Assembly (NCBI GenBank): GCA_951812345.1
Contig: OX638295.1
Coordinates: 2,266,965-2,330,964, forward strand
DNA: 64,000 nt
Direction of reading: 5' to 3'
Source: Rhodothermales bacterium
Lineage (GTDB): Bacteria > Bacteroidota > Rhodothermia > Rhodothermales > VXPQ01
A program made the translations under genes and the position numbers. How positions within the stretch are numbered: the stretch's first letter is position 1; every line of letters starts with the position of its first letter. Shown piece by piece: positions 1-64,000 of this stretch. The notes under the pieces are model-generated. The model had not been told where the DNA came from and ran no database searches. It worked only from the letters and a program-made list of their open reading frames with translations.

Positions 1-937
1 CGTCGGTCTTGGCCGCAGAGTGTGCAATGGGCGCCGACCCCTGTCCGGCTTCGTTCGAAAACAGCCCGCGGCGAACACCCCACATGAGCGTAAGGAGGAA
101 CGCTCCCGTGCCAACCCCGGCCACGCCGGCGCTCGGATTGAACGCCTCCCTGAAAATGAGCCCCAGTGCGCCGGGAAGCTGGTCTATGTTGATTACAATG
201 ATCACAAGGGCGCCCAGTACATACACGGCGGCCATGGCTGGCGCAAGGATCCCCGTCACCCGGCCGATACGGCTAATGCCCCCGAGAATGACCATGCCTA
301 TGACGGCTGCGGTCACGATACCCGTAATCCAGGCGGCCACGCCAAACTCGGAGAACACCACATCGGCCACGGTATTGGCCTGTACCGCGTTGCCGGTTAA
401 AAAAGCGGTGATGCCAAGAAGCACGGCAAAAAAACCGGCAAGCGGCTTCCACCTCTTCCCCATTCCTCGTTCGATATAATACATCGGCCCGCCCGCCACC
501 GTACCCTGCCGGCGGGACGCATCGTCCGCGGGCACCATGTCGCGGTAATGCTGCGCGAGCGTAACTTCCGTGTACTTGGTCGCCATGCCAAGAAACGCAG
601 TGACCCACATCCAGAAAATCGCTCCGGGACCGCCCCAGTGAATGGCGATGGCCACCCCGGCGATATTTCCAATGCCTACCGTAGCCGAAAGGGCCGTGGT
701 AAGCGCCTGAAAATGGGACACGTCCCCGGGCTCGTCGGGGTCGTCGTACTTACCCGATGTGACGGCAAACCCGTGCCGGAGACGACGCACCTGAATGAAT
801 TGCAACCGAAGCGTCAGGTATACGCCGGTGCCCAAAAGCAGGATGATGACAACGGGAATCGTCTCACCGCCGACAGAGGGACCGAATGACCATATGACAC
901 TTTCCAGTGCGGAAACGACCCGTTCAAAAAAATCCAT
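1..937 (-). CDS. alanine/glycine:cation symporter (AGCS family), 3' end cut by window edge
   Basis: The N-terminal 312 codons of an integral membrane sodium- or proton-coupled amino-acid symporter; the frame stays open through base 1. Seen: a hydrophobic first helix followed by the family block ALSATVGIGNIAGVA near residue 90 and GGPGAIFWMW about 20 residues later, then several more hydrophobic stretches. AGCS proteins are usually about 450-550 residues, so roughly two thirds is present. The start is the ATG at 937 (MDFFERVVSALES), the usual short amphipathic N-terminus of the family. The gene stands alone on its strand, 130 bp from ftsE. The substrate (alanine, glycine or other) cannot be told from sequence. 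Confidence 0.9.
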   Translation of the reverse strand, partial: MDFFERVVSALESVIWSFGPSVGGETIPVVIILLLGTGVYLTLRLQFIQVRRLRHGFAVTSGKYDDPDEPGDVSHFQALTTALSATVGIGNIAGVAIAIHWGGPGAIFWMWVTAFLGMATKYTEVTLAQHYRDMVPADDASRRQGTVAGGPMYYIERGMGKRWKPLAGFFAVLLGITAFLTGNAVQANTVADVVFSEFGVAAWITGIVTAAVIGMVILGGISRIGRVTGILAPAMAAVYVLGALVIIVINIDQLPGALGLIFREAFNPSAGVAGVGTGAFLLTLMWGVRRGLFSNEAGQGSAPIAHSAAKTD

Positions 938-1067
938 AATCAAGCCTGCGTAAAGGGTGGGTAAACGAATGACCTCTTCTTCACATTTTCATATGCAACT
1001 CCGAACATAACGGCCTGCGCATCATGCATGATCCGGAACAGGTATTTCGGAACAGGGCATACATATT

Positions 1068-1751
1068 TTAAAGGTTTTCAGGATCCACATCCACAATGTG
1101 TCTCCCCATAAAACCCAACGTCCGGGCAGGAAATTGCTTGATCAGGCGATAATTGTGCGTAGCCATCAGCACCGTCATGCCCTGCCGGTGAAGCCCGGTT
1201 ATCAATTTGAGGATCTCGTCGGCGACGTTCGGATCCAGATTCCCGGTGGGTTCGTCGGCCAGTAACATCAACGGCTCGTTCACGATGGCCCGGGCAATCG
1301 AAACGCGCTGCTGTTCTCCTCCGGATAACTCGTGGGGAAAGTGCTTCTTCTTGTGGCTCAACCCCACCAACGACAGCACCTCCATAACACGCTCCCTGAC
1401 GGCCTTGCCCCGCTTGCCGATTACATACATGGCAAACGCAACATTTTCGTACACCGTACGATCGGGAAGCAACTGAAAATCCTGAAACACAACGCCCAGC
1501 GAGCGCCGCAAATACGGAATTTTCTTGTAGCGTATCCGATCCGTCCGATACTCGCCTATCTGCGCTACGCCATCGTCCGGAAACACATCCATGTACAACA
1601 TCCGCAACAGGGTCGTTTTCCCGCTCCCGGTAGGACCGACCAGATACGCCATTTCCCCCTGCTGGATCGTCAGATCAAGGTGCTCGACCACGATACGGCG
1701 ATGGCCGTCGGGCAACACGTAAGAGAGCGATATGTCGGAAAGACGGATCAT
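1068..1751 (-). CDS. ftsE: cell-division ABC transporter ATP-binding protein FtsE
   Basis: ATPase of the FtsEX complex, which sits at the inner membrane and links division to peptidoglycan hydrolase activation. Seen in 227 residues: Walker A GPTGSGKT (about 39-46), Q-loop in [18 protein letters not shown], signature LSGGEQQR, Walker [12 protein letters not shown] and a switch histidine in MATHNYRL. The start [11 protein letters not shown] at 1751 matches family N-termini. The frame stays open 31 codons further upstream, but that part is translated repeat DNA (1757-1946) and should not be annotated as protein. No ftsX lies beside it; a separate ftsX is common in Bacteroidota. A related LolD-type ATPase is the main alternative. 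Confidence 0.88.
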
Positions 1752-1756
1752 GTCAT

Positions 1757-1946
1757 AGGATACTCTGATTAAGCCCGCGAATCTCAGAGGCTTGCGAGGG
1801 GTGCGCTGGCAAGGAATGACGAAGCAATGTGGCAGGCCCCACATAATGAGGAATGACGCGGCCAGCGTGCCCCTCGCAGCCTCCCGAAGGGCGCGTCACA
1901 TACGAACGTGAAGTGCTGAGCGAAGCGGTTTTGATCAGAGTATCCT
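1757..1946. repeat. GGATACTC repeat family, full copy 1
   Basis: A 190-bp element. Its left end reads AGGATACTCTGATTAAG and its right end TTGATCAGAGTATCCT, which are inverted copies. The centre holds a long imperfect hairpin with GCTGGC/GGCCAGC arms and two GGAATGACG direct repeats. It begins 5 bp upstream of the ftsE ATG, so it lies in that gene's leader. Confidence 0.85.
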
Positions 1947-1978
1947 TAAATTTCGACGATGCAATCATGATGTCCCGT

Positions 1979-2027
1979 ACGCACGAACGTGACGCGCTGA
2001 GCGAAGTGGTTTTGATCAGAGTATCCT
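1979..2027. repeat. GGATACTC repeat family, extra right end
   Basis: A second right arm in tandem with copy 1 (ACGTGACGCGCTGAGCGAAG, then TTTTGATCAGAGTATCCT). Its last base pairs supply the AG of the TAG stop codon of pdxA. Confidence 0.75.
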
Positions 2028-3090
2028 ATCTGTTCCTGCACCGCACTATATCGACGGCCAGACTAATGGCGCTCAGCATGCTCTCTGAACGCGCTCTTCC
2101 TTGACCCGCAATATCGAATGCGGTTCCGTGATCCGGGGATGTCCGCACAATCGGCAGACCTGCGGTGTAATTGACGCCATGCTCGAAAGCAAGCGTTTTG
2201 AAAGGCGCCAGCCCCTGATCATGGTACATGGCAAGCACGGCATCGTATTGGCGCCAGATGCCCGCCCCAAAGAAGCCGTCCGCGGGATACGGCCCGGATA
2301 CAAGCAGTCCGCCAGCCTGCGCCTCATGGATAGCAGGGCCGACCACCTCGGTTTCTTCCCGGCCGAGCACACCTCCCTCCCCGGCATGAGGATTGAGCCC
2401 CAGTACGGCGATTTCCGGGCGCCGTATGCCGAAGTCGGCGCGAAGCGCGGCATGCACCACCCGGATGCCTGCAAGTACGGATTCGCGCGTGACAGCATGC
2501 GGCACATCCCGCAGAGGCATATGCGCCGTCACAAGACCCACCCGCAATCCCTCCGCAATCATCATCATCGCATACTGGCTGCAGCCGGCAAGCCCGGCAA
2601 TGAATTCCGTGTGGCCCGGATGTATGTACCCGGCCATTGAAATGGCCTCCTTGTGAACAGGGGCTGTCACTACCGCATCCACCTCTCCGGCAAGACACAA
2701 TTCAACGGCACGTTCGACCGATCGCATAGCGAGGGCGCCTGCTTCCGCGGCCACCTTGCCGAACACCGGCTCGAATGGTTCGCCCTCCGCTGCATCGAGC
2801 ACGAACAGCCCCTCTGGCGGAATCCGGTCAGGCATGGAAGCAACAATCTCCATATCCGGCGGGCGGTTTTCCATGTGAACGGCATGCGCACGGAGTACCT
2901 GCGCGGATCCCACGATCACCGGCTGCGCCATCCGCAACCTGTGTGTCTCGCGCACGCTTTTGAGGACGATTTCCGGGCCTATGCCATTGGGGTCGCCCAG
3001 CGTAACGGCGACGCGGGGTCGCTTCAAATGGTCACCTGATCGAGTGGAATCATCCGGCAGCGCCTGGACCGGTTCAACATCAGCGGCCAT
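2026..3090 (-). CDS. pdxA: 4-hydroxythreonine-4-phosphate dehydrogenase
   Basis: NAD-dependent oxidation of 4-phosphohydroxy-L-threonine in the DXP-dependent pyridoxal 5'-phosphate pathway; cytosolic, metal-dependent homodimer. Seen in 354 residues: GDPNGIGPEI (about 32-41), and the histidine-bearing blocks HPGHTEF, AHMPLRDVP and MYHDQG that provide the metal site in this family. The ATG at 3090 lies one base after the pepA stop, giving a length near the family norm (about 330); an upstream frame reaching 3177 would overlap pepA and is not needed. Last gene of the minus-strand run that starts with the DPP-IV gene. The stop codon TAG is built from the end of a repeat element. Confidence 0.95.
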   Translation of the reverse strand: MAADVEPVQALPDDSTRSGDHLKRPRVAVTLGDPNGIGPEIVLKSVRETHRLRMAQPVIVGSAQVLRAHAVHMENRPPDMEIVASMPDRIPPEGLFVLDAAEGEPFEPVFGKVAAEAGALAMRSVERAVELCLAGEVDAVVTAPVHKEAISMAGYIHPGHTEFIAGLAGCSQYAMMMIAEGLRVGLVTAHMPLRDVPHAVTRESVLAGIRVVHAALRADFGIRRPEIAVLGLNPHAGEGGVLGREETEVVGPAIHEAQAGGLLVSGPYPADGFFGAGIWRQYDAVLAMYHDQGLAPFKTLAFEHGVNYTAGLPIVRTSPDHGTAFDIAGQGRARSESMLSAISLAVDIVRCRNR

Positions 3091-3091
3091 G

Positions 3092-4603
3092 TCATGCGGG
3101 ATCGTATGCGTGCAGAAATTCAACCAGCAAGCGAACACCGAAACCGGTGCCGCCCTTGGGACGCCACGGGAGAACATGCTTCAGAAACGACGGACCGGCC
3201 AGGTCGATATGGATCCACGGGTAGTTCGTGAAATGCTCCAGAAACTTGGCCGCCGTGATAGAGCCGGCTTCTCGTCTGTTGCTGATGTTCTGTATGTCCG
3301 CCACTTCACTCTTGAGCAGTTCGCCATAATGGGCGTACATAGGCATGCGATGCACCAGATCGCCGGTGCGGCGACCTGCCTCTTCCATCGCATGAAGCCG
3401 AGCTTCCGAATCCGGCCGATCATTGGTCATTACCGCAGCCACCTCGGACCCGAGCGCAACCACCTGAGCGCCGGTCAGGGTGGACAACTCGATGACCAGC
3501 GACGGGGCATACCCGGATGCATACGAAAGCGCATCGGCAAGAATCATGCGCCCCTCGGCATCGGTATTCAGCACCTCGACCGTCTTGCCGGAATGCATCC
3601 GAATAACATCCCCCGGCACGTACGCATCTTCGCCGGGGCGGTTGTCGGTGGCAGGAACCAGGCCGACGACATGCCGGGGGAAATTCAGACGGGCCAGCGC
3701 GCTCATCGCGCCCACCACCGCCGCCGCGCCCGCCATATCGGCCTTCATGTGATCCATCGAATTGTGCGTGGGCTTGAGCGAAAGCCCTCCCGTATCGAAC
3801 ATGACCCCCTTACCCACCAGAACCACAGGAGGCTCGCTCTCCGCATGGTCGGGCTTCCAGGTCATGATGGTGAATGTCGGCGGCTCCTGACTGCCCCGGT
3901 TCACAGCCAGCAGCCCCCCCATTCCTTCCCGCTCTATGCGAGTTTTGTCCCAGACCTCTGTGGAAAAACCGTGCTCTTTGCCCAGATCCGCTATCATGCC
4001 GGAAAAAGCCGTCGCCGATTTCTCGTCGGGCGAAATGTTCACCAGATCGCGGGCCGTCGCCACCGCTTCCGCAAGGATGCGCCCGCGTTCGGCGCCGACG
4101 GATACTTCCTCCGTGTCCCTGCCGCCCGTGTGCACAACAATTCGTTCCAGCGCCGAAACCTCCTTCTTCCCGGGAGCCGTCTTGTACCGGGCAAAGCGGT
4201 AGGCGGACAGCATATACCCCTCCACGAGCGCCTGGGCAGCGCAGGAGGCGTCCTCCATACCGGTTGTCGGAAGCGCAAGACCCACCGTGACCGCACCGCA
4301 CTTCGCCGCAAGACCCTCCCCGGCCGCCGCTGCACGGCGCAACTCATCGGGCCCCGCCTTGCCGGATGGCCCCATGCCTACCAGGGCCAACCTCTTTGCC
4401 CGTGCAGATTGTGCATAAAGCAGCACGGCGGCGTCTGCCGACCCGTCGAAATCCTGCGCCGCGGAGCGTACCGGATCGCCCCATTCCGAAGCCAATTCCT
4501 CGAGGCGGGCGGCGACGTGGTCCTCGCACACCGGCACGATCAGCAGATCGACATCCATGTTCGCAAGCGGGGTTGCCGTGACCGAAACATCTACAGAAAA
4601 CAT
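3092..4603 (-). CDS. pepA: leucyl aminopeptidase, M17 family
   Basis: Cytosolic two-metal aminopeptidase releasing N-terminal residues from peptides. Seen: an N-terminal macro-like half, then the catalytic half with GKGVMFDTGGLSLK (metal and catalytic lysine region), DMAGAAAV and the signature NTDAEGRMILADAL that carries metal-binding Asp and Glu. At 503 residues the length is normal (about 480-510). Starts 9 bp after nrnA ends and is followed at 1-bp spacing by pdxA, so it is very likely co-transcribed. Some M17 proteins also bind DNA; nothing here tests that. Confidence 0.95.
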   Translation of the reverse strand: MFSVDVSVTATPLANMDVDLLIVPVCEDHVAARLEELASEWGDPVRSAAQDFDGSADAAVLLYAQSARAKRLALVGMGPSGKAGPDELRRAAAAGEGLAAKCGAVTVGLALPTTGMEDASCAAQALVEGYMLSAYRFARYKTAPGKKEVSALERIVVHTGGRDTEEVSVGAERGRILAEAVATARDLVNISPDEKSATAFSGMIADLGKEHGFSTEVWDKTRIEREGMGGLLAVNRGSQEPPTFTIMTWKPDHAESEPPVVLVGKGVMFDTGGLSLKPTHNSMDHMKADMAGAAAVVGAMSALARLNFPRHVVGLVPATDNRPGEDAYVPGDVIRMHSGKTVEVLNTDAEGRMILADALSYASGYAPSLVIELSTLTGAQVVALGSEVAAVMTNDRPDSEARLHAMEEAGRRTGDLVHRMPMYAHYGELLKSEVADIQNISNRREAGSITAAKFLEHFTNYPWIHIDLAGPSFLKHVLPWRPKGGTGFGVRLLVEFLHAYDPA

Positions 4604-4611
4604 AATCCCGA

Positions 4612-5694
4612 TTACCGTTTTTTGAATCTGGTTTCAAGAAGGGAAGCAAGGTCGGCGACGTCCTCTGTGCTCAGCGCAGGATCGTTCTCATTGCTCGCAG
4701 AAACGCCGATATAACGCGGAGCAGCGCGTAGGACTTTGTCGCGGGCTTTCTCCAGCGGTTCTAAAAGAAACGCACCGGAGGCGTTCTTGTGTCCTCCCCC
4801 TCCGAAGGCCCTGGCCCATTTATCTACCGGTATATCGCCCTGGGAGCGAAAACTCATCTTCGTACCCTTGGCCGTCTCCAGAAACAGTACGGCGGCTTCC
4901 ACGTGATCGATCGACAGCGCAAAATTGACAAAACCTTCCGTTTCCTCGCTGCTTGCCCCGGTATCTTCCAGCATGCGGGGCGTCACCGTAATGGCGGCGA
5001 CGCGCCCTCCGCAATACAACCGCACCGTTTCAAGCGCCTGCCCAAGCAGATACAACCCCTCCATGGAACGGTGATCGAAAATCGCTGAGTGCACAAGGCC
5101 CGGAACAATCGCTCCCCGCTCGATAATATCCGCTACAATACGGTGCAGCTTAGGGGTTACCCCCTGGTATCGGAAAGAACCCGTATCCGTCATAATCGCG
5201 GTATAGAGCGCCGTAGCGATACGGACATCGATCAGGTCGGGATCGCAGGCGGCAATGATCTCATAAATGAGTTCGCCGGTTGACGAAACGGCCGTAGATA
5301 CGTACCGCACATCAAACCAGTCCTCCGGATGCGTGTGATGGTCGATCAGCGCCTTCGGGCCCCGGGCTCCACGCACCGGGCCGGCCAGCTTGCCGAGCCG
5401 ATTCTCCGCGTTGGTATCCAGGACGAACACCGCCCCCGCTTCGTCAATGCACTGGCGGTGCGCCAACGACCCGTCAAAAACGCCAATGTCCCGGACACCG
5501 GGAAGCCATTCCATGTTCATGGGGGGCGGGCCGCTGTTCAATACGGTAACCTGCTTCCCCAATTTCGCAAGAAAGCCTGCAAAGGCCACCTCCGATCCAA
5601 GCGAATCGCCGTCCGGACGAACGTGACTCGTCAGAAACAGACGATCGTGTTTTTCTACGAGAGAAAGTATGTCGGTGAGCGTGCCCTGTGTCAT
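4612..5694 (-). CDS. nrnA: DHH/DHHA1 phosphoesterase, NrnA-type oligoribonuclease/pAp phosphatase
   Basis: Cytosolic DHH-family enzyme that degrades nano-RNAs and dephosphorylates 3'-phosphoadenosine 5'-phosphate, replacing Orn and CysQ. Seen: TSHVRPDGDSLGSE near residue 22 (first metal motif), VLDTNAENR, the DHH motif in LIDHHTHPEDWFD, DTGSFRYQG, and the C-terminal DHHA1 glycine motif FGGGGHKNASG. Length 360 residues, slightly long for the family (about 310-340). Its start codon overlaps the end of ddl by 4 bp, indicating translational coupling. Confidence 0.92.
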   Translation of the reverse strand: MTQGTLTDILSLVEKHDRLFLTSHVRPDGDSLGSEVAFAGFLAKLGKQVTVLNSGPPPMNMEWLPGVRDIGVFDGSLAHRQCIDEAGAVFVLDTNAENRLGKLAGPVRGARGPKALIDHHTHPEDWFDVRYVSTAVSSTGELIYEIIAACDPDLIDVRIATALYTAIMTDTGSFRYQGVTPKLHRIVADIIERGAIVPGLVHSAIFDHRSMEGLYLLGQALETVRLYCGGRVAAITVTPRMLEDTGASSEETEGFVNFALSIDHVEAAVLFLETAKGTKMSFRSQGDIPVDKWARAFGGGGHKNASGAFLLEPLEKARDKVLRAAPRYIGVSASNENDPALSTEDVADLASLLETRFKKR

Positions 5695-6953
5695 GATCCC
5701 GATTTGGCTCCCTTGATCCCGCGCAAGCCGGTTTCGGAGAGCAGGTTCACATCGTACGTACGGATACGCCGGTTACGGGCGCGATGATTTTCGAAAGCCA
5801 ACTCGATCATTCGATGCACAAGCTCGCCAAAAGAAATGCCCGACGGCTCCCAAAGATAAAATGAGAACGAGCCGGGAATGGTGTTGATTTCATTGAAATA
5901 CACAGCGCCGTCGGCTTCGTCAATCATGAAATCAATACGCGCCACTCCTCCGCACCCCAACAGACGAAACACCTGCAATGCCAACGCACGAATGCGTTCG
6001 GCGGTTTTTTCGTCGATCGGCGCCGGCACGATGCGGTCCAGAGATGCCATACCGTGCCCTGCTTCCGGCTGTTTGGCGCTTCGTACGCCACGCTTTGCCG
6101 CCTCTCCTCCGTTGTCCCCGCGCATATACTTGTCCTGAAACGTGAGCAAATCCCCGCTGTCGACCTGCAAGGGTTGCTCAAGTACGCTCACGATGGCATT
6201 ATCTTCCCCGCCGAGCACCGCGCAATTGATTTCCTTCAACTGCTGGACGGCGTGCTCCACGACCAGCTTCCGGTCGTAGCGGAATGCATCCTCGATGGCC
6301 CGGTCCAGCGCCTTCCGGTCTCCGGCCTTTGCAATACCTATCGAAGACCCGAGACAGGCCGGCTTGACCACGACAGGATAATCCAGTTGTCGCTCGCAGC
6401 GATCCAACCAGGCCTCCTCCTTATCCACCCACTCCGACTCGTGCAGGACCAGAAAATCCACTACGGGAATGTCCTGATCCCGGCACAGATACTTGGACAG
6501 CACCTTGTCCATGCCGATGGATGATCCGGCAATCCCGCTACCGGTGAAGGGTACGTTACACATTTCCAGGAATCCCTGGACGCCCCCGTCCTCTCCGGAA
6601 CCACCGTGCAAGGCAAGAAACGCCACATCCACCCGATGTGTCCTCGGGCGCCGCGCAAACAACCCGGCGCGTTTCTGTTCGACCAGCAGCAGCGTATGCG
6701 CATCGCCCGAAACGGGATGGACCGGGATGGCTTCCCGACGAATGCGCTCAACATCCTGGAACGTCTGGATATCCGCCAGCATGTCCCCGACAAACCAGGC
6801 GCCATCCTTGGCTATGTAAACCGGCACAGGTTCGTACAATGCCCTGTCCAGTGCATGGATCGCCTGTTGTGCGGTGATGACGGATACCTCGTGTTCGGGG
6901 GCAACCCCTCCGAAAAGAACTCCGACGCGGATCTTGTGAGAACTCGGATCCAT
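5691..6953 (-). CDS. ddl: D-alanine--D-alanine ligase
   Basis: ATP-grasp ligase making D-Ala-D-Ala for peptidoglycan. Seen: VGVLFGGVAPEHEVSVITAQ at the N-terminus, LHGGSGEDG, the ATP-grasp lysine in YPVVVKPACLGSSIGI, and the magnesium/active-site block FNEINTIPGS near the C-terminus. At 420 residues it is somewhat longer than typical enzymes (300-370), with an insertion around 285-330. The serine block GSSIGI is intact. It lies between pyrC and nrnA; alr, which supplies D-alanine, is only 4 kb away on the other strand. Confidence 0.94.
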   Translation of the reverse strand: MDPSSHKIRVGVLFGGVAPEHEVSVITAQQAIHALDRALYEPVPVYIAKDGAWFVGDMLADIQTFQDVERIRREAIPVHPVSGDAHTLLLVEQKRAGLFARRPRTHRVDVAFLALHGGSGEDGGVQGFLEMCNVPFTGSGIAGSSIGMDKVLSKYLCRDQDIPVVDFLVLHESEWVDKEEAWLDRCERQLDYPVVVKPACLGSSIGIAKAGDRKALDRAIEDAFRYDRKLVVEHAVQQLKEINCAVLGGEDNAIVSVLEQPLQVDSGDLLTFQDKYMRGDNGGEAAKRGVRSAKQPEAGHGMASLDRIVPAPIDEKTAERIRALALQVFRLLGCGGVARIDFMIDEADGAVYFNEINTIPGSFSFYLWEPSGISFGELVHRMIELAFENHRARNRRIRTYDVNLLSETGLRGIKGAKSGS

Positions 6954-6958
6954 ACCGG

Positions 6959-8254
6959 TTACTCTGCAGTGTCCGTCGGCACGAACTGCTTTCTATGGTA
7001 GATGGCCCAAGGGCGCCCCACCATCTCGGTGCCCGTAAAAGGCGTGTTGCGGCTCTTTGACCGGATATGCCGCGCCTCGAATGTCCAGCGCGTCGTAGCG
7101 TCGAACACGGTAAGATTGGCCTCTTCTCCTTCGGAAACGACAGGCAGGGGCAGACCAAGAATACGGCGGGGAGCCACTGTAATTTTCTGTACGGCTTCGG
7201 CAACCGTCAGCACGCCCGGCGCAATGAGTTCTCGGCCGATCAGGCCCCAGGCCGTTTCGAGGCCGAGAATACCAAACGGGGCCGCAAGAAATTCCACCTC
7301 TTTTTCAAAGGGGGCATGTGGAGCATGGTCCGTACAGATCACATCGATCACACCGTCCCGAAGCCCTTCCTTGAGCGCCTCCACATCCGCTGCCGTGCGT
7401 AAGGGGGGGTGCATTTTCACTTCTGTACTGAAACCGGTCGATTCGACAGCTTCATCGGTCAGGGCAACGTGGTGCGTACAAACCTCCGCGGTAACCCGAA
7501 CACCGCGCTCTTTTGCCTGACGCACCAGATCGACGGCCTGTGCCGTGGAAATATGCGCCACATGTACATGGCCGCCCGTGAACTCGGCCAGCAGGATGTC
7601 ACGGGCAATCATCACCTCTTCTGCAAGGGACGGAATGCCGGGAACCCCAAGTCGGGTCGCAACCTCCCCCTCATGCATGTGCCCGTCCGCATTGAGCGTA
7701 AGATCTTCCATATGGTTGATGACCGGCTTCCCGAACGAGGCGCTGTACTCGAGTGCGCGCCGCATCAACCCGGTATGCTGCACCGGCGACCCGTCATCGC
7801 TGAAAGCAACCGCTCCGCCATCGACCAGATCGCCCATTTCGGTCAGCGTCTCCCCTTTGCGGTCTTTCGACACACACGCAATGGGATGTACATCCACCGG
7901 TGTTCCCGCGGCACGCTCAATGATGAACTCCACTACATCGCGCGTGTGGATGGGAGGAGAGGTGTTGGGCATACAGGCCACGGCGGTAAACCCGCCCGCC
8001 GCCGCTGCACGGCATCCGGTAACGATCGTCTCCTTGTGCTCATAGCCAGGTTCCCGGAAATGGACATGCATATCCATCCAGCCCGGAGAGACGATCTTGC
8101 CGGAACAATCGTAGACGGGGACATCTTGCGTGGAAAGGTCCGCCCCTATGGATGCGATCCGGCCATCCCTGACCAACACATCGGCAGCTTCCTGTGACCC
8201 GGTCGTCGGATCAAGAACAGTGCCTCCCTTGAGAAGAAGATCGGGTGTCGTCAT
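6959..8254 (-). CDS. pyrC: dihydroorotase (class I)
   Basis: Cyclises carbamoyl-aspartate to dihydroorotate in pyrimidine synthesis; cytosolic zinc amidohydrolase. Seen in 431 residues: MDMHVHFREPGYEHKE (HxH metal motif), the substrate loop ACMPNTSP, and ICTDHAPH with a metal aspartate late in the chain. Carries the full metal-ligand set of an active class I enzyme rather than a PyrC-like pseudoenzyme. It lies 10 bp after the DPP-IV gene stop and 5 bp before ddl, in one run. Confidence 0.94.
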   Translation of the reverse strand: MTTPDLLLKGGTVLDPTTGSQEAADVLVRDGRIASIGADLSTQDVPVYDCSGKIVSPGWMDMHVHFREPGYEHKETIVTGCRAAAAGGFTAVACMPNTSPPIHTRDVVEFIIERAAGTPVDVHPIACVSKDRKGETLTEMGDLVDGGAVAFSDDGSPVQHTGLMRRALEYSASFGKPVINHMEDLTLNADGHMHEGEVATRLGVPGIPSLAEEVMIARDILLAEFTGGHVHVAHISTAQAVDLVRQAKERGVRVTAEVCTHHVALTDEAVESTGFSTEVKMHPPLRTAADVEALKEGLRDGVIDVICTDHAPHAPFEKEVEFLAAPFGILGLETAWGLIGRELIAPGVLTVAEAVQKITVAPRRILGLPLPVVSEGEEANLTVFDATTRWTFEARHIRSKSRNTPFTGTEMVGRPWAIYHRKQFVPTDTAE

Positions 8255-8264
8255 GCGGCAAGTG

Positions 8265-10532
8265 TTACAGGTTGTCTGCGATGTAGCCAGTGATAAGCGT
8301 GTACAGATGCAGGCGTGTCATTCCTCCGTAAATCCCGTGATTCCGGCCAGGATACATCATAAGGTCGAACTGTTTGCCGGCTTGCTGCAGCGCATCCGCC
8401 ATCTGGACTGTGTTCTGAAAATGCACGTTGTCGTCGAGATCGCCGTGTATAATCAGCAGGTCCTGATTGTCTCTCAACCGATCTGCCCATGTTACGGGCG
8501 CACTGTTCCGATACCCTTCCTCGTTGCGTTGTGGAGTGGACATATACCGCTCCGTGTAGATCGTATCGTACTGCCGCCAGCTGGTCACCGGGGCCACGGA
8601 AACGCCCAGCTCAAACGTGTCCGGTCCGTCTCCATACATCATGGACATGAGGGTCATAAAACCACCATAACTCCATCCCCATATGCCCGTACGTTCGGCA
8701 TCGATATACGGTAGCATACTAAAATGCTTCGCCGAAGCGATCTGATCCTCGGCTTCAAGGACTCCCAGTTTTTCATACGTCACACTCTTGAAGTCCTTGC
8801 TGCGTCCTCCTGTACCGCGGTTGTCCACGCTGGCAATAACCATGTCGTGTTCCTCGACAAGATACGCATGCCAGAGATACCGGCTGCCGCCCCATGCATT
8901 TTGTACAGTCTGCGACCCGGGGCCCCCGTATACATACAACAAAAGCGGATACTGCTGCGATGCATCGAAATCCGTTGGTTTGAGCATCCAGGCGTTCAGC
9001 ATGGTCCCGTCGTCCCCGGGCGCCTCGATAAACTCAGGCTCCGGCAGATTGTACGCAGCGAGCCGCTCCCGCAAGGCCGCATTGTCCTCAAGCACCTTGA
9101 CAAGGATACCATCGGCCTTGTGAAGCGTTGCGGCAAGGGGCGTTTGCACATTTGTGAACCGGTCGATGTAGTACCGCAGGTCCGACGACATATCAATATT
9201 GTGGCTGCCCGCACGCTCCGTAATCCGGACCGGCGCTGCATCCGAGTCCCGAAACGAAACCCGATACAGATGGCGCTCCAGCGGCGAAGCCGCCGTGGCC
9301 GTAAAAAAGATGGCGTCCCGATCAAGGGCAATGCCGTGAAAATTTGTAACATTCCAGCTACCTTGCGTCAACTGCCGGACGAAGGCGCCATCGTTCTCGT
9401 AGAGATACAGGTGGCGGTACCCATCCCGTTCGCTCATCCACACGAAATGTTGATCGTTGTCGAGGTACGTAATCGTTCCCCCGGCCAGATCGCCAAAACT
9501 TGTTTCTACATCAATCCACGTATCGTTTTCCTCACGAAGCACGAGGCGGGTAGACATGTCCTCCGGAGAGCCATAGAGCACATCCACCCGATTCTGCTCC
9601 CGGTTGAGACGGAAAAACCATACATACGACATACCATCCACCTCGGGAGTCCAGCCGAGGCTCGGGATATACTCCGGGTCGTCTTCGCCGGTCTGCCACG
9701 TTCCCGTATCAAAGAACCGACGCTCCCCCGACCCCACATCCACCACGCCGACGCGTATTTCGCTGTTGGCTTCGCCGGCTTTCGGATACCGAAAACGTTC
9801 GATTTCCGGATACTGCGCGCGCAGATCCGCCATAGCGAACTCCCGCGTGTTCGATTCGTCGAGTTGCACATAGGCAATCCGGGCTCCGTCAGGTGACCAT
9901 GCCCATCCGTCCCGTAATCCGAATTCCTCCTCGTACACCCAATCGGACGTGCCGTTGATTATCCTGCCGGGAGACCCATCGTCGGTAAGCCTGCGTTCCG
10001 ACATATCGGCCAGATCGACGACAAACAAATCCCGGTTTCGCACAAACGCCACGCGGCGTCCGTCAGGACTGAACTTGGCGAACATCTGAAACCCGTCTTC
10101 GCGGCGGGCAATGGGCGTCAGGTCTTGCGTCGCCAGATCGTAGAGGTAATAATAGCCCTTCGTATTGTATCGCCACACCCGTTCCGAATCGGTATATATC
10201 AGCATGGCGAACCCGTCAGGGCTGTATGCATACTCGTCGATCCCGACCGTGCGTTCCACATCCGGGGCATACAATGTCTCACCATCCACGATGGGTTCGC
10301 GTTGCTCCGTTTCAAGGTCGTACCGGATAAGATGCGCCATCTCCCCATCCTCTTCGACAAAGGTCACGACCGGTCCTTCCCCAGCCCACTTTCCTCCTTG
10401 AAACGATGCGGAAACAAACATTCCGGAAGCGTGAATGTCTTCCAGCGTAAGCATGGGCGTTTCTGCCTCCTGCGCCATCGCAGCTGCCGGGATCAGCGCC
10501 GCAAACAAGCATATCGAAATGTATCTGTACAT
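8265..10532 (-). CDS. dipeptidyl-peptidase IV-type serine peptidase (S9B), exported
   Basis: Removes Xaa-Pro-type dipeptides from peptides, probably in the periplasm. Seen in 755 residues: a signal peptide (MYRYISICLFAALIPAAAMA), a beta-propeller N-terminal domain with WSPDG-like blades, and a C-terminal alpha/beta hydrolase with nucleophile GWSYGGF, aspartate in GDLDDNVHF and histidine in GRNHGI. The start at 10532 was chosen because it opens directly with the signal peptide; 32 more open codons upstream lack one. First gene of a six-gene run ending with pdxA. Confidence 0.93.
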   Translation of the reverse strand: MYRYISICLFAALIPAAAMAQEAETPMLTLEDIHASGMFVSASFQGGKWAGEGPVVTFVEEDGEMAHLIRYDLETEQREPIVDGETLYAPDVERTVGIDEYAYSPDGFAMLIYTDSERVWRYNTKGYYYLYDLATQDLTPIARREDGFQMFAKFSPDGRRVAFVRNRDLFVVDLADMSERRLTDDGSPGRIINGTSDWVYEEEFGLRDGWAWSPDGARIAYVQLDESNTREFAMADLRAQYPEIERFRYPKAGEANSEIRVGVVDVGSGERRFFDTGTWQTGEDDPEYIPSLGWTPEVDGMSYVWFFRLNREQNRVDVLYGSPEDMSTRLVLREENDTWIDVETSFGDLAGGTITYLDNDQHFVWMSERDGYRHLYLYENDGAFVRQLTQGSWNVTNFHGIALDRDAIFFTATAASPLERHLYRVSFRDSDAAPVRITERAGSHNIDMSSDLRYYIDRFTNVQTPLAATLHKADGILVKVLEDNAALRERLAAYNLPEPEFIEAPGDDGTMLNAWMLKPTDFDASQQYPLLLYVYGGPGSQTVQNAWGGSRYLWHAYLVEEHDMVIASVDNRGTGGRSKDFKSVTYEKLGVLEAEDQIASAKHFSMLPYIDAERTGIWGWSYGGFMTLMSMMYGDGPDTFELGVSVAPVTSWRQYDTIYTERYMSTPQRNEEGYRNSAPVTWADRLRDNQDLLIIHGDLDDNVHFQNTVQMADALQQAGKQFDLMMYPGRNHGIYGGMTRLHLYTLITGYIADNL

Positions 10533-10724
10533 GATGTTGATATCCGGATGGATCGTGCGAGTTCGTAGAACGCCCCGTTGTATAATGCAAAAATGACCCC
10601 GTGACGCCGCAGTCCGTAAATTATCCATGCGAACGCCAAAAAGCGACTCCGATTATGTACCCGGTGTGAGATTGCGATATATTGCGCGTCGCAACGAATC
10701 CGAAACCACTACCCCGTACCGACC

Positions 10725-11885
10725 TTGCTCCGGCCTCTCACTCAAGAGAAATCTTCCGCTACCGGGCGCCGCGAGACAGACGTATTGTATTCACACACAA
10801 GAACCCACATCCACCTGGATCGGCTACAGCACAACACAGACATTCTTCGCAAATACGCCGGGAAAGCCCCGCTGATGGCCATCGTGAAATCAGATGCATA
10901 TGGCCATGGCATCCTGCGCACCGCCCGGACGCTGGCGCAGCATGGCGTACGCTGGTTTGGCGTGGCCACAACCGCTGAGGGTCTGCTGTTGCGCGAAGGT
11001 GGCATCGAGGAGCGTATTCTGGTCCTTACCGCACCGCCTGTCAAGCACCTGCATGTCTTACCCGAACATGAACTCGAGGTCACGGTCTCCTTTCCTGAGA
11101 TCGCCGACGCCGTGCTCGAATGTGCCACCAATACGTTTCGCGTACATGTCAAGGTGGATACGGGCATGGGGCGTATCGGCATAGCCCCCGGGCAAGCCGA
11201 ACAGATCGTAACCCGTCTCGATCGGGCCCCGCACGTGAAAATCGCCGGCCTGTGGACTCACCTCGCCACAGCCTACAGTGACGCCGGGTTTGCACACGAG
11301 CAATTGGAACGTTTCGATCACATCGTCGCGAAGGTTGGAGATGCTGCAGAAACCATACACGCGACAGCTACGGGCAGCATCCTCAGATTCCCCGAAGCGA
11401 CTTCCTGGGATCGGTCCATAGCGCGCGCAGGAATCGGGTTTTACGGATACGCCGGATTCGCGGAGGATTACGGACTGCGCCCGGCGATGACGCTCTATTC
11501 GAAGGTTACTCACCTGAAAAAAGTCACAGCCGGTACAAACATATCCTATGGACGTACGTGGACAGCAGATCGCACCACATCCATCGCCACTGTCGGAGCA
11601 GGATATGCGGATGGTTATCCGAGAATTCTCAGCAACCGGGCCTTCGTGAGCATTCGGGGGGAAAGATACCCGGTAGTGGGAACCGTATGCATGAATATGT
11701 TCATGGTCGATACGGGACTGGAGCACAACATCGCCGTGGGGGACGACGTGATGCTCTTCGGAGCGGAGGAAAAACATGGAAAAACCGGACCTGACGCCAG
11801 AGACCTGGCAACATGGGCCGAAACCATTTCGCATGAAATACTGGCCGGCGTCCCGGCCCATGTGCCGCGAATATACATCCACTGA
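10725..11885 (+). CDS. alr: alanine racemase
   Basis: PLP-dependent interconversion of L- and D-alanine for cell-wall synthesis. Seen: THIHLDRLQHN at the N-terminus, PLP lysine in AIVKSDAYGHG, VKVDTGMGRIG, and VGTVCMNMFMVD near the C-terminal active-site tyrosine domain. No ATG fits; the frame opens with TTG at 10725, and a TTG at 10785 is an alternative that would give a more usual N-terminus. Divergent from the DPP-IV gene, with under 200 bp between them for two promoters. Length 386 (family about 360-380). Confidence 0.93.
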   Translation: MLRPLTQEKSSATGRRETDVLYSHTRTHIHLDRLQHNTDILRKYAGKAPLMAIVKSDAYGHGILRTARTLAQHGVRWFGVATTAEGLLLREGGIEERILVLTAPPVKHLHVLPEHELEVTVSFPEIADAVLECATNTFRVHVKVDTGMGRIGIAPGQAEQIVTRLDRAPHVKIAGLWTHLATAYSDAGFAHEQLERFDHIVAKVGDAAETIHATATGSILRFPEATSWDRSIARAGIGFYGYAGFAEDYGLRPAMTLYSKVTHLKKVTAGTNISYGRTWTADRTTSIATVGAGYADGYPRILSNRAFVSIRGERYPVVGTVCMNMFMVDTGLEHNIAVGDDVMLFGAEEKHGKTGPDARDLATWAETISHEILAGVPAHVPRIYIH

Positions 11886-11990
11886 GGCATCTCCCGGCGC
11901 CGTATGTGCGTTTCATTGCCGAATTTGACGTATATTTTAAAAATGTGGTATTTCAAAGCTACTTGGGCTATTTGGGGCTAATCAACCGGC

Positions 11991-12701
11991 ATGAACACAC
12001 CTGCAGATCCTTCGGATATCACCATCCTCGTCGTGGATGACGAGGAAGACGTGGTGGAAATGGTCTCCCATTTCCTGGAAGAGGCGAAATACAAGGTACA
12101 TAAAGCCTACGACGGCGAAGAAGCCCTTGCCAAGGCAACGCCCGACACGAATGTCATACTGCTTGACATCATGCTGCCGAAACTCGACGGCATCGAGGTG
12201 TGCAAACAACTGCGTTCACGGATTGCTACAGAAACGATTCCGATTATTTTCCTGACGGCCAAAACGGAGGAAAAGGATCAGATCAGGGGACTCATGGCCG
12301 GCGGAGATAATTATCTCATGAAACCGGTCTCGTCGGCAGTGATTCTGGCACATGTCCAGGCGGCGCTCCGGTTGTCAGGCATCCGGGAACGAAAATTTAT
12401 CGAGATCAACAGTCTCAAGATCTACGAGGACGAGCACCGCGCCACGATCAAAAACGAGGACATCGGTCTCACTGAAACCGAGTTCAGCCTGTTGCTCTAC
12501 CTTGTTCGCCATCCTCTCAAGGCATTCAGCCGCAAACAATTACTCGAAACAATCTGGGAGGACGCTATGATGGTTACGGAGCGTACGGTGGATGCACACA
12601 TCAAGAACCTGCGTGAGAAACTCGGCGACTTCGCCCGGCATATTCAGACGGTGCGGGGCGTCGGTTACCGCTTCTCGCAAGAAGCGGAAGAAGTCGGATA
12701 A
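11991..12701 (+). CDS. PhoB/OmpR-family response regulator
   Basis: Cytosolic DNA-binding partner of the kinase encoded 51 bp downstream. Seen in 236 residues: receiver domain with acidic pair VVDDEED, phospho-acceptor aspartate in ILLDIMLPKLDG, threonine/lysine switch region IFLTAKT, then a winged-helix domain with FSRKQLLETIW and RTVDAHIKNLREKLG ending GVGYRF. An A/T-rich stretch at about 11925-11950 upstream may hold the promoter. Kinase and regulator together resemble PhoR/PhoB or VicK/VicR pairs, but the stimulus cannot be read from sequence. Confidence 0.94.
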   Translation: MNTPADPSDITILVVDDEEDVVEMVSHFLEEAKYKVHKAYDGEEALAKATPDTNVILLDIMLPKLDGIEVCKQLRSRIATETIPIIFLTAKTEEKDQIRGLMAGGDNYLMKPVSSAVILAHVQAALRLSGIRERKFIEINSLKIYEDEHRATIKNEDIGLTETEFSLLLYLVRHPLKAFSRKQLLETIWEDAMMVTERTVDAHIKNLREKLGDFARHIQTVRGVGYRFSQEAEEVG

Positions 12702-12752
12702 TCGGCGGGGCAGCGTTTCGGTATCGCGCCGGGACCGCAGGGCGCGACAGCA

Positions 12753-14231
12753 ATGAGGTTTACCGGATTCAGGTCCGGTTTCATCAACAAGGTTTCCAGG
12801 TCCATGGGCTTGCTGAAGCGACTCACTGATTTCGTCATTCCCAGGCGAGCCTCGACGCAAACGTGGATGATTCTCACGTTTACCCTGTTCGTAGGCCCGC
12901 CTGTCGTGGCCGTAGGAATCTATGCTGCTTTCGCGATGCATGGCCAGACACAGGAATTGGCTCGCAGTACACTGCTCCGTCATGCTGAACGGATCGCCGA
13001 CCGTATCGAGGACGCCGATTCCGCGGACGAACAACGCGCAATGATTTCGGAGATCGGCGCCTTGACGGATCTTCGCATCGATATCGTACCGGCCCAGACA
13101 GCCCTGCGCCATACCGATGTCTCAACACAAGTCCATTTTCTTCCGGAAGAAAGCCCTTCCCAGGCCGATCCGGTCCGTTTCGTCGAGCGCCCCGACCCCG
13201 ACGGCCGGATCGTACTGTATACCCTGCTTTTCCACGAACCTACCGGCCTGATCGTATCCGTGGGGCAACCGGAATCGCCGCTGGTATCCATGGTCCACAA
13301 TATACACACAACGCTTATCGTGAGCCTAAGCCTCATCCTGCTCCTTGCACTGGCGGGAAGCTGGGTCGCCACCAACAAAATCACAACCCCTCTTCAGGCC
13401 CTCAACAACTCGGCCAGGCGCATTGCGGAAGGCAATCCGGGCGAAAACATCGAGGTGGATTCTCGCGCTGCCGAATTTCGCGTCCTTGCCGTGAGCCTGA
13501 ACCGCATGTCCGCCGGTTTCCAGAGGCAAATCAATGAACTGCAGAGTCTGACGCAACTGCAAAACGAATTCATCGGCAACGTGGGCCATGAAGTGCGCAA
13601 CCCGACGTTTGCCGTAAGCGGATACCTCGAAGCGCTTGGCAGCGATTCGCTGACCCCCGAAAAACGCCGGCGCTACGCCGAAAAGGGACTTGCGAATCTG
13701 CATCGGCTCCAAACGCTTTTCAGCGATCTTATCGAGATTGCCCGGCTCGAATACCGGGAAGACCTCATCAATCCGGCCCCCTTCGAATTGTCCGAAATGC
13801 TCCGCGAAATCGGCGACACCCTGGAGTCGAAAGTAAAAGAAAAGGGACTGCATCTCGAACTGGAAAATCCTCCCGAATATGTGTATGCCGACCCGAATCG
13901 TATCCGGCAGGTTATAACCAATCTGGTCGAGAATGCCATTTCCTACACCGACGAAGGGACTGTTCGGTGCCGTTGCCAAAGGCGGCTCGATAAGGTACGC
14001 ATCGAGGTCATCGACACGGGTCGCGGTATCGAGGAACACCATCTCGACAGGGTGTTCGAGCGGTTTTACCGCGTCGATCCGGACCGGGCGCGCCAAAGCG
14101 GCGGTTCGGGCCTGGGACTCAGCATCGTTCATCAGATACTGCGCGCGCACAACGAACCTGTCTACGTGGAGAGCACGTTCGGTCGAGGCTCCCGCTTCTG
14201 GTTCGAGTTACCGCTTGCCAATCCTGCATAG
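12753..14231 (+). CDS. sensor histidine kinase (HAMP, HisKA, HATPase_c)
   Basis: Inner-membrane kinase phosphorylating the preceding regulator. Seen in 492 residues: a first membrane helix around 36-58, an extracytoplasmic sensor of about 130 residues, a second helix near 190-210, HAMP (ATNKITTPLQALNNSARRIA), H-box FIGNVGHEVRNP with phospho-histidine, N-box NLVENAISYTDEG, G1 box DTGRGIEE, F-box FERFYR and G2 GSGLGLSI. An internal ATG at 12804 is an alternative start. The H-box phenylalanine/proline pattern is canonical. No ligand-binding fold is recognised in the sensor domain. Confidence 0.93.
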   Translation: MRFTGFRSGFINKVSRSMGLLKRLTDFVIPRRASTQTWMILTFTLFVGPPVVAVGIYAAFAMHGQTQELARSTLLRHAERIADRIEDADSADEQRAMISEIGALTDLRIDIVPAQTALRHTDVSTQVHFLPEESPSQADPVRFVERPDPDGRIVLYTLLFHEPTGLIVSVGQPESPLVSMVHNIHTTLIVSLSLILLLALAGSWVATNKITTPLQALNNSARRIAEGNPGENIEVDSRAAEFRVLAVSLNRMSAGFQRQINELQSLTQLQNEFIGNVGHEVRNPTFAVSGYLEALGSDSLTPEKRRRYAEKGLANLHRLQTLFSDLIEIARLEYREDLINPAPFELSEMLREIGDTLESKVKEKGLHLELENPPEYVYADPNRIRQVITNLVENAISYTDEGTVRCRCQRRLDKVRIEVIDTGRGIEEHHLDRVFERFYRVDPDRARQSGGSGLGLSIVHQILRAHNEPVYVESTFGRGSRFWFELPLANPA

Positions 14232-14296
14232 GGATACCCTAACCCCGCTTTCTGGAAATCCTGACCTCTTCTTCGTATTTTCACAATTGATGTGCC

Positions 14297-14354
14297 GGAT
14301 ACTCTGACCAAAACCGCTTCGCTCAGCGCTTCGCGGACTTACTCAGAGTATCCT
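14297..14354. repeat. GGATACTC repeat family, mini copy
   Basis: A 58-bp palindromic copy made only of the two arms: GGATACTCTGACCAAAACCG and GGACTTACTCAGAGTATCCT. It lies between the kinase stop and the E1 start, where it could act as a hairpin in the transcript. Confidence 0.8.
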
Positions 14355-14370
14355 GTCCTAATACGTTCTT

Positions 14371-16527
14371 ATGGCGACAATGAAGGATAAACATCGGAAA
14401 AAGACAGCCCAGGATCGGGAAGCGCTTCTTCACCCCGACCCTGGTCATGGCAATGGACACACCTCCGAAGCGACTATACCAGGTATAGCCTATGCCGAGG
14501 ATCTGAATGTGGACAAGCTGACCGCTGGCGATTTCGACGGAAAGCAACTCCGTGAAGCATACCGTACGATGCTACTGGCCAGGCGCCTCGATGAAAAGAT
14601 GCTGACCCTGCTCAAGCAGGGCAAGGGTTTCTTTCACGCAGGATGTGCCGGCCATGAAGCCGCCCAAGCGGCCATCGGCATGTATGTACAGCCCGGGCAC
14701 GATTGGTTCTGCATGTACTACCGGGACCTGTGCATTTCTCTTTCCGTCGGCATGACTGCACGAGACACCTTGCTCGCTCATCTTGCCAAGGCCAACGACC
14801 CGAGTTCCGGGGGACGACAAATGTCCCAGCATTACGGCGCGCGAGAACTCAACATTGTGGCGGCGTCATCTTCCGTGGGCTCGCAGTTCCTTCCCGCGCT
14901 TGGCTTCGCTATGGCCGTGCAGCGCCGGGGGGAAGACGCTTTCGTGTATGTATCCGCCGGAGAAGGGGCTACGTCCCAAGGCGCTTTTCACGAGGCGCTG
15001 AACTGGGCCTCCCGCATCAAGGCGCCTGTGCTCTTTTTTGTTCAGGACAACAAATTCGCTATTTCGGTGCCGGTGCAGGACCAGATCGCCGGAGGCACCC
15101 CGTACAAACTGGCTGCGGGATACGAGGGGCTGAAACGTATCCGGGTTGACGGAACGGATTTTTTCAAAATGGCGGCAGCGTCGAGGCGAGCCATCGAACA
15201 CATCCGGAGCGGCCAGGGACCGGTATGCCTCGTGGCCGATGTGGTTCGCCTTTTCCCCCACTCCTCCTCCGATAACCATGCCAAATACCGCTCTTCCGAA
15301 GAATTGTCGGAAGCCCAGGAAGTCGATCCGCTCCTCTTAATGGAAATGACCCTCATCGAGGAAGGCGTTCTGGACGTACATGCGGTCGAGGAAATGGAGC
15401 AGGAGATTCGCAAGGAACTAGACGAAGCAGCCGCGTGGGCGCTGGAGCAAAGCGACCCAACGCCGGAAAGCGCGACCCGCCATGTCTTGTTCGAAGGAGA
15501 CCTCGGCATCGATTACGAGGCCTCGGAGCCAACCGGCGAGCCGATGGTCATGGTGGACGCCGTCAACGCTGCCCTGAAAGAAGAAATGGCGCGCGACGAG
15601 CACGTAATCGTCTACGGCGAAGACGTAGCCGGGGAAAAGGGCGGCGTGTTCAAGGCAACCCGGGATCTGACCGATTTGTTCGGGGCCGATCGCTGTTTCA
15701 ACTCGCCGCTGGCCGAAGCATCCGTGGTGGGCACCGCAATGGGCCTGGCTGCTTCCGGCTACACGCCGGTGGTGGAAATACAATTCGCCGATTACATCTG
15801 GCCGGCCATGCAACATATCCGCAGTCAGGTGTCCTCGCTTCGGTACCGGTCGAACAACAAGTGGAGTTGCCCCATGGTCATCCGCGTGCCGTCCGGCGGG
15901 TATATCCACGGAGGCTTATACCACTCCCAGAACATCGAGGCCATGTTTGCGCACTTCCCCGGCCTCCAGGTAGCTATGCCTTCTATCGCTTCCGACGCAA
16001 AGGGCCTTTTGAAAACGGCCATCCGGAGTCAGGACCCCATTCTGTTCCTCGAACACAAGGCGCTATACCGCCTGGCCGCCGCGCGCACTCCCGTAGCGGA
16101 CGAAAACGGCTACCTTCCTTTCGGCAAGGCGCGCGTAGCGCGCGAAGGCAGCGATCTGACCATCGTTACCTGGGGAATGATCGTCCACAAATCCACGCAC
16201 GCCGCCAACCGGCTGGAGCGGGAAGACAATGTCTCCGCAGAGATCATCGACATCCGGACCATGCTTCCGCTGGACATGGAGACGATCCTCGCCTCGGTCA
16301 ACAAAACGAACCGTGTACTGATCGCCTACGAAGACCATGAGTTCATGGGCTTCGGCGCGGAAATCGCCGCAAGGATCGCGGACGAAGCATTTGCCTTGCT
16401 GGACGCGCCGGTGCGACGTCTGGGCAGCGCATTTACCTACGTTCCTTTTTCAGGCCCCCTCGAAAAAGCGGTCTTGCCCCAGGACGAGGACATTTACATC
16501 GCCGCAAGAGGCCTGCTGGATTATTAA
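14371..16527 (+). CDS. 2-oxoacid dehydrogenase E1, fused alpha and beta subunits (branched-chain/pyruvate type)
   Basis: Thiamine-diphosphate decarboxylase component of a 2-oxoacid dehydrogenase complex, probably branched-chain 2-oxoacids. Seen in 718 residues: alpha half with GCAGHEAAQAAIG, the ThDP motif GEGATSQGAFHEALNWAS and a phosphorylation-loop-like PHSSSDNHAKYRS; beta half starting about residue 390 with VYGEDVAGEKGGVFKAT, SPLAEASVVG and EIQFADYIWPAM. The alpha-beta fusion in one chain is common in Bacteroidota. No E2 or E3 gene lies in this window. It needs ThDP, whose synthesis genes lie at 57-63 kb. Confidence 0.92.
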   Translation: MATMKDKHRKKTAQDREALLHPDPGHGNGHTSEATIPGIAYAEDLNVDKLTAGDFDGKQLREAYRTMLLARRLDEKMLTLLKQGKGFFHAGCAGHEAAQAAIGMYVQPGHDWFCMYYRDLCISLSVGMTARDTLLAHLAKANDPSSGGRQMSQHYGARELNIVAASSSVGSQFLPALGFAMAVQRRGEDAFVYVSAGEGATSQGAFHEALNWASRIKAPVLFFVQDNKFAISVPVQDQIAGGTPYKLAAGYEGLKRIRVDGTDFFKMAAASRRAIEHIRSGQGPVCLVADVVRLFPHSSSDNHAKYRSSEELSEAQEVDPLLLMEMTLIEEGVLDVHAVEEMEQEIRKELDEAAAWALEQSDPTPESATRHVLFEGDLGIDYEASEPTGEPMVMVDAVNAALKEEMARDEHVIVYGEDVAGEKGGVFKATRDLTDLFGADRCFNSPLAEASVVGTAMGLAASGYTPVVEIQFADYIWPAMQHIRSQVSSLRYRSNNKWSCPMVIRVPSGGYIHGGLYHSQNIEAMFAHFPGLQVAMPSIASDAKGLLKTAIRSQDPILFLEHKALYRLAAARTPVADENGYLPFGKARVAREGSDLTIVTWGMIVHKSTHAANRLEREDNVSAEIIDIRTMLPLDMETILASVNKTNRVLIAYEDHEFMGFGAEIAARIADEAFALLDAPVRRLGSAFTYVPFSGPLEKAVLPQDEDIYIAARGLLDY

Positions 16528-16578
16528 AGAATACTCTGATCAAAACCGCTTCGATCAGCGCTTGAAGGATACTTTGAG
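16528..16578. repeat. GGATACTC repeat family, mini copy (diverged)
   Basis: Starts on the base after the E1 stop codon. Arms GAATACTCTGATCAAAACCG and GAAGGATACTTTGAG; the second arm is worn and pairs poorly. It lies between two convergent genes. Confidence 0.65.
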
Positions 16579-16596
16579 ACAAACGTACAGGCGTTT

Positions 16597-17766
16597 CTAT
16601 GCGGCGGCAAGCGCAGCATCCAGATCGGCGATCAGATCCGTCTCTTCCTCCACACCCACCGAGAGCCGCATCAGGGAATCGGTGATCCCAAACGCCGCCC
16701 GCTCTTCCTGGGAAAGGGAGGCATGCGTCATCGTGGCCGGGTGTTCAATGAGGCTTTCCACCCCCCCGAGGCTTTCCGCCAACGAAACGATGCGTAGTTC
16801 CGCCATCATGCGAACAGCCTCTTCCTTACGATCACTCGCCAGCGAAAACGACAGCATCCCCCCGAAATCCCGCATCTGTTTGCGGGCCGTCCCGTAGCCG
16901 TGGTCGTCAGGCAAACCCGGATAATGCACGCGCCCCACTTTCGGGTGCTCCCGGAGAAAGGTTGCTATCGCACGGGCATTCCGGCAATGCCGCTCCATAC
17001 GCAGATGCAGCGTCTTCGTGCTGCGCAGCACCAGAAAGCAATCCAGGGGGGCAGGGGCTGCACCCGAGGCCATCACCTGAAACCGGAGACTTTCGGCCCA
17101 CGCGTCGTCGTTCGTCAGCACAGCGCCGCCAATCACATCGGAGTGGCCCCCAAGGTATTTGGTCGTGGAATGCAGGGACAGATCTGCCCCGAGAGCCAGC
17201 GGCTGCTGAAGAAACGGCGATGCAAACGTATTGTCCACGGCCACGTCGACCCCCGAAGCATGAGCTATTTCGGATACGGCCGCAATATCCACCACCCGCA
17301 ACAACGGATTCGTGGGTGTCTCGATCCATACCAGTTTCGTTTCCGGCCGTACAGCAGCCTCCACGGCCTGCAGGTCGGTCATATCCACAAAACTGAAGAC
17401 AAGGCCGTAGGGCTCGAACACTTCCCGAAAGAGACGAATCGTGCCGGCATAGATATCAGCCATACCCAGTACATGATCGCCGGGCCGCAGTCGCTTCAGC
17501 ATAGCATCGAGGGCGGCCATGCCCGAAGCAAAGCAAATGCCGTGCGCCGCACCTTCCAACGCAGCAAGGTTTCCTTCCAGCGCCGTACGCGTCGGATTGG
17601 AGACACGCGCATATTCGTATCCCCGGTGCTCTGCGGGGGCCTCCTGCACGAATGTCGAGGTCTGGTACACGGGGGTCATGATCGCGCCCGTGACGGGGTC
17701 CGGCTTCTGCCCCGCATGAACGGCTAATGTGCCGAATCCCTGGGATTGTCGGGTATTGTTCGCCAT
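16597..17766 (-). CDS. trans-sulfuration PLP enzyme (cystathionine gamma-synthase/gamma-lyase family)
   Basis: Cytosolic Cys/Met-metabolism PLP enzyme. Seen in 389 residues: TLAVHAGQKPDPVTGAI at the N-terminus, PVYQTSTF, the PLP stacking tyrosine region, GxxxSG-type SGMAALDAM, PLP lysine in STTKYLGGHSDV and the C-terminal ESLGGVESLIEHPATMTH. Start at 17766 gives the normal family N-terminus; the frame runs 56 codons further back but across another gene's terminator. Synthase, gamma-lyase and O-acetylhomoserine sulfhydrylase functions cannot be separated by eye; the SLGGVESLIEHP block fits CGS/CGL best. Confidence 0.9.
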   Translation of the reverse strand: MANNTRQSQGFGTLAVHAGQKPDPVTGAIMTPVYQTSTFVQEAPAEHRGYEYARVSNPTRTALEGNLAALEGAAHGICFASGMAALDAMLKRLRPGDHVLGMADIYAGTIRLFREVFEPYGLVFSFVDMTDLQAVEAAVRPETKLVWIETPTNPLLRVVDIAAVSEIAHASGVDVAVDNTFASPFLQQPLALGADLSLHSTTKYLGGHSDVIGGAVLTNDDAWAESLRFQVMASGAAPAPLDCFLVLRSTKTLHLRMERHCRNARAIATFLREHPKVGRVHYPGLPDDHGYGTARKQMRDFGGMLSFSLASDRKEEAVRMMAELRIVSLAESLGGVESLIEHPATMTHASLSQEERAAFGITDSLMRLSVGVEEETDLIADLDAALAAA

Positions 17767-17776
17767 GGCAATTTTG

Positions 17777-17814
17777 CAAAAAGAAAGAACCCGAACCTGA
17801 GATTCAGGTCCGGG
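17777..17814 (-). terminator. rho-independent terminator of the TPR lipoprotein gene
   Basis: On the minus strand, stem CCCGGACCTGA / TCAGGTTCGGG with a 3-base loop (one G-T pair), followed by GTTCTTTCTTTTTGC. It lies 33 bp past the stop of the TPR gene and 10 bp before the next start. Confidence 0.88.
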
Positions 17815-17846
17815 CTCCGTTTGGTTCGGAAAAAGATGCGGGAAGG

Positions 17847-19052
17847 TCAGTCGCCGTATCCCGCACACTCGGTAACTGTTTCCACCAGATCCATCTGGTT
17901 CGTTTGCACATAGGTGGTGTAGAGAGCCTGACAAACGCCCGTCGGATCGGCGCCATCGGCGTCCACAAGGCCTTTCGCTATCTCGAGATACGGAATCGCC
18001 GCACCGAACAGATCGCCCCGTTCCTCCGCCAGCACATCCATTTCGCTCTCGCGTGCGGAAATTTCATCATCCTCAAGATTGTCCCGTTCCTCCCTCAGGG
18101 CATCGTCCATCCCGCTGATCTGCTCAGCCAGCTGGACCGCCTTGTTGATGTAGGCTGCTCCGAGGTTATAATGCGCGTTAGCATAGTCGGGACTGACCTC
18201 TACAGCACGACCGAGGTAGTGAATCGCCTCGTCGAACTCTTCCGCTTCAAGCAACAGAGAGCCGTAATTGTACAAGAGCATCTCATTGTTGGGGTCCTGA
18301 TCCACAGCCGCCCGATATTCCGCCATCGCCTGTTCGGCCTGACCTGTCTGTACATACAGGTTCAGAAGCTGGGACTGAATGTCAGCATCCTCGGGATATA
18401 ACTCCGCCGCCTGGCCAAAAACTTCCATTGCCTTGTCTGCATTACCCTGGCGGCTGTAGATATCCCCGAGAAAAAGGAAGGTGTTTTTCTGCGTATCACC
18501 CTTGTCGATCGCTATTTCGAGGGGGGCAATGGCCTCATCCTCCATGCCAGCGTTCAGTAAGGCAAACGCCCGGTTGACATAGGGAGCGGACGAATCGGGC
18601 ATGATCTCGGAGGCAAGTTCGAAATAACCCGACGCCACCGAGAATTCGTCGGGGTTCTCCGAAGCCCGGTTGAATGCCTGGATACCTTTTCGGAACACAT
18701 CGACATACGCCATGGTCCGGGCACGCGAGACCGAATTGTCCAGACCGGGATCGGCTGCCATCGCTGCATCGTACGCAGCGAGCATTTCATGGATCATTCC
18801 CATGTACTCTGCAGCATCAGGGGTTTCCGCGGACTGTGCCTGCAGAATCTGGCCTTTCAATTCATGGGCTTCCGCATTATCGGGGTTACGCGCAAGCGCT
18901 TCGGCAACGTTCTCAAGCGCCCGGTCGTAGTCCTTATTGCGCAGGTCCAGTTTGGCGCCCTCAACGTTCGGGTCGCTGGAGCATCCGGGGGCCATCCACA
19001 GGAAAGCACCCATGATGCAGGCAAGAAGGACGGCTGTTTTTGTTCTTTTCAT
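17847..19052 (-). CDS. tetratricopeptide-repeat lipoprotein
   Basis: Probable periplasmic or outer-membrane-anchored scaffold; function unknown. Seen in 401 residues: a lipoprotein signal (positive MKRTK, hydrophobic core, lipobox APGC at about 21-24), then TPR units with spaced A-x-x-x-L-x-x-N-P pattern, for example ALARNPDNAEAHELKG and AVEVSPDYANAHYNLGAAY. An acidic coiled segment (about 320-350, many E, D and R) follows. It has its own terminator and reads away from the nucleoside hydrolase gene. Confidence 0.88.
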   Translation of the reverse strand: MKRTKTAVLLACIMGAFLWMAPGCSSDPNVEGAKLDLRNKDYDRALENVAEALARNPDNAEAHELKGQILQAQSAETPDAAEYMGMIHEMLAAYDAAMAADPGLDNSVSRARTMAYVDVFRKGIQAFNRASENPDEFSVASGYFELASEIMPDSSAPYVNRAFALLNAGMEDEAIAPLEIAIDKGDTQKNTFLFLGDIYSRQGNADKAMEVFGQAAELYPEDADIQSQLLNLYVQTGQAEQAMAEYRAAVDQDPNNEMLLYNYGSLLLEAEEFDEAIHYLGRAVEVSPDYANAHYNLGAAYINKAVQLAEQISGMDDALREERDNLEDDEISARESEMDVLAEERGDLFGAAIPYLEIAKGLVDADGADPTGVCQALYTTYVQTNQMDLVETVTECAGYGD

Positions 19053-19145
19053 GGCACCGTTCAGTCAGTTCGCAACACTGGTTTGGGCGGGATACAACGT
19101 AGACTGTAGAATGTACGATCTTTATTTGCTCCATTCAACCACTTT

Positions 19146-19184
19146 AGGATGCCCTGATCAAGTCCACTTCGATCAGGGCATCCT
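19146..19184. repeat. GGATACTC repeat family, mini copy with matched arm changes
   Basis: A near-perfect hairpin: arms AGGATGCCCTGATC and GATCAGGGCATCCT around an 11-base loop. Both arms differ from the family sequence at the same two paired positions, so the stem is kept. Confidence 0.8.
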
Positions 19185-19340
19185 TTAGGAAAGACGGACA
19201 GGGTAGATGACGGATCGAATCGTGAGGGCTACGGTTTGACCTATCGTACCGTATGATTTCGGCCGCAGATCAACCTTGCAATCAGCCGTATCCGGAACCT
19301 GAAGATCGCATTGGGCCGTAACGAATCCCGCTTTCGCGTA

Positions 19341-20288
19341 ATGTCTGCTCCCAAACCCATCCTCATAGACACCGATCCCGGTCTGGACGATCTGCTTGCA
19401 CTCGTGCTGGCGCTGCGTTCACCGGCAGTGGACGTGCGAGCGATCACGGTCGTAGCCGGTAATGTTTCCGTCGACGCCTGCACGGCGAACGCCCTGCGCA
19501 TCCTCGAAGCTGTAGACATCAACCCGCCACCTGTTTTCAGGGGATGCGCCAAGCCGCTCAGCCCTTCCGTAACACGGGCCGAGCATGTGCATGGAGACGA
19601 TGGCGCCGGGGGCGTGTCGGAAGCCTGGCCTGTGCAACATTTACAAATCGAGAGCGCCCATGCCGTGGACGCCATGCTGGATTTTGCCCGGCGTCACCCG
19701 GGAGAACTCACCCTGATTGCGCTCGGGCCGCTTACGAATGTAGCCATGGCCCTCGAGCAGGACCCTGCGGCGCTGGCGAACATCCGGGAAATCGTTGTGA
19801 TGGGCGGCTCCGGGGACGGGCGGGGCAATGTGACGCCAAAAGCCGAATTCAACTTCTACTCCGATCCCTATGCGGCCCGTGCCGTGATCCGGTCCGGCCT
19901 GCCTGTCACGGCGGTCGGGCTGAATGTGACGGAAAAAACGCTCCTTTCCCGGGCTCGCTTTCATGAGCGCCTGGCATCCATGGAGGAAGGCACACTTCGG
20001 AGGTTTCTCTTCGACGCCACCGGCCCGTACTTTGATTACGCCATGCAGAAGCGCGGGCGCGATGCATGCCCCCTGCACGATCCGCTTGCCGTGGGCGCGG
20101 CCATGGATCCGAGCCTGATCCGTACGCAAAGAATGGTTTGCGATGTGGTAGACAAAAAAGGACCTGACAGGGGCATGATGACCGCAGAGCCGGCAGGCGA
20201 CGCATCGGACGCCCCCACCATGCAGGTAGCCATGGAGGTGGCCGCCGAACGGTTTCTGGGTCTTTTTCTGGAGGTGGTGTGCGGATAA
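19341..20288 (+). CDS. inosine/uridine-preferring nucleoside hydrolase family protein
   Basis: Calcium-dependent hydrolysis of ribonucleosides to base and ribose. Seen in 315 residues: the N-terminal metal motif DTDPGLDDLLAL, VVAGNVSVDACTANAL, VMGGSGDGRGNVTPKAEFN and the C-terminal PLHDPLAVGAA with a catalytic-site His and metal Asp. The start at 19341 (MSAPKPILIDTDPG) is typical; the ten codons before it are not needed. The usual AEFNxxxDPxAA appears as AEFNFYSDPYAA. It could feed purine bases into a salvage route with the permease at 30.3 kb, but the two are not linked. Confidence 0.92.
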   Translation: MSAPKPILIDTDPGLDDLLALVLALRSPAVDVRAITVVAGNVSVDACTANALRILEAVDINPPPVFRGCAKPLSPSVTRAEHVHGDDGAGGVSEAWPVQHLQIESAHAVDAMLDFARRHPGELTLIALGPLTNVAMALEQDPAALANIREIVVMGGSGDGRGNVTPKAEFNFYSDPYAARAVIRSGLPVTAVGLNVTEKTLLSRARFHERLASMEEGTLRRFLFDATGPYFDYAMQKRGRDACPLHDPLAVGAAMDPSLIRTQRMVCDVVDKKGPDRGMMTAEPAGDASDAPTMQVAMEVAAERFLGLFLEVVCG

Positions 20289-20301
20289 AGCAGAAACCGG
20301 T

Positions 20302-20368
20302 CCGCAAATCTCAGAAGCTGAGAGGGGTGCGCCGGCAAGGAATGACGAAGCAGTGCGGCAGGCCCTAT
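20302..20368. repeat. GGATACTC repeat family, internal fragment
   Basis: Matches only the inner left part of the full copies (AGCTGAGAGGGGTGCGCCGG, then AAGGAATGACGAAGCAGTG). Both termini are missing. It lies between convergent genes. Confidence 0.7.
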
Positions 20369-20396
20369 GGGACAATCCCGGCGTATCGCTCTGTGG

Positions 20397-21782
20397 CTAA
20401 CTGAAGTCTCTTCCCAGGATTACGGCCAGGATGATCGCCAGCACCGCCACCGGAGCCACGTAGCGGATGAAAAATCGCCACGCCCCGTAACGGAACCAGT
20501 CAGGCTGATTGCCATCCACCAGTTCGTCTTCCGTAGCTTTGCGTGTCATCAACCAGCCTGCTGCAATCGCTACCGCCAACCCGCCGGTAGGCAGCATCCA
20601 GTTCGAGACGAAGTGGTCGGCAATGCTGAACCAGCCTGTCTTCCCGAAAGCTACCATCGTCGAAAGCACCGGCGTGGAACCGAACGACAGGGCCGCAAAA
20701 ATCGTGAACACGAAAATGGCGGCGCCCGACACGATCACAGCCTTCTGGCGTTTCATGCCGCGCTCGTCGATCAGAAAACTGGTTTCCACCTCTAGCAGCG
20801 AAATGGTGGAGGTCAGCGCCGCCAGCGCCACCAGCACATAGAACAGCGGCCCCAGCACTGTTCCAAAAGGCATTACGGTATAAAACAATTCGGGGAGCGA
20901 GATGAAAAGCATACCGACCGTGGACTTGCCTACCTCCTCACTCAATCCGGCCACCGAGAAAATCACCGAGAACATTATGATCGTGGCAACCAGTGCAATC
21001 AGCGTGTCGAAGGCAACAATGGCTCCTGCAGACTTTACAATGGATTGTTTGCGCGAAATATAGGAGCCGTACGTAATCATGGTGCCCATACCCAGCGAAA
21101 GGGTAAAGAACGAATGGCCGAGCGCTTCGAGCACGCCGCTCCACTCGAGTTCACCGAATCGGGGTTCGAAAATAAATTTCAGGGCCTCGCCTGAACCGCT
21201 CATGCCAAGCGCACTGACGAGAAGCAGCACGAGAATGCCGAAAAGTACAGGCAGAAGAACCTTCGCCACCCGCTCGATCCCCTTCTGCACCCCGAAATAC
21301 ACTACACCGACCGTGGCAATGCTGAACACAAGCGAAAGCATGAACTGGAGCCATGCGTCGCCAACCTGCGCGCCAAAGAGATCCCCGGTCGAAAGATCCG
21401 CAGGAAAGCCGCCGAATGTCCACCCGAGGGATTTCCAGAAATAGAAAAAAGACCAACCGGCGATAACCGTGTAATAACTCAACAGAATGAACCCGCATAA
21501 CACCCCCCAGCCGCCCACAAACTTCCAGGCCGGTCCAGCCACATCCCTGAGCGCCCCTACGATGCTTTTCTGACTCCGACGGCCTATGAGCAATTCGGCC
21601 ATCATAATGGGCAACCCTACCGCCAGAATGCACAGAAGGTACACGAGGACAAAAGCGCCGCCGTTGTTCTCCCAGGTGATGAAAGGGAATTTCCACAGGT
21701 TGCCCAGTCCGATAGCGCTGCCGGTAGCAGCCAGAACGAGGCCAAAATTCGAGCTCCAGGCGTCGCGTTTTTGTGTTTCCAT
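20397..21782 (-). CDS. sodium-dependent transporter, neurotransmitter:sodium symporter (NSS/SNF) family
   Basis: Inner-membrane sodium-coupled symporter of the LeuT fold. Seen in 461 residues: the first-helix motif SNFGLVLAATGSAIGLGNLW, then KFPFITWENNGGAFVLVYL, GLPIMMAELLIGRRSQ, SLGMGTMITYGSYISRK in helix 6 and about 11-12 hydrophobic segments, as in the shorter bacterial NSS proteins. The substrate is probably an amino acid; it cannot be assigned by eye. It stands alone between a repeat fragment and the DUF1080 gene. Confidence 0.92.
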   Translation of the reverse strand: METQKRDAWSSNFGLVLAATGSAIGLGNLWKFPFITWENNGGAFVLVYLLCILAVGLPIMMAELLIGRRSQKSIVGALRDVAGPAWKFVGGWGVLCGFILLSYYTVIAGWSFFYFWKSLGWTFGGFPADLSTGDLFGAQVGDAWLQFMLSLVFSIATVGVVYFGVQKGIERVAKVLLPVLFGILVLLLVSALGMSGSGEALKFIFEPRFGELEWSGVLEALGHSFFTLSLGMGTMITYGSYISRKQSIVKSAGAIVAFDTLIALVATIIMFSVIFSVAGLSEEVGKSTVGMLFISLPELFYTVMPFGTVLGPLFYVLVALAALTSTISLLEVETSFLIDERGMKRQKAVIVSGAAIFVFTIFAALSFGSTPVLSTMVAFGKTGWFSIADHFVSNWMLPTGGLAVAIAAGWLMTRKATEDELVDGNQPDWFRYGAWRFFIRYVAPVAVLAIILAVILGRDFS

Positions 21783-21965
21783 GTGGTTTACTCAGAGCTT
21801 GCGCGTAGATATCGGACGGAGTGCGGATAAAGAATACGCCACCGCACTACGTCTATCAAGGGACAGGCACAGAACAAAAGGCTGCTTGCCCGCATGCCGG
21901 AAGATATCCTGTGCAGAGCAAACCCGGATATCGAGAAACCGCGCCGCCCGGGATGCGGAAGGCGC

Positions 21966-22775
21966 CTACTCCTCCGGTTCCCGAATCCGGAGATTGCGGA
22001 ACCATACGTCGTCGCTGTGATCCTGCAGCACAATATGTCCGACGCGGCGGTCGGCAAACCCCTCGACATCCGCATACTTGCTGGCGGCAAGAAGCGAATC
22101 GAAGCGCGGGCTATCCATGTCGTACTCTACAACCATAGCGCCATTCAGCCAGTGCTCCCCGTGCATCCCCCGGAACACGATGCGGCTCTCGTTCCACTCC
22201 CCGACCGGTTTCAGCGCCTTGGCGTCCCCTGCCGGGATCATGTCGTACAGCGCTCCGGCCCGGTGGGAAGGCAAGGCGCCGTCGGGATGCCGATCGTCGT
22301 CCAGCACCTGGTATTCGAATCCGAGGGCTGCATACCTCGGGGGGAGAGAGGTGGACAATTCCTCGGAGACATTATACTTGACCCCGCTATTCGCCCCTTC
22401 CGCCACCTTCCATTCGAAGGCGAATTCGAAATCCCCAAACGTCTCCGTCGTCATAATGTCGCCGCCCACAAGCGGCTGGCCGTCCTCGGCAACCGGAACG
22501 TTCCCTGAAGCCACCTTCCGGATGGTCCCGTCCTCCACCTGCCAATGGCCTTCGGGAATCGCATCGCGGCCAAGCCCGATCCATCCATCAAGGGTTTCTC
22601 CATCGAAAAGCGGACGCCAGTCGTCCGGGGATATGTCGGAGGCGGAATCTGCGTCCGCGCCGGAGCAAGCGGAAAAAGCCAAAGCAAGAACCAGCAGAGC
22701 CGCAAAAACCGGAAGGCTATGTGGCAGGGTGGCGTTTCGAGTTGCGGCTTCCAGGGTAAAAACAGTACGTGGCAT
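21966..22775 (-). CDS. DUF1080 (3-keto-disaccharide hydrolase domain) lipoprotein
   Basis: Exported beta-sandwich protein of the family also named 3-keto-disaccharide hydrolase, often found with Gfo/Idh/MocA oxidoreductases in sugar breakdown. Seen in 269 residues: signal with lipobox LAFSAC, then DWRPLFDGETLDGWIGLG (family N-terminal block), WQVEDGTIRK, DFEFAFEWKVAEGANSGVKY and a C-terminal VWFRNLRIRE. The start at 22775 is chosen so the signal peptide is N-terminal; an ATG 13 codons upstream is possible. A MocA-type oxidoreductase lies at 31.7 kb, not adjacent. Confidence 0.9.
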   Translation of the reverse strand: MPRTVFTLEAATRNATLPHSLPVFAALLVLALAFSACSGADADSASDISPDDWRPLFDGETLDGWIGLGRDAIPEGHWQVEDGTIRKVASGNVPVAEDGQPLVGGDIMTTETFGDFEFAFEWKVAEGANSGVKYNVSEELSTSLPPRYAALGFEYQVLDDDRHPDGALPSHRAGALYDMIPAGDAKALKPVGEWNESRIVFRGMHGEHWLNGAMVVEYDMDSPRFDSLLAASKYADVEGFADRRVGHIVLQDHSDDVWFRNLRIREPEE

Positions 22776-23089
22776 GATGATGAAGGATTGGTTATGGGTT
22801 GCCGGTGAATCCATGTGCGGAAGCGTGAAATTTACCTTCCTTTATAGTCATACACAAGGCGCAAAAGCGCCTCGGAGATGTGCGGGCCTTCCTTTCCGGA
22901 AAAACGCCCGGTTCGGGCCAGACCGCAAAACGGCATGCGCCCGGCAACGGCAGGCGCCTCATGCGACGATTACGTCAGGGCAAGCGAGAAGCAATGTTTC
23001 GGTCTTCGATCGGTAACTCATTGGTTTCACGGAACGCAACGGCTCTGTTGCCTCTGTTCGGAGTGCATGCATCCGGGCAGACTCCTTAT
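22776..23089. other. intergenic stretch without a recognisable gene
   Basis: About 310 bp between the DUF1080 start and a repeat fragment. No frame looks coding. The A/T-rich part near 22830-22860 may contain the DUF1080 promoter; otherwise nothing is seen. Confidence 0.5.
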
Positions 23090-23109
23090 AGGATACTCTG
23101 ATTAAGTCC
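23090..23109. repeat. GGATACTC repeat family, left-end fragment
   Basis: AGGATACTCTGATTAAGTCC alone, ending 1 bp before the uxaC stop codon and preceded by T, as in most copies. Confidence 0.75.
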
Positions 23110-23110
23110 A

Positions 23111-24556
23111 TTATAGTCCATATGCATCCCGCGCCAGATCGACGGCCATGGCCCGGACCATTTCGCGACCGTCGGCAAGGTCGATTCGGTGCTCCGCCAC
23201 CAGATGCGCTACATAATCGCAATCCACACGGCGCGCCAGGTCGTGCCGAGCGGCAATGGACAGAAACGCCCGCGTATCGTCGTTGAACCCCGCGGTGTTG
23301 TAGATGCCTGCCGTTTCGGTGATCAGGCGCCTGTATCGACGCATCCCGTCGATGCTGTCGAAAAACCACCATGCGGGACCGAGGCGCAGCGCGGGATAAT
23401 GCCCAGCCAGCGGCGCCAACTCTCTGGAATACGTCGCTTCGTCGAGGGTGAACAAAATAAGCCGGAATCGCCGGTCGCAGCCAAATGCATTCAGCAATTC
23501 GCACAGGTTCCGGGTAAACTCGGTCCGTACGGGTATATCGCCTCCCATGTCCGGGCCGCACCGCCTCATGAGCGCCTCGTTGTGATTTCGGAAGGATCCC
23601 GCATGAATCTGCATTGTCATCCCGTCTTCGACGCTCATGCGCGCCATCTCCATCAGCATATGCGCCTCGAACCGCTGCCGATCCTCTGCACTCGCAAGAC
23701 CTCTCAGCGCTACTTCGAAGAGTGCGGACGCTTCTCGCTCCGAAAGCCGGTGCGTATACGGCTCCAGCACCGCATGATCCGTGGAAACGGCGCCCAGCGT
23801 CTTGAAAAATGCGCGGCGATTTTCCAGCGCAGCAACGAATGCCCGGTAGCCGCCGATTTCCTCCCCCACTGCACGCTCCAGTTCTCTCAGGGCCGCCGGC
23901 CAATCGGGGGAAGCGATATTGAAGAGTGCGTCGGGCCGAAAACACGGTACGACCCGGCCATTCCAGTCGGCATTCCGGATTGCCTCGTGATGCTTCAGGG
24001 AATCCGCGGCTCCATCTGTGGTCGTAAGCACCTCGATACGGAACCGATCGAACAGCGCCCTCGGAAGAAACTCCGGAGTAGCCAGCTTTTCCTCGATTTC
24101 GTCATAAATCCGCATTGCCGAGTGGTCGTCCAGTTTCGTTCGAATCCCGAGCGTCTCATAAAACTCGTAGTCGAGCCAGGACCGGGTGGGCGTCCCCTGG
24201 AACAGATGATATTTTTCGGCGAAGCGTTGCCAGATAGCACGCGGATCGGTTTCGACCGGAGGATCGCCCCCGATCGCTCTGCCCGCCTCCCCGCCGTCCA
24301 CAACGGGTATACCCAACGCCTCCAGGGGGACGCCCTGCGAATAGAGCATCCTCAGCACATAATGATCGGGCCGGACGATAAGGGTGGACGGCTCGGGAAG
24401 CCGTTCGTTTTGCGCAAGCAGAGCCGGATCGACATGCCCGTGCGGGCACACCAGCGGCAGCTCGCAGACGCCTTCGTACAAATCCCGCGCAATCTTTCGC
24501 GTACTCGGGTCGAAATACCGATCCGGGTGCAGAGCAAGCGGCGTCATAACAGACAA
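23111..24556 (-). CDS. uxaC: glucuronate/galacturonate isomerase
   Basis: First step of hexuronate breakdown: D-glucuronate to D-fructuronate or D-galacturonate to D-tagaturonate. Seen in 481 residues (normal about 470): LVCPHGHVDPALLAQN near the N-terminus (metal HxH), YEFYETLGI, LTTTDGAADSLKHHE, MQIHAGSFRNHNE and KYHLFQGTPTRSW. It follows the TRAP genes dctP-dctQ-dctM at 22-bp spacing, so the uptake system almost certainly carries hexuronates. No uxaB, uxuA or kdgK is in the window. Confidence 0.95.
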   Translation of the reverse strand: MSVMTPLALHPDRYFDPSTRKIARDLYEGVCELPLVCPHGHVDPALLAQNERLPEPSTLIVRPDHYVLRMLYSQGVPLEALGIPVVDGGEAGRAIGGDPPVETDPRAIWQRFAEKYHLFQGTPTRSWLDYEFYETLGIRTKLDDHSAMRIYDEIEEKLATPEFLPRALFDRFRIEVLTTTDGAADSLKHHEAIRNADWNGRVVPCFRPDALFNIASPDWPAALRELERAVGEEIGGYRAFVAALENRRAFFKTLGAVSTDHAVLEPYTHRLSEREASALFEVALRGLASAEDRQRFEAHMLMEMARMSVEDGMTMQIHAGSFRNHNEALMRRCGPDMGGDIPVRTEFTRNLCELLNAFGCDRRFRLILFTLDEATYSRELAPLAGHYPALRLGPAWWFFDSIDGMRRYRRLITETAGIYNTAGFNDDTRAFLSIAARHDLARRVDCDYVAHLVAEHRIDLADGREMVRAMAVDLARDAYGL

Positions 24557-24578
24557 GCAAACATGAAAAAATCCCGAC

Positions 24579-25874
24579 TCAGAATCCGAAGACCCGGGGA
24601 AGCCACAAACTAAGCCCCGGCACGTACGTAACGATCATAAGCGACACGATCATGGCAATGTAGAGCGGCATGAGCGGCCGGATCGCCCGCGTAATAGGCA
24701 CGCCCGCCACACCGCAGCCCACGAACAGCACCGTGCCCACGGGTGGCGTGCATATGCCCACGCAGAGGTTCAGGACAATGACGATGCCAAAATGAACGGG
24801 GTCCATCCCGAGAGCCGTCACGATGGGGAGAAAAATGGGCGTGAAGATGAGCACGGCCGGCGTGATGTCCATGAATGTGCCCACGCAAAGCAACACGATA
24901 TTTATGATCAGGAGGATCACGATCGGGCTGTCGCTGAGCGCGACGAGGGTCGATGCCACGTTCTGCGGAATGTTCTCGTAAGACATCGCCCAGGATAATC
25001 CCATCGACGTGCCTACCAGCAGCATCACGATAGCCGTCGTCGAGGCGGACTGAAGCAAAATGGACGGTAAATCCTTCAGAGACACCTCACGGTACAGCAT
25101 GGCCAGCAAAAGCGCGTAGACCACGGCCACAGCGGACGCTTCGGTCGCTGTGAAGACGCCCGCCACAATGCCGCCGATCACGACGAACAGAAGAAAGAGA
25201 CTCGGAAGCGCATCGAGAAATTTTCGGACCGCGAGGCCTGCGCGCACCCGGTCCGAACGTGCGTACTTCCTGCGCCAGGCGATGGTCCCGGCCACCGCCA
25301 TGAGTGCAAGGCCCACGAGAATACCAGGAAGATACCCTGCAAGAAAGAGCGCGGCGATGGACGCCCCGCCACTCGCCAGCGAATACACGATGAGAATGTT
25401 GCTGGGCGGGATGACCAGTCCTGTGGTCGCTGCGGTAATGTTCACAGCGGCGCCGTAGCCCTTATCGTACCCTTCTTCTTCCATGCGCGGCGCCATGACG
25501 CCACCCACGGCGGACGCCGCCGCCACCGCCGAGCCGGAAATAGCCCCGAAAAACATGGACGCCACGATATTCACATGGGCGAGCGCCCCGGGCATCATGC
25601 CCACTAGGCTCTTGGCGAAATCGATCAACCGGCGGGCGATTCCTCCCCGATTCATGATCTGCCCTGCAAGAATAAAGAAAGGAATAGCGAGCAGCGCAAA
25701 ACTGTCGAGTCCTGTGGCCATACGCTGGGCAGCCGTCGTCAGGGCTGGACCGGGATGGATGCTCAGAAGCAGCGTACACACAGTAGCCACCCCGATACTG
25801 AACGCTACAGGCACACCAACCAGGAGCAATGCCAGGAACACAACCACGAGTATGAATACACCTGCGAGTTCCAT
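24579..25874 (-). CDS. dctM: TRAP transporter large permease (DctM)
   Basis: Twelve-helix transport subunit of a tripartite ATP-independent periplasmic transporter. Seen in 431 residues: continuous hydrophobic helices, GVPVAFSIGVAT, AIPFFILAGQIMNRGGIARRL, GAISGSAVAAASAVGGVMAP and NLCVGICTPPVGTVLFVGC, all classical DctM blocks. It lies 3 bp after dctQ and 22 bp before uxaC, which implies that the cargo is a hexuronate. Confidence 0.95.
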   Translation of the reverse strand: MELAGVFILVVVFLALLLVGVPVAFSIGVATVCTLLLSIHPGPALTTAAQRMATGLDSFALLAIPFFILAGQIMNRGGIARRLIDFAKSLVGMMPGALAHVNIVASMFFGAISGSAVAAASAVGGVMAPRMEEEGYDKGYGAAVNITAATTGLVIPPSNILIVYSLASGGASIAALFLAGYLPGILVGLALMAVAGTIAWRRKYARSDRVRAGLAVRKFLDALPSLFLLFVVIGGIVAGVFTATEASAVAVVYALLLAMLYREVSLKDLPSILLQSASTTAIVMLLVGTSMGLSWAMSYENIPQNVASTLVALSDSPIVILLIINIVLLCVGTFMDITPAVLIFTPIFLPIVTALGMDPVHFGIVIVLNLCVGICTPPVGTVLFVGCGVAGVPITRAIRPLMPLYIAMIVSLMIVTYVPGLSLWLPRVFGF

Positions 25875-25877
25875 GCT

Positions 25878-26420
25878 TCAGTCGATGGTGTATTCGGTCG
25901 GAGAATGCCCCGTGTCGGAGGCGCCTGCCTCACCCGCTTCGGAAGACATCCCGTCGCGTACGCGGTCCATGATCGAAACCACAGCATAAAACGCAATCAC
26001 CGCGCCGCTCAGCGGGATAGCCAGATACACATAGCCCAGCCGGATGCCCAGCGCGGCAGAAGTCTGATCCATGAGCAAGGTCAGGCTCATGAGCCGAACT
26101 CCGCCAATCATCATCACAAACACGGCGAACAACAACACGATGGCGTCGATGAGAAACTCGAGGACACGGCGCCTGCGTCCGTGCAACACGCTCGGCAGCA
26201 GGTCGATAGCAAGGTGCAATTTCTTGCCTGCGGCGTATCCCGCACCGATCAGTCCGATCCAGATCAGGAGATAGCGCGCCAATTCTTCCGTCCATGCGCT
26301 GGGATCGTTGAGCACCCAGCGCGTAAATACCTGCCACAGCACATTGACGATGGCAAGCGCCATCAGCGCAACCAGAAACCACGCAAGACTTTTGTCCACG
26401 ATGCGGCGCAGCGTATCCAC
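25878..26420 (-). CDS. dctQ: TRAP transporter small permease (DctQ)
   Basis: Four-helix small membrane subunit linking with DctM. Seen in 180 residues: AWFLVALMALAIVNVLWQVF, the family block WTEELARYLLIWIGLIGAGY, a basic cytosolic loop, and helices near 95-115 and 130-150. Its start overlaps the dctP stop by 1 bp. The C-terminal tail after residue 155 is acidic and not conserved in the family. Confidence 0.93.
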   Translation of the reverse strand: MDTLRRIVDKSLAWFLVALMALAIVNVLWQVFTRWVLNDPSAWTEELARYLLIWIGLIGAGYAAGKKLHLAIDLLPSVLHGRRRRVLEFLIDAIVLLFAVFVMMIGGVRLMSLTLLMDQTSAALGIRLGYVYLAIPLSGAVIAFYAVVSIMDRVRDGMSSEAGEAGASDTGHSPTEYTID

Positions 26421-27454
26421 TACCTGACCTCCCGGATGCGTTCAATCAGTGTATGGATGACCGGGTCGTCCCTATACTCTTCGTACATCGACGCAACTTC
26501 CTCCGCAAATGGCTCAATATCGGGCTCGATGATTTCAACGCCCGCCTCACGCACCGCCGCCAGCGACTCGTTCACGGATTCGGCCCACAGCTCGCGCTGG
26601 CGCCCCGCCGATTCGAACGCGGCTTCCTGGAGCCACCCCCGTTGCTGCTCCGTCAGATCGTTCCAGAGCGTCATGCTGACAAGCACCACATCGGGCACCG
26701 CGGTGTGCGCATCCAGCGTGTAGTACTTACACACTTCATAATGCCCTGACAAGTAAAACGAAGGCGGATTGTTCTCCGCACCGTCCACCACCCCCTGCTG
26801 AAGGGCCGTATACAGTTCGCCCCATGCGATCGGCGTAGGCGAACCGCCCAGCGCCTGCACCATACGCACGGCGACCGGGCTTTGCTGTACCCGAATCTTG
26901 AGTCCTTGCAAATCGGCAGGCGTCTGCACCGGCCGCGTCTTCGTGTAGAAACTGCGCGTGCCGGCATCGTAGTAGGTCAAGCCACGCAACCCGAACTCCT
27001 GTCCGCTGGCAAGAATATCCTGCCCGACTTCACTGCCCCAGAACACATCGAAACGATGTCGTTCGTCCCGGAAGAGATATGGCAACCCCAGCACCTGGTA
27101 CTCCGGAACGAATCCTTCCAGCACCGCCGACGACACCTTGGTCATGCCCACGCTGCCGATCTGCAGAAGCTCCAGCAATTCGCGCTCGGTGCCAAGTTGC
27201 TGGCTGGGATATACGTCCACCCGCATCGTCGAATCGGACTTTGCGACAAGGCGTTCGCCGAGGTACAGCATGGCCTGATGCACGGAATGCGAAGCATCGA
27301 GGCCGTGCCCCATTTTAATGACGACTACGTCGGACCCGGAAGTACACGCCGACAGGCATAATGCCACGATCAGGCACAACGTTTTTCCAAATCGCACGGA
27401 TTCGAATCGTAAACGAGTGATGCAGTATCTTGTGAGAGTCGTACCGCCCGACAT
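26420..27454 (-). CDS. dctP: TRAP transporter solute-binding lipoprotein (DctP)
   Basis: Extracytoplasmic binding subunit. Seen in 344 residues from the ATG at 27454: a lipoprotein signal with lipobox LSAC, GHGLDASHSVHQAM, PSQQLGTERELLELLQIG, GLRGLTYYDAGTRSFYT and the arginine-containing LKIRVQQSPV that binds the substrate carboxylate in this family. A GTG at 27397 would place the signal peptide directly at the N-terminus and may be the true start. First gene of the hexuronate operon, divergent from the sulfatase at 27557 with about 100 bp between. Confidence 0.92.
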   Translation of the reverse strand: MSGGTTLTRYCITRLRFESVRFGKTLCLIVALCLSACTSGSDVVVIKMGHGLDASHSVHQAMLYLGERLVAKSDSTMRVDVYPSQQLGTERELLELLQIGSVGMTKVSSAVLEGFVPEYQVLGLPYLFRDERHRFDVFWGSEVGQDILASGQEFGLRGLTYYDAGTRSFYTKTRPVQTPADLQGLKIRVQQSPVAVRMVQALGGSPTPIAWGELYTALQQGVVDGAENNPPSFYLSGHYEVCKYYTLDAHTAVPDVVLVSMTLWNDLTEQQRGWLQEAAFESAGRQRELWAESVNESLAAVREAGVEIIEPDIEPFAEEVASMYEEYRDDPVIHTLIERIREVR

Positions 27455-27556
27455 ACTCCAGTACCCTGTACCGTACCCTTGCAAGCGGCTAGACGAAAGT
27501 ACGGCATACGCGAGACACAAACAGGTCTGCCTCTTAATTTTTTTTCATCCCGATAC

Positions 27557-29059
27557 ATGCCCCGTAATTTTCTTCCCGGCGTCCTGTTTCTTGCAACAGG
27601 CATAGGCGTTGTCGCCTGCGGCGAAGCACCTGCCTCCGTCGACCCGCCCAACTTCGTCATTCTCGTAGCAGACGATATGGGATGGGAAGACGCGACGCCA
27701 TACGGCCATCCTTCTATCCGGACGCCGAATCTCCGGCGACTGGCCGACCACGGCATGCGTTTCGACCATGCGTTCGTCACCACCAGTTCATGCAGCCCCA
27801 GCCGGGCTTCCATCCTGACCGGGAAATATCCGCATCAGACCGGCGCCGAACAATTGCACTGGCCCTTGCCTGAAGATCAGACCACTTTCGTAGAACTGCT
27901 TCGAGAGGCCGGATACTGGGCCGCATCGGCAGGAAAATGGCATCTGGGCGATGCTGCCGTAGCACGGTTCGATCTGGTTATCCAGGGGGGCGGCGAACGC
28001 ACCACGGACGAAGCGAACGAAAACGAACTCATGCCGGGCGGAGGATACGCCAGCGGCGCCGGAGCATGGGTGGACGTCCTGAAGCAGCGGCCCGAAGGCC
28101 AGCCCTTTATTGCATGGCTTTCCTCGTTCGATCCCCATCGCCCCTACCAGGAGGGCATCCTCGATACCCCGCATACTCTTGAGGATGTGGTCGTCCCTGC
28201 CTATCTGCCCGACACGCCGGAGGTACGAAAAGACCTCGCATTGTACTATGACGAGATTGCCCGGCTGGATCACTATGTCGGCAGCGTACTGGATGAACTG
28301 GACCGGCAGCAAGTCGCGGAAAACACGTTCGTGCTGTTCATAAGCGACAACGGAGCTCCGTTTCCCCGCGCCAAGACCACGGTATACGACAGCGGCGTTC
28401 GCACCCCGTGGATCGTGCGTTTTCCGGCCGGGGTGGAGGCCGGTTCCACGACGTCGAGCCTGGTGAGCGCCGTGGACCTCGCCCCGACGCTTCTGGACCT
28501 TGCCAGCATAGAAACTCCCTCCTCGTTCGAAGGGGAAAGCATCGTGCCCATCCTCAACGACCCGTCCGCCGTGGTACGCGATCACATCTTTGCCGAGAGA
28601 AACTGGCACAACTTCGACGACCGTGCGCGCGCCGTCCGCGACAGCCGCTACAAGTACATCCGGAACTTCTACACGGATATTCCCAACAGCCCGCCTGCGG
28701 ACGTCATTCGGGGAGACACGTTCCGGAAAATGCGGGCGCTCCGGGATGAAGGAGCCCTGACTCCGCAACAACACATTGTGTTCGACACGCCTCGCCCGGA
28801 AGAAGAATTGTATCTCGTCGCAGACGATCCGCAGGAACTGCACGACGTGTCGAAGGACCCTGCGCACGCCGAAGCTCTTGAGCGCCTGCGCGGGGTTCTG
28901 GAAACATGGTTGGAAGCAACGGGCGACACAGCCCCGGCGGAACGCACTCCGGACAACTCCGACCGGGAAACCGGCGACGCCCTCCCGAATCACACCCTCG
29001 AGCGCATGCCGCCTACACAGGAAAACGCCTTGGAGAATCCGGAAAACGCAACCGAGTGA
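27557..29059 (+). CDS. sulfatase (heparan N-sulfatase-like), lipoprotein
   Basis: Formylglycine sulfatase, probably exported. Seen in 500 residues: lipobox VVACG, NFVILVADDMGWED with metal aspartates, the formylglycine motif CSPSR followed by ASILTGKYPHQTG, GKWHLGDAA, DPHRPYQ and FISDNGAPFPRAKT. Order and wording resemble SGSH-type (S1_8) sulfatases. The C-terminal 45 residues after DPAHAEALERL are low in similarity and rich in E, T and N. Start at 27557 places the signal peptide first. No sulfatase-maturing enzyme is in the window. The divergent hexuronate operon suggests a role on sulfated uronate-bearing glycans. Confidence 0.92.
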   Translation: MPRNFLPGVLFLATGIGVVACGEAPASVDPPNFVILVADDMGWEDATPYGHPSIRTPNLRRLADHGMRFDHAFVTTSSCSPSRASILTGKYPHQTGAEQLHWPLPEDQTTFVELLREAGYWAASAGKWHLGDAAVARFDLVIQGGGERTTDEANENELMPGGGYASGAGAWVDVLKQRPEGQPFIAWLSSFDPHRPYQEGILDTPHTLEDVVVPAYLPDTPEVRKDLALYYDEIARLDHYVGSVLDELDRQQVAENTFVLFISDNGAPFPRAKTTVYDSGVRTPWIVRFPAGVEAGSTTSSLVSAVDLAPTLLDLASIETPSSFEGESIVPILNDPSAVVRDHIFAERNWHNFDDRARAVRDSRYKYIRNFYTDIPNSPPADVIRGDTFRKMRALRDEGALTPQQHIVFDTPRPEEELYLVADDPQELHDVSKDPAHAEALERLRGVLETWLEATGDTAPAERTPDNSDRETGDALPNHTLERMPPTQENALENPENATE

Positions 29060-29189
29060 CTTTCCAGGTAAAAGGCCTATTCTCCGCCTACCCCACGAAA
29101 CGATCAGGTAGAATCGACGTTCGACCGGACACGCTGCACCAGGGGTAAGCAAAGCACACTTCTTGCAGGCACAGCGAGCAGAGCGCGAT

Positions 29190-30077
29190 CTACTCTTCGA
29201 AGGTGGGAAACAGCGCCCGGAGTTCTTCCTCGCTGGGACGACGTCCGTACTCAGAAATCTCGAACGCTTCGGCGTAGACGATCGCACGCCCCTTCTCCTC
29301 GCCGTACAATTCGATGAGCCGGTCGCGGTATTTGTCGGCAACGGCGGCGCTACGGGTTTTCATATAGTCGAGAATGTATTCCGTGCGCTCCTCCGGATCC
29401 TCCGGGACGTTCGGCAGATACCGCCCCTGCCAGGAATCGGCGTCGGAAAACTGGGAAGGCATGGCGCGGATGCAATCCCACTTCGCCTCCGCCGCCTCGT
29501 CGACGCCTACCACCAGGTCCGGCTGGAACGGATAGGGCTTCTGGAAGCCGTCATAAAGATACAGGAAAACGGGATTACGGTCCACGCCGGGCGTCAGGGC
29601 CTCGAAAAACGGCGCGACCACGGTGACGGCGGCATCTTCCACAAGCTCGCCGGTATAGCGATGATCCGGATGATAATCGTACCGCCGGTGCGCCATCACA
29701 ATATCCGCATCCCATTCGCGAATGGATCGCACGACCTTCCTGCGGTTCTCCAGCGTCGGCATGAGTTCCCCGTCGTGGATGTCGTAGACTTCCGTCGTGA
29801 TCCCGAAAATATCCGCGCAGACGGATACCTCGGCTTCGCGCCGTTGCGCAAGCGGGCCGCCTGATTGTTCGAAATGGCCGATGTCGCCGTTGGTCATGGA
29901 AATAAACTTCACGGCGACGCCCTCCTGCGCCCAGAGATACGCCACGCCGCCGGCTTTCAGTTCGGCATCGTCGGGATGCGCTCCGAAAGCGATGACGCGC
30001 AAGGGTTCGGCCGATTGCGCCTGGGCCGATACAGCGGTAAAAAACAGGATCAGGAAAAAAGAAACAGTGTAGCGCAT
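29190..30077 (-). CDS. PIG-L/LmbE family deacetylase, exported
   Basis: Zinc-dependent N-deacetylase family. Seen in 295 residues: signal peptide MRYTVSFFLILFFTAVSAQA, zinc motif AFGAHPDDAELKAGG, SMTNGDIGHFEQSGGPLAQR, REWDADIVMAHRRYDYHPDH with the second metal histidines. Members act on GlcNAc conjugates or other acetylated sugars; the substrate here is unknown. Signal peptide and neighbouring sulfatase fit glycan processing outside the cytosol. Confidence 0.9.
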   Translation of the reverse strand: MRYTVSFFLILFFTAVSAQAQSAEPLRVIAFGAHPDDAELKAGGVAYLWAQEGVAVKFISMTNGDIGHFEQSGGPLAQRREAEVSVCADIFGITTEVYDIHDGELMPTLENRRKVVRSIREWDADIVMAHRRYDYHPDHRYTGELVEDAAVTVVAPFFEALTPGVDRNPVFLYLYDGFQKPYPFQPDLVVGVDEAAEAKWDCIRAMPSQFSDADSWQGRYLPNVPEDPEERTEYILDYMKTRSAAVADKYRDRLIELYGEEKGRAIVYAEAFEISEYGRRPSEEELRALFPTFEE

Positions 30078-30135
30078 GGGTACGGTGGAGATTCAGTGAT
30101 TGCTTGCGTAACGTATGGAAAAATACGTTCTCTCA

Positions 30136-30212
30136 AGGATACTCTGATTAAGTCCGCGAAGTTCAGAGGCTGCGAGAAGCGCTGAGCGAAGAGGTTTTGA
30201 TCAGAGTATCCT
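30136..30212. repeat. GGATACTC repeat family, mini copy
   Basis: 77-bp copy: AGGATACTCTGATTAAGTCC, then GAGAAGCGCTGAGCGAAGAG, then TTTTGATCAGAGTATCCT. The right flank TTAAATTT is the same as that of the full copy at 1757-1946, so sequence beyond the terminus is shared. Confidence 0.85.
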
Positions 30213-30321
30213 TAAATTTGTTTGCGGAGATTGGGCTAATTTCAATGTTGTCTCCTGCCCGAAACCCACAGACGGTCCGGAACGGCCTTGCACGCCCGGT
30301 ATCCCCACATTGCGCAATACC

Positions 30322-31626
30322 ATGTCTTCCCTGTTGAACCGCCTCGAACGATACTTCGATCTGCCTGCCCTCGGCACGTCGGTGCGGACAGAGGTCCTCG
30401 CCGGCGCCACGACCTTCCTGGCGATGAGCTACATCATCGCCGTGAACCCCGCCATTCTCGCCGATGCGGGTATTCCTCCGGCGGCCGCGGCGTTCGCGAC
30501 CTGCCTGATAAGCGGGATCGGTACGATCGCCATGGGATTGTGGGCCCGCCTGCCGCTGGCAGTGGCGCCCGGCATGGGCTTGAACGCGTTCTTTACCTAC
30601 ACGGTCGTGCAGGGCATGGGCCTCGGCTGGCAGGAGGCGCTCGGCGTCGTATTGCTTTCGGGGGCGGTCTTCGTGCTGCTTACCCTTGTGGGCGTACGGC
30701 AAGCCATCGTGCGCATGATGCCCCGCGAACTGCTTCCCGCCATCGGAGCGGGCATCGGACTTTTTCTGATGATGATCGGCCTGAATAACGCCGGTCTGAT
30801 CCAGGCGCATCCGGCCACGCTCGTGACGCGCGGAGACCTGACCTCGCCGCAGGCCCTGCTGGCGATCGGAACACTGTTTCTGATTGCGACGCTGCTGTCG
30901 CGGGGGATACGGGCCGGCATCCTCATCGGTATCGTGGTAGCAACCCTGGCAGCCATCCCGCTTGGCATGCTTGGAGGAGCAGGGGCCCAGGAAGGAGGCG
31001 CACTGGATGCGTTCTTTGCGCTCGACCTGCAGGGCGCCTTGTCCATCGGGCTGCTGGATATCGTTTTCGCCATGCTTTTCGTGGATTTCTTCGATTCCCT
31101 CGGCACCGTGATCGGGCTGGTCAAAAAAGCAGGACTCGAAAACGCCAAAGGAGAGGTACCCCGCCTCGGACGTATGCTGGGGGTAGACGGGGCGGCCACG
31201 ATAGGAGGCGCGCTGACCGGCACATCCACGGTAACCACCTATATCGAAAGCGCCGCCGGGATCGCCGCCGGCGGGCGATCCGGGTTGACCGCCGTCGTCA
31301 CCGGCGTATTGTTTCTCGTAGCCCTGCCGGCCGCATTCTTTGCAGCCTCCATTCCGGCAGCGGTCGTTGCGGCGGCGCTGATCATCATTGGCGCAACCAC
31401 GGTCGGGCTGGCGCGAGAGATCGAGTGGGATAACATCGACACGGCGGTCCCCGCTATCCTGATCATGGCGGGCATGCCGCTCACGTTCAGTATTGCGGAT
31501 GGACTGGCCATGGGCCTGATCGCCTTTTCCGCGCTCAAGATATTGCGGGGGCGCTCAGGCGAGGTTTCCTGGTTGGTGCACGTGCTCGCGGCCCTTTTTC
31601 TCGTGCGCTACGTGTTCCTGGCCTAA
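30322..31626 (+). CDS. NCS2 (AzgA-like) purine permease
   Basis: Inner-membrane proton symporter for adenine, guanine or hypoxanthine. Seen in 434 residues: LGTSVRTEVLAGATTFLAMSY, VNPAILADAGIP, a second conserved block GLNAFFTYTVVQG, MLFVDFFDSLGTVIG and the NCS2 region TSTVTTYIESAAGIAAGGRSG. About 12-14 hydrophobic helices. Start at 30322 (MSSLLNRLERYFDL) is the family norm; a TTG four codons upstream is not needed. Ends at a hairpin shared with the convergent gene. Confidence 0.94.
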   Translation: MSSLLNRLERYFDLPALGTSVRTEVLAGATTFLAMSYIIAVNPAILADAGIPPAAAAFATCLISGIGTIAMGLWARLPLAVAPGMGLNAFFTYTVVQGMGLGWQEALGVVLLSGAVFVLLTLVGVRQAIVRMMPRELLPAIGAGIGLFLMMIGLNNAGLIQAHPATLVTRGDLTSPQALLAIGTLFLIATLLSRGIRAGILIGIVVATLAAIPLGMLGGAGAQEGGALDAFFALDLQGALSIGLLDIVFAMLFVDFFDSLGTVIGLVKKAGLENAKGEVPRLGRMLGVDGAATIGGALTGTSTVTTYIESAAGIAAGGRSGLTAVVTGVLFLVALPAAFFAASIPAAVVAAALIIIGATTVGLAREIEWDNIDTAVPAILIMAGMPLTFSIADGLAMGLIAFSALKILRGRSGEVSWLVHVLAALFLVRYVFLA

Positions 31627-31640
31627 CGGCAAGGAGACAT

Positions 31641-31694
31641 GCCGCACACGGTGTACATTCCCAGGACAAATACCTGATAAAAACCGTGTGCGGC
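31641..31694. terminator. perfect 12-bp inverted repeat between convergent genes
   Basis: GCCGCACACGGT and ACCGTGTGCGGC separated by 30 bp, between the stops of the purine permease (+) and the oxidoreductase (-). No long T-run follows either arm. A two-way termination or 3'-end stabilising hairpin is inferred. Confidence 0.5.
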
Positions 31695-31716
31695 GCCCTT
31701 GGAATGATCATTCCGG

Positions 31717-33219
31717 CTACAACTCCCAGCCTTCTCGGTACGTACGACGCGGGGAAACATCGGCGTTCGTAAACGTCATGTTCTTCGAATCCCAGAGCAG
31801 GCGCGTTGCCGGATTTTGTACGGCGGAGATGCCCAGCGCCGTCGTCTCTGCAAGGCTGGCTGCCTCGCTGAACGACCCGCGCGAGTGCCCTTTCGTGCGC
31901 ACGGCCTCCGTCCACTCGTCGTCCTGATCGCTTTCGCGGACTTCCTCTTCCTCGATATTCATGGACGCCATCCGGGCCTCCGGAAGCAATCGCGGATTCT
32001 GTCCCCGGAAGCCGCAAAGGATTTTGCCACCATTACCAACGAACAGCATGCCCTCACCCGGGAGTTGTCCATCTTCCATCAACAATTCCTCCGGCGTCTG
32101 CGGTTTCATGGAACCGCTATACCAGTAGACATCCACCTCGGGGCGATCTTCCGTGCGGGGATGCCGGAAATGAATCTGGCTGGCGCTCGGAAAAGCGACC
32201 GGCGAATAATGGCGCGTCTGGCATACCAGGTCGTCGCCCAGGATAACGCTCTTGCTCGTGTACGCTTCCACCATGTCCGGCGCCCCGAGCTTCAGGAAAC
32301 GATGCGGCTGCCACAAGCTGTAATTGCCCATGTCACCGAGACACCCTGCCCCGTAGTTGTACCAGCCCCGGTACAGCGTGTGCGTCAGCAGCGGGTGATA
32401 AGCCTGGTGCGGGACGGGCCCTTGCCACATATCCCAGTTGAGCCCGTCGGGAATCGCCGCCTGCTCCTGAGGATAATCAGGCCACGCCTGGGGCCACACG
32501 GGCCGGTTCGTCCAGTTGTGCACTTCACGGACATGCCCTATGGCGCCAATTTCCAGCCACGCTTTCAGGCGCCCGTGGTTTTCCGGCGCGCTGTAGGCCA
32601 GCAGGTGCGTCACGGCGCCGGTTTCCTTTTCCGTCTCAAGAACACGACGCACTTCATGCGGCGAAAGCCCGACCGGCTTGTGCATGATGACCGCCTTGCC
32701 CGCCTTCATGGCCGCAATGGAAATATGCGCATGGAGGTGATCCGGCACAATAATGACCACGGCGTCCGCGTCGTCTTCGGCAGCCAGCATCTCCCGGTAA
32801 TCCTCGTACGTGCGTACCCCATCGGACTCGCCGGACTCGGCATAGTACGTGTCGATAACGCGCTTGGCATAGTCGCGTCCTCCGCGCGTCCCCGTATCGC
32901 CCTCGCCCCAGGAATCGTCCTGCAGCAACCGGCGGATACTGCGCCGCGTCCCGAACCGGCCCCAATCCACATAATCCTGCGTATCGCGGTTGGGATCGGT
33001 CACACTCGTGATCCGGACGTCGTCGCGCTGCATCGTACTACCGTTCAACTGGCGAAACGCCTGCGTGCCGGCGCCGATCTGCGCGATATTGATCTTGTCG
33101 CTGGGGGCTACAAAACCCGCACCGCCCAGTACATGACGAGGAACTACAGAGAGAGCCGACGCAGCCGCCATGCCCCCGATAAATTTTCTGCGTGAAAAAC
33201 CTTTTTTCGATCCTTCCAT
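31717..33219 (-). CDS. Gfo/Idh/MocA family oxidoreductase with Tat signal
   Basis: NAD(P)-dependent oxidoreductase family of sugar or inositol metabolism, exported folded. Seen in 500 residues: twin-arginine signal FSRRKFIGGMAAASAL, Rossmann start INIAQIGAGTQAFRQ, EDDADAVVIIVPDHLHAH, HKPVGLSPHEVRRVL (MocA EKP-like block) and a C-terminal domain with VREVHNWTNRPVWPQ. Secreted MocA proteins of this type are common in planctomycetes and Bacteroidota with DUF1080 proteins. Substrate unknown. Convergent with the permease. Confidence 0.9.
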   Translation of the reverse strand: MEGSKKGFSRRKFIGGMAAASALSVVPRHVLGGAGFVAPSDKINIAQIGAGTQAFRQLNGSTMQRDDVRITSVTDPNRDTQDYVDWGRFGTRRSIRRLLQDDSWGEGDTGTRGGRDYAKRVIDTYYAESGESDGVRTYEDYREMLAAEDDADAVVIIVPDHLHAHISIAAMKAGKAVIMHKPVGLSPHEVRRVLETEKETGAVTHLLAYSAPENHGRLKAWLEIGAIGHVREVHNWTNRPVWPQAWPDYPQEQAAIPDGLNWDMWQGPVPHQAYHPLLTHTLYRGWYNYGAGCLGDMGNYSLWQPHRFLKLGAPDMVEAYTSKSVILGDDLVCQTRHYSPVAFPSASQIHFRHPRTEDRPEVDVYWYSGSMKPQTPEELLMEDGQLPGEGMLFVGNGGKILCGFRGQNPRLLPEARMASMNIEEEEVRESDQDDEWTEAVRTKGHSRGSFSEAASLAETTALGISAVQNPATRLLWDSKNMTFTNADVSPRRTYREGWEL

Positions 33220-33450
33220 CAGTGTGTTGCGTCTTCGTGAGTAGTTGAACGGGATGAATACACCTTCCTGTGGCTATGGAGGCTATGGGGGCTACCGTAC
33301 CTGCAATACCCCGGCCTGCCGCCGCGCCTGTGAATTCCTTTTGAAGGTACAAATTTTTCGTGTGCTGTCAAGCCTTCCCGGCATGCGCCGACAAATCCGT
33401 ACCTCCTCAGGGACCGCATCGTACTGCCCGCAGCATCCTTTACGTCAGGT

Positions 33451-34740
33451 TCAGTCCACCAGCGCCTGATAGACAAGCGCCCGGAGACGCTGGTGATCGT
33501 CAAGGCCCTGCGCAGGAATAACCTGCGTCATGTACGAAACGACCAGTTCTTCCTCCGGATCGACCCAGTACGTGGAGTGATAGGCTCCCCCCCAGGTATA
33601 CGCTCCCGGAGAACCCGGCAATCCGCTCCAGCCAAGTTCCTCGGTAACGCCGAAGCCCAGGCCAAACCCGCCGCCGTCTCCCTGCCATGCATCGTGGGCA
33701 TGATCGACGGTCATCAACTCCACCGTCTTGGGCGACAGGATGCGCGCGCCGTCAAGTATGCCCCCGCGCCGAAGCGCCTCGAGAAAGCGGGCGTAATCTC
33801 CCGGCGTGGAAACGAGACCCGCACCCCCGGAGAAACTCTTGCGCGGTCCCTCGAGATACATGCCCTGTCCGACCATGTGACCCGGATCGGGCGCGCGAAC
33901 CATCCCGTTCATTTCCGTCACCGAGTACACCACGGTGAGTCGGTCCGCTTTTTCCGGAGGCACGTAGAAATGCGTGTCCATCATGCCCAGCGGCTCGAAA
34001 ATCTCGACCCGCAGAAATTCGTCCAGCGGCATCCCGGAAGCTCGCTCGATCACCACGCCCAGAATATCCGTGGCGTAGCCGTACACGAATTCCTCGCCCG
34101 GTTGAGCGGCCATGGGTAAATTTCCCATGCGCTCGACCGTTGCGGCAATCGGTTCGTCGCGGTCCGCAAAATACCAGCCCTGTATACCGGCCTCCACCCA
34201 TTGTTCGGCGGCGGGGCCCCACCCATACCCGATGCCGGCGGTGTGGGTAAGCAAATCGCGCACCGTGATGCTGCGATCGGCAGGAACGATCTCGTAACCC
34301 CCTTCCTCGTTCTCCACGGCCACCGTGGTGCTATCGAATTCGGGAATAAAATCGCTCAGGTTCTGATCGATCAGCAGACGTCCCTGCTCCTGCAAAATCA
34401 TCACGCCCGCGGAAATGACCGCCTTGGTCTGCGAAGCGATGCGGAAAAGATCCGTGATGTCCAGCGGCTCCTCTGCCTCGCGGTCCCGGTAGCCGAACGC
34501 CCTGGAATAGACCACATGCCCGCGCCGGCCTATCACGAGCGCGGCGCCCGGCAGCCGTTCTTCCTCGACGTACTGTTCGAGGGCCGCATCGATGCGTGCG
34601 AGCCGTTCGGAAGAAACGCCTGCCTCCTCCGGACTGGCCGGGGCAAAAGATTGAGCAAAAGCCTGTGTCGCGGCCGGCGCACAGAAGAGCAGCGCTACAA
34701 ACAAGACAAGCACAGCACGGAAGCGTCGTATCGATCCCAT
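33451..34740 (-). CDS. serine hydrolase, class C beta-lactamase/esterase fold, exported
   Basis: Penicillin-binding-protein-like serine hydrolase; could be esterase, peptidase or carboxylesterase. Seen in 429 residues: signal peptide (MGSIRRFRAVLVLFVALLFC), SxxK nucleophile motif SQTK in LFRIASQTKAVIS, LLTHTAGIGYGW, and YGYATDILG where Y-x-N normally stands (Thr in place of Asn). Start set at 34740 because it opens with the signal peptide; an ATG at 34824 and the open frame back to 35043 run through leader and then repeat DNA. No beta-lactamase role should be assumed. Confidence 0.88.
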   Translation of the reverse strand: MGSIRRFRAVLVLFVALLFCAPAATQAFAQSFAPASPEEAGVSSERLARIDAALEQYVEEERLPGAALVIGRRGHVVYSRAFGYRDREAEEPLDITDLFRIASQTKAVISAGVMILQEQGRLLIDQNLSDFIPEFDSTTVAVENEEGGYEIVPADRSITVRDLLTHTAGIGYGWGPAAEQWVEAGIQGWYFADRDEPIAATVERMGNLPMAAQPGEEFVYGYATDILGVVIERASGMPLDEFLRVEIFEPLGMMDTHFYVPPEKADRLTVVYSVTEMNGMVRAPDPGHMVGQGMYLEGPRKSFSGGAGLVSTPGDYARFLEALRRGGILDGARILSPKTVELMTVDHAHDAWQGDGGGFGLGFGVTEELGWSGLPGSPGAYTWGGAYHSTYWVDPEEELVVSYMTQVIPAQGLDDHQRLRALVYQALVD

Positions 34741-34828
34741 GGATTCGATCCGTGTGGTTTCTCCAGTGCTTCCGTGATGAGCCGGTGTTACATTCCGGAT
34801 ATCCATGGTTTCGTATGTTTTCATTAAT

Positions 34829-35080
34829 AGGATACTCTGATTAAGTCCGCAAAGCTCAGAGGCTGAGAGGGGTGCGCTGGCAAGAAATGACGAAGCAGTG
34901 TGGCAGGTCCCACATAATGAGGAATGACGCGGCCAGCGTGCTTCTCGCAGCCTCCCGAAGGGCGCGTCACGTCCGCAATGCCCCGAATCCGCAGTATTTC
35001 CCGCTGATTTCAACGCTGGAATGTGACCGTACGTTGCGGACATGACGTGCTGAGCGCAGTGGTTTTGATCAGAGTATCCT
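34829..35080. repeat. GGATACTC repeat family, full copy 2
   Basis: 252 bp. Left AGGATACTCTGATTAAG, right TTGATCAGAGTATCCT, both flanked by TA when read from the G (TA|GGATAC...GTATCC|TA). It has the central GCTGGC...GGCCAGC hairpin and an extra 60-bp segment with CATTGCCCCG-like sequence also present in the copy at 41632. It lies between a sulfatase stop and the serine hydrolase leader. Confidence 0.88.
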
Positions 35081-35086
35081 ATATCA

Positions 35087-36580
35087 TCAATATCTGTTTT
35101 GAACGGATGCCCCGGTCATCGGGCGGCTGTATCCCTGTTCCCGGTACCGGTTCAGCAAGGCGGATAGCCTTTCGACGACTTCCGGGTGCTCTGCATACAG
35201 GTTGTTCGTCTCGCCCGGATCGTCCTCGATATGGTACAACTGCCCTGTTGGATCCCCCGGACCCGGCTTTATGGATCGAGGAGGCGTGAAACCGCCCGAT
35301 CCAAGCCCTTCGATCAACTTCCAGGAGCCCTGTCGGATGGCGAATGTGCCGTTGGACGAGTGGTGCACGGCAGCCTCGCGGATGGGGCCTTCCAGGGATT
35401 CGCCGAATAGCACAGGCGTCAGGTCGTAGCTGTCTTCGCCCGCATCGTCGGGCAGCGTCTGCCCGGTAACGGACGCGAATGTCGCCATCAGATCGACGAG
35501 TGAGATCAGTTCATGGCTCACCGAGCCTTCCTCGATCCTGCCCGGCCAGCGGGCGACAAAGGGTACGCGGTGCCCGCCTTCGTGAATGTCCGCCTTCATC
35601 CCACGCCAGTTCAGGTTTGCCCGGTGGTCGAACATTTCGATTTCGTACGGAAGCCAGTGGGCGCCATTGTCGCTGGTGAACACGACCAGCGTATTTTCCG
35701 CGACGCCCGCTTCGTCCAGTGCGTTGAGGATATCCCCGACACCGGCATCCACTTGCACCGCGAAATCGCCGTACGTCCCGGCGCCGCTGCTCCCCTGGAA
35801 CGGCTCGATCGGCAACCAGGGCGTATGAGGGGCGGAGAAGGGAACATACAGGAAGAACGGCTTGGCGCCCGCTTGCATCACGTATTCCACGGACTTCTCG
35901 ACCGTTCGGGGCAGCACGTCCACATGCCGGAAATCCGGCGCGATGGCGCCTCCCCGGTAAAAATCTTCCTTGCAACAGGGCCGGGAAGCCTCTATGGAAT
36001 CCGTAGGAAGCTGTTCGACCCGGTCGTTCTCGAACCATACATACGGTTCGAAGTCGAGCGAGGACGGAATGCCGAAGTAATAATCGAACCCCAGCGAAAC
36101 CGGTCCCGGACGCAGCGGCCGGGCATAGTCGGTCCGTTCGGCGTCTCCCAGCCCCAGATGCCATTTACCGATGCCCGCCGTCGCATAACCGGCTTGTCGC
36201 AACATTCCGGGAAGCGTAAGGCGGGTCGTATCGATCAGGTTCGGAGAATAGCCTGCCAGCACACCTTGCGTAAGGCGCGTCCGCCAGGCGTACCGTCCGG
36301 TAAGCAGCCCGTAGCGCGTGGGCGTGCACACGGCAGACGGCGAATGGGCGTCCGTGAAACGCATGCCCTCCGCCGCCAGGCGATCGATGTGGGGCGTCGG
36401 TATTTTCGAATCCGGATTCCAGGCGCCTGGATCGCCATAGCCCATATCGTCCGCAAGAATGACGACGATGTTGGGCGGCGGAGCCGCTTGTTCGGAACCG
36501 CCGCAGGCCGCCCACACGACCGCCAGCGTACAGAGTGTAAGATAAAAGGCAGCGAAACGTTGTCTTCGGGCAAAGCGCAT
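35087..36580 (-). CDS. arylsulfatase-type sulfatase, lipoprotein
   Basis: Formylglycine sulfatase. Seen in 497 residues: lipobox VVWAACGG, NIVVILADDMGYGDPGAW with metal aspartates, formylglycine motif CTPTR followed by YGLLTGRY, GIGKWHLGLG, VPFSAPHTPWLP, and FTSDNGAHWLP. It resembles ArsA-like (S1) enzymes. The first 20 residues form a clean lipoprotein signal. It is one of three sulfatases here (27.6, 35.1 and 59.1 kb), each of a different subtype, and stands alone between a repeat and the choice-of-anchor B gene. Confidence 0.93.
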   Translation of the reverse strand: MRFARRQRFAAFYLTLCTLAVVWAACGGSEQAAPPPNIVVILADDMGYGDPGAWNPDSKIPTPHIDRLAAEGMRFTDAHSPSAVCTPTRYGLLTGRYAWRTRLTQGVLAGYSPNLIDTTRLTLPGMLRQAGYATAGIGKWHLGLGDAERTDYARPLRPGPVSLGFDYYFGIPSSLDFEPYVWFENDRVEQLPTDSIEASRPCCKEDFYRGGAIAPDFRHVDVLPRTVEKSVEYVMQAGAKPFFLYVPFSAPHTPWLPIEPFQGSSGAGTYGDFAVQVDAGVGDILNALDEAGVAENTLVVFTSDNGAHWLPYEIEMFDHRANLNWRGMKADIHEGGHRVPFVARWPGRIEEGSVSHELISLVDLMATFASVTGQTLPDDAGEDSYDLTPVLFGESLEGPIREAAVHHSSNGTFAIRQGSWKLIEGLGSGGFTPPRSIKPGPGDPTGQLYHIEDDPGETNNLYAEHPEVVERLSALLNRYREQGYSRPMTGASVQNRY

Positions 36581-36789
36581 TCCGGTCGAGAATCGGTGGA
36601 TGGGATACAGACGGCGAACATGATCGAGAACTGCCGCATCAGGCGTAATCGTGTTCGATCCGCTTCAGAGAATACTCCGCCAACATACACGATGCAAGCA
36701 CAGGGACGATAAAGAAAACGCCCGCATCATAAAAAACATTGCCTGGGCGGATACCCGCAAAAAACAGCCGACCGCCATAGAAGTATCCC

Positions 36790-38571
36790 CTATTTGACCA
36801 GCGTCATCGTGCGGGCCACGACCTCCTCCCCGACCTGCAAACGGTACACGTACGAACCGCTCGGTAAATCGCCCCCATCGAACCGCACCGTGTGATGACC
36901 CGCGGGCCGGGAACCATCGACGAGCACCGTCACCTCCTGCCCGAGCAAATCGTACACTGCAAGGCGCACCTTACTGCCCTCTGGCAGCATATAGCTTATT
37001 GTCGTTTCCGGATTGAACGGATTCGGATAATTGCCAAGAAGCGCCACTTCAGCAGGCAATTCCTCGCCCTCTGCGCTTACGTCTACCGACAAGGACGGCG
37101 CAAGAACAAACAACCCGTCCCGCATGCTGGATACCGCAATGATTCCGCTCTCGAACCAGGGATAACTGCTCCAGGAACCTGTAAATCCTGGTCTGTTCGA
37201 TTGAGGAACGACATCGAAGTACGCCACTTCGCGGATGGCGTCGGGCGACAACTCGCCGTCGTAGGAAATATCCATGACACGCAATCCGGCCGTATAGTTC
37301 GCTTCGTACAATTTGTCCCCGCGGATATACAGGTTATGATCTATAGCGGTAGTCGGCCCATGCCAGGCGCCCGCAAAAACGGGATCGTCCAGCTGCTGCA
37401 CATCGAAGATCAGGGTTCGGGTTGAAGAAATACCTCCACTATCGCGCTCGTCCAGTTCGTCGTTTACGAAAAGATAGCGTTGATCCCCCGTCAGCCACCC
37501 CTGGTGCGTGTAGGCGAAATTCGGGTATTCGAACACACCGAGTTCTTCCGGCGAAGCCGGATCCGTCACATCCGTAATGGATCCGGCCGTCTCGTCGGAA
37601 CTGAAGCAAATATCTTTCCCGGCGTATCTCGTATCCGGCCCGCTGTATCGAACGCATTGCGCATCGTGCGTGTAATGACTGGCTGTGCGACCTCTCACGG
37701 AAGAATGGTAACACCCCGCGAACGTGGGCTGCGCCGGATCGCTCATGTCCACGATATGCGACCCCGCACCGCAGGAAAATCCATCCGGCGTCACCTGACG
37801 GCCCGTTATACCCACGATATATACATGATCCGACATATCGTTGACCACCACATTATGCGCCGATCCGAAGGCGTCATACAGGGCGGTGGGGTCGAAGGTC
37901 GCCGGAGCATCGGTTACATTCCGAAGTTTCGAAAGATCAAACACCTGCATGCCGTGCGACAAGGCATAATCGGCTACAATGACGGCATGATCGTTCACGA
38001 CCTTTATGTCCCGCCACCGACTGGCCTGGCTTCCGGGCGTCATCGGTAACATTCCGACAAACGAGGGATTTTGGGGATCGCGGAGATCAAAAAACGCGAC
38101 GCCGTCGACCCGACCGAGGAGCGCATACTCTACCCCCGTAACCGGATCGGTCCAGCCCCAGATGTCATTGAAGCAGTCCTGCGAAGAAGGGCATGGAAAT
38201 CCCTCCATCTCCTCTCGGGGTACAAAAGCCAGTAAATCGAGATCCTTGCAGGGATATCCGGCGGCTTCTCCATCCACACAGGGCACGCGCCCTGTGATGC
38301 GCGCCGTTTGGGAAACCCCGTCGTGCGCGTCTTCCACGCTAACCGACGCGGCCTTGCCGTCCCCGGCCTGCTGCTGGAAAAATCGAGCCGAAGAAGCTTC
38401 TGCTGTAGAAACGAAGAACAGAAACATGAAAACGGCAAGGGCGCACCCTGCGAATCGGGCAGAACGCCCGGAAAGAACATTCCCCCATACCGCTTTCGCA
38501 AAAATTCCGGTGGAGCGAAACACCGGGAGCGCACAAGAGAAAAGTCGTGATACGTTTACGGTATACCGCAT
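36790..38571 (-). CDS. choice-of-anchor B family protein with type IX secretion sorting domain
   Basis: Large secreted beta-propeller protein, likely cell-surface. Seen in 593 residues: N-terminal hydrophobic signal near 35-55 (CALAVFMFLFFVSTAEA), CKDLDLLAFVPREEM and NDIWGWTDPVTGVEYALLGR typical of the anchor-B propeller, LVIVD-like repeats (HGMQVFDLSKLRN), and a C-terminal sorting domain beginning NYPNPFNPETTISYMLP and ending SYVYRLQVGEEVVARTMTLVK in pieces. The sorting domain implies export by the type IX system, a Bacteroidota hallmark. An upstream ATG at 38586 is also possible. Function unknown. Confidence 0.9.
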   Translation of the reverse strand: MRYTVNVSRLFSCALPVFRSTGIFAKAVWGNVLSGRSARFAGCALAVFMFLFFVSTAEASSARFFQQQAGDGKAASVSVEDAHDGVSQTARITGRVPCVDGEAAGYPCKDLDLLAFVPREEMEGFPCPSSQDCFNDIWGWTDPVTGVEYALLGRVDGVAFFDLRDPQNPSFVGMLPMTPGSQASRWRDIKVVNDHAVIVADYALSHGMQVFDLSKLRNVTDAPATFDPTALYDAFGSAHNVVVNDMSDHVYIVGITGRQVTPDGFSCGAGSHIVDMSDPAQPTFAGCYHSSVRGRTASHYTHDAQCVRYSGPDTRYAGKDICFSSDETAGSITDVTDPASPEELGVFEYPNFAYTHQGWLTGDQRYLFVNDELDERDSGGISSTRTLIFDVQQLDDPVFAGAWHGPTTAIDHNLYIRGDKLYEANYTAGLRVMDISYDGELSPDAIREVAYFDVVPQSNRPGFTGSWSSYPWFESGIIAVSSMRDGLFVLAPSLSVDVSAEGEELPAEVALLGNYPNPFNPETTISYMLPEGSKVRLAVYDLLGQEVTVLVDGSRPAGHHTVRFDGGDLPSGSYVYRLQVGEEVVARTMTLVK

Positions 38572-38811
38572 GCGTGCGTTATACATTTTGCGCCTCCGTG
38601 TTTCCGTTAGCGAACGGGGGACGACCAGGGCTGTGGGTAATTTTCCGCACGCTCATTTTATATTAAAATTTTTCGGGAACATACTGTTCCTCACGCACCC
38701 CGAATCCGCATCCGAAATGCCCCGAATTGTAACGAATTTCGCCCACAAGGCACTTTCGAACGACCATGCCGTATTACTCGCAATCCGGCATTCCGCAAAC
38801 ATACCTTTTAC

Positions 38812-39033
38812 ATGGCGAAACAGGAAGCAATCAAACAGGAGGGCGTCGTGACGGAGGCGCTGCCGAACGCACAGTTCCGCGTCCGGCTCGACAATGGGCA
38901 CGAAATCCTCGGGCTGCTCTCCGGTAAGATGCGCAAGCACTATATCCGCATCATTCCCGGAGACCGGGTAGACATAGAAATATCTCCGTACGACCTTTCC
39001 AAGGGACGCATCGTGTTCCGGTACAAGGGCTGA
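38812..39033 (+). CDS. infA: translation initiation factor IF-1
   Basis: Small S1/OB-fold factor binding the 30S A site. Seen in 73 residues (family 71-73): [54 protein letters not shown] and the terminal VFRYKG. The usual ribosomal-protein neighbours (secY, map, rpmJ, rpsM) are absent; instead a gamma-glutamyltransferase gene follows after 4 bp. Confidence 0.97.
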
Positions 39034-39037
39034 AACC

Positions 39038-40795
39038 ATGCGATCAACCAGCCGGCTCATGTTCCTTCTCCTTCCGGCGCTCGTCTGGCAAACGGCTTGC
39101 CAACCTGTTTCCGACCAAAGCGCCCCACCCACGGGGCGGGGAGACCGCCTGAGCGGAGCTGCCTTCGCCACACGCAGCCCTGCGGTCGGCCAAAACGGCA
39201 TGGCCTCGACCAGCCACCCGTTGGCTACGCAAACCGCCATCGATATTCTGAAACAGGGTGGCTCGGCGGTGGATGCAGCCATTGCCGCGAACGCCGTACT
39301 GGGTTTCGTCGAGGCGAACAACTGCGGAATCGGCGGAGACCTTTTCGCGATCGTGTGGGACGAAGCATCGGGACAACTCCATGGGTTGAATGCGAGCGGA
39401 CGCGCACCCCTCGGGCAATCGCTGGACGAACTTATGGAGCGCCTGGACGGGGCCGACGGGATTCCACTGCACGGACCGCTTGCCGTTTCCGTGCCGGGCG
39501 CTGTAGACGGATGGTTCGCGTTGCATGAGCGTTTCGGCGTGCTTCCGATGCAGGATGTGCTGGCTCCCGCTATCCGGTACGCCCGCGAGGGATCGCCCAT
39601 CACACAGGTCGTGGGCTTCTCGTGGACACAGGCGCACCAGCGACTAAAGGATCATATCCACGAAATCGGCGATCTCAGCAGCTTCGAAAATACCTATTTC
39701 GTGGATGGGCACATGCCGCCCGAAGGTAAAATTTTCCGCAATCCCGATCTTGCCGCTACGTACGAACGGATTGCCGCAGAGGGACGCGACATATTCTACG
39801 AGGGCGCCATTGCGGACGCCATCGACGCATGGGCCCGCCGCACGAACACGCCGCTTCGGAAAGCCGATTTCGAGGCGCACACGAGCACCTGGGTAGACCC
39901 GGTATCCGTTCCCTACCGGGATGTGGAGGTGTATGAACTGCCCCCGAACGGACAGGGGATCGCGGTGCTGCAGATGCTCCGTATCCTCGAAGGCTTCGAC
40001 CTCGCGGCGCTGGGACATAATACCGCCGATTACCTCCATGTCCTTGTGGAAGCGAAAAAACTCGCCTTCGCGGACCGCGCCCGGCATTACGCCGATCCGG
40101 CCTTCGTGGACATCCCGCTCGAACGCCTGCTTTCGGAAGAATACGCCGCCGAACAACGCGGGCGCATCGACATGACGCAGGCGATGCAACGCATCGCGAC
40201 CGGCGATCTCGAACACGGGGATACCGTCTATCTGACCGTTGCGGATGCGGACGGAAACATGGTATCGCTCATCCAGAGCAACTTCTTCGAGTTCGGCAGC
40301 GGTATGACCCCGGACGGCCTCGGTTTTGCGCTGCAAAGCCGGGGCTCCCAGTTCTCGCTCGACCCGGATCATCCGAATGTGTACGCCCCCGGCAAACGCC
40401 CCTTCCATACCATTATTCCCGGTTTCGTGATGCGCGACGGGCAGCCGGTTATGGCCTTCGGGGTCATGGGAGGACCGTTCCAGCCGCAGGGACAAGTACA
40501 GGTGCTGCTGAACATGATCGAGTTCGGCATGAATGTACAGGAGGCCGGAGACGCCGCCCGGTTCAGTCATTCCAGCGCGCTCCAGCCTACGGGCGGAACC
40601 ATGACGGACGGCGGACGCCTGGCGCTCGAAAGCGGCATCGCGCCGGAAGTACGGGAGGAGTTGGCCCGGCGGGGGCACATTCTTGCCCCTACCGATTACT
40701 TCGGGGGGTACCAGGCCATCCTCTGGGGCGCCGAGCAAGGAGTGTATCACGGAGGCGCCGATATGCGTAAAGACGGGAATGCGCTCGGATTCTGA
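39038..40795 (+). CDS. ggt: gamma-glutamyltransferase, lipoprotein precursor
   Basis: Self-cleaving N-terminal-nucleophile hydrolase acting on glutathione and gamma-glutamyl compounds outside the cytosol. Seen in 585 residues: lipobox VWQTAC, GGSAVDAAIAANAVLGFVEA, NNCGIGGDLFAIVW, the processing/nucleophile site GDTVYLTVADADGNMVS and the downstream GGPFQPQGQVQVLLNM. At the nucleophile the usual Thr-Thr/His run is GDTVYLTV, still with Thr. It starts 4 bp after infA. Acylases of the same family are the alternative. Confidence 0.9.
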   Translation: MRSTSRLMFLLLPALVWQTACQPVSDQSAPPTGRGDRLSGAAFATRSPAVGQNGMASTSHPLATQTAIDILKQGGSAVDAAIAANAVLGFVEANNCGIGGDLFAIVWDEASGQLHGLNASGRAPLGQSLDELMERLDGADGIPLHGPLAVSVPGAVDGWFALHERFGVLPMQDVLAPAIRYAREGSPITQVVGFSWTQAHQRLKDHIHEIGDLSSFENTYFVDGHMPPEGKIFRNPDLAATYERIAAEGRDIFYEGAIADAIDAWARRTNTPLRKADFEAHTSTWVDPVSVPYRDVEVYELPPNGQGIAVLQMLRILEGFDLAALGHNTADYLHVLVEAKKLAFADRARHYADPAFVDIPLERLLSEEYAAEQRGRIDMTQAMQRIATGDLEHGDTVYLTVADADGNMVSLIQSNFFEFGSGMTPDGLGFALQSRGSQFSLDPDHPNVYAPGKRPFHTIIPGFVMRDGQPVMAFGVMGGPFQPQGQVQVLLNMIEFGMNVQEAGDAARFSHSSALQPTGGTMTDGGRLALESGIAPEVREELARRGHILAPTDYFGGYQAILWGAEQGVYHGGADMRKDGNALGF

Positions 40796-40859
40796 AACCG
40801 GACGCACCGCACCCATAATTCATTCTGAAACCGAAGACAGGCATTGCCGCCAACATGCC

Positions 40860-41633
40860 ATGAAACACACCGGATCATATCTCGCTCTCTTCGCATTCCT
40901 CATCGCATACGCCGCGCCGCAGCCGGCGCAAGCGCAAGGAGTCGACCATTCGCTCTTCACTACGCTCCTGCAAAACCATGTGACCGACGAAGGCCTGGTC
41001 GATTACGACGCATTTGCCGCCTCGGAATCTTTCGACGAGTATCTCGACCTGCTGGACCAAGTCGATCCGGCATCGCTATCCCGGAATGGCCAACTGGCGC
41101 TCTGGCTCAACGCCTATAACGCCTGGACCATCGAACTCATCAACCTGCACAACGAGCGGGAAAGCATCCGCAACATCAACAAGACGCTGGGCATTGCGAT
41201 AAAGGGGCCCTGGACCCAGCCGCTGGCGAAAGTAGGCGGAGTCACGTACACGCTCGACGACATCGAGCACGGAATCATCCGGAAAGAATTCGACGACCCG
41301 CGCATTCACTTCGCGCTGGTCTGCGCAGCCGTATCGTGCCCGCCTCTGCGCCAGGAAGCGTATATCGGCACGCATCTAAATGACCAGCTGAACGATCAGT
41401 CGAAACGGTTCTTACTGGATTCCCCGGAAAAAAACCGCGTGGACATTCCTGATAACACCGTATACCTGACCAAGGTGTTCGACTGGTATGCAAAGGATTT
41501 CGGACAAAACGACGCCGAAATCGCCCGGTATCTGGTGCGCTTTTTTCCGCCCGGCCCGGAACGCACGTTTCTCGCCTCCGGCAAGGCCCGCATCCGGTTC
41601 ACCGAATACGACTGGACCTTGAATATATATTAG
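40860..41633 (+). CDS. DUF547 domain protein, exported
   Basis: Family of unknown role, common in Bacteroidota and marine proteobacteria. Seen in 257 residues: signal peptide (MKHTGSYLALFAFLIAYA, cleavage after AQA), GLVDYDAF, QLALWLNAYNAWTIELI, the conserved block HFALVCAAVSCPPLRQEAY with two cysteines, and KVFDWYAKDFG. The ATG at 40860 begins the signal peptide; the open frame further upstream overlaps ggt. The TAG stop is formed together with the first bases of a repeat element. Confidence 0.88.
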   Translation: MKHTGSYLALFAFLIAYAAPQPAQAQGVDHSLFTTLLQNHVTDEGLVDYDAFAASESFDEYLDLLDQVDPASLSRNGQLALWLNAYNAWTIELINLHNERESIRNINKTLGIAIKGPWTQPLAKVGGVTYTLDDIEHGIIRKEFDDPRIHFALVCAAVSCPPLRQEAYIGTHLNDQLNDQSKRFLLDSPEKNRVDIPDNTVYLTKVFDWYAKDFGQNDAEIARYLVRFFPPGPERTFLASGKARIRFTEYDWTLNIY

Positions 41634-41882
41634 GACACTCTGATCAAATCCACTTCGCTCAGCACTTCACTTTCGTGCGTAAAGGATGTCACGATTCCAT
41701 TGTTGAAATCATCAACGCTGCGGATTCGGGGCAATGCGGCGTGAAGCGCCCTTCGGGAGGCAGAGAGGAGTGCGCTGGCCGTGTCATTCCTCATTGTGTG
41801 GGGCCTACCACACTGCTTCGTCATTCCTTGCCAGCGCACTCCTTTCAGCCTCTGAGCTTTGCGGACTTAATCAGAGTGTCCT
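41632..41882. repeat. GGATACTC repeat family, full copy 3 (reverse orientation)
   Basis: 251 bp with arms AGGACACTCTGATCAAA and TTAATCAGAGTGTCCT, flanked by TA on both sides. Both arms carry the same change (T to C with paired A to G), so the stem is kept. It fills the gap between the stop codons of two convergent genes almost exactly (starts inside one stop, ends 2 bp before the other). Confidence 0.88.
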
Positions 41883-41884
41883 AA

Positions 41885-42835
41885 TTACTCTTCCTCCAGC
41901 CCCTCCAGCCTGTAACTGACGAACGCGAACCGCTTGCTGTCGGGCGCCCAGGACGGCACATTGATCGTACCCTGGCCTCCGAACAGGTGCGCCAACACGC
42001 GGGGTTCGCCGCCCTCCGCAGGGATAATCCGCAGCATCACGTCCTTGTTGGGCGGGTGCCCTTCCACATCCGGCTCGTACGAAAGGAACGCGATCCATTT
42101 CCCGTCGGGCGACGGGTGTGGAAACCAGTCGTTATAGAGATCCGAGGTGAGGGCTTCCACATTGCCGCCTCCTGCGTCCATACGGTATATCTGCATGGTG
42201 CCGGTGCGCACCGAATTGAAGTAGATGTATCGCCCATCCGGCGAATAATCCGGCCCGTCGTCCAGCCCCGGAGCCGTCGTCAGCCTGATCTCCTCGCCGC
42301 CTTCTGCGGGAATCGCATAAATATCGTAGTCGTCGTTGCGCAGACCCGTGTAGGCCAGCGTCCGGCCGTCCGGCGATACGCCGTGCCAGTAAGACGGGCC
42401 GTGTTCGGTCACGCGATGCGGCTCGCCTCCTTCGATGGGCAGCGTGTAGATAATAGACACCCCCTCTTCCGCACCGTCGCTGATAATAAGCGTCTTGCCG
42501 TCCGGCGATATCCCGTGATCGTTGTTCGATCGCACCGCGAATCCGGCGTCGACCAGTTCAGGCTCGCCCCCTTCTACCGGAAGCCGGAATATCCTGCCTC
42601 CCGAGTTGAAAAGGAAATACGTGCCGTCGGGCGACCAGTTGGGCGCCTCGAAATGCGCAGGAAGCATGAGCACGACCTCGCGCTCCCCCGTTTCGATGTC
42701 GATTGTTTCCAGCGAACTGTACAGCACAGGAACGGCTTCTTCTGCCGGACTATCCGCTACCTCCGGATCGGCCTGTGGGGCGCATCCGGTCAGGAGGAGT
42801 AGCGAGGCGGTGAATGCGAAACAGGTACGGAGCAT
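41885..42835 (-). CDS. PD40/TolB-like beta-propeller lipoprotein
   Basis: Probable periplasmic or outer-membrane-anchored propeller. Seen in 316 residues: lipobox LLTGCAPQ and repeated WD40-like PD40 blades such as [44 protein letters not shown] and [11 protein letters not shown], each followed by an acidic EGGE or AGGG turn. No enzyme motif is seen. It is the last gene of the minus-strand run beginning with the SIS gene, separated from the lactonase by the tandem hairpins. Confidence 0.88.
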
Positions 42836-42919
42836 GGGAAATATACGTAATGGGTTTGGGGTGGATCGGGTACGGATTCAAACGGATTTCAGGGATTTCG
42901 AATGCATATAGGTTACGAC

Positions 42920-43035
42920 AACGGGTCCATACAGACACCCGTTTCCCTCAAACATAACCTCCGAGGCAATGACCTCTTGCAGGATGAAATCAGGGCAAGT
43001 CCATATAGACGCCTGCCCCTCTCAAACATAACTCC
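42920..43035 (-). ncRNA. two tandem hairpin units with the same loop (possible structured RNA)
   Basis: On the minus strand two units, 72 bp apart, share GTTATGTTTGAG preceded by GGAG, then a stem, then loop GTCTRTATGGAC. Stems differ: GGGCA/TGCCC in one (43035-42992), AACGGGT/ACCCGTT in the other (42962-42920). Different stems with a conserved loop suggest structure. Each unit also reads as a short frame starting MFE. The AUGGAC loop recalls the two-hairpin TwoAYGGAY motif; this is only a resemblance. Confidence 0.4.
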
Positions 43036-43036
43036 T

Positions 43037-44089
43037 TCAGGCAAAACAAATGCACACAGGGGAAGGAATATCGAGCCCCTGGCCGGTCGCGGACAATCTT
43101 CCGGTGGCCTCGTCGATCCCGAAAACGGCAATACGGTCCGTGTGCCGGTTGGCCACCAGCAGGAAACGGTCATGGATGCAGAAATTGCGCGGCCAGTGCC
43201 CGCCGGTATGGATGTGCTGCACGGGCCGCAGTCCATCCGAAACGATTTCGAATACCGCGATGCTGTCGTGGCCCCGGTTCGACCCGTAGAGAAACCGCCC
43301 GTTTGGATGCACATGCAGGTCCGCCGAATCGTTGCGCTCGACAAAATTTTCCGGCAAGGTGGTAATCGTCTGCGTTTCCGCAAGCCGGCCCTGCGCGGCG
43401 TCCCAGTCGAAAGCCGTCACCGTGGAACCCAACTCGTTGATCACGAAGGCGCGCGCGTCGTCCGGATGGAACACGAAATGCCGGGGGCCTGCGCCCGGCG
43501 CCAGATCGATCGGGGGCTGGTCGACAGAATGCAACCCGCCGTCCTCGCCAAGCCGGTAAACCAATACCCGATCCTGCCCCAGATCGGCCACGACCGCATA
43601 GCGGCCTGTCGCATCGGGCACGATGCAATGCGCATGAGGCCCTTCCTGCCGCGCGGGATTCACCCCGGAAGCCCCCTCGTGCTGCACAAAGCTGACCGCC
43701 TCGCTTACCCCTCCATCCTCGCGCACCGCAAACACGGCAAGGCTCCCGCTGCTGTAATTGGAAACGAGTACGAACCGTCCGTCCGGCGTAAGCGCCACGT
43801 AGCACGGATCCGTGCCGTGCGTAGGTACCGCATTGATCGGATACAACCCGTTGTCGATGCCGAACGCATGCAGCCCGCCGCCGAACACGCCCTCGAACTC
43901 GCGCGTCTCGCTGACCGCATATAAAAACTTCCCGGAGGCGTCAAGGGTCAAAAAAGAGGGATTCTGCATGCCCCCTGCATGACCGGTGATTTCCATCGCG
44001 CCGGTTTGCAGATCGAATTGCCCGGCGTATATCCCCTTGCTCCCCCGCTCCGAATACGTCCCTACGTAAAAAGTCACTCCTGTATCCAT
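43037..44089 (-). CDS. lactonase family protein (6-phosphogluconolactonase, YbhE/PgL type)
   Basis: Seven-bladed propeller lactonase, thought to hydrolyse 6-phosphogluconolactone in cytosol; related cycloisomerases exist. Seen in 350 residues: TFYVGTYSERGSKGIY, NPSFLTLDASGKFLYAV, YVALTPDGRFVLVSNYSSGS, GPHAHCIVPDATGRYAVV, GPRHFVFHPDDARAFVINE and HVHPNGRFLYGSNRGHDSIA, the usual repeated blade motifs. The start at 44089 overlaps the 3' end of the amidohydrolase gene by 16 bp, suggesting coupling. Confidence 0.9.
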   Translation of the reverse strand: MDTGVTFYVGTYSERGSKGIYAGQFDLQTGAMEITGHAGGMQNPSFLTLDASGKFLYAVSETREFEGVFGGGLHAFGIDNGLYPINAVPTHGTDPCYVALTPDGRFVLVSNYSSGSLAVFAVREDGGVSEAVSFVQHEGASGVNPARQEGPHAHCIVPDATGRYAVVADLGQDRVLVYRLGEDGGLHSVDQPPIDLAPGAGPRHFVFHPDDARAFVINELGSTVTAFDWDAAQGRLAETQTITTLPENFVERNDSADLHVHPNGRFLYGSNRGHDSIAVFEIVSDGLRPVQHIHTGGHWPRNFCIHDRFLLVANRHTDRIAVFGIDEATGRLSATGQGLDIPSPVCICFA

Positions 44090-45540
44090 GCCTCTTTGGA
44101 AATACCATTCAGATCCCACACGACGCGGCCCGCCCGCACGGTGAGTTCGGCCTCGATTTTATGGGCGCCCTCCATCCGATACCCCTCTATATCCCAGAAT
44201 CCAAAATCTCCCGCGCGCACCCGGAACACGGTCACATCCGCCTCGGCCCCCACATCCAGATGCCCCAGTTCCTCCCGCTGGATCACTTGCGCCGGAGACC
44301 AGGTCGAGGCGCGGACCACTTCTTCGAGCGGCATGCCGAGATTGAGAAATTTGGACATGACGTTCGCCATGTCCTTCATGCCGTGATTCATGCTGCCGGT
44401 ATGCAGGTCCGTGCTGATGGTGTGCGGCCAGAGGCCCGCTTCCACCGCAGGAACGGCCACGGAATAGACGAAACTGCCGCCGCCATGCCCCACATCGAAC
44501 ACAATGCCGCGCTCCGCCGCTTCAAGCACGAAGGGCCGCAGCACCCCGTCCTCCACAATGGCTTCGCGGCGCGATACCGCCGCATACGCATGAGTAAAGA
44601 TGTCGCCGGGGCGAAGGTAATCCAGGAAAAGTTCGCGCAGCGGCAACGGGGGCTCGGCTCTCCCAAAATCGATCATCACGGGCATACCGGCTTGTCGCCC
44701 CGCCTCCACAGCACGCTCCACGGGAGTCCAGTCCCGTCCGAGGTAATGAGCCAGTTTCACGCCCACGACCACCTCCGGGTGCAGCCCGGCAGCCATGGCC
44801 GTCAGCTTGGGATCCATGTCGGACAGGTCCTGCTCGATGGGCTCCCCTTTCATCCCCTGGCCGACGATATTCAGGAACGCCAGCACCCGGGTTTCCGCAT
44901 GCCCTGCCGTTTGTTCGATGAACGTGCGGATGGTGCGCCAGCCCGCCCCGCCCGTATCCACGATCGTCGTCACGCCGGACCGGAAGGCAAAGCCGTCCGG
45001 CGGCAGACTGCCGTAGCTGTTCGCCAGATAGTTGTCCGCTGTGGTGCCGTGAAATACATGGGCGTGCATGTCGATGAACCCCGGCGCCACATAAAGACCC
45101 GAGGCATCCACCACCCGCTCCGCGCGCGCGGGATCGATATGTTCAGCCACCTCGGCGATCCGCCCGCCGGCGATCCCCACGTCGCGCACGCCGTCCACGC
45201 CGTTTTTCGGGTCGATGACATGACCGCCCGAAATCAGCAGGTCCAGGGGAGCATCGCGGGATGTCAAGGTATCGGGAGAGTGCACGGAATATCTACGGGA
45301 TGTCACGGGAGCGTCGCGGGACGTCAAGGGAACGTCATGAGACGTCAAGGGGGCGTCAAGGGACATCGGAGAGATGTTCTGAGACATAAAGGGCGTATCG
45401 TGAGACATCATAAAGGGAGCGGAGCGGGATATCATCGCACTATGCTGCTGCACCACCTTGTCCTGCCCGGCAACGTCTCCCGGTATGAACAGGAGCAAAC
45501 AGGCTATCAGATACGACGATGTTACGAAATGTGACTTCAT
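44074..45540 (-). CDS. amidohydrolase/deacetylase-type metallohydrolase, exported, with N-terminal heptad repeat
   Basis: Amidohydrolase superfamily enzyme. Seen in 488 residues: signal peptide (MKSHFVTSSYLIACLLLFIP), an unusual Ser/Asp/Pro repeat (residues about 40-100), then the catalytic domain with LLISGGHVIDPKNGVDGVRD, metal HxH in FIDMHAHVFHG, VVGVKLAHYLG with a candidate carbamylated lysine, FDVGHGGGSF and TISTDLHTG. The substrate is unknown (D-amino-acid amides, acetyl-sugars and lactones are all served by relatives). Start at 45540 places the signal peptide first. Confidence 0.88.
   Translation of the reverse strand: MKSHFVTSSYLIACLLLFIPGDVAGQDKVVQQHSAMISRSAPFMMSHDTPFMSQNISPMSLDAPLTSHDVPLTSRDAPVTSRRYSVHSPDTLTSRDAPLDLLISGGHVIDPKNGVDGVRDVGIAGGRIAEVAEHIDPARAERVVDASGLYVAPGFIDMHAHVFHGTTADNYLANSYGSLPPDGFAFRSGVTTIVDTGGAGWRTIRTFIEQTAGHAETRVLAFLNIVGQGMKGEPIEQDLSDMDPKLTAMAAGLHPEVVVGVKLAHYLGRDWTPVERAVEAGRQAGMPVMIDFGRAEPPLPLRELFLDYLRPGDIFTHAYAAVSRREAIVEDGVLRPFVLEAAERGIVFDVGHGGGSFVYSVAVPAVEAGLWPHTISTDLHTGSMNHGMKDMANVMSKFLNLGMPLEEVVRASTWSPAQVIQREELGHLDVGAEADVTVFRVRAGDFGFWDIEGYRMEGAHKIEAELTVRAGRVVWDLNGISKEAWIQE
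45241..45423 (-). repeat. degenerate 21-bp coding repeats (heptapeptide TSRDAPL type)
   Basis: Codes for about eight degenerate units: SHDTPFM, SLDAPLT, SHDVPLT, SRDAPVT, SRRYSVH, SPDTLT, SRDAPLD. The DNA shows the matching GGGACGTCA/GAGACGTCA pattern. It separates the signal peptide from the catalytic domain. Confidence 0.75.
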
Positions 45541-45695
45541 TGTTTCTTTGTAATTTTGCCCTCTTTTTCTAATCCCGCCATGCACCCGAGCGGCCATTCA
45601 CCCATTACCGGGTTGCACCCGCACCACACCTGGGCCGGGGAGCGCCTGGCGCCCCTGCTACCCCTGCGTTTTGCCGCCATTCGCCCTGCACCTTC

Positions 45696-46694
45696 TCACC
45701 CTGCGTCTCCCTGCTCGCCCGATGCCGCGCCTTCCGCCCGTTCCCAGGCAAGGGCCGCAGCACCGAGGACCCCCGCATGATTCCCCAACTCCGAAAGTAC
45801 GACAGGCACCGAACTTCCCCGCGGATATCGAAAAACATGCTCGTCGATGTGCGTCTGCACCCGGTCCAGAAAATGTTCGGCGGCGTTCGCGCCCCCGCCC
45901 CCAAGGATAATGATTTCGGGGGCATACATATGCACCACGCTCACCAGAAACCATCCGAGGGCCGTCGTCCACCGATCCAGGACATCCAGACACAAGGCGT
46001 CTTCCTGTTCCACCCCCCGAATGACCGCCGCGAAATCGACGGCATGAGGATTCTCGAAATACAGGTCGTTGAGCACCGACGGCAACCCGCGCTGAAGGCC
46101 ATCCCGCGCCATCATGGCGAGACTCGCCGCCGCGCACAGGATATTGGCGGTGCCCATCCCCCGCGTAATGCAGCGCCGGTCGCTATGCGCATCCTGAATG
46201 ATGTGGCTCGCCTGGGTGCCGAACATAAGATGGGGATCGCGGAGCACCTTGCCGTCGAGCATCACACCCGATCCCACGCCGGTTCCCAGCGTAATCGTGA
46301 CGACCCACTCGCGGCCGCGCGCCAGCCCGTAGCGGGCCTCCGCAAGAATACACAGGCGCGCATCGTTGTCCGCAATGACCGGAATGCCCGTGGCCTCCGT
46401 AAGACGCGGCACAATGGGAAACCCCTCCACTTTCAGTTTGCCGGGCAGGAGCACGCTCCCGAATTCCGGATCGACGGCCCCGGGAAATCCCAGCCCGATC
46501 GCCGCAGGCCGGCGCCCGAGGGCTTTCGAAATCCGTTCCGTCTCTTCCGCCATGGCCCCCAGAATCCCCTCCGGCGGCAAAGAGAATCCCGAAGGTCGAA
46601 CGCCCGGCTCCGTCAGTTCGCCGTAGGCCGACACGGCCCCGCTCTTGATGCGGGTCCCCCCGACATCGAATCCTATGACGTATTCCTCAGGCAT
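45696..46694 (-). CDS. ROK family kinase/regulator-type protein
   Basis: Sugar kinase fold, probably glucokinase or N-acetylhexosamine kinase. Seen in 332 residues: phosphate-1 motif IGFDVGGTRIKSGAV, GLGFPGAVDPE, PVIADNDARLCILAEAR and TLGTGVGSGVMLDGK. The ROK zinc motif (Cys-x-Cys-Gly-x-x-Gly-Cys) is missing; the matching place reads DRRCITRGMGTANILC with only one of the three cysteines. Start at 46694 overlaps the SIS gene by 8 bp. No N-terminal HTH, so a kinase rather than a repressor. Confidence 0.85.
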   Translation of the reverse strand: MPEEYVIGFDVGGTRIKSGAVSAYGELTEPGVRPSGFSLPPEGILGAMAEETERISKALGRRPAAIGLGFPGAVDPEFGSVLLPGKLKVEGFPIVPRLTEATGIPVIADNDARLCILAEARYGLARGREWVVTITLGTGVGSGVMLDGKVLRDPHLMFGTQASHIIQDAHSDRRCITRGMGTANILCAAASLAMMARDGLQRGLPSVLNDLYFENPHAVDFAAVIRGVEQEDALCLDVLDRWTTALGWFLVSVVHMYAPEIIILGGGGANAAEHFLDRVQTHIDEHVFRYPRGSSVPVVLSELGNHAGVLGAAALAWERAEGAASGEQGDAG

Positions 46695-47478
46695 GCTCCG
46701 AGTTATTCCCGGTATACATATGCGCAAGGCTCTTGCGGTAGGCCTCGTAAAAACGATCCAGTTGTTCCTCGGCGCTCGTGTCGCCAACGAACTGGTGACT
46801 CGGAAGCACCTCCGGGCAAATACCCCTTGCAAGAAGCCGCTCCGCCACCTCCACGCGCAGCATGTTGATCAGCATACCGCCCGTGACGGTGGATACGGGG
46901 CCCGTGCGCCACTCCATCCCTTCCAACTCCAGCACGCAATCTCCCGGAGGAGACAGATTGTCCAGCACCACATCGGCGACATCCACAAGTTTCTTGCCGG
47001 AGGAATGGGCCGGCGGCGATTGCTCGCAATGATTCCGGGACAAGATACCGATCACTGGCATGCCGCGGCGCTGCGCCCCCAGCGCCATTTCCACGATGAG
47101 CGGGCGAATCCCGGACGTCGAAATGATGATGAACACATCATGCGGACCGAAATGGAATCCTTTCAGAATTTCCTCGGCATAGCCCTCGTATTTCTCGAGA
47201 AAAAGCGGTCCGCGGAGGCCATTCGTCCCCACAATGGAGGCATGATTCGAAATGGCGTGCTCCACAAGCGCCACGAAGCCCACAAAGCAGCCTTGCCTCG
47301 GGGTCATTTCCTCGCACATCATCCGGGAGTGCCCGGCGCCGAAGAGAAACACGAGCCCCCCCTTGGCGATGCGCTCGGCGCACAACTCGGCGGCCTGCTC
47401 GATGTGAGGAATCTGCGTATCCCGCAGGCGTTTCAGCAGGTCGATGGTTTTGTCGTAGTAGGTTTGTGCGGATCCCAT
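46687..47478 (-). CDS. SIS-domain sugar-phosphate-binding protein
   Basis: Cytosolic protein of the SIS family (UPF0309-like), binding phosphosugars such as GlcNAc-6-P or related acids. Seen in 263 residues: GGLVFLFGAGHSRMMCEEM and FIIISTSGIRPLIVEMA, the two SIS phosphate-binding serine blocks, and PVIGILSRNH. First gene of a run with the ROK kinase (8-bp overlap), a pairing usual for amino-sugar use. The substrate is not determined. Confidence 0.87.
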   Translation of the reverse strand: MGSAQTYYDKTIDLLKRLRDTQIPHIEQAAELCAERIAKGGLVFLFGAGHSRMMCEEMTPRQGCFVGFVALVEHAISNHASIVGTNGLRGPLFLEKYEGYAEEILKGFHFGPHDVFIIISTSGIRPLIVEMALGAQRRGMPVIGILSRNHCEQSPPAHSSGKKLVDVADVVLDNLSPPGDCVLELEGMEWRTGPVSTVTGGMLINMLRVEVAERLLARGICPEVLPSHQFVGDTSAEEQLDRFYEAYRKSLAHMYTGNNSEHA

Positions 47479-47520
47479 GCGTTTCGGTGTGGAGAGGTAG
47501 GGTTTTCGTTGGGGGCGGGC

Positions 47521-47688
47521 AGAGGCGGTTCGGGTTGATTGGACAGATTTCGGCGGAATTTAAGGTGCGGTATCGCGACTTTGTTTCGATCAAATCGACC
47601 CAACGGCCCTATTTCAAAACGAACGCGCAAAATCCGCCGTTCTTCGTTCAAGGCAAAGGTAGCCCTCGCTGCCGTGCGCGGCGACTGA
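47521..47688 (+). pseudogene. relic of an IS3-family element (terminus plus first codons of orfA)
   Basis: Begins AGAGGCGGTTCGGGTTGATT, matching the orfA-side end of the IS3 copies at 51-55 kb, and continues through GAATTTAAGGTG to an orfA-like start ([14 protein letters not shown], then a stop). The start codon is ATT, and the arginine-rich N-terminus is diverged (KRTRKIRRS). Only about 168 bp remain, in opposite orientation to the intact copies. Confidence 0.8.
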
Positions 47689-47733
47689 TCGGGCTGAATT
47701 TCCAATAGGCTACCGGGAGCCGCAGCATCCCCC

Positions 47734-49104
47734 TTACCCCCTCCCCATCCAGTACGCCTCGATTTCTTCCAGGCTCTTGCCCTTCGTTTCCGGCAGCACC
47801 TTCCAGCCGAGCCAGATAGCCGGGGCGCACAGCACGGCGAACAGCCAGAACGTACCGCTCGGCTGCAACGTCTCCAGCAGCCACGGTACCGTCTGCCCCA
47901 CGAGCGCCGTACCGCCCCACAACGCAAAGGTGGCGACGGACATGGCCCGCCCCCGTACGCGCGTCGGGTACATCTCCGCAAGCAACACCCAGATGACTGG
48001 GCCGAACGACGCCGCAAAGCAGGCGATGTATATCAGAATAAAGATCAACAGCCACGGGCCTTCCGTCGCACCAGCCTGGAAGAGCGCCCCGATGACCAGT
48101 AGCGAAACGACCAGCCCCGATACGCCCCCGATAAGCAGCGGCCTTCTGCCGAGGTCGTCTATTTTCCAGATGGCGACCAGCGTGAACAACACATTCACCA
48201 CCCCGATCACCACCTGTCCGCCCAGCGCATCGCCCAGCGTAAAGCCGGCTTCTTCGAGAATCCTCGGGCCATAGTAAATGATGGCGTTGATGCCGCTCAC
48301 CTGGGTCAAAAAGCCAAGGCTCACACCAAGCACGATCGAAAACCGGATGCCGCGATGCCCCAGAATACGCTTCCAGGATTCCGGCTCCTGAGCCAGCGCC
48401 GTTTCGATCTCCTCGACCTGACCGGCAGCGGTTTCCGCATCCGCCACCTGCGCCAGAATCTTGCGCGCTTCGCCGGGACGGCTCCGGGCAACCAGCCAAC
48501 GCGGGCTTTCCGGCACGATAAAGAGCAACAACAGGAAAAGCAGCGCGGGTATGGATTCGCTGCCGAGCATGCCGCGCCACACCTCGTCTCCGGCGAAAAT
48601 GCCTTCGGACACGCCGGGCGCCCGGTGCAGCAGCCAGGCATTCACGAAGTACGAACACAGGATGCCGACCGTGATGGCCAACTGGTACATGGACACCATG
48701 CGTCCACGCACGCGGGACGGCGAAATCTCGGAGATATACAACGGGGACAGCATGGAGGCCACGCCCACGCCCACCCCGCCGACGAGCCGGTACACAATGA
48801 GCATGAAATGCCCGCCGGAATACGCGCAACCGATCGCGGAAAGCAGGAACAGCGCAGCAGCCAGCATCAGGATCAGCTTGCGCCCGAACCGATCGCTCAG
48901 GAAGCCCGCCACCGAAACCCCCATAATGCAGCCGAGCAGCGCCGAACTGACATACCATCCCTCCATGACCGGGCCCAGCCCGAACTTGTCCGTCACGAAC
49001 CCGATCGTGCCGGAAATAACCGCCGTGTCGTAGCCGAACAGAAACCCGCCGAGCGATGCAATGATAGCAAGGCGCAGCAAATAGCCGGAAGAAGAGCGGG
49101 ACAT
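47734..49104 (-). CDS. sugar porter family MFS transporter
   Basis: Twelve-helix inner-membrane proton symporter for a monosaccharide (XylE/GalP-like). Seen in 456 residues: FLFGYDTAVISGTIGF, GFLSDRFGRKLILM (loop 2-3 motif), YRLVGGVGVGVASMLSPLYI with PLYISEISPSRVRG, PESPRWLVAR (sugar-porter signature), DDLGRRPLLIGG and the C-terminal PETKGKSLEEIEAYW. Start at 49104 (MSRSSSGYLLRL) chosen because the earlier frame overlaps the LysR gene. It lies 34 bp after lysR, which probably controls it. Confidence 0.94.
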   Translation of the reverse strand: MSRSSSGYLLRLAIIASLGGFLFGYDTAVISGTIGFVTDKFGLGPVMEGWYVSSALLGCIMGVSVAGFLSDRFGRKLILMLAAALFLLSAIGCAYSGGHFMLIVYRLVGGVGVGVASMLSPLYISEISPSRVRGRMVSMYQLAITVGILCSYFVNAWLLHRAPGVSEGIFAGDEVWRGMLGSESIPALLFLLLLFIVPESPRWLVARSRPGEARKILAQVADAETAAGQVEEIETALAQEPESWKRILGHRGIRFSIVLGVSLGFLTQVSGINAIIYYGPRILEEAGFTLGDALGGQVVIGVVNVLFTLVAIWKIDDLGRRPLLIGGVSGLVVSLLVIGALFQAGATEGPWLLIFILIYIACFAASFGPVIWVLLAEMYPTRVRGRAMSVATFALWGGTALVGQTVPWLLETLQPSGTFWLFAVLCAPAIWLGWKVLPETKGKSLEEIEAYWMGRG

Positions 49105-49138
49105 ACGGCCTTTACAGAGATGGGGACAGCGCGAATGG

Positions 49139-50011
49139 CTATGCGGAACGAACCGTTTCCACAAAATGGCGAAGCACAGGATCCGGATTCTCTTCCGACC
49201 ACACCATCCTGAGCAGGAGATGGGGTGCGGGACCGGCAAGCGGCACGAACCGCACATCCTGCATGCCCGGTCGATTTCTCATAGAAACAGGCGCAAAGGC
49301 CACGCCCAGGCCGGCCTCCACCATACCCAGCGCCACGCCCATGCGGTTTGCCCGCTGCGCAATGCGCGGACCGAATCCCGCGCGCCGGCACAAATCGATG
49401 AGGCCGTCGAACAATTCCGGCTCGGAAGGCCGAGCCACCATCACAAAGGATTCTTCGGCCAGATCGGCCAAAGCGACTTCGGAGGCGCCGGCAAGAGGAT
49501 GGCGGGCCGGCAAAGCCAGCAGCACCTCCTCGCGGGCCACTACCTCGGAAGCGAAATCCTCGGGGCAGGGGCCGGAAAACCCTACGGAAATCGTTCGGCG
49601 GCGGAGCGCCCCCGGTTGGTCGTGCGTCTGTATTTCGCGCAGGGTGAGCGCAATGCGGGGGTGACGTTCCCGGAACCGACGCAGAAGGCGGGGCAGCACC
49701 CCGTACATGGCATACCCCGTGAATCCGATCACGAGACGGCCCACCTCGCCGTGCGCGGCCCGAAGCGTTTCGCGGCTGGCAATCTCCACCTGATCGAGCG
49801 TGCGCCGGGCCTCCGGCAAAAACGCCGCGCCCGCCCCGGTCAATTCCACGGCATGCCCGCTCCGGTCGAACAGCTGCACGCCCAGTTCCTCCTCGAGGCG
49901 CTGGATGTGACGACTCAGCGTAGGCTGGGTCAGGGAAACCCGCTTGGCAGCCCGACTGAAGTTCTTTTCTTCAGCGGCGGCTACGAAAGAAAGGATGTGT
50001 TGAGTGTCCAC
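49139..50011 (-). CDS. LysR-type transcriptional regulator
   Basis: DNA-binding regulator. Seen in 290 residues: N-terminal winged HTH, MDTQHILSFVAAAEEKNFSR, AAKRVSLTQPTLSRHIQRLE, LGVQLFDRSG, then the periplasmic-binding-like effector domain. It reads in the same direction as the sugar porter gene that follows after 34 bp, unlike the common divergent layout, so self-control by the palindrome at 50034-50050 could also set porter levels. Effector unknown. Confidence 0.92.
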   Translation of the reverse strand: MDTQHILSFVAAAEEKNFSRAAKRVSLTQPTLSRHIQRLEEELGVQLFDRSGHAVELTGAGAAFLPEARRTLDQVEIASRETLRAAHGEVGRLVIGFTGYAMYGVLPRLLRRFRERHPRIALTLREIQTHDQPGALRRRTISVGFSGPCPEDFASEVVAREEVLLALPARHPLAGASEVALADLAEESFVMVARPSEPELFDGLIDLCRRAGFGPRIAQRANRMGVALGMVEAGLGVAFAPVSMRNRPGMQDVRFVPLAGPAPHLLLRMVWSEENPDPVLRHFVETVRSA

Positions 50012-50033
50012 GACCGGGCTGCAAAACGCGACC

Positions 50034-50050
50034 TATGCAAAAACTGCATA
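50034..50050. promoter_or_regulatory. candidate LysR-box operator
   Basis: Perfect 6-5-6 palindrome TATGCAAAAACTGCATA, containing T-N11-A, centred about 30 bp upstream of the lysR ATG. LysR proteins commonly bind such boxes to repress their own gene. No binding evidence beyond position and symmetry. Confidence 0.5.
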
Positions 50051-50234
50051 AAGATAGGGTCTATTATGCAATTATTCTATAGATGGGATTTTCGGCGCGT
50101 ATGGAAACTTGGAATGCAATCGTCTATAATATAATATATCCGCTTGAGCCGCGGCCTGCATCAGGCCGAAGGCGCTCCCATGCGCTCATCCAGACCGGCA
50201 AGATAGACACTCCTTGAAAAGAGAGGAAAACGCC

Positions 50235-50924
50235 ATGAACAAACTCATGAAAAGATTTTTGCTTAGCCCTTTTGCCCGAACCGTGTACCTGCCGATCGTT
50301 GCGTTGGCGCTTCTTGCGGGTTGCAACAATGGCTCTACGGGGTCATCAGACCCATCCTCGTCCGATGCCGGCGAGCCAATTTTAACTTTCTCCATAAAAA
50401 CAGAACAAGGAGACGAAGAAGCGCAGCGCGAGGAAATGATGGCGCGACTTGATCGTCTTCATGAAGCAGTGCTCGATCCGTTTAACGGAATGGAACGACA
50501 ATATACCGAGGGCATGATCTCTGCGGACGAATTGTACAAGGGCGTCCGGGACATCGTCGAAAAAGCTGTCGAAGATGAAGCGATTGCCGGGGATGAAACG
50601 ATGGTATCGGAAGCAAAACAATTTATTTCGCACAAACTGCTGAATCATTTACTCCAGGACGACAACGCCTCCCCGGAGGCGGTCGGGTATTTCACGGACA
50701 TGCTGATGTCCATAGAATCTCCTAACGCGGACATGATTCTGGAGGCGCTGCACATGCTGGATGGTTATTGGACGGAAGAACATATCCGAACGACGGCCGA
50801 TGAAGCGATACGGAACGCGGAGCAGTGGCTCAGCCACACGGACGAGGGAGTGAACTACACAGGGAAAGACCGCCCGGGAATCATCACGAGCGTACGGCAT
50901 CTCCGGTCCATCGCTTCGCTGTGA
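50235..50924 (+). CDS. small lipoprotein of unknown function
   Basis: 229 residues from ATG 50235, preceded by GAGAGGAAAACGCC, a good ribosome-binding site. Seen: lipoprotein signal with lipobox ALLAGC, a Ser/Gly-rich linker, then an acidic mostly helical region (EEAQREEMMARLDRLHEAV). No domain is recognised. It is not in an operon; it lies between lysR and the composite IS structure and may be part of the accessory stretch. Confidence 0.75.
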   Translation: MNKLMKRFLLSPFARTVYLPIVALALLAGCNNGSTGSSDPSSSDAGEPILTFSIKTEQGDEEAQREEMMARLDRLHEAVLDPFNGMERQYTEGMISADELYKGVRDIVEKAVEDEAIAGDETMVSEAKQFISHKLLNHLLQDDNASPEAVGYFTDMLMSIESPNADMILEALHMLDGYWTEEHIRTTADEAIRNAEQWLSHTDEGVNYTGKDRPGIITSVRHLRSIASL

Positions 50925-51239
50925 GCGTCGGTGGCATGACGGCGTCTTCAGCAAGGAACTTCTGCTTGACGTCACATCCCGGGACGATACCTGCGACACT
51001 GCGTTCAGCATCGGTCTCGACCTGACGAACGCCGCGGTCGGCCGCGCCGACGGCTCCGGACGCTGGCGGCGGCGTTAGCTACCTGCGTCGGACGGCGCTT
51101 CCCGGCGATCGAGGGTGTGGGTGGAGATCAGGGAGTACGCATGCCTTTTCAGGTACGCGGCAACGGCGTTTCCGCTTGCTATTTCACTTGGCGTTCACCT
51201 GGTGTAACGTATATTTTCTGTGTAAAATGTATGTACATA
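50925..51239. other. stretch without a clear gene before the IS copies
   Basis: About 315 bp. A frame from 50926 to a stop at 51078 (SKELLLDVTSRDDTC inside) has coding-like composition but no start and no recognised family; it may be a remnant. The rest, A/T-rich near 51200-51239, shows nothing. Confidence 0.35.
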
Positions 51240-51301
51240 AGAAATGGTCCGAAAAAACCGGACAGTTTTCCCGGCGTTTTTAAGTGTAGCGCTGCGTCGG
51301 G

Positions 51302-52129
51302 TTATGCCGCCTTGGGCAGCGGTTTTCGTTTGTAGAATACGTCATTGGGGATTCTGTTGTCAAGTCCCTGGTGCGGGCGCTCTTCGTTGAAGTAGCGCAG
51401 GTAATCGGCGATTGCCTTCCTGGCCTCGGCCACCGTGTCGTAGGCGCGCCGGTAGACTTCTTCCTGTTTGAGGCTACGCCACAGGCGCTCCACGTACACG
51501 TTGTCCAGCCAGCGGCCCTTGCCGTCCATGGATATACGCACGCCGTGCGCCTTGAGCGCACCCGTGAACGCCTCGGAGGTAAACTGCGCTCCCTGGTCTG
51601 TGTTGAACACCTCCGGCGCTCCGTAGCGGACAATGGCCTCTTCCGTCGCTTCGGCGCAGAAAGAGGCGTCGAGCGTGTTCGAGAGCCGGTGGGCCAGCAC
51701 CTTGCGGCTGTACCAGTCGATCACGGCCACGAGATAGAGAAAGCCTTTCGCCATAGGGATGTACGTAATGTCCGCCGCATAGACCTCGCGGGGCCTTGTC
51801 ACCTTCATGCTTCTTAGCAGATAAGGATATATCTTGTGCCCTTCTCCCGGAGACGACGTGCGGCGCTTAGGGTAGATGGCCCTAAGGCCCATAAGGCGCA
51901 TGTGACGTACGACGCGGCTTCTGGCGATGCGAATGCCTCTCGACTCGAGCTTGCTCTTTATCGTGCGCGATCCGCTTGTGGGGCGCTCCATATAGAGTCT
52001 GTCGATCTCCTTCATGACGGCAAGATTCTCTTCGCTCTCTTGCCGGGGACGGTAGTAGGCCGTCGAACGGCTCAGTTCGACCAGTTTGCACTGGCGAACC
52101 ACGGGCAAGCGATGCGTCGGCGCTATCAT
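51302..52129 (-). CDS. IS3-family transposase OrfB (DDE catalytic domain)
   Basis: 275 residues with an rve integrase core. Seen: VKRT-free N-terminal helix part, DITYIPMAKGFLYLVAVIDW (first Asp), FNTDQGAQFTSEAF (second Asp), ERLWRSLKQEEVY (Glu) and HQGLDNRIPNDVFYKRKPLP. Probably made mainly as an OrfAB fusion through a -1 frameshift from orfA; the -1 frame is open from the slip site to this start. This copy appears functional. Confidence 0.93.
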   Translation of the reverse strand: MIAPTHRLPVVRQCKLVELSRSTAYYRPRQESEENLAVMKEIDRLYMERPTSGSRTIKSKLESRGIRIARSRVVRHMRLMGLRAIYPKRRTSSPGEGHKIYPYLLRSMKVTRPREVYAADITYIPMAKGFLYLVAVIDWYSRKVLAHRLSNTLDASFCAEATEEAIVRYGAPEVFNTDQGAQFTSEAFTGALKAHGVRISMDGKGRWLDNVYVERLWRSLKQEEVYRRAYDTVAEARKAIADYLRYFNEERPHQGLDNRIPNDVFYKRKPLPKAA

Positions 52130-52143
52130 GGCGCGGCGCTCGG

Positions 52144-52434
52144 CTAACGGTCGCGTCCGAGCGCCTTCGATAAAAAATCCTTCTCCATCGACAACTCCCC
52201 GATCTTTGCGTGAAGCGCCTCAATCTTCCTGTCGCGTTCGTCGGGAACGTTGCGGCTTCGAACGAACGCCTCCTCGGCGCTCTCTGTGAGCTGTCTCTTC
52301 CACGATTGTATCTGGTTCGGGTGTACCTCGAAGCGTTCGGCGAGTTCGGCCAGCGTGCTGTCGCCGCGCACGGCGGCAAGGGCTACCTTCGCCTTGAACG
52401 AAGGACTATGGGTTCTGCGTGTGCGTCTCGACAT
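52144..52434 (-). CDS. IS3-family transposase OrfA (HTH/leucine zipper)
   Basis: 96 residues. Seen: [20 protein letters not shown] with [23 protein letters not shown], then a heptad-like leucine zipper [20 protein letters not shown] that pairs with OrfAB. The start at 52434 ([10 protein letters not shown]) is typical; the frame extends 13 codons upstream over the terminal repeat. Confidence 0.92.
52171..52177 (-). promoter_or_regulatory. probable -1 ribosomal frameshift heptamer
   Basis: On the minus strand T TTT TTA in the orfA phase (GAT TTT TTA), 10 codons before the orfA stop. Sliding back one base continues [20 protein letters not shown] into orfB without a stop. This is the usual control of IS3 transposase. 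Confidence 0.7.
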
Positions 52435-52553
52435 GGGTCTTGTCTGGTTGATTGCGTCGGAACAAGGTCGCAACAGTACACCTTAAATTCCTCCGAAATC
52501 TGTCCAATCAACCCGAACCACCTCTGTTTAGCGTCACAGATGGTGAACCTAAG

Positions 52554-52775
52554 CTACAGGGCACGTGGGACCGGAAACCACTCAAATATCGGACTGAACG
52601 GACTCTCCATCGGAAATTTTCTGCAACTGACGGGGATATCCGGATTTTTAATTTTTCTGAAAACTCCGAAATCCAAATAAGGCTTCATATCCAGCAGTCC
52701 ATTCTCCCCATTGTCGAAAGATACTGACAAGACATAATCGTCATCGCACTCGACAGATATCACGGCTGGATGCAT
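52554..52775 (-). CDS. DUF2442 domain protein (probable antitoxin-like partner of DUF4160)
   Basis: 73 residues. Seen: MHPAVISVECDDDYVLSVSF and NGENGLLDMKPYLDFGVF, the DUF2442 core. After FRKIKNPDI the usual family ending with W/NG and LxPE-like residues is not seen, so the tail may be altered by a small indel near 52640. It lies 10 bp after the DUF4160 frame, the normal order for this pair, often described as a possible toxin-antitoxin module. The gene ends 28 bp from the IS3 terminus. Confidence 0.75.
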   Translation of the reverse strand: MHPAVISVECDDDYVLSVSFDNGENGLLDMKPYLDFGVFRKIKNPDIPVSCRKFPMESPFSPIFEWFPVPRAL

Positions 52776-52785
52776 CGAATTGTCC

Positions 52786-53052
52786 TCATTGTAGGGGTTG
52801 AATCTTAAACCGTTCTTCACCATTCATGACGAGTTGCCAGTCTGCCATGAGATCTTCCTGGTGAAGTTCTGCACACGCCAAAACCAACTTGGTCTGCTTT
52901 CTTGGAAGGTTACCGTCAATAATTTCGCAGGTGCGAATATCAACCCGTGCACTATATTCGGCACATTAGACGTGGAAGTGCGGCGATGGATGTTCGCTGG
53001 GATCAAAATACATCCTGACGATGATGCCGTAGAACATTGATATAGTCGGCAC
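52786..53052 (-). pseudogene. DUF4160 gene with in-frame stop
   Basis: From GTG at 53052 the frame reads MPTISMFYGIIVRMYFDP, then EHPSPHFHV and a TAA at 52966-52968, then continues in phase with EYSARVDIRTCEIIDGNLPR and LVLACAELHQEDLMADWQL to a stop at 52786. The two halves match one DUF4160 protein of 88 codons, so a single nonsense change broke it. An ATG at 53037 is an alternative start. Confidence 0.8.
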
Positions 53053-53087
53053 TACAAGATCCTTCATTTAGTCAATGAGTTTCTTCC

Positions 53088-53159
53088 GTACAACGACCAA
53101 GCTCAGCCGCGGACAAGCCGCGTAGCGGATTGGCCGTCGGCTGGAGCGCCGGGTTATGT
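53088..53159 (-). other. attC-like recombination site (integron cassette 3' end)
   Basis: Begins 18 bp after the stop of the membrane-protein gene, same strand. Outer boxes ACATAAC and GTTGTAC; inner arms GCTC(C)AGCCG and CGGCTGAGC pair fully except for one extra base; a second extra A and CGG/CCG pairing follow; the centre (ATCCGCTACGCG region) is variable. These are attC hallmarks. The GTTGTAC box departs from GTTRRRY at one position. Confidence 0.55.
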
Positions 53160-53177
53160 CCCATGCTCACTTGCCAT

Positions 53178-53516
53178 TCACAGGGATAGCTTGTCCTTGG
53201 TGTAAAGTAGTGCTCCTCGAAAAAGGGAATCGTCCGCCTCCCCTTCAGTCTGTTCGAGATAATAATTGATAATAGGCAAGCTCAAATCCCGATACTCCGA
53301 AAATTCGGAGAGCTCGTACACGGCGATGGCCTGCTGCGTGTTGACCAAAGACTTGCCAGCCGCGGTTCGGCCTGCTACCCACTCGAATACACGATGAAAC
53401 TGCTCGAATCTCGTATTCCTTTCCTCTGCTCGCCTTGTGTCTAGGTACTGATACATTGAGAAGAGAAAGGCGGCTATCGCTCCGATTGCAGTCAGATAGG
53501 GTAAATATTTCTCCAT
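53178..53516 (-). CDS. small membrane protein of unknown function (likely cassette gene)
   Basis: 112 residues with GGAGGAGAGAT directly before the ATG, a strong ribosome-binding site that is rare elsewhere here. Seen: one membrane helix at about 5-25 (LPYLTAIGAIAAFLFSMYQY), then a basic turn and a soluble helical domain with RFEQFHRVFEWVAGRT, NTQQAIAVYELSEFSEY and LPIINYYLEQT. It ends just before the attC-like site, as cassette genes do. Base usage is more A/T-rich than neighbouring genes, fitting acquisition. Function unknown. Confidence 0.75.
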   Translation of the reverse strand: MEKYLPYLTAIGAIAAFLFSMYQYLDTRRAEERNTRFEQFHRVFEWVAGRTAAGKSLVNTQQAIAVYELSEFSEYRDLSLPIINYYLEQTEGEADDSLFRGALLYTKDKLSL

Positions 53517-53581
53517 ATCTCTCCTCCGAGCAATGGGTCTCAGAAATGGTCCGAAAAAACTGGACAGTTTTCCCGGCGATT

Positions 53582-54430
53582 TTAAGTGTACTGCCGCGTC
53601 GGGTTATGCTGCCTTGGGCAGCGGTTTTCGTTTGTAGAATACGTCGTCAGGGTTCTATTGTCAAGCCCTTGGTGCGGGCGCTCTTCGTTGAAGTAGCGCA
53701 GGTAGTCGGCGATTCCCTTCCTGGCCTCGACCACCGTGTCGTAGGCGCGCCGGTAGACTTCTTCCTGTTTGAAGCTGCGCCAGAGGCGCTCCACGTACGC
53801 GTTGTCCAGCCAGCGGCCCTTGCCGTCCATGGATATACGCACCCCGTGCGCCTTGAGCGCACCCGTGAACGCCTCGGAGGTAAACTGCGCTCCCTGGTCC
53901 GTGTTGAACACCTCCGGCGCTCCGTAGCGGACAATGGCCTCTTCCGTCGCTTCGACGCAGAAAGAGGCGTCGAGCGTGTTCGAGAGCCGGTGGGCGAGCA
54001 CCTTGCGGCTGTACCAGTCGATCACGGCCACGAGATAGAGAAAGCCTTTCGCCATAGGGATGTACGTAATGTCCGCCGCATAGACCTCGCGGGGCCTTGT
54101 CACCTTCATGCCTCTGAGCAGATAAGGATATATCTTGTGCCCTTCTCCCGGAGACGACGTGCGGCGCTTAGGGTAGATGGCCCTAAGGCCCATAAGCCGC
54201 ATGTGACGTACGACGCGGCTTCTGGCGATGCGAATGCCTCTCGACTCGAGCTTGCTCTTTATCGTGCGCGATCCGCTCGTGGGACGCTCCATGTAAAGCC
54301 GGTCGATCTCCTTCATGACGGCAAGATTCTCTTCGCTCTCCTCTCGGGGACGGTAGTAGGCCGTAGAACGGCTCAGTTCGACCAGTCTGCACTGGCGAAC
54401 TACGGGCAAGCGATGCGTCGGCGCTATCAT
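53582..54430 (-). pseudogene. IS3-family OrfB of copy 2, C-terminal frameshift
   Basis: Nearly identical to copy 1 OrfB through HQGLDNR. One base is then lost relative to copy 1 (near 53650), so the last 20 residues read LTTYSTNENRCPRQ instead of IPNDVFYKRKPLP. The DDE residues are intact. Without its orfA it probably needs help from copy 1. Confidence 0.85.
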
Positions 54431-54449
54431 GGCGCGGCGCTCGGCTAAC

Positions 54450-54630
54450 TGTGACCTCTCAGTAGGTTGTTCGTTTGATCCTGCTGCCCGAATTTATCAG
54501 GGACATGTGAACCTATAACCAGTGAGGGAGCCGAATGAAGATTCACAAGAATGCCCGATTGACGCCGAAAGGTCGAGAGATTCTGGTTTGCCGCATCGTT
54601 AACGAGGGGCTTCGCGTCGAGGAAGCCGCG
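54450..54630 (+). mobile_element. IS481-family fragment inserted in IS3 copy 2 orfA
   Basis: Similarity to IS3 copy 1 stops after GGCTAAC at 54449 and resumes near CATGGCTGCGAGGG at 54631. The foreign piece starts TGTGACCTCTCAG, a plausible IS end, and holds a plus-strand frame from ATG 54535, MKIHKNARLTPKGREILVCR, the standard N-terminus of IS481 transposases. Only 32 codons remain. Confidence 0.75.
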
Positions 54631-54696
54631 CATGGCTGCGAGGGCTACCTTCGCCTTGAACGAAGGACTATGGGTTCTGCGTGTGCGTCTCGACAT
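54630..54696 (-). pseudogene. orfA remnant of IS3 copy 2
   Basis: Codes [20 protein letters not shown] and AMRG as in copy 1, then runs into the IS481 fragment. The HTH and zipper are gone. Confidence 0.82.
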
Positions 54697-54826
54697 GGGT
54701 CTCTTCTGATTGATTGCGTCGGAATAAGGTCGCAATAGTACACCTTAATTTCCGCCGAAATCTGTCCAATCAAACCGAACCACCTCTCATATGTACCAGA
54801 ACGCCGAGAGGCGCGGAAATCACAAC

Positions 54827-55249
54827 ATGCCCAATCAGGTTACCGCCGTTCCTGCCGCATCCTCGCAGGAGGCCGAAGCATACTTCGCCAACAGCTTTGC
54901 CCTGGAAACGGATTGCTGGGACGTGCACGATGCGCTGTCTCGCGGCGCAACGGATTTTGTATTGCTCGATGTGTGCAGCCCCGACTTATACCGGACAGGA
55001 CATGTCCCCGGGGCGCTTTCCCTTCCCCATGGAAAAATCACCAACCACCGTATGCAAGCGTGGTCCGACGACACCCTTTTTGTGGTCTACTGCGCCGGTC
55101 CGCATTGCAACGGCGCGAAGCGCGCGGCGCTTCGCCTCTCCCGCCTGGGGCGCCCGGTCAAGGAAATGACCGGGGGCATAACCGGTTGGGCCGATGAGGG
55201 CTTCTCTTTTGCAACCGGCGAGGAGCCGGGCCGGGTTGGACCTGGATGA
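54827..55249 (+). CDS. rhodanese-like domain protein
   Basis: Single-domain sulfurtransferase-like protein, 140 residues, cytosolic. Seen: FVLLDVCSPDLYRTGHVPGA, SLPHGKI, catalytic loop VVYCAGPHCNGAKRAA with the cysteine, and KEMTGGITGWADEGFSF. The loop CAGPHCNGA carries a second cysteine four residues on. The ATG at 54827 fits the family; a frame opens at 54791, right at the IS boundary. The IS3 insertion sits where the promoter should be, so expression may depend on the IS. Confidence 0.88.
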   Translation: MPNQVTAVPAASSQEAEAYFANSFALETDCWDVHDALSRGATDFVLLDVCSPDLYRTGHVPGALSLPHGKITNHRMQAWSDDTLFVVYCAGPHCNGAKRAALRLSRLGRPVKEMTGGITGWADEGFSFATGEEPGRVGPG

Positions 55250-55308
55250 ATCGGGGTAGCGTGCGTTAAGAATCGGAGAGCGAACCGTCTTATGCCTGGT
55301 CGGATTCA

Positions 55309-55373
55309 AGGATACTCCGATCAAAATCACCCCTCTCAGCCTCTGCGCTTCGCGGACTTAATCAGAGTATTCT
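55309..55373. repeat. GGATACTC repeat family, mini copy
   Basis: AGGATACTCCGATCAAAATC ... GCGGACTTAATCAGAGTATTCT, 65 bp. The outer arms each carry a different change that is not matched on the other arm. It touches the stop codon of the dehalogenase gene and separates it from the convergent rhodanese gene. Confidence 0.78.
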
Positions 55374-56092
55374 TAAGCAATCTGATCTGCGAGGTCCTCG
55401 AAATCCCTGGCGATGACATCGACCGAGGGATCCGGGGTGAGGTCCGTCGTCTGGTTTGGGCCGTATTCCTCGGTTCGATAGACGAAGGCGGTGCGGAATC
55501 CCACCGCCTGCGCCGCCAGCAGATCGGTATTGTGGGCGGCGACCATCATCACCTGCTGCGGACGGAGGCCAAGCAGCCGGGCTGCCGTCAGGTAAACCTC
55601 CGGGTCGGGCTTGTAACAATGCGCCAACTCTGAGGAGAGGATGCAATCCCAACGCAGGTCGGCCCGCTTCGCCATGTTGGTCAGGAGCGCGATGTTTCCA
55701 TTGGAGAGGGGGGCTACGAGGAAGCGTCTGCGCAGCCGCGCCAGCCCTGCACGGGCGTCCGGCCAGGGATCGAGCCGGCGCCATACGCGGTTCAGATGAT
55801 CTTTCTCTGCCTCGCTAAGCCCCGCAATCCGGAACCGGACCAGCAATTCGTCCAGGATCATCCAATGGAGCGCATCGATGTTCAACCAGGGCAGCTCGCC
55901 CGTGCGGACGCGGTGCATGAACGGCTCGTATCCGGCCCGCCATGCATGGGCGAATTCCTCCCAGTCCACCTCCAGCGCTTTCTGCTTGCCGAGCGCCCGC
56001 CCCTCGCGAATGATGGTGCTTCGCCAATCGACGACGGTGCCGAAGACATCGAAGGTCAGCGCTTTTATGGAGGAAAGATTCATGGGACGCAT
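55373..56092 (-). CDS. haloacid dehalogenase, type II (HAD superfamily)
   Basis: Hydrolyses L-2-haloalkanoic acids by an aspartyl-ester mechanism in the best known relatives. Seen in 239 residues: nucleophile block LTFDVFGTVVDWRSTI, motif II APLSNGNIALL, lysine in HCYKPDPEVYLTAARLLGL, and VAAHNTDLLAAQAVGFRTAFV, typical of the type II dehalogenase subgroup. Start ATG 56092, 7 bp after the DehI-like gene, so the two are co-transcribed. High G+C third positions look unlike most neighbours and more like alphaproteobacterial genes, suggesting transfer. Confidence 0.88.
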   Translation of the reverse strand: MRPMNLSSIKALTFDVFGTVVDWRSTIIREGRALGKQKALEVDWEEFAHAWRAGYEPFMHRVRTGELPWLNIDALHWMILDELLVRFRIAGLSEAEKDHLNRVWRRLDPWPDARAGLARLRRRFLVAPLSNGNIALLTNMAKRADLRWDCILSSELAHCYKPDPEVYLTAARLLGLRPQQVMMVAAHNTDLLAAQAVGFRTAFVYRTEEYGPNQTTDLTPDPSVDVIARDFEDLADQIA

Positions 56093-56099
56093 GGGCTGA

Positions 56100-56936
56100 T
56101 CAAACCTGCTTTTCCGCCTGCCGTAGCCAGTGCGCGAGGCCGTGACCGATGGCAACCATGCGGACGACCAGCCCCGGATGGCGCACATAATGCGCGATCA
56201 TCGCCCGCGCCGCCTCCGGCATGTCGATGCGCTCCGGGCGAAGACGCGCAAGGGAGGCTCCCTCTGCTCGCACTCCCGCCAGCAACTGCCGGATCGAGCG
56301 CTGGATCGTCCCGTCTTTCCGGAGCGGCGCGAGGCCCGCATGGATGACGGCGAGCAAGCCGGGCCAGTGGGCAAGGTGTCGCCAGAGCGTGGCGAGGCCG
56401 GGTTCGTCGGGCGTTGCGCCGAAGCGGTTCAGATGGTGGAGGAGGGTCCATGTATCCGCTGCCATGTCGGCCTGCGCAAGCAGCGGCGGCAAGATCGGCC
56501 ACGTTGATGGCGGAGGGGGAACCGGATGGTTCGCGGGCAATCCGGCGGGCGTCGCGACAAGGCCGGTGAGCGCCATCAGGTTCAGCCCGTTCGAGCGGTT
56601 ATAGGCATCGAGGATGGCCCGGACCGTCGGCAAGTCCCCCGCCCGGACGCCCGCGCGGCCCAGTTGACCGGGAACGAGTGGTCCGGGTACCGGCAGCACG
56701 ACACGCTCCAACACCCTGCATAGCGCCGCATCAGGCTGGCCTGACGCATAGAGCGGCCTCGCCACTGCCCAGACAGCGCGCAAGCCCCCCTCCACGCCGG
56801 CGAGCGTGCGCCAGATCGACGTGATCAGCGGAATCTGCATGGTCTGGCGGATGTCTGCGAAAATGGCGGCGGTTTCACCCGTCGCCTCTGCCTCTGCAAT
56901 CGCCGAAACCGGGTCGTGGCGGTATCCTTCGCTCAT
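56100..56936 (-). CDS. DehI-like protein (group I 2-haloacid dehalogenase fold)
   Basis: 278 residues resembling the DehI family, which in Pseudomonas hydrolyses both D- and L-2-haloacids. Seen: EATGETAAIFADIRQTMQIP, LITSIWRTLAGVEGGLRAVW, an AYNRSNGLNLMALTGLV block like the DehI AFNYGNPK region, and TLWRHLAHWPGLLAVIHAGL. In this last block the DehI family has Asp-Phe-Gln before A-L-A-N-W-P; here Leu-Trp-Arg stands there, so if my alignment is right the catalytic Asp is missing. Followed directly by the HAD dehalogenase. The start at 56936 (MSEGYRHDPVSAI) avoids upstream non-coding sequence. Confidence 0.65.
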   Translation of the reverse strand: MSEGYRHDPVSAIAEAEATGETAAIFADIRQTMQIPLITSIWRTLAGVEGGLRAVWAVARPLYASGQPDAALCRVLERVVLPVPGPLVPGQLGRAGVRAGDLPTVRAILDAYNRSNGLNLMALTGLVATPAGLPANHPVPPPPSTWPILPPLLAQADMAADTWTLLHHLNRFGATPDEPGLATLWRHLAHWPGLLAVIHAGLAPLRKDGTIQRSIRQLLAGVRAEGASLARLRPERIDMPEAARAMIAHYVRHPGLVVRMVAIGHGLAHWLRQAEKQV

Positions 56937-57058
56937 ATCTTTCTGATCATTCGGTCCAGCTAACGTGCAGGCGTTCGTCTCGACAGGGGGTCTCCGGATC
57001 AAAGAGGAGGGCTTCGCAGCAAACAGACGGCATGGATAGACGATTCGATGGTCCTTCC

Positions 57059-57073
57059 TGATCAGAGTATCCT
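57059..57073. repeat. GGATACTC repeat family, right-end fragment
   Basis: TGATCAGAGTATCCT alone, about 120 bp upstream of the DehI-like gene and 115 bp from the tRNA 3' end. Confidence 0.6.
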
Positions 57074-57131
57074 GAATAATAAGCCCCATCCCACTACAAA
57101 TCATCCTCCGCCTGACGGGCCGAACCGACGC

Positions 57132-57181
57132 AAACAAAAAAACGCCCCGGAATCGCCGTTTCCGGCTATTTCCGAGGCGCT
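57132..57181 (-). terminator. rho-independent terminator after tRNA-Arg
   Basis: On the minus strand AGCGCCTCGGAA and TTCCGGGGCGTT pair around a GCCGGAAACGGC inner hairpin, followed by TTTTTTTGTTTG. It starts 7 bp past the tRNA CCA end. Confidence 0.85.
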
Positions 57182-57187
57182 ATTCAG

Positions 57188-57266
<79 letters not shown>

Positions 57267-57423
57267 AACCCCGTACAAACTCTGACCCGCGCTCTTTGTT
57301 CGCGCCGGGCAGACCCGCCTCCCGGTGCTACGACGCGCGGAAATGCGAAAAAGAGATTGAGAAAAGGAGGTTGGGAAAAGAAAATCGAAAAAAGGAAATG
57401 CAAGCATGGGACTGTGGAGTGAG

Positions 57424-57465
57424 TAGAAATGGTATAGAAAAGGTATAGAAATGGTATAGAAATGG
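57424..57465. repeat. 11-bp tandem repeat (TAGAAATGGTA, about 3.8 copies)
   Basis: Units TAGAAATGGTA, TAGAAAAGGTA, TAGAAATGGTA and TAGAAATGG in the gap between tRNA-Arg and thiD, next to a purine-rich stretch (57340-57420). No function seen; it lies downstream of thiD. Confidence 0.85.
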
Positions 57466-57482
57466 ATCAAAACCCGCTCCCT

Positions 57483-58298
57483 TCATTCCGCCGACGGGAA
57501 GACATCCACCTGTTTCAGAAAGTAAAAATGGCTCACCGGACCGTGGCCCTGTCCGATGGCCGGGGCGTGCCGGATAGCTTCGGTCACATACCGTTTGGCC
57601 CGTGCAACGGATTCCTTCAGCGAAAATCCGCGCGCCAGATTCGCGGCAATGGCGGACGCATAGGTGCAGCCCGTTCCGTGTGTGTTCTGCGTTGCGATGC
57701 GGGGCGCGCGAAACGCACGCATCCGTTTGCCGTCGTACAGCACATCCACCGCATCGCCGGTCTCATCCACATGCCCACCCTTGACCAGGACCGCCCCCGG
57801 CCCCATGGCATGAATGGCGGCGGCGGCTTCCTGCTGGCCTTTCTCCGAATCGACCTCGATCCCTGTAAGGCGCCCGGCTTCGAGCGCATTGGGCGTAACG
57901 AGCGCGGCAAGCGGCAGAAGCCGTTCCCGAAGCGTTTCGACCGCATCGTCGCGCAACAACGGAAACCCGCTCTTGGAAATCATGACCGGATCGACCACAA
58001 GCGGAGATACCTGGCGCTCCTGTAGTTTTTCCGCCACGATTCCGATGATCGCTGCGGAAGAAAGCATGCCTGTCTTCGTGGCGCCCACCGTAAAATCGTC
58101 GTATACCGCATCGATCTGCTTTGCGATCAGGTCGGGCGGAAGCTCGAAAGCACCCAGTACGGCCTGCGTGTTCTGCGCGGTGACCGTCGTCACGACGCTG
58201 GCTGCAAACACACCCTGGGCCTGTATGGCTTTTATATCGGCCTGAATGCCGGCGCCGCCGCCGGAATCGCTGCCTGCGATGGAAAGGGCTACCTTCAT
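57483..58298 (-). CDS. thiD: hydroxymethylpyrimidine/phosphomethylpyrimidine kinase
   Basis: Phosphorylates HMP and HMP-P to HMP-PP for thiamine synthesis; cytosolic ribokinase-fold enzyme. Seen in 271 residues: VALSIAGSDSGGGAGIQADI, VTTVTAQNTQAV, TKTGMLSSAAII, VVDPVMISKSG and NTHGTGCTYASAIAANLARG (anion hole with catalytic Asp replaced in order GTGC). Its start overlaps the thiE end by 4 bp. Last gene of the thi run. No thiC is in the window, so HMP may come from elsewhere. Confidence 0.95.
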   Translation of the reverse strand: MKVALSIAGSDSGGGAGIQADIKAIQAQGVFAASVVTTVTAQNTQAVLGAFELPPDLIAKQIDAVYDDFTVGATKTGMLSSAAIIGIVAEKLQERQVSPLVVDPVMISKSGFPLLRDDAVETLRERLLPLAALVTPNALEAGRLTGIEVDSEKGQQEAAAAIHAMGPGAVLVKGGHVDETGDAVDVLYDGKRMRAFRAPRIATQNTHGTGCTYASAIAANLARGFSLKESVARAKRYVTEAIRHAPAIGQGHGPVSHFYFLKQVDVFPSAE

Positions 58299-59026
58299 AA
58301 AGTAGTCTCGAAATATGCGCGCAAGGCGCTAAGATAGGCACTGGCTGCTTCTCCGGGGTGGTCGGCCATCATAATTCCGGAAAGAACCGCAACACCGTAA
58401 CTCCCTGCATCAAGACACGGCCCTACCCGGTCGGGAATCACGCCACCCAGCGCATATACGGGGACGCGCCCCTCAATACATTGCACGAAATCGCGCAGCG
58501 CATCGATGCCTGCGCCGGCGTACCCGGGCTTGCCCTGTGGATTGAAAACAGGGCTGAAGAAAAGGTATTGCGCCCCCCTGGCCATCGCATTCCGGGCTTC
58601 TTCGGGGTTGTGCACCGACCTGCCACAGGGCTGCCGGGGTCCGCACAAAAACCCTGGCGGCGCATCCCGTACCCCGGCATGATAGCCGCACTGCAAGGCG
58701 TCGGCCACTTCCGGCCGGCCGTTCACGGAAAGCAGAATCGACGGCGAAGCGTTCCGCAAGCGCCCGGCCAGTCGGGCAGCGCATTCCCGGAAAAGACCGG
58801 CGGACGCCGTACGATCCCGCAAATGCACCCACAGGTTGGGTTCACAGGCTTCCACGGACGCATACCCGCATGATGCTTCAACGGCTTCGACGATCCGGTC
58901 GGCGCATTCGGAATCCGTGAATCCATCCCCGATCAGGATGAGCCGGGGCAACCTCCACCAGGACGCACTTCCGGTGCGTCGCTGTTCCGATGACTCCTGC
59001 GGGTTATCCACCGATGCCCCCTCCAT
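58295..59026 (-). CDS. thiE: thiamine-phosphate synthase family protein (ThiE/TenI)
   Basis: Joins HMP-PP with thiazole phosphate. Seen in 243 residues: LVRL-type start in LPRLILIGDGFT, HLRDRTASAG with an RD pair, SILLSVNGRPEVADALQCGY, HAGVRDAPP, SVHNPEEARNAMARGAQYLF, FSPVFNPQGKPGYAGAGIDAL and ALGGVIPDRVGPCLDAG. The fit is good for the ThiE/TenI superfamily; the KPGYAG block and weak diphosphate region leave TenI possible. The first 25 residues lie in a duplicated segment (58965-59057) shared with the thiG end. The frame begins MEGASVDN. Confidence 0.82.
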   Translation of the reverse strand: MEGASVDNPQESSEQRRTGSASWWRLPRLILIGDGFTDSECADRIVEAVEASCGYASVEACEPNLWVHLRDRTASAGLFRECAARLAGRLRNASPSILLSVNGRPEVADALQCGYHAGVRDAPPGFLCGPRQPCGRSVHNPEEARNAMARGAQYLFFSPVFNPQGKPGYAGAGIDALRDFVQCIEGRVPVYALGGVIPDRVGPCLDAGSYGVAVLSGIMMADHPGEAASAYLSALRAYFETTL

Positions 59027-59057
59027 GGGCGACGAAGCCTGCGCATAGTGTGGCGCG
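58965..59057. repeat. direct repeat A, copy 1 (thiG/thiE junction)
   Basis: About 93 bp, close to 85% identical with 60709-60803 (shared core CTCCATGGGCGACGAAGCCT and GCACTTCCGG). It covers the thiE start and the gap before the sulfatase stop. Confidence 0.85.
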
Positions 59058-59065
59058 TCGGGCTT

Positions 59066-60670
59066 TCAACGAGCCATCGGCATTGCAGCCGACACGGACT
59101 CGCGCCAGGCGTGAAGCCGGGCGCGCAGTTCGGCGGCTTTCGCTGACTGCTCGGCGGCCAGATCGCGCTGCTCGCCAGGGTCGTTGTCCAGATCGAAGAG
59201 TTGCACCGTACCGTTCTCGAAGTACTCGAGCAGCTTGTAGGGGCCGGCTCGAATGGCGCCGCCGGGACTCTGCATCCCATGATTGCTGTAGTGCGGGAAG
59301 TGCCAGTAGATCGCATCGCGTTCGAACGTGTCGCCTTGTAGCGCGGCGGCAAAACTCACGCCGTCGACGTGCTGGTCGGATCTGGCAGGCAGTCCAGCCA
59401 TCTCGAGCAGGGTCGGATAGAAGTCTGTGCTGATCACCGGCTCGTCGCGAACCCCGCCGGTCTGGCCCCCGCCCGGCCACCGCACGATGAGGGGCACCCG
59501 GATACCGCCTTCGTACAGCCAACCCTTGGCCCCCCGCAGGGGCAGATTCGAGGTAGAGTAGGCAACGTCCAGCCAGTCCGGGTCCACGACTCGCTCGGGA
59601 TAACCGAAGTTGGCCGCCGCCATGCCGCCGTTGTCCGAGTAAAAAACGACGATCGTGTGCTCGGTCAGCCCCAGTTCCTCAAGGGTGCGGAGCACGCGTC
59701 CCATGCTCTCGTCGATGGCGGTGACCATCGCCGCGAACTCGACGTTGTCCTGGTGTTGCTTGATCGGAATCGTGCGCTGAGGCAGCACCCGGTGCTCCTG
59801 ATGCGAGGGCTCTTGTTGCAGAGAATCCAGTTGGGCGCGTGAGAGCGGCTCCGGATCGTCCGGGTTGCCCTCGAGAAGGAAGGCCGGCCCCGTGGAGGGC
59901 GCTGCTTGCGCCAGCTTGCTCCGGTATCTCGTGACCAGGTCCGGGCGTCCTTCGATCGGGTCGTGCACCGAGAAGTGCGAGAGGTAGAGGAAGAACGGCT
60001 CTTCGGCGCTTTGCTCGATGAACTCGACCGCGAAGTCGGCGAGGCGGTCAGTCAGGTACTCGTCGTCCTCTCCCTCGACCGTCAGGCCCTTCATCAGGTA
60101 GGGCGGAAAGTAGCCGCCGCGTGGGGTCGAGCCGGGAAAGTTCGGCGCCTGCACGTCGAACCCCTGGTTCAGTGGCCCGGCCTCGCCGCCGCCAAGGTGC
60201 CATTTGCCGAAGATGGCCGTGCGGTAGCCGTGCTCCTTGAAGGCCTCCGCCAGCGTGACCTCCTCGAGCGGGAGGGCGGCCAACTTCTCGGCGCTCAGCA
60301 TCTGCTCGAAGGCATGTTCTCTGCGGCCCGGCAACCAGTCCGTCAGCCGTAGCCGTGCCGGGTACTTGCCGGTCATGAGCGCCGCGCGGGTAGGCGAGCA
60401 GACGTGCGCCGCCGCGTAGGCATTCGTGAAGCGCACGCCCTGCTCGGCGAGCCGGTCGATGTTCGGCGTCTCGTAGAACGAACTGCCGAAGACGCCGATA
60501 TCGCTCCAGCCCAGGTCGTCGACCAGGAAAAAGACAACGTTCGGCGGTCTTTCCTGCGCAGCGAGTGTGGCCGGAAGGCTCAGCGCGAGGAGCCACACTG
60601 CGAGCAGGCGGCCCATCGCGGATTGCATTTTTTTGTCGATCGACATGTCGATGAGAGATTTGGAAAACAT
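59066..60670 (-). CDS. sulfatase inserted in the thi operon
   Basis: Formylglycine sulfatase, exported. Seen in 534 residues: signal peptide MGRLLAVWLLALSLPATLAA (from residue 19), NVVFFLVDDLGWSDIGVFG, formylglycine motif CSPTR with AALMTGKYPARLR, FGKWHLGGGEAG, LSHFSVHDPIEGRP and FYSDNGGMAAANFG. The first 14 residues (MFSKSLIDMSIDKK) copy the thiS start, so the original start was probably ATG 60628 or 60616. Codons favour GAG, AAG, CTC and GGC more than neighbours do, which suggests transfer. It separates thiG from thiE. Confidence 0.92.
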   Translation of the reverse strand: MFSKSLIDMSIDKKMQSAMGRLLAVWLLALSLPATLAAQERPPNVVFFLVDDLGWSDIGVFGSSFYETPNIDRLAEQGVRFTNAYAAAHVCSPTRAALMTGKYPARLRLTDWLPGRREHAFEQMLSAEKLAALPLEEVTLAEAFKEHGYRTAIFGKWHLGGGEAGPLNQGFDVQAPNFPGSTPRGGYFPPYLMKGLTVEGEDDEYLTDRLADFAVEFIEQSAEEPFFLYLSHFSVHDPIEGRPDLVTRYRSKLAQAAPSTGPAFLLEGNPDDPEPLSRAQLDSLQQEPSHQEHRVLPQRTIPIKQHQDNVEFAAMVTAIDESMGRVLRTLEELGLTEHTIVVFYSDNGGMAAANFGYPERVVDPDWLDVAYSTSNLPLRGAKGWLYEGGIRVPLIVRWPGGGQTGGVRDEPVISTDFYPTLLEMAGLPARSDQHVDGVSFAAALQGDTFERDAIYWHFPHYSNHGMQSPGGAIRAGPYKLLEYFENGTVQLFDLDNDPGEQRDLAAEQSAKAAELRARLHAWRESVSAAMPMAR

Positions 60671-60699
60671 GGTTCATCCGCCTGTTTGTGCGGCGTATT
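60636..60699. repeat. repeat B, copy 1 (duplicate of thiS leader)
   Basis: About 64 bp matching 61733-61794: GTCGATGAGAGATT, CCATCCGCCTGT-like and GTGCGGCGTATT blocks in the same order. It spans the sulfatase start codon and its leader. Confidence 0.85.
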
Positions 60700-60708
60700 C
60701 GTATGGAA

Positions 60709-60803
60709 GCACTTCCGGGGCGGCGCTGTTCCGACGCCTCCTGCACATTAGCCGCCGATGCGCCCCTCCATGGGCGACGAAGCCTGCGCATACGTGCGGC
60801 GCG
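60709..60803. repeat. direct repeat A, copy 2 (thiG 3' end)
   Basis: Partner of 58965-59057. It holds the last codons of thiG and a broken thiE-like start: ATGGAGGGG followed by one extra base, then sequence matching thiE codons 4-20. Confidence 0.85.
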
Positions 60804-61536
60804 GCATGCGCCCGGACAGAAAGGCCAACCGACCTGCCTCCACGGCCCGGCGCATGGCGGCAGCCATCGTCACAGGATGCTGCGCATCGGAGACCGCGGT
60901 GTTCAGAAGCACCCCGTCGTAACCCAGTTCCATGACCCGCGCCGCATCGCTTGCCGTGCCGATGCCGGCGTCCACAATCAGCGGGGTATCCCGGATGATA
61001 TCCCGTATGAGCGACAGATTGTAGGGATTCACCAGGCCCTGTCCGCTACCTATCGGGGAGGCCAGCGGCATGATCGCGGCGCATCCGAGATCGGCCAGCT
61101 TGCGGCACGTGATGGGGTCGTCGTTTGCATACACCATCACGGAAAACCCGTCGTCCACGAGTTCCTTGGCCGCCCGGAGCAGTTGCTCGACATCCGGAAG
61201 CAGCGTTTCGTCGTCCCCGATCACCTCTAGTTTTATCAGATCGGTCTCCAGCGCTTCGCGGGCCAGCTGCGCGACCAGCACCGCCTCCTTCGCCGTATAG
61301 CATCCGGCGGTATTCGGCAGGCAGCGATACGGCTTGAGCAATTCCAGAAAGCGTTCTTCCGACGTGTCCTGCAGGTTCACGCGCCGGATCGCCACGGTGA
61401 CGAGCTCCGTGCCGGACGCCTCGAGCGCGTCCAGCATGACCCGCGGGTTCGGGTACCGGCTCGTCCCCATGATCAGCCGGGACGACAGCGCAAAATCGGC
61501 GATTTTCAGTACATCCGGGTGTCCGTTCGTCGTCAT
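60748..61536 (-). CDS. thiG: thiazole synthase
   Basis: Forms the thiazole phosphate ring from DXP, dehydroglycine and ThiS-thiocarboxylate. Seen in 262 residues: [92 protein letters not shown] and [18 protein letters not shown]. Complete family block set, including the catalytic lysine in LIKLEVI. Start ATG 61536, one base after the thiS stop. The C-terminal tail lies in direct repeat A. Confidence 0.96.
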
Positions 61537-61537
61537 G

Positions 61538-61765
61538 CTACCCTCCCTGTTGCGCAGCAATCACTTCAATCCGGTCGCCGGACCGGATGGCATGGTCGTC
61601 CCATGTCCCCTTCGGGGCCACCGTGTCGTTCACCGCCACGGCCATGCCCTTTGCATTGGCCGGATCGAACCCCATTTCCCGCACCAGTACGGACACCGTC
61701 GCCTGCGCCGGTACGGAATGCGTTTTCCCGTTGATCGATACGTCGATGAGAGATTCGGAAGACAT
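61538..61765 (-). CDS. thiS: sulfur carrier protein ThiS
   Basis: Ubiquitin-fold carrier of the thiazole sulfur. 75 residues: [53 protein letters not shown], ending in the required Gly-Gly. One base separates its stop from the thiG ATG. Its leader and first codons are duplicated in front of the sulfatase gene. Confidence 0.96.
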
Positions 61766-61794
61766 GGTCCATCCGCCTGTGTGTGCGGCGTATT
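61733..61794. repeat. repeat B, copy 2 (thiS leader)
   Basis: Original copy of the leader found again at 60636-60699; includes the thiS ATG and about 30 bp upstream. Confidence 0.85.
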
Positions 61795-61820
61795 TGCAGG
61801 GCGGCGCATGCCGTGCGCCG

Positions 61821-61838
61821 CATCATCATCATCATCAT
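61821..61838. repeat. (CAT)6 microsatellite between thiO and thiS
   Basis: Six CAT units on the plus strand (six ATG on the coding strand) in the 100-bp gap between thiO stop and thiS start. Slippage here could change spacing in the transcript. No open gene covers it convincingly. Confidence 0.9.
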
Positions 61839-61864
61839 GATCACCCGACATGGCGCGTCCGGCG

Positions 61865-63016
61865 TCACGCGGATACCGCCTCGAAGCGTCCCGGTAAAAA
61901 CGGAGCGATCCATGCAGAGGTTTCTCCGGTAAAAATGTACTGCGCCACTTCTTCGGAAGCGACCGGGGCAAGCAGCATACCGTGCCGGTAGAAACCCGTG
62001 GTCATCACTACGCCGGGTGCAGAGGAAGGCCCCAGAATGGGCAAATGATCGCGGCTCGCCGGGCGAAGCCCTGCCCATATATCGCGCACGGGCAGATCGT
62101 CGATTCCCGGCACGATCCTTCGCGCCTCCTCCAGGATGGTGTACAATCCGCCTGCCGTAACGCGCGCATCGAAGCCCATTTCCTCCATCGTGGTGCCGAC
62201 AAGCACACGTCCACCGGACTTGGGCACCACACACATATGCGCACTCCGTACCACATGCTGCAAGTCGAACGGAGGGGCAACCTCCAATTCCATCATCTGC
62301 CCGCGCACTGGGCGTACAGGCGGCCGCTGATCCGCGGTCAGTCCTTCCATGCCATACGACCAGGCGCCCGTCGCAAGCACCACGCACGATCCCTCGACCC
62401 GCTCGCCGTTTTCCGTTATGATGGCGGGGGTCCGCGCATCGGGTTCAACGGCGCGCACGGGGGTCCCTTCGCGCAACGTGCCCCCGGCCTTCAGAAAAGA
62501 AGCCTGCAACGCTTCGACCAACGCACGGCTGTCTACCTGGCTATCCGAAGGGGAATACATCACCGCCGCCGGGCGGGACGTAATAAAAGGTTCTATATCC
62601 AGCGCCTCCGCCGGCGAAAGCCACCGGCTGTCCAGCCCCTGCGCCTTCATGAAATCGTAGCGGCGACGGAGCGCTTCCGCCTCGTCCCGATCGGCAGCCA
62701 CATGCACGGCCCCGCCGGTCCGAAACCCCGTCCCGATTCCGCTTTCCGCTTCAAGCGCTGCCGCAAACGCCGGCCATCTCCGCAGGCTTTCCCGGTTGAG
62801 CCGGTAGAGTTCCGGGTCCTCGAATCCGATTTCCGCATCCGGCGCCAGCATGCCCGCCGCCGCCCAAGAGGCCCCGCGCCCGGCGCGATCCCGTTCGAAA
62901 AGCTGCACAGCCCGACCGGCATGCAGCAACCGCCAGCCCAGCGCAAGCCCCGCCACGCCGCCGCCGACGATGAGGACGGGCCTGTCGGAACGGGATGTTT
63001 TCACGGAATCAGGCAT
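61865..63016 (-). CDS. thiO: glycine oxidase ThiO
   Basis: FAD enzyme making dehydroglycine for the thiazole ring. Seen in 383 residues: FAD Rossmann motif VLIVGGGVAGLALGWRLLHA, GRGASWAAAGMLAP, SQVDSRALVEALQ, VVLATGAWSYGMEGL, GRVLVGTTMEEMGFD and GFYRHGMLLAPV near the C-terminus. Start ATG 63016 (MPDSVKTSRSDRPVL) gives the usual short lead to the FAD motif; 14 open codons upstream are not needed. First gene of the thi run. Its presence instead of thiH means an oxygen-using thiazole route. Confidence 0.93.
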   Translation of the reverse strand: MPDSVKTSRSDRPVLIVGGGVAGLALGWRLLHAGRAVQLFERDRAGRGASWAAAGMLAPDAEIGFEDPELYRLNRESLRRWPAFAAALEAESGIGTGFRTGGAVHVAADRDEAEALRRRYDFMKAQGLDSRWLSPAEALDIEPFITSRPAAVMYSPSDSQVDSRALVEALQASFLKAGGTLREGTPVRAVEPDARTPAIITENGERVEGSCVVLATGAWSYGMEGLTADQRPPVRPVRGQMMELEVAPPFDLQHVVRSAHMCVVPKSGGRVLVGTTMEEMGFDARVTAGGLYTILEEARRIVPGIDDLPVRDIWAGLRPASRDHLPILGPSSAPGVVMTTGFYRHGMLLAPVASEEVAQYIFTGETSAWIAPFLPGRFEAVSA

Positions 63017-63432
63017 GAGAAAACAACGCACGGAAAGAGATAACCGCCGCAAAAACACCGGCAGATGGAATTTGGGGGAAATTAGGAGGACGGGGGGCGG
63101 TATGCAAACGGGAACGGTCCCGAAACCTGAAGCGAATCGGGTTCAAGTTGCTGAACCGATCGGTTGTGCTTTGACAAACTTTGAAGACATTCGCAAAATA
63201 TGCCGCAAAACGGATATACTTGATCAATCAGCCTCAAAAAACGGACCTCCAACACCGTTTCCATGGTTGATTCCGGTATGTATCTACGGTATTTTCTTAT
63301 AGGTGGAGGCGGTGTCCTGCATACGGAATACTGCCCGGTTCGGCGGCGTATGATGCCCTTGGGTTCGGTTTAATCAGCGTCGATCCACGCTACGCCCGGT
63401 AGCTTTCTGCACGAAGTCAATGGAGATGTACG
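63017..63432. other. intergenic stretch upstream of thiO and the methylase gene
   Basis: About 415 bp between divergent genes. It should contain both promoters. I looked for the conserved CUGAGA and CUGAU-x-UGG blocks of a TPP riboswitch on the thiO side and did not find them. No gene is visible. Confidence 0.5.
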
Positions 63433-64000
63433 ATGACGGTGACGACCGAAGGGCTTGTTGACAAAGCGCGCCAGGATCCCCCTCCCAAAACAGGGCGAAT
63501 ATCCCGACGTCTGGTCGGAAATGCGGCGCGGGCGCGGCGCAAAATGATTGCCTTCGGATGGTATGGAGGCAAGTACGTACACCTGGATTTCATTCTCCCC
63601 CACCTGCCGGTCGATGCAGAGCATTTCTGCGATGTCTACGGAGGCTCGGCTGCCGTGCTCATCAACCGCGCTCCGGCGCCCGTGGAAACCTATAACGACC
63701 TGGATTCGGAGCTCGTCAATTTCTTCTCCGTACTGCGGGACCAGCACGAGGAACTCATCCGCGCTATTGGGCTAACCCCCTTTTCCCGAGAGGAACTCGT
63801 CAATGCCTGTCGTTGCGAACCCGGTTTACCGCCGCTGGAACGAGCACGGCGGTTCTACGTTCGCGCACGACAGACACGTACCGGTCTGGCGCAAACAAGC
63901 AGCGAAGGCCGGTGGGCGCACTGCGTGTTGACATCCCGAGCGGGCATGGCTGGCGCCGTGTCGCGCTGGCTGGGCGCCGTGGAAGGGCTGCCCGAAATTA
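63433..64000 (+). CDS. D12-class DNA adenine N6-methyltransferase, 3' end cut by window edge
   Basis: First 189 codons of a Dam-type methylase. Seen: AdoMet-side block GWYGGK (about 42-47), motif I FCDVYGGSAAVLINR (usually FxPFxGSGAV), and TYNDLDSELVNFFSVLRDQ, the typical following block. The DPPY catalytic motif would lie beyond base 64000. Upstream GGAG spaced about 8 bp before the ATG. Phage-borne and orphan methylases of this type carry the same order; the right edge may begin a mobile region. Confidence 0.8.
   Translation, partial: MTVTTEGLVDKARQDPPPKTGRISRRLVGNAARARRKMIAFGWYGGKYVHLDFILPHLPVDAEHFCDVYGGSAAVLINRAPAPVETYNDLDSELVNFFSVLRDQHEELIRAIGLTPFSREELVNACRCEPGLPPLERARRFYVRARQTRTGLAQTSSEGRWAHCVLTSRAGMAGAVSRWLGAVEGLPEI

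Follow-up and report, generated by a model that had tools for sequence, protein, structure and literature searches.

A probable remnant of an integron cassette array between two IS3-family copies in a Rhodothermales genome

A Rhodothermales genome (one contig, 2.82 Mb) carries, between two IS3-family copies, a short palindrome that follows a small gene and precedes another, in the manner of an integron recombination site. Whether this palindrome is a true attC site, and how cassettes could have come to lie in a genome devoid of an integron integrase, was examined in the window, the whole stretch of 64,000 nucleotides that was analysed, and in related genomes. The segment at 52526-53541 very probably derives from an integron cassette array, of which it would be a degraded, integrase-less piece with two cassettes and one attC. 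The integron-cassette interpretation of the original prediction is thus supported in substance, with some of its details corrected below.

The 72-bp element and its attC features

The element occupies 53088-53159, with the minus strand as cassette sense. Integron integrases use the attC bottom strand as their substrate, which here is the window plus strand. The outer boxes had been predicted as ACATAAC and GTTGTAC and are present on the minus strand as R'' (53159-53153) and R' (53094-53088), respectively. Both cores of the attC motifs RYYYAAC and GTTRRRY, AAC and GTT, are there; R'' deviates once from its motif (A at position 3), as does R' (T at position 5), and the two boxes pair at four of their seven positions. 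The inner stem is composed of GCT, CAGCCG, and CGG (53101-53112) facing CCG, CGGCTG, and AGC (53134-53147), which gives the architecture of an attC: a paired L''/L' stem, an unpaired central spacer of 6/5 nt, and a hairpin top. The paired inner arms had also been foreseen, but with a single extrahelical base, while there are two, T53137 and G53144, both on the R''-L'' arm of the plus strand, i.e., the attC bottom strand. An extrahelical G in L'', which is conserved, together with a T 6-8 nt away has been described for such sites (PMC2727003), and by their agreement with this description the bottom-strand features of the element are canonical.

The plus strand has a predicted fold of -23.5 kcal/mol (z = -4.3), unmatched by any of 200 dinucleotide shuffles, and the minus strand folds less well (z = -1.8, dinucleotide shuffles). 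When shuffled window sequence was scanned for boxes plus stem, one equally good match was found in 1.92 Mb (one-strand), corresponding to a chance expectation of approximately 0.07 such sites in the window. A run of T is absent downstream of the element, and the rest of the genome has no near-identical copy of it, just short chance matches.

Since an Rfam search of the region around 53088-53159 returned no family, a covariance model was built from scratch with 22 attC sites from other genomes of the order and none from this genome, picked from 20 fetched integron regions and the first integrase loci. The model recovered 87 sites at E <= 1 in the fetched integron regions, training sites included, and it also detected class 1 attC sites outside the training set, namely those of aadA1 (43.5 bits), aadA2 (35.0), and cmlA1 (27.1). 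Its sensitivity is limited, as no match was given for the dfrA15 and aac(6')-Ib cassettes. In the window search, the element matched over the full model length with 42.2 bits (E 4.7e-10), followed by a runner-up with 13.8 bits (E 0.18); genome-wide, it was the sole match at E <= 10 (E 2.1e-8) among the 150 of 1,486 first-look candidates that were scored, all E-values being rough owing to a short calibration. The covariance-model check proposed with the original prediction, run here with a model not trained on the site, therefore places it above background, and under this one model its bit score is close to that of the aadA1 attC. The resemblance to the aadA1 attC of class 1 integrons (NZ_LT985253.1, L128) extends to the extrahelical G and T six bases apart and to the short terminal loop, whereas the aadA1 site is 60 bp long rather than 72 and has other R boxes and cargo. 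Judged by its sequence and predicted structure, the 72-bp element is an integron attC site.

The cassette genes and the IS3 frame

The gene of the first cassette is an orphan ORF of 112 amino acids (53178-53516, minus strand, taken from the ORF list) with a hydrophobic N-terminal stretch, and its end is separated from the attC by 18 bp (53160-53177), as described in the original prediction. Cassettes commonly carry orphan genes. No convincing relative of this ORF was found among 114 genomes of the order and a sample of 394 from the phylum, nor in plasmids, viral contigs, or GTDB contigs, and a lone 30% match (E 0.009) was disregarded. It gave a LapA_dom match below the cut-off in Pfam and none in NCBIfam and PHROGs, and its single-sequence structure prediction was poor (pLDDT 55).

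The ORF, the attC, and the next gene all lie on one strand. This next gene, the first of cassette 2, encodes a DUF4160 (DhiT-type toxin) protein (52787-53052, minus strand; PF13711, E 3.8e-21 with X in place of the stop), followed by a gene for DUF2442, a DhiA-type antitoxin (52554-52775, minus strand; PF10387, E 4.3e-8). The claim that DUF4160/DUF2442 begins right after the site, as a next cassette would, holds for the position, the GTG start at 53052 lying 35 bp beyond the attC, but the genes appear to form a broken toxin-antitoxin module. The DUF4160 gene is a pseudogene, its reading frame broken by one in-frame TAA (52966-52968). The PF10387 match of the DUF2442 gene covers profile positions 1-42 of 72, and in a tblastn search with an intact relative the homology stops at residue 44, with the C-terminal part lost. 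Owing to these two lesions, the module looks broken at the sequence level. For the dhiTA (DUF4160/DUF2442) toxin-antitoxin genes, growth inhibition and regulation of their own promoter were demonstrated in Dickeya and E. coli (PMC8198452), and on plasmids of Thermus the DUF4160/DUF2442 pair has been put forward as a type II system (PMC12724237). The window shares with dhiTA of Dickeya dadantii the adjacent genes and their order, DUF4160 before DUF2442, but differs in that both genes are damaged and the pair is not intact (PMC8198452).

The heptamer GCTAAAC (52526-52532, minus strand), located 21 bp past the DUF2442 stop, abuts the IS end at 52525. Its contact with the IS3 end had been noted correctly; its reading as the first half of a second attC, truncated by the IS, is only suggestive. 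It has the AAC and the initial R of an R'' box, but its position 4 is A where Y is expected, and no L box remains. GCTAAAC may, as a guess, be where the attC of cassette 2 began.

The left IS3-family copy (51240-52525, minus strand; NF033516) has open orfA and orfB, with ends set by other copies, and the right copy (53542-54787, minus strand; repeat families D1-D3) is interrupted at 54453-54624. Both are in direct orientation and bracket 1,016 bp (52526-53541), an arrangement of two copies as in a composite transposon. The IS ends, AGAAATGG and CCACCTCT, were defined with the help of a copy elsewhere in the genome that is 99.8% identical and flanked by GAT repeats. This copy (L084, G000:C1:1395027-1396321), a 99.8% match to the left copy, is nested in another copy of the family and has GAT as its target repeat, and the identity points to recent IS movement. 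The right copy shares 95.6% identity with it over 912 bp. Neither window copy has repeats of its own flanks; the outer flanks of the pair are both CATA (51236-51239 and 54788-54791), 4 bp long, versus the 3-bp target repeats (GAT, ATT) at two other copies of the IS. The shared CATA flanks suggest composite transposition but do not prove it. An empty site was sought in five genus mates, but a search for the left outer flank gave no match in them. Targeting of attC sites by the IS was also considered and dropped, as another copy lies within an IS copy.

In the right copy, approximately 170 bp of foreign sequence at 54453-54624 replaces part of orfA; it contains an ORF (MKIHKNARLTPKGREIL...) that presumably resembles the N-terminus of an IS481-type transposase, although NCBIfam gave no match for it. 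To the right of the pair lies a rhodanese-like gene (54791-55249), of which the genome contains another copy (G000:C1:477501-477923, 91% identity at the DNA level); three genus mates carry relatives of it.

Integrons in the genome, the genus, and the order

No integron integrase was predicted for the window, and none was found above the TIGR02249 cut-off in the window or in the genome. Partial IntI matches of the genome were rejected as IntI, their best scores being those of XerC/XerD-type recombinases. The further attC sites that had been suggested for a genome search were likewise not found among the candidates scored. The genus was sampled with this genome and five others, and these five have no IntI above the cut-off, no attC at E <= 0.01, and no DUF4160.

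At the level of the order, a complete integron was reported from Salinibacter ruber M1 (PMC9024848). Among 114 Rhodothermales genomes, 41 were found to have IntI above the curated cut-off, in several copies in some, and 52 to have attC (covariance model, E <= 0.01). The two are associated, with attC in 29 of the 41 IntI genomes versus 23 of the 73 without IntI (Fisher p 8e-5). In the Rhodothermales arrays (L032-L051), attC sites are mostly 113-136 bp long, and some are short (55-72 bp). Of the 29 DUF4160 loci found elsewhere in the order, nine have a same-strand attC within the 1.5-kb flanks, namely L100, L102, L103, L108, L110, L115, L122, L124, and L126, of which L108 and L115 are weak. Two attC sites enclose a DUF2442 ORF followed by a DUF4160 ORF in both L100 and L103. 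With the antitoxin first, these two cassettes have the reverse of the order seen in the window and in Dickeya dhiTA. On the strength of these pairs and of the same-strand attC near DUF4160 loci, the DUF2442/DUF4160 pair is plausible as cassette cargo in the order, though in opposite gene order. A background score and a lack of cassettes in relatives had been named as outcomes that would tell against the original prediction; neither was observed, the order being rich in integrases, attC, and DUF2442-DUF4160 cassettes.

Origin and meaning of the fragment

The fragment would consist of a first cassette, the 112-aa ORF with its own attC, and a second, a DhiTA-type pair that is now broken and whose own attC would have been lost or cut away. 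Acting on the folded bottom strand (window plus strand), an integrase of the source integron would have cut at R' and joined the cassettes in their present order, and the IS3 copies would then have bracketed the fragment, severing the cassettes from the integron. As the genome lacks an integron integrase, the attC cannot recombine unless an integrase comes from outside. Past integrase action and a role of the IS pair are inferred, as is that the cassettes came from another bacterium with an integron, probably one of the order Rhodothermales. Against the array reading stand the single attC, hence no repeated array, the imperfect R' box and the partial pairing of the R boxes, the difference between the 72 bp seen here and the 113-136 bp usual in the order, and the orphan ORF without cassette relatives.

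That the palindrome is an ordinary hairpin, e.g., a terminator, with attC likeness by chance is very improbable. It does lie 18 bp past a stop codon and has a high G+C content, and false positives are known among single attC calls (PMC9024848), but its full-length score is far above that of the window runner-up (42.2 versus 13.8 bits), the R boxes, the spacer, and the extrahelical T and G are all present, no T run comes after the palindrome, and DUF4160 pairs are cassettes in related genomes. Two histories of the fragment were weighed. The IS pair could be a composite transposon that took both cassettes elsewhere and brought them as one unit, an extension of the cassette-array reading that is held tentatively, at somewhat under an even chance. 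In its favour are the direct copies that lack repeats of their own flanks yet have CATA at both outer ends, the five genus mates without attC and IntI, and the 99.8% identity of the left copy with another genome copy, a sign of recent IS movement; on the other side, the other copies show 3-bp repeats instead of 4, a 4-bp match arises by chance in 1 of 256 cases, the window copies are several percent apart with the right one decayed, and no match to the left outer flank turned up in the genus mates that could have shown the empty site.

Possible to a similar degree, and again short of even, is that the cassettes are the last remains of an integron that the lineage once had, which the genus has lost and which insertions of the IS have worn down where it stood. 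In favour of this are the wide occurrence of integrons in the order, the decay of both cassette 2 genes, and the abundance of this IS and its fragments in the genus; however, none of the five genus mates retains IntI, attC, or DUF4160, no attC lies outside the IS pair, and the rhodanese-like gene of the right flank is also present in genus mates. The IS and its fragments are abundant in the genus, and the closest relatives of its transposase are in MAGs named Rhodothermales. Because the IS is thus well established in the genus, it is more likely that the pair picked up foreign cassettes than that it arrived with them. The wider proposition, that an IS3-family composite transposon carries integrase-less cassettes which spread into an integrase-free genus and stay attC substrates for a later integrase, is rather unlikely.

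Among known systems, the degraded-array reading is closest to CALIN, attC clusters without an integron integrase that are thought to be degraded integrons (IntegronFinder, PMC9024848). The window shares with them attC and cassette genes in a genome without integrase but has one attC. By default, IntegronFinder 2 calls CALIN from two attC sites, as single calls include false positives, although single-attC ones can be true (PMC9024848); under this rule, the locus would go unreported. The IntI of a complete integron is lacking. The chromosomal integrons of Rhodothermales belong to the same order, have attC sites that fit the same covariance model, and include some DUF2442-DUF4160 cassettes, but here the integrase and most of the array are gone, and their attC sites are mostly 113-136 bp long. 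ISHahl1 beside the CALIN of Halorhodospira halochloris (PMC7923331) is similarly an IS next to TA-rich integrase-less cassettes in a genome without intI, but it is a single IS200/IS605 copy with ten cassettes, in contrast to two IS3 copies around two cassettes.

The gain from a single site is modest, and the locus, though clear, is a fairly ordinary relic of a known kind; cassette remnants that lack an integrase are common. Both integrases and attC sites are plentiful in the Rhodothermales, and little on such integrons was found in the literature searched. DhiTA-type toxin-antitoxin genes are integron cassettes in this order, and cassette fragments occur in a lineage without an integron of its own, for which IS pairs are a possible vehicle.
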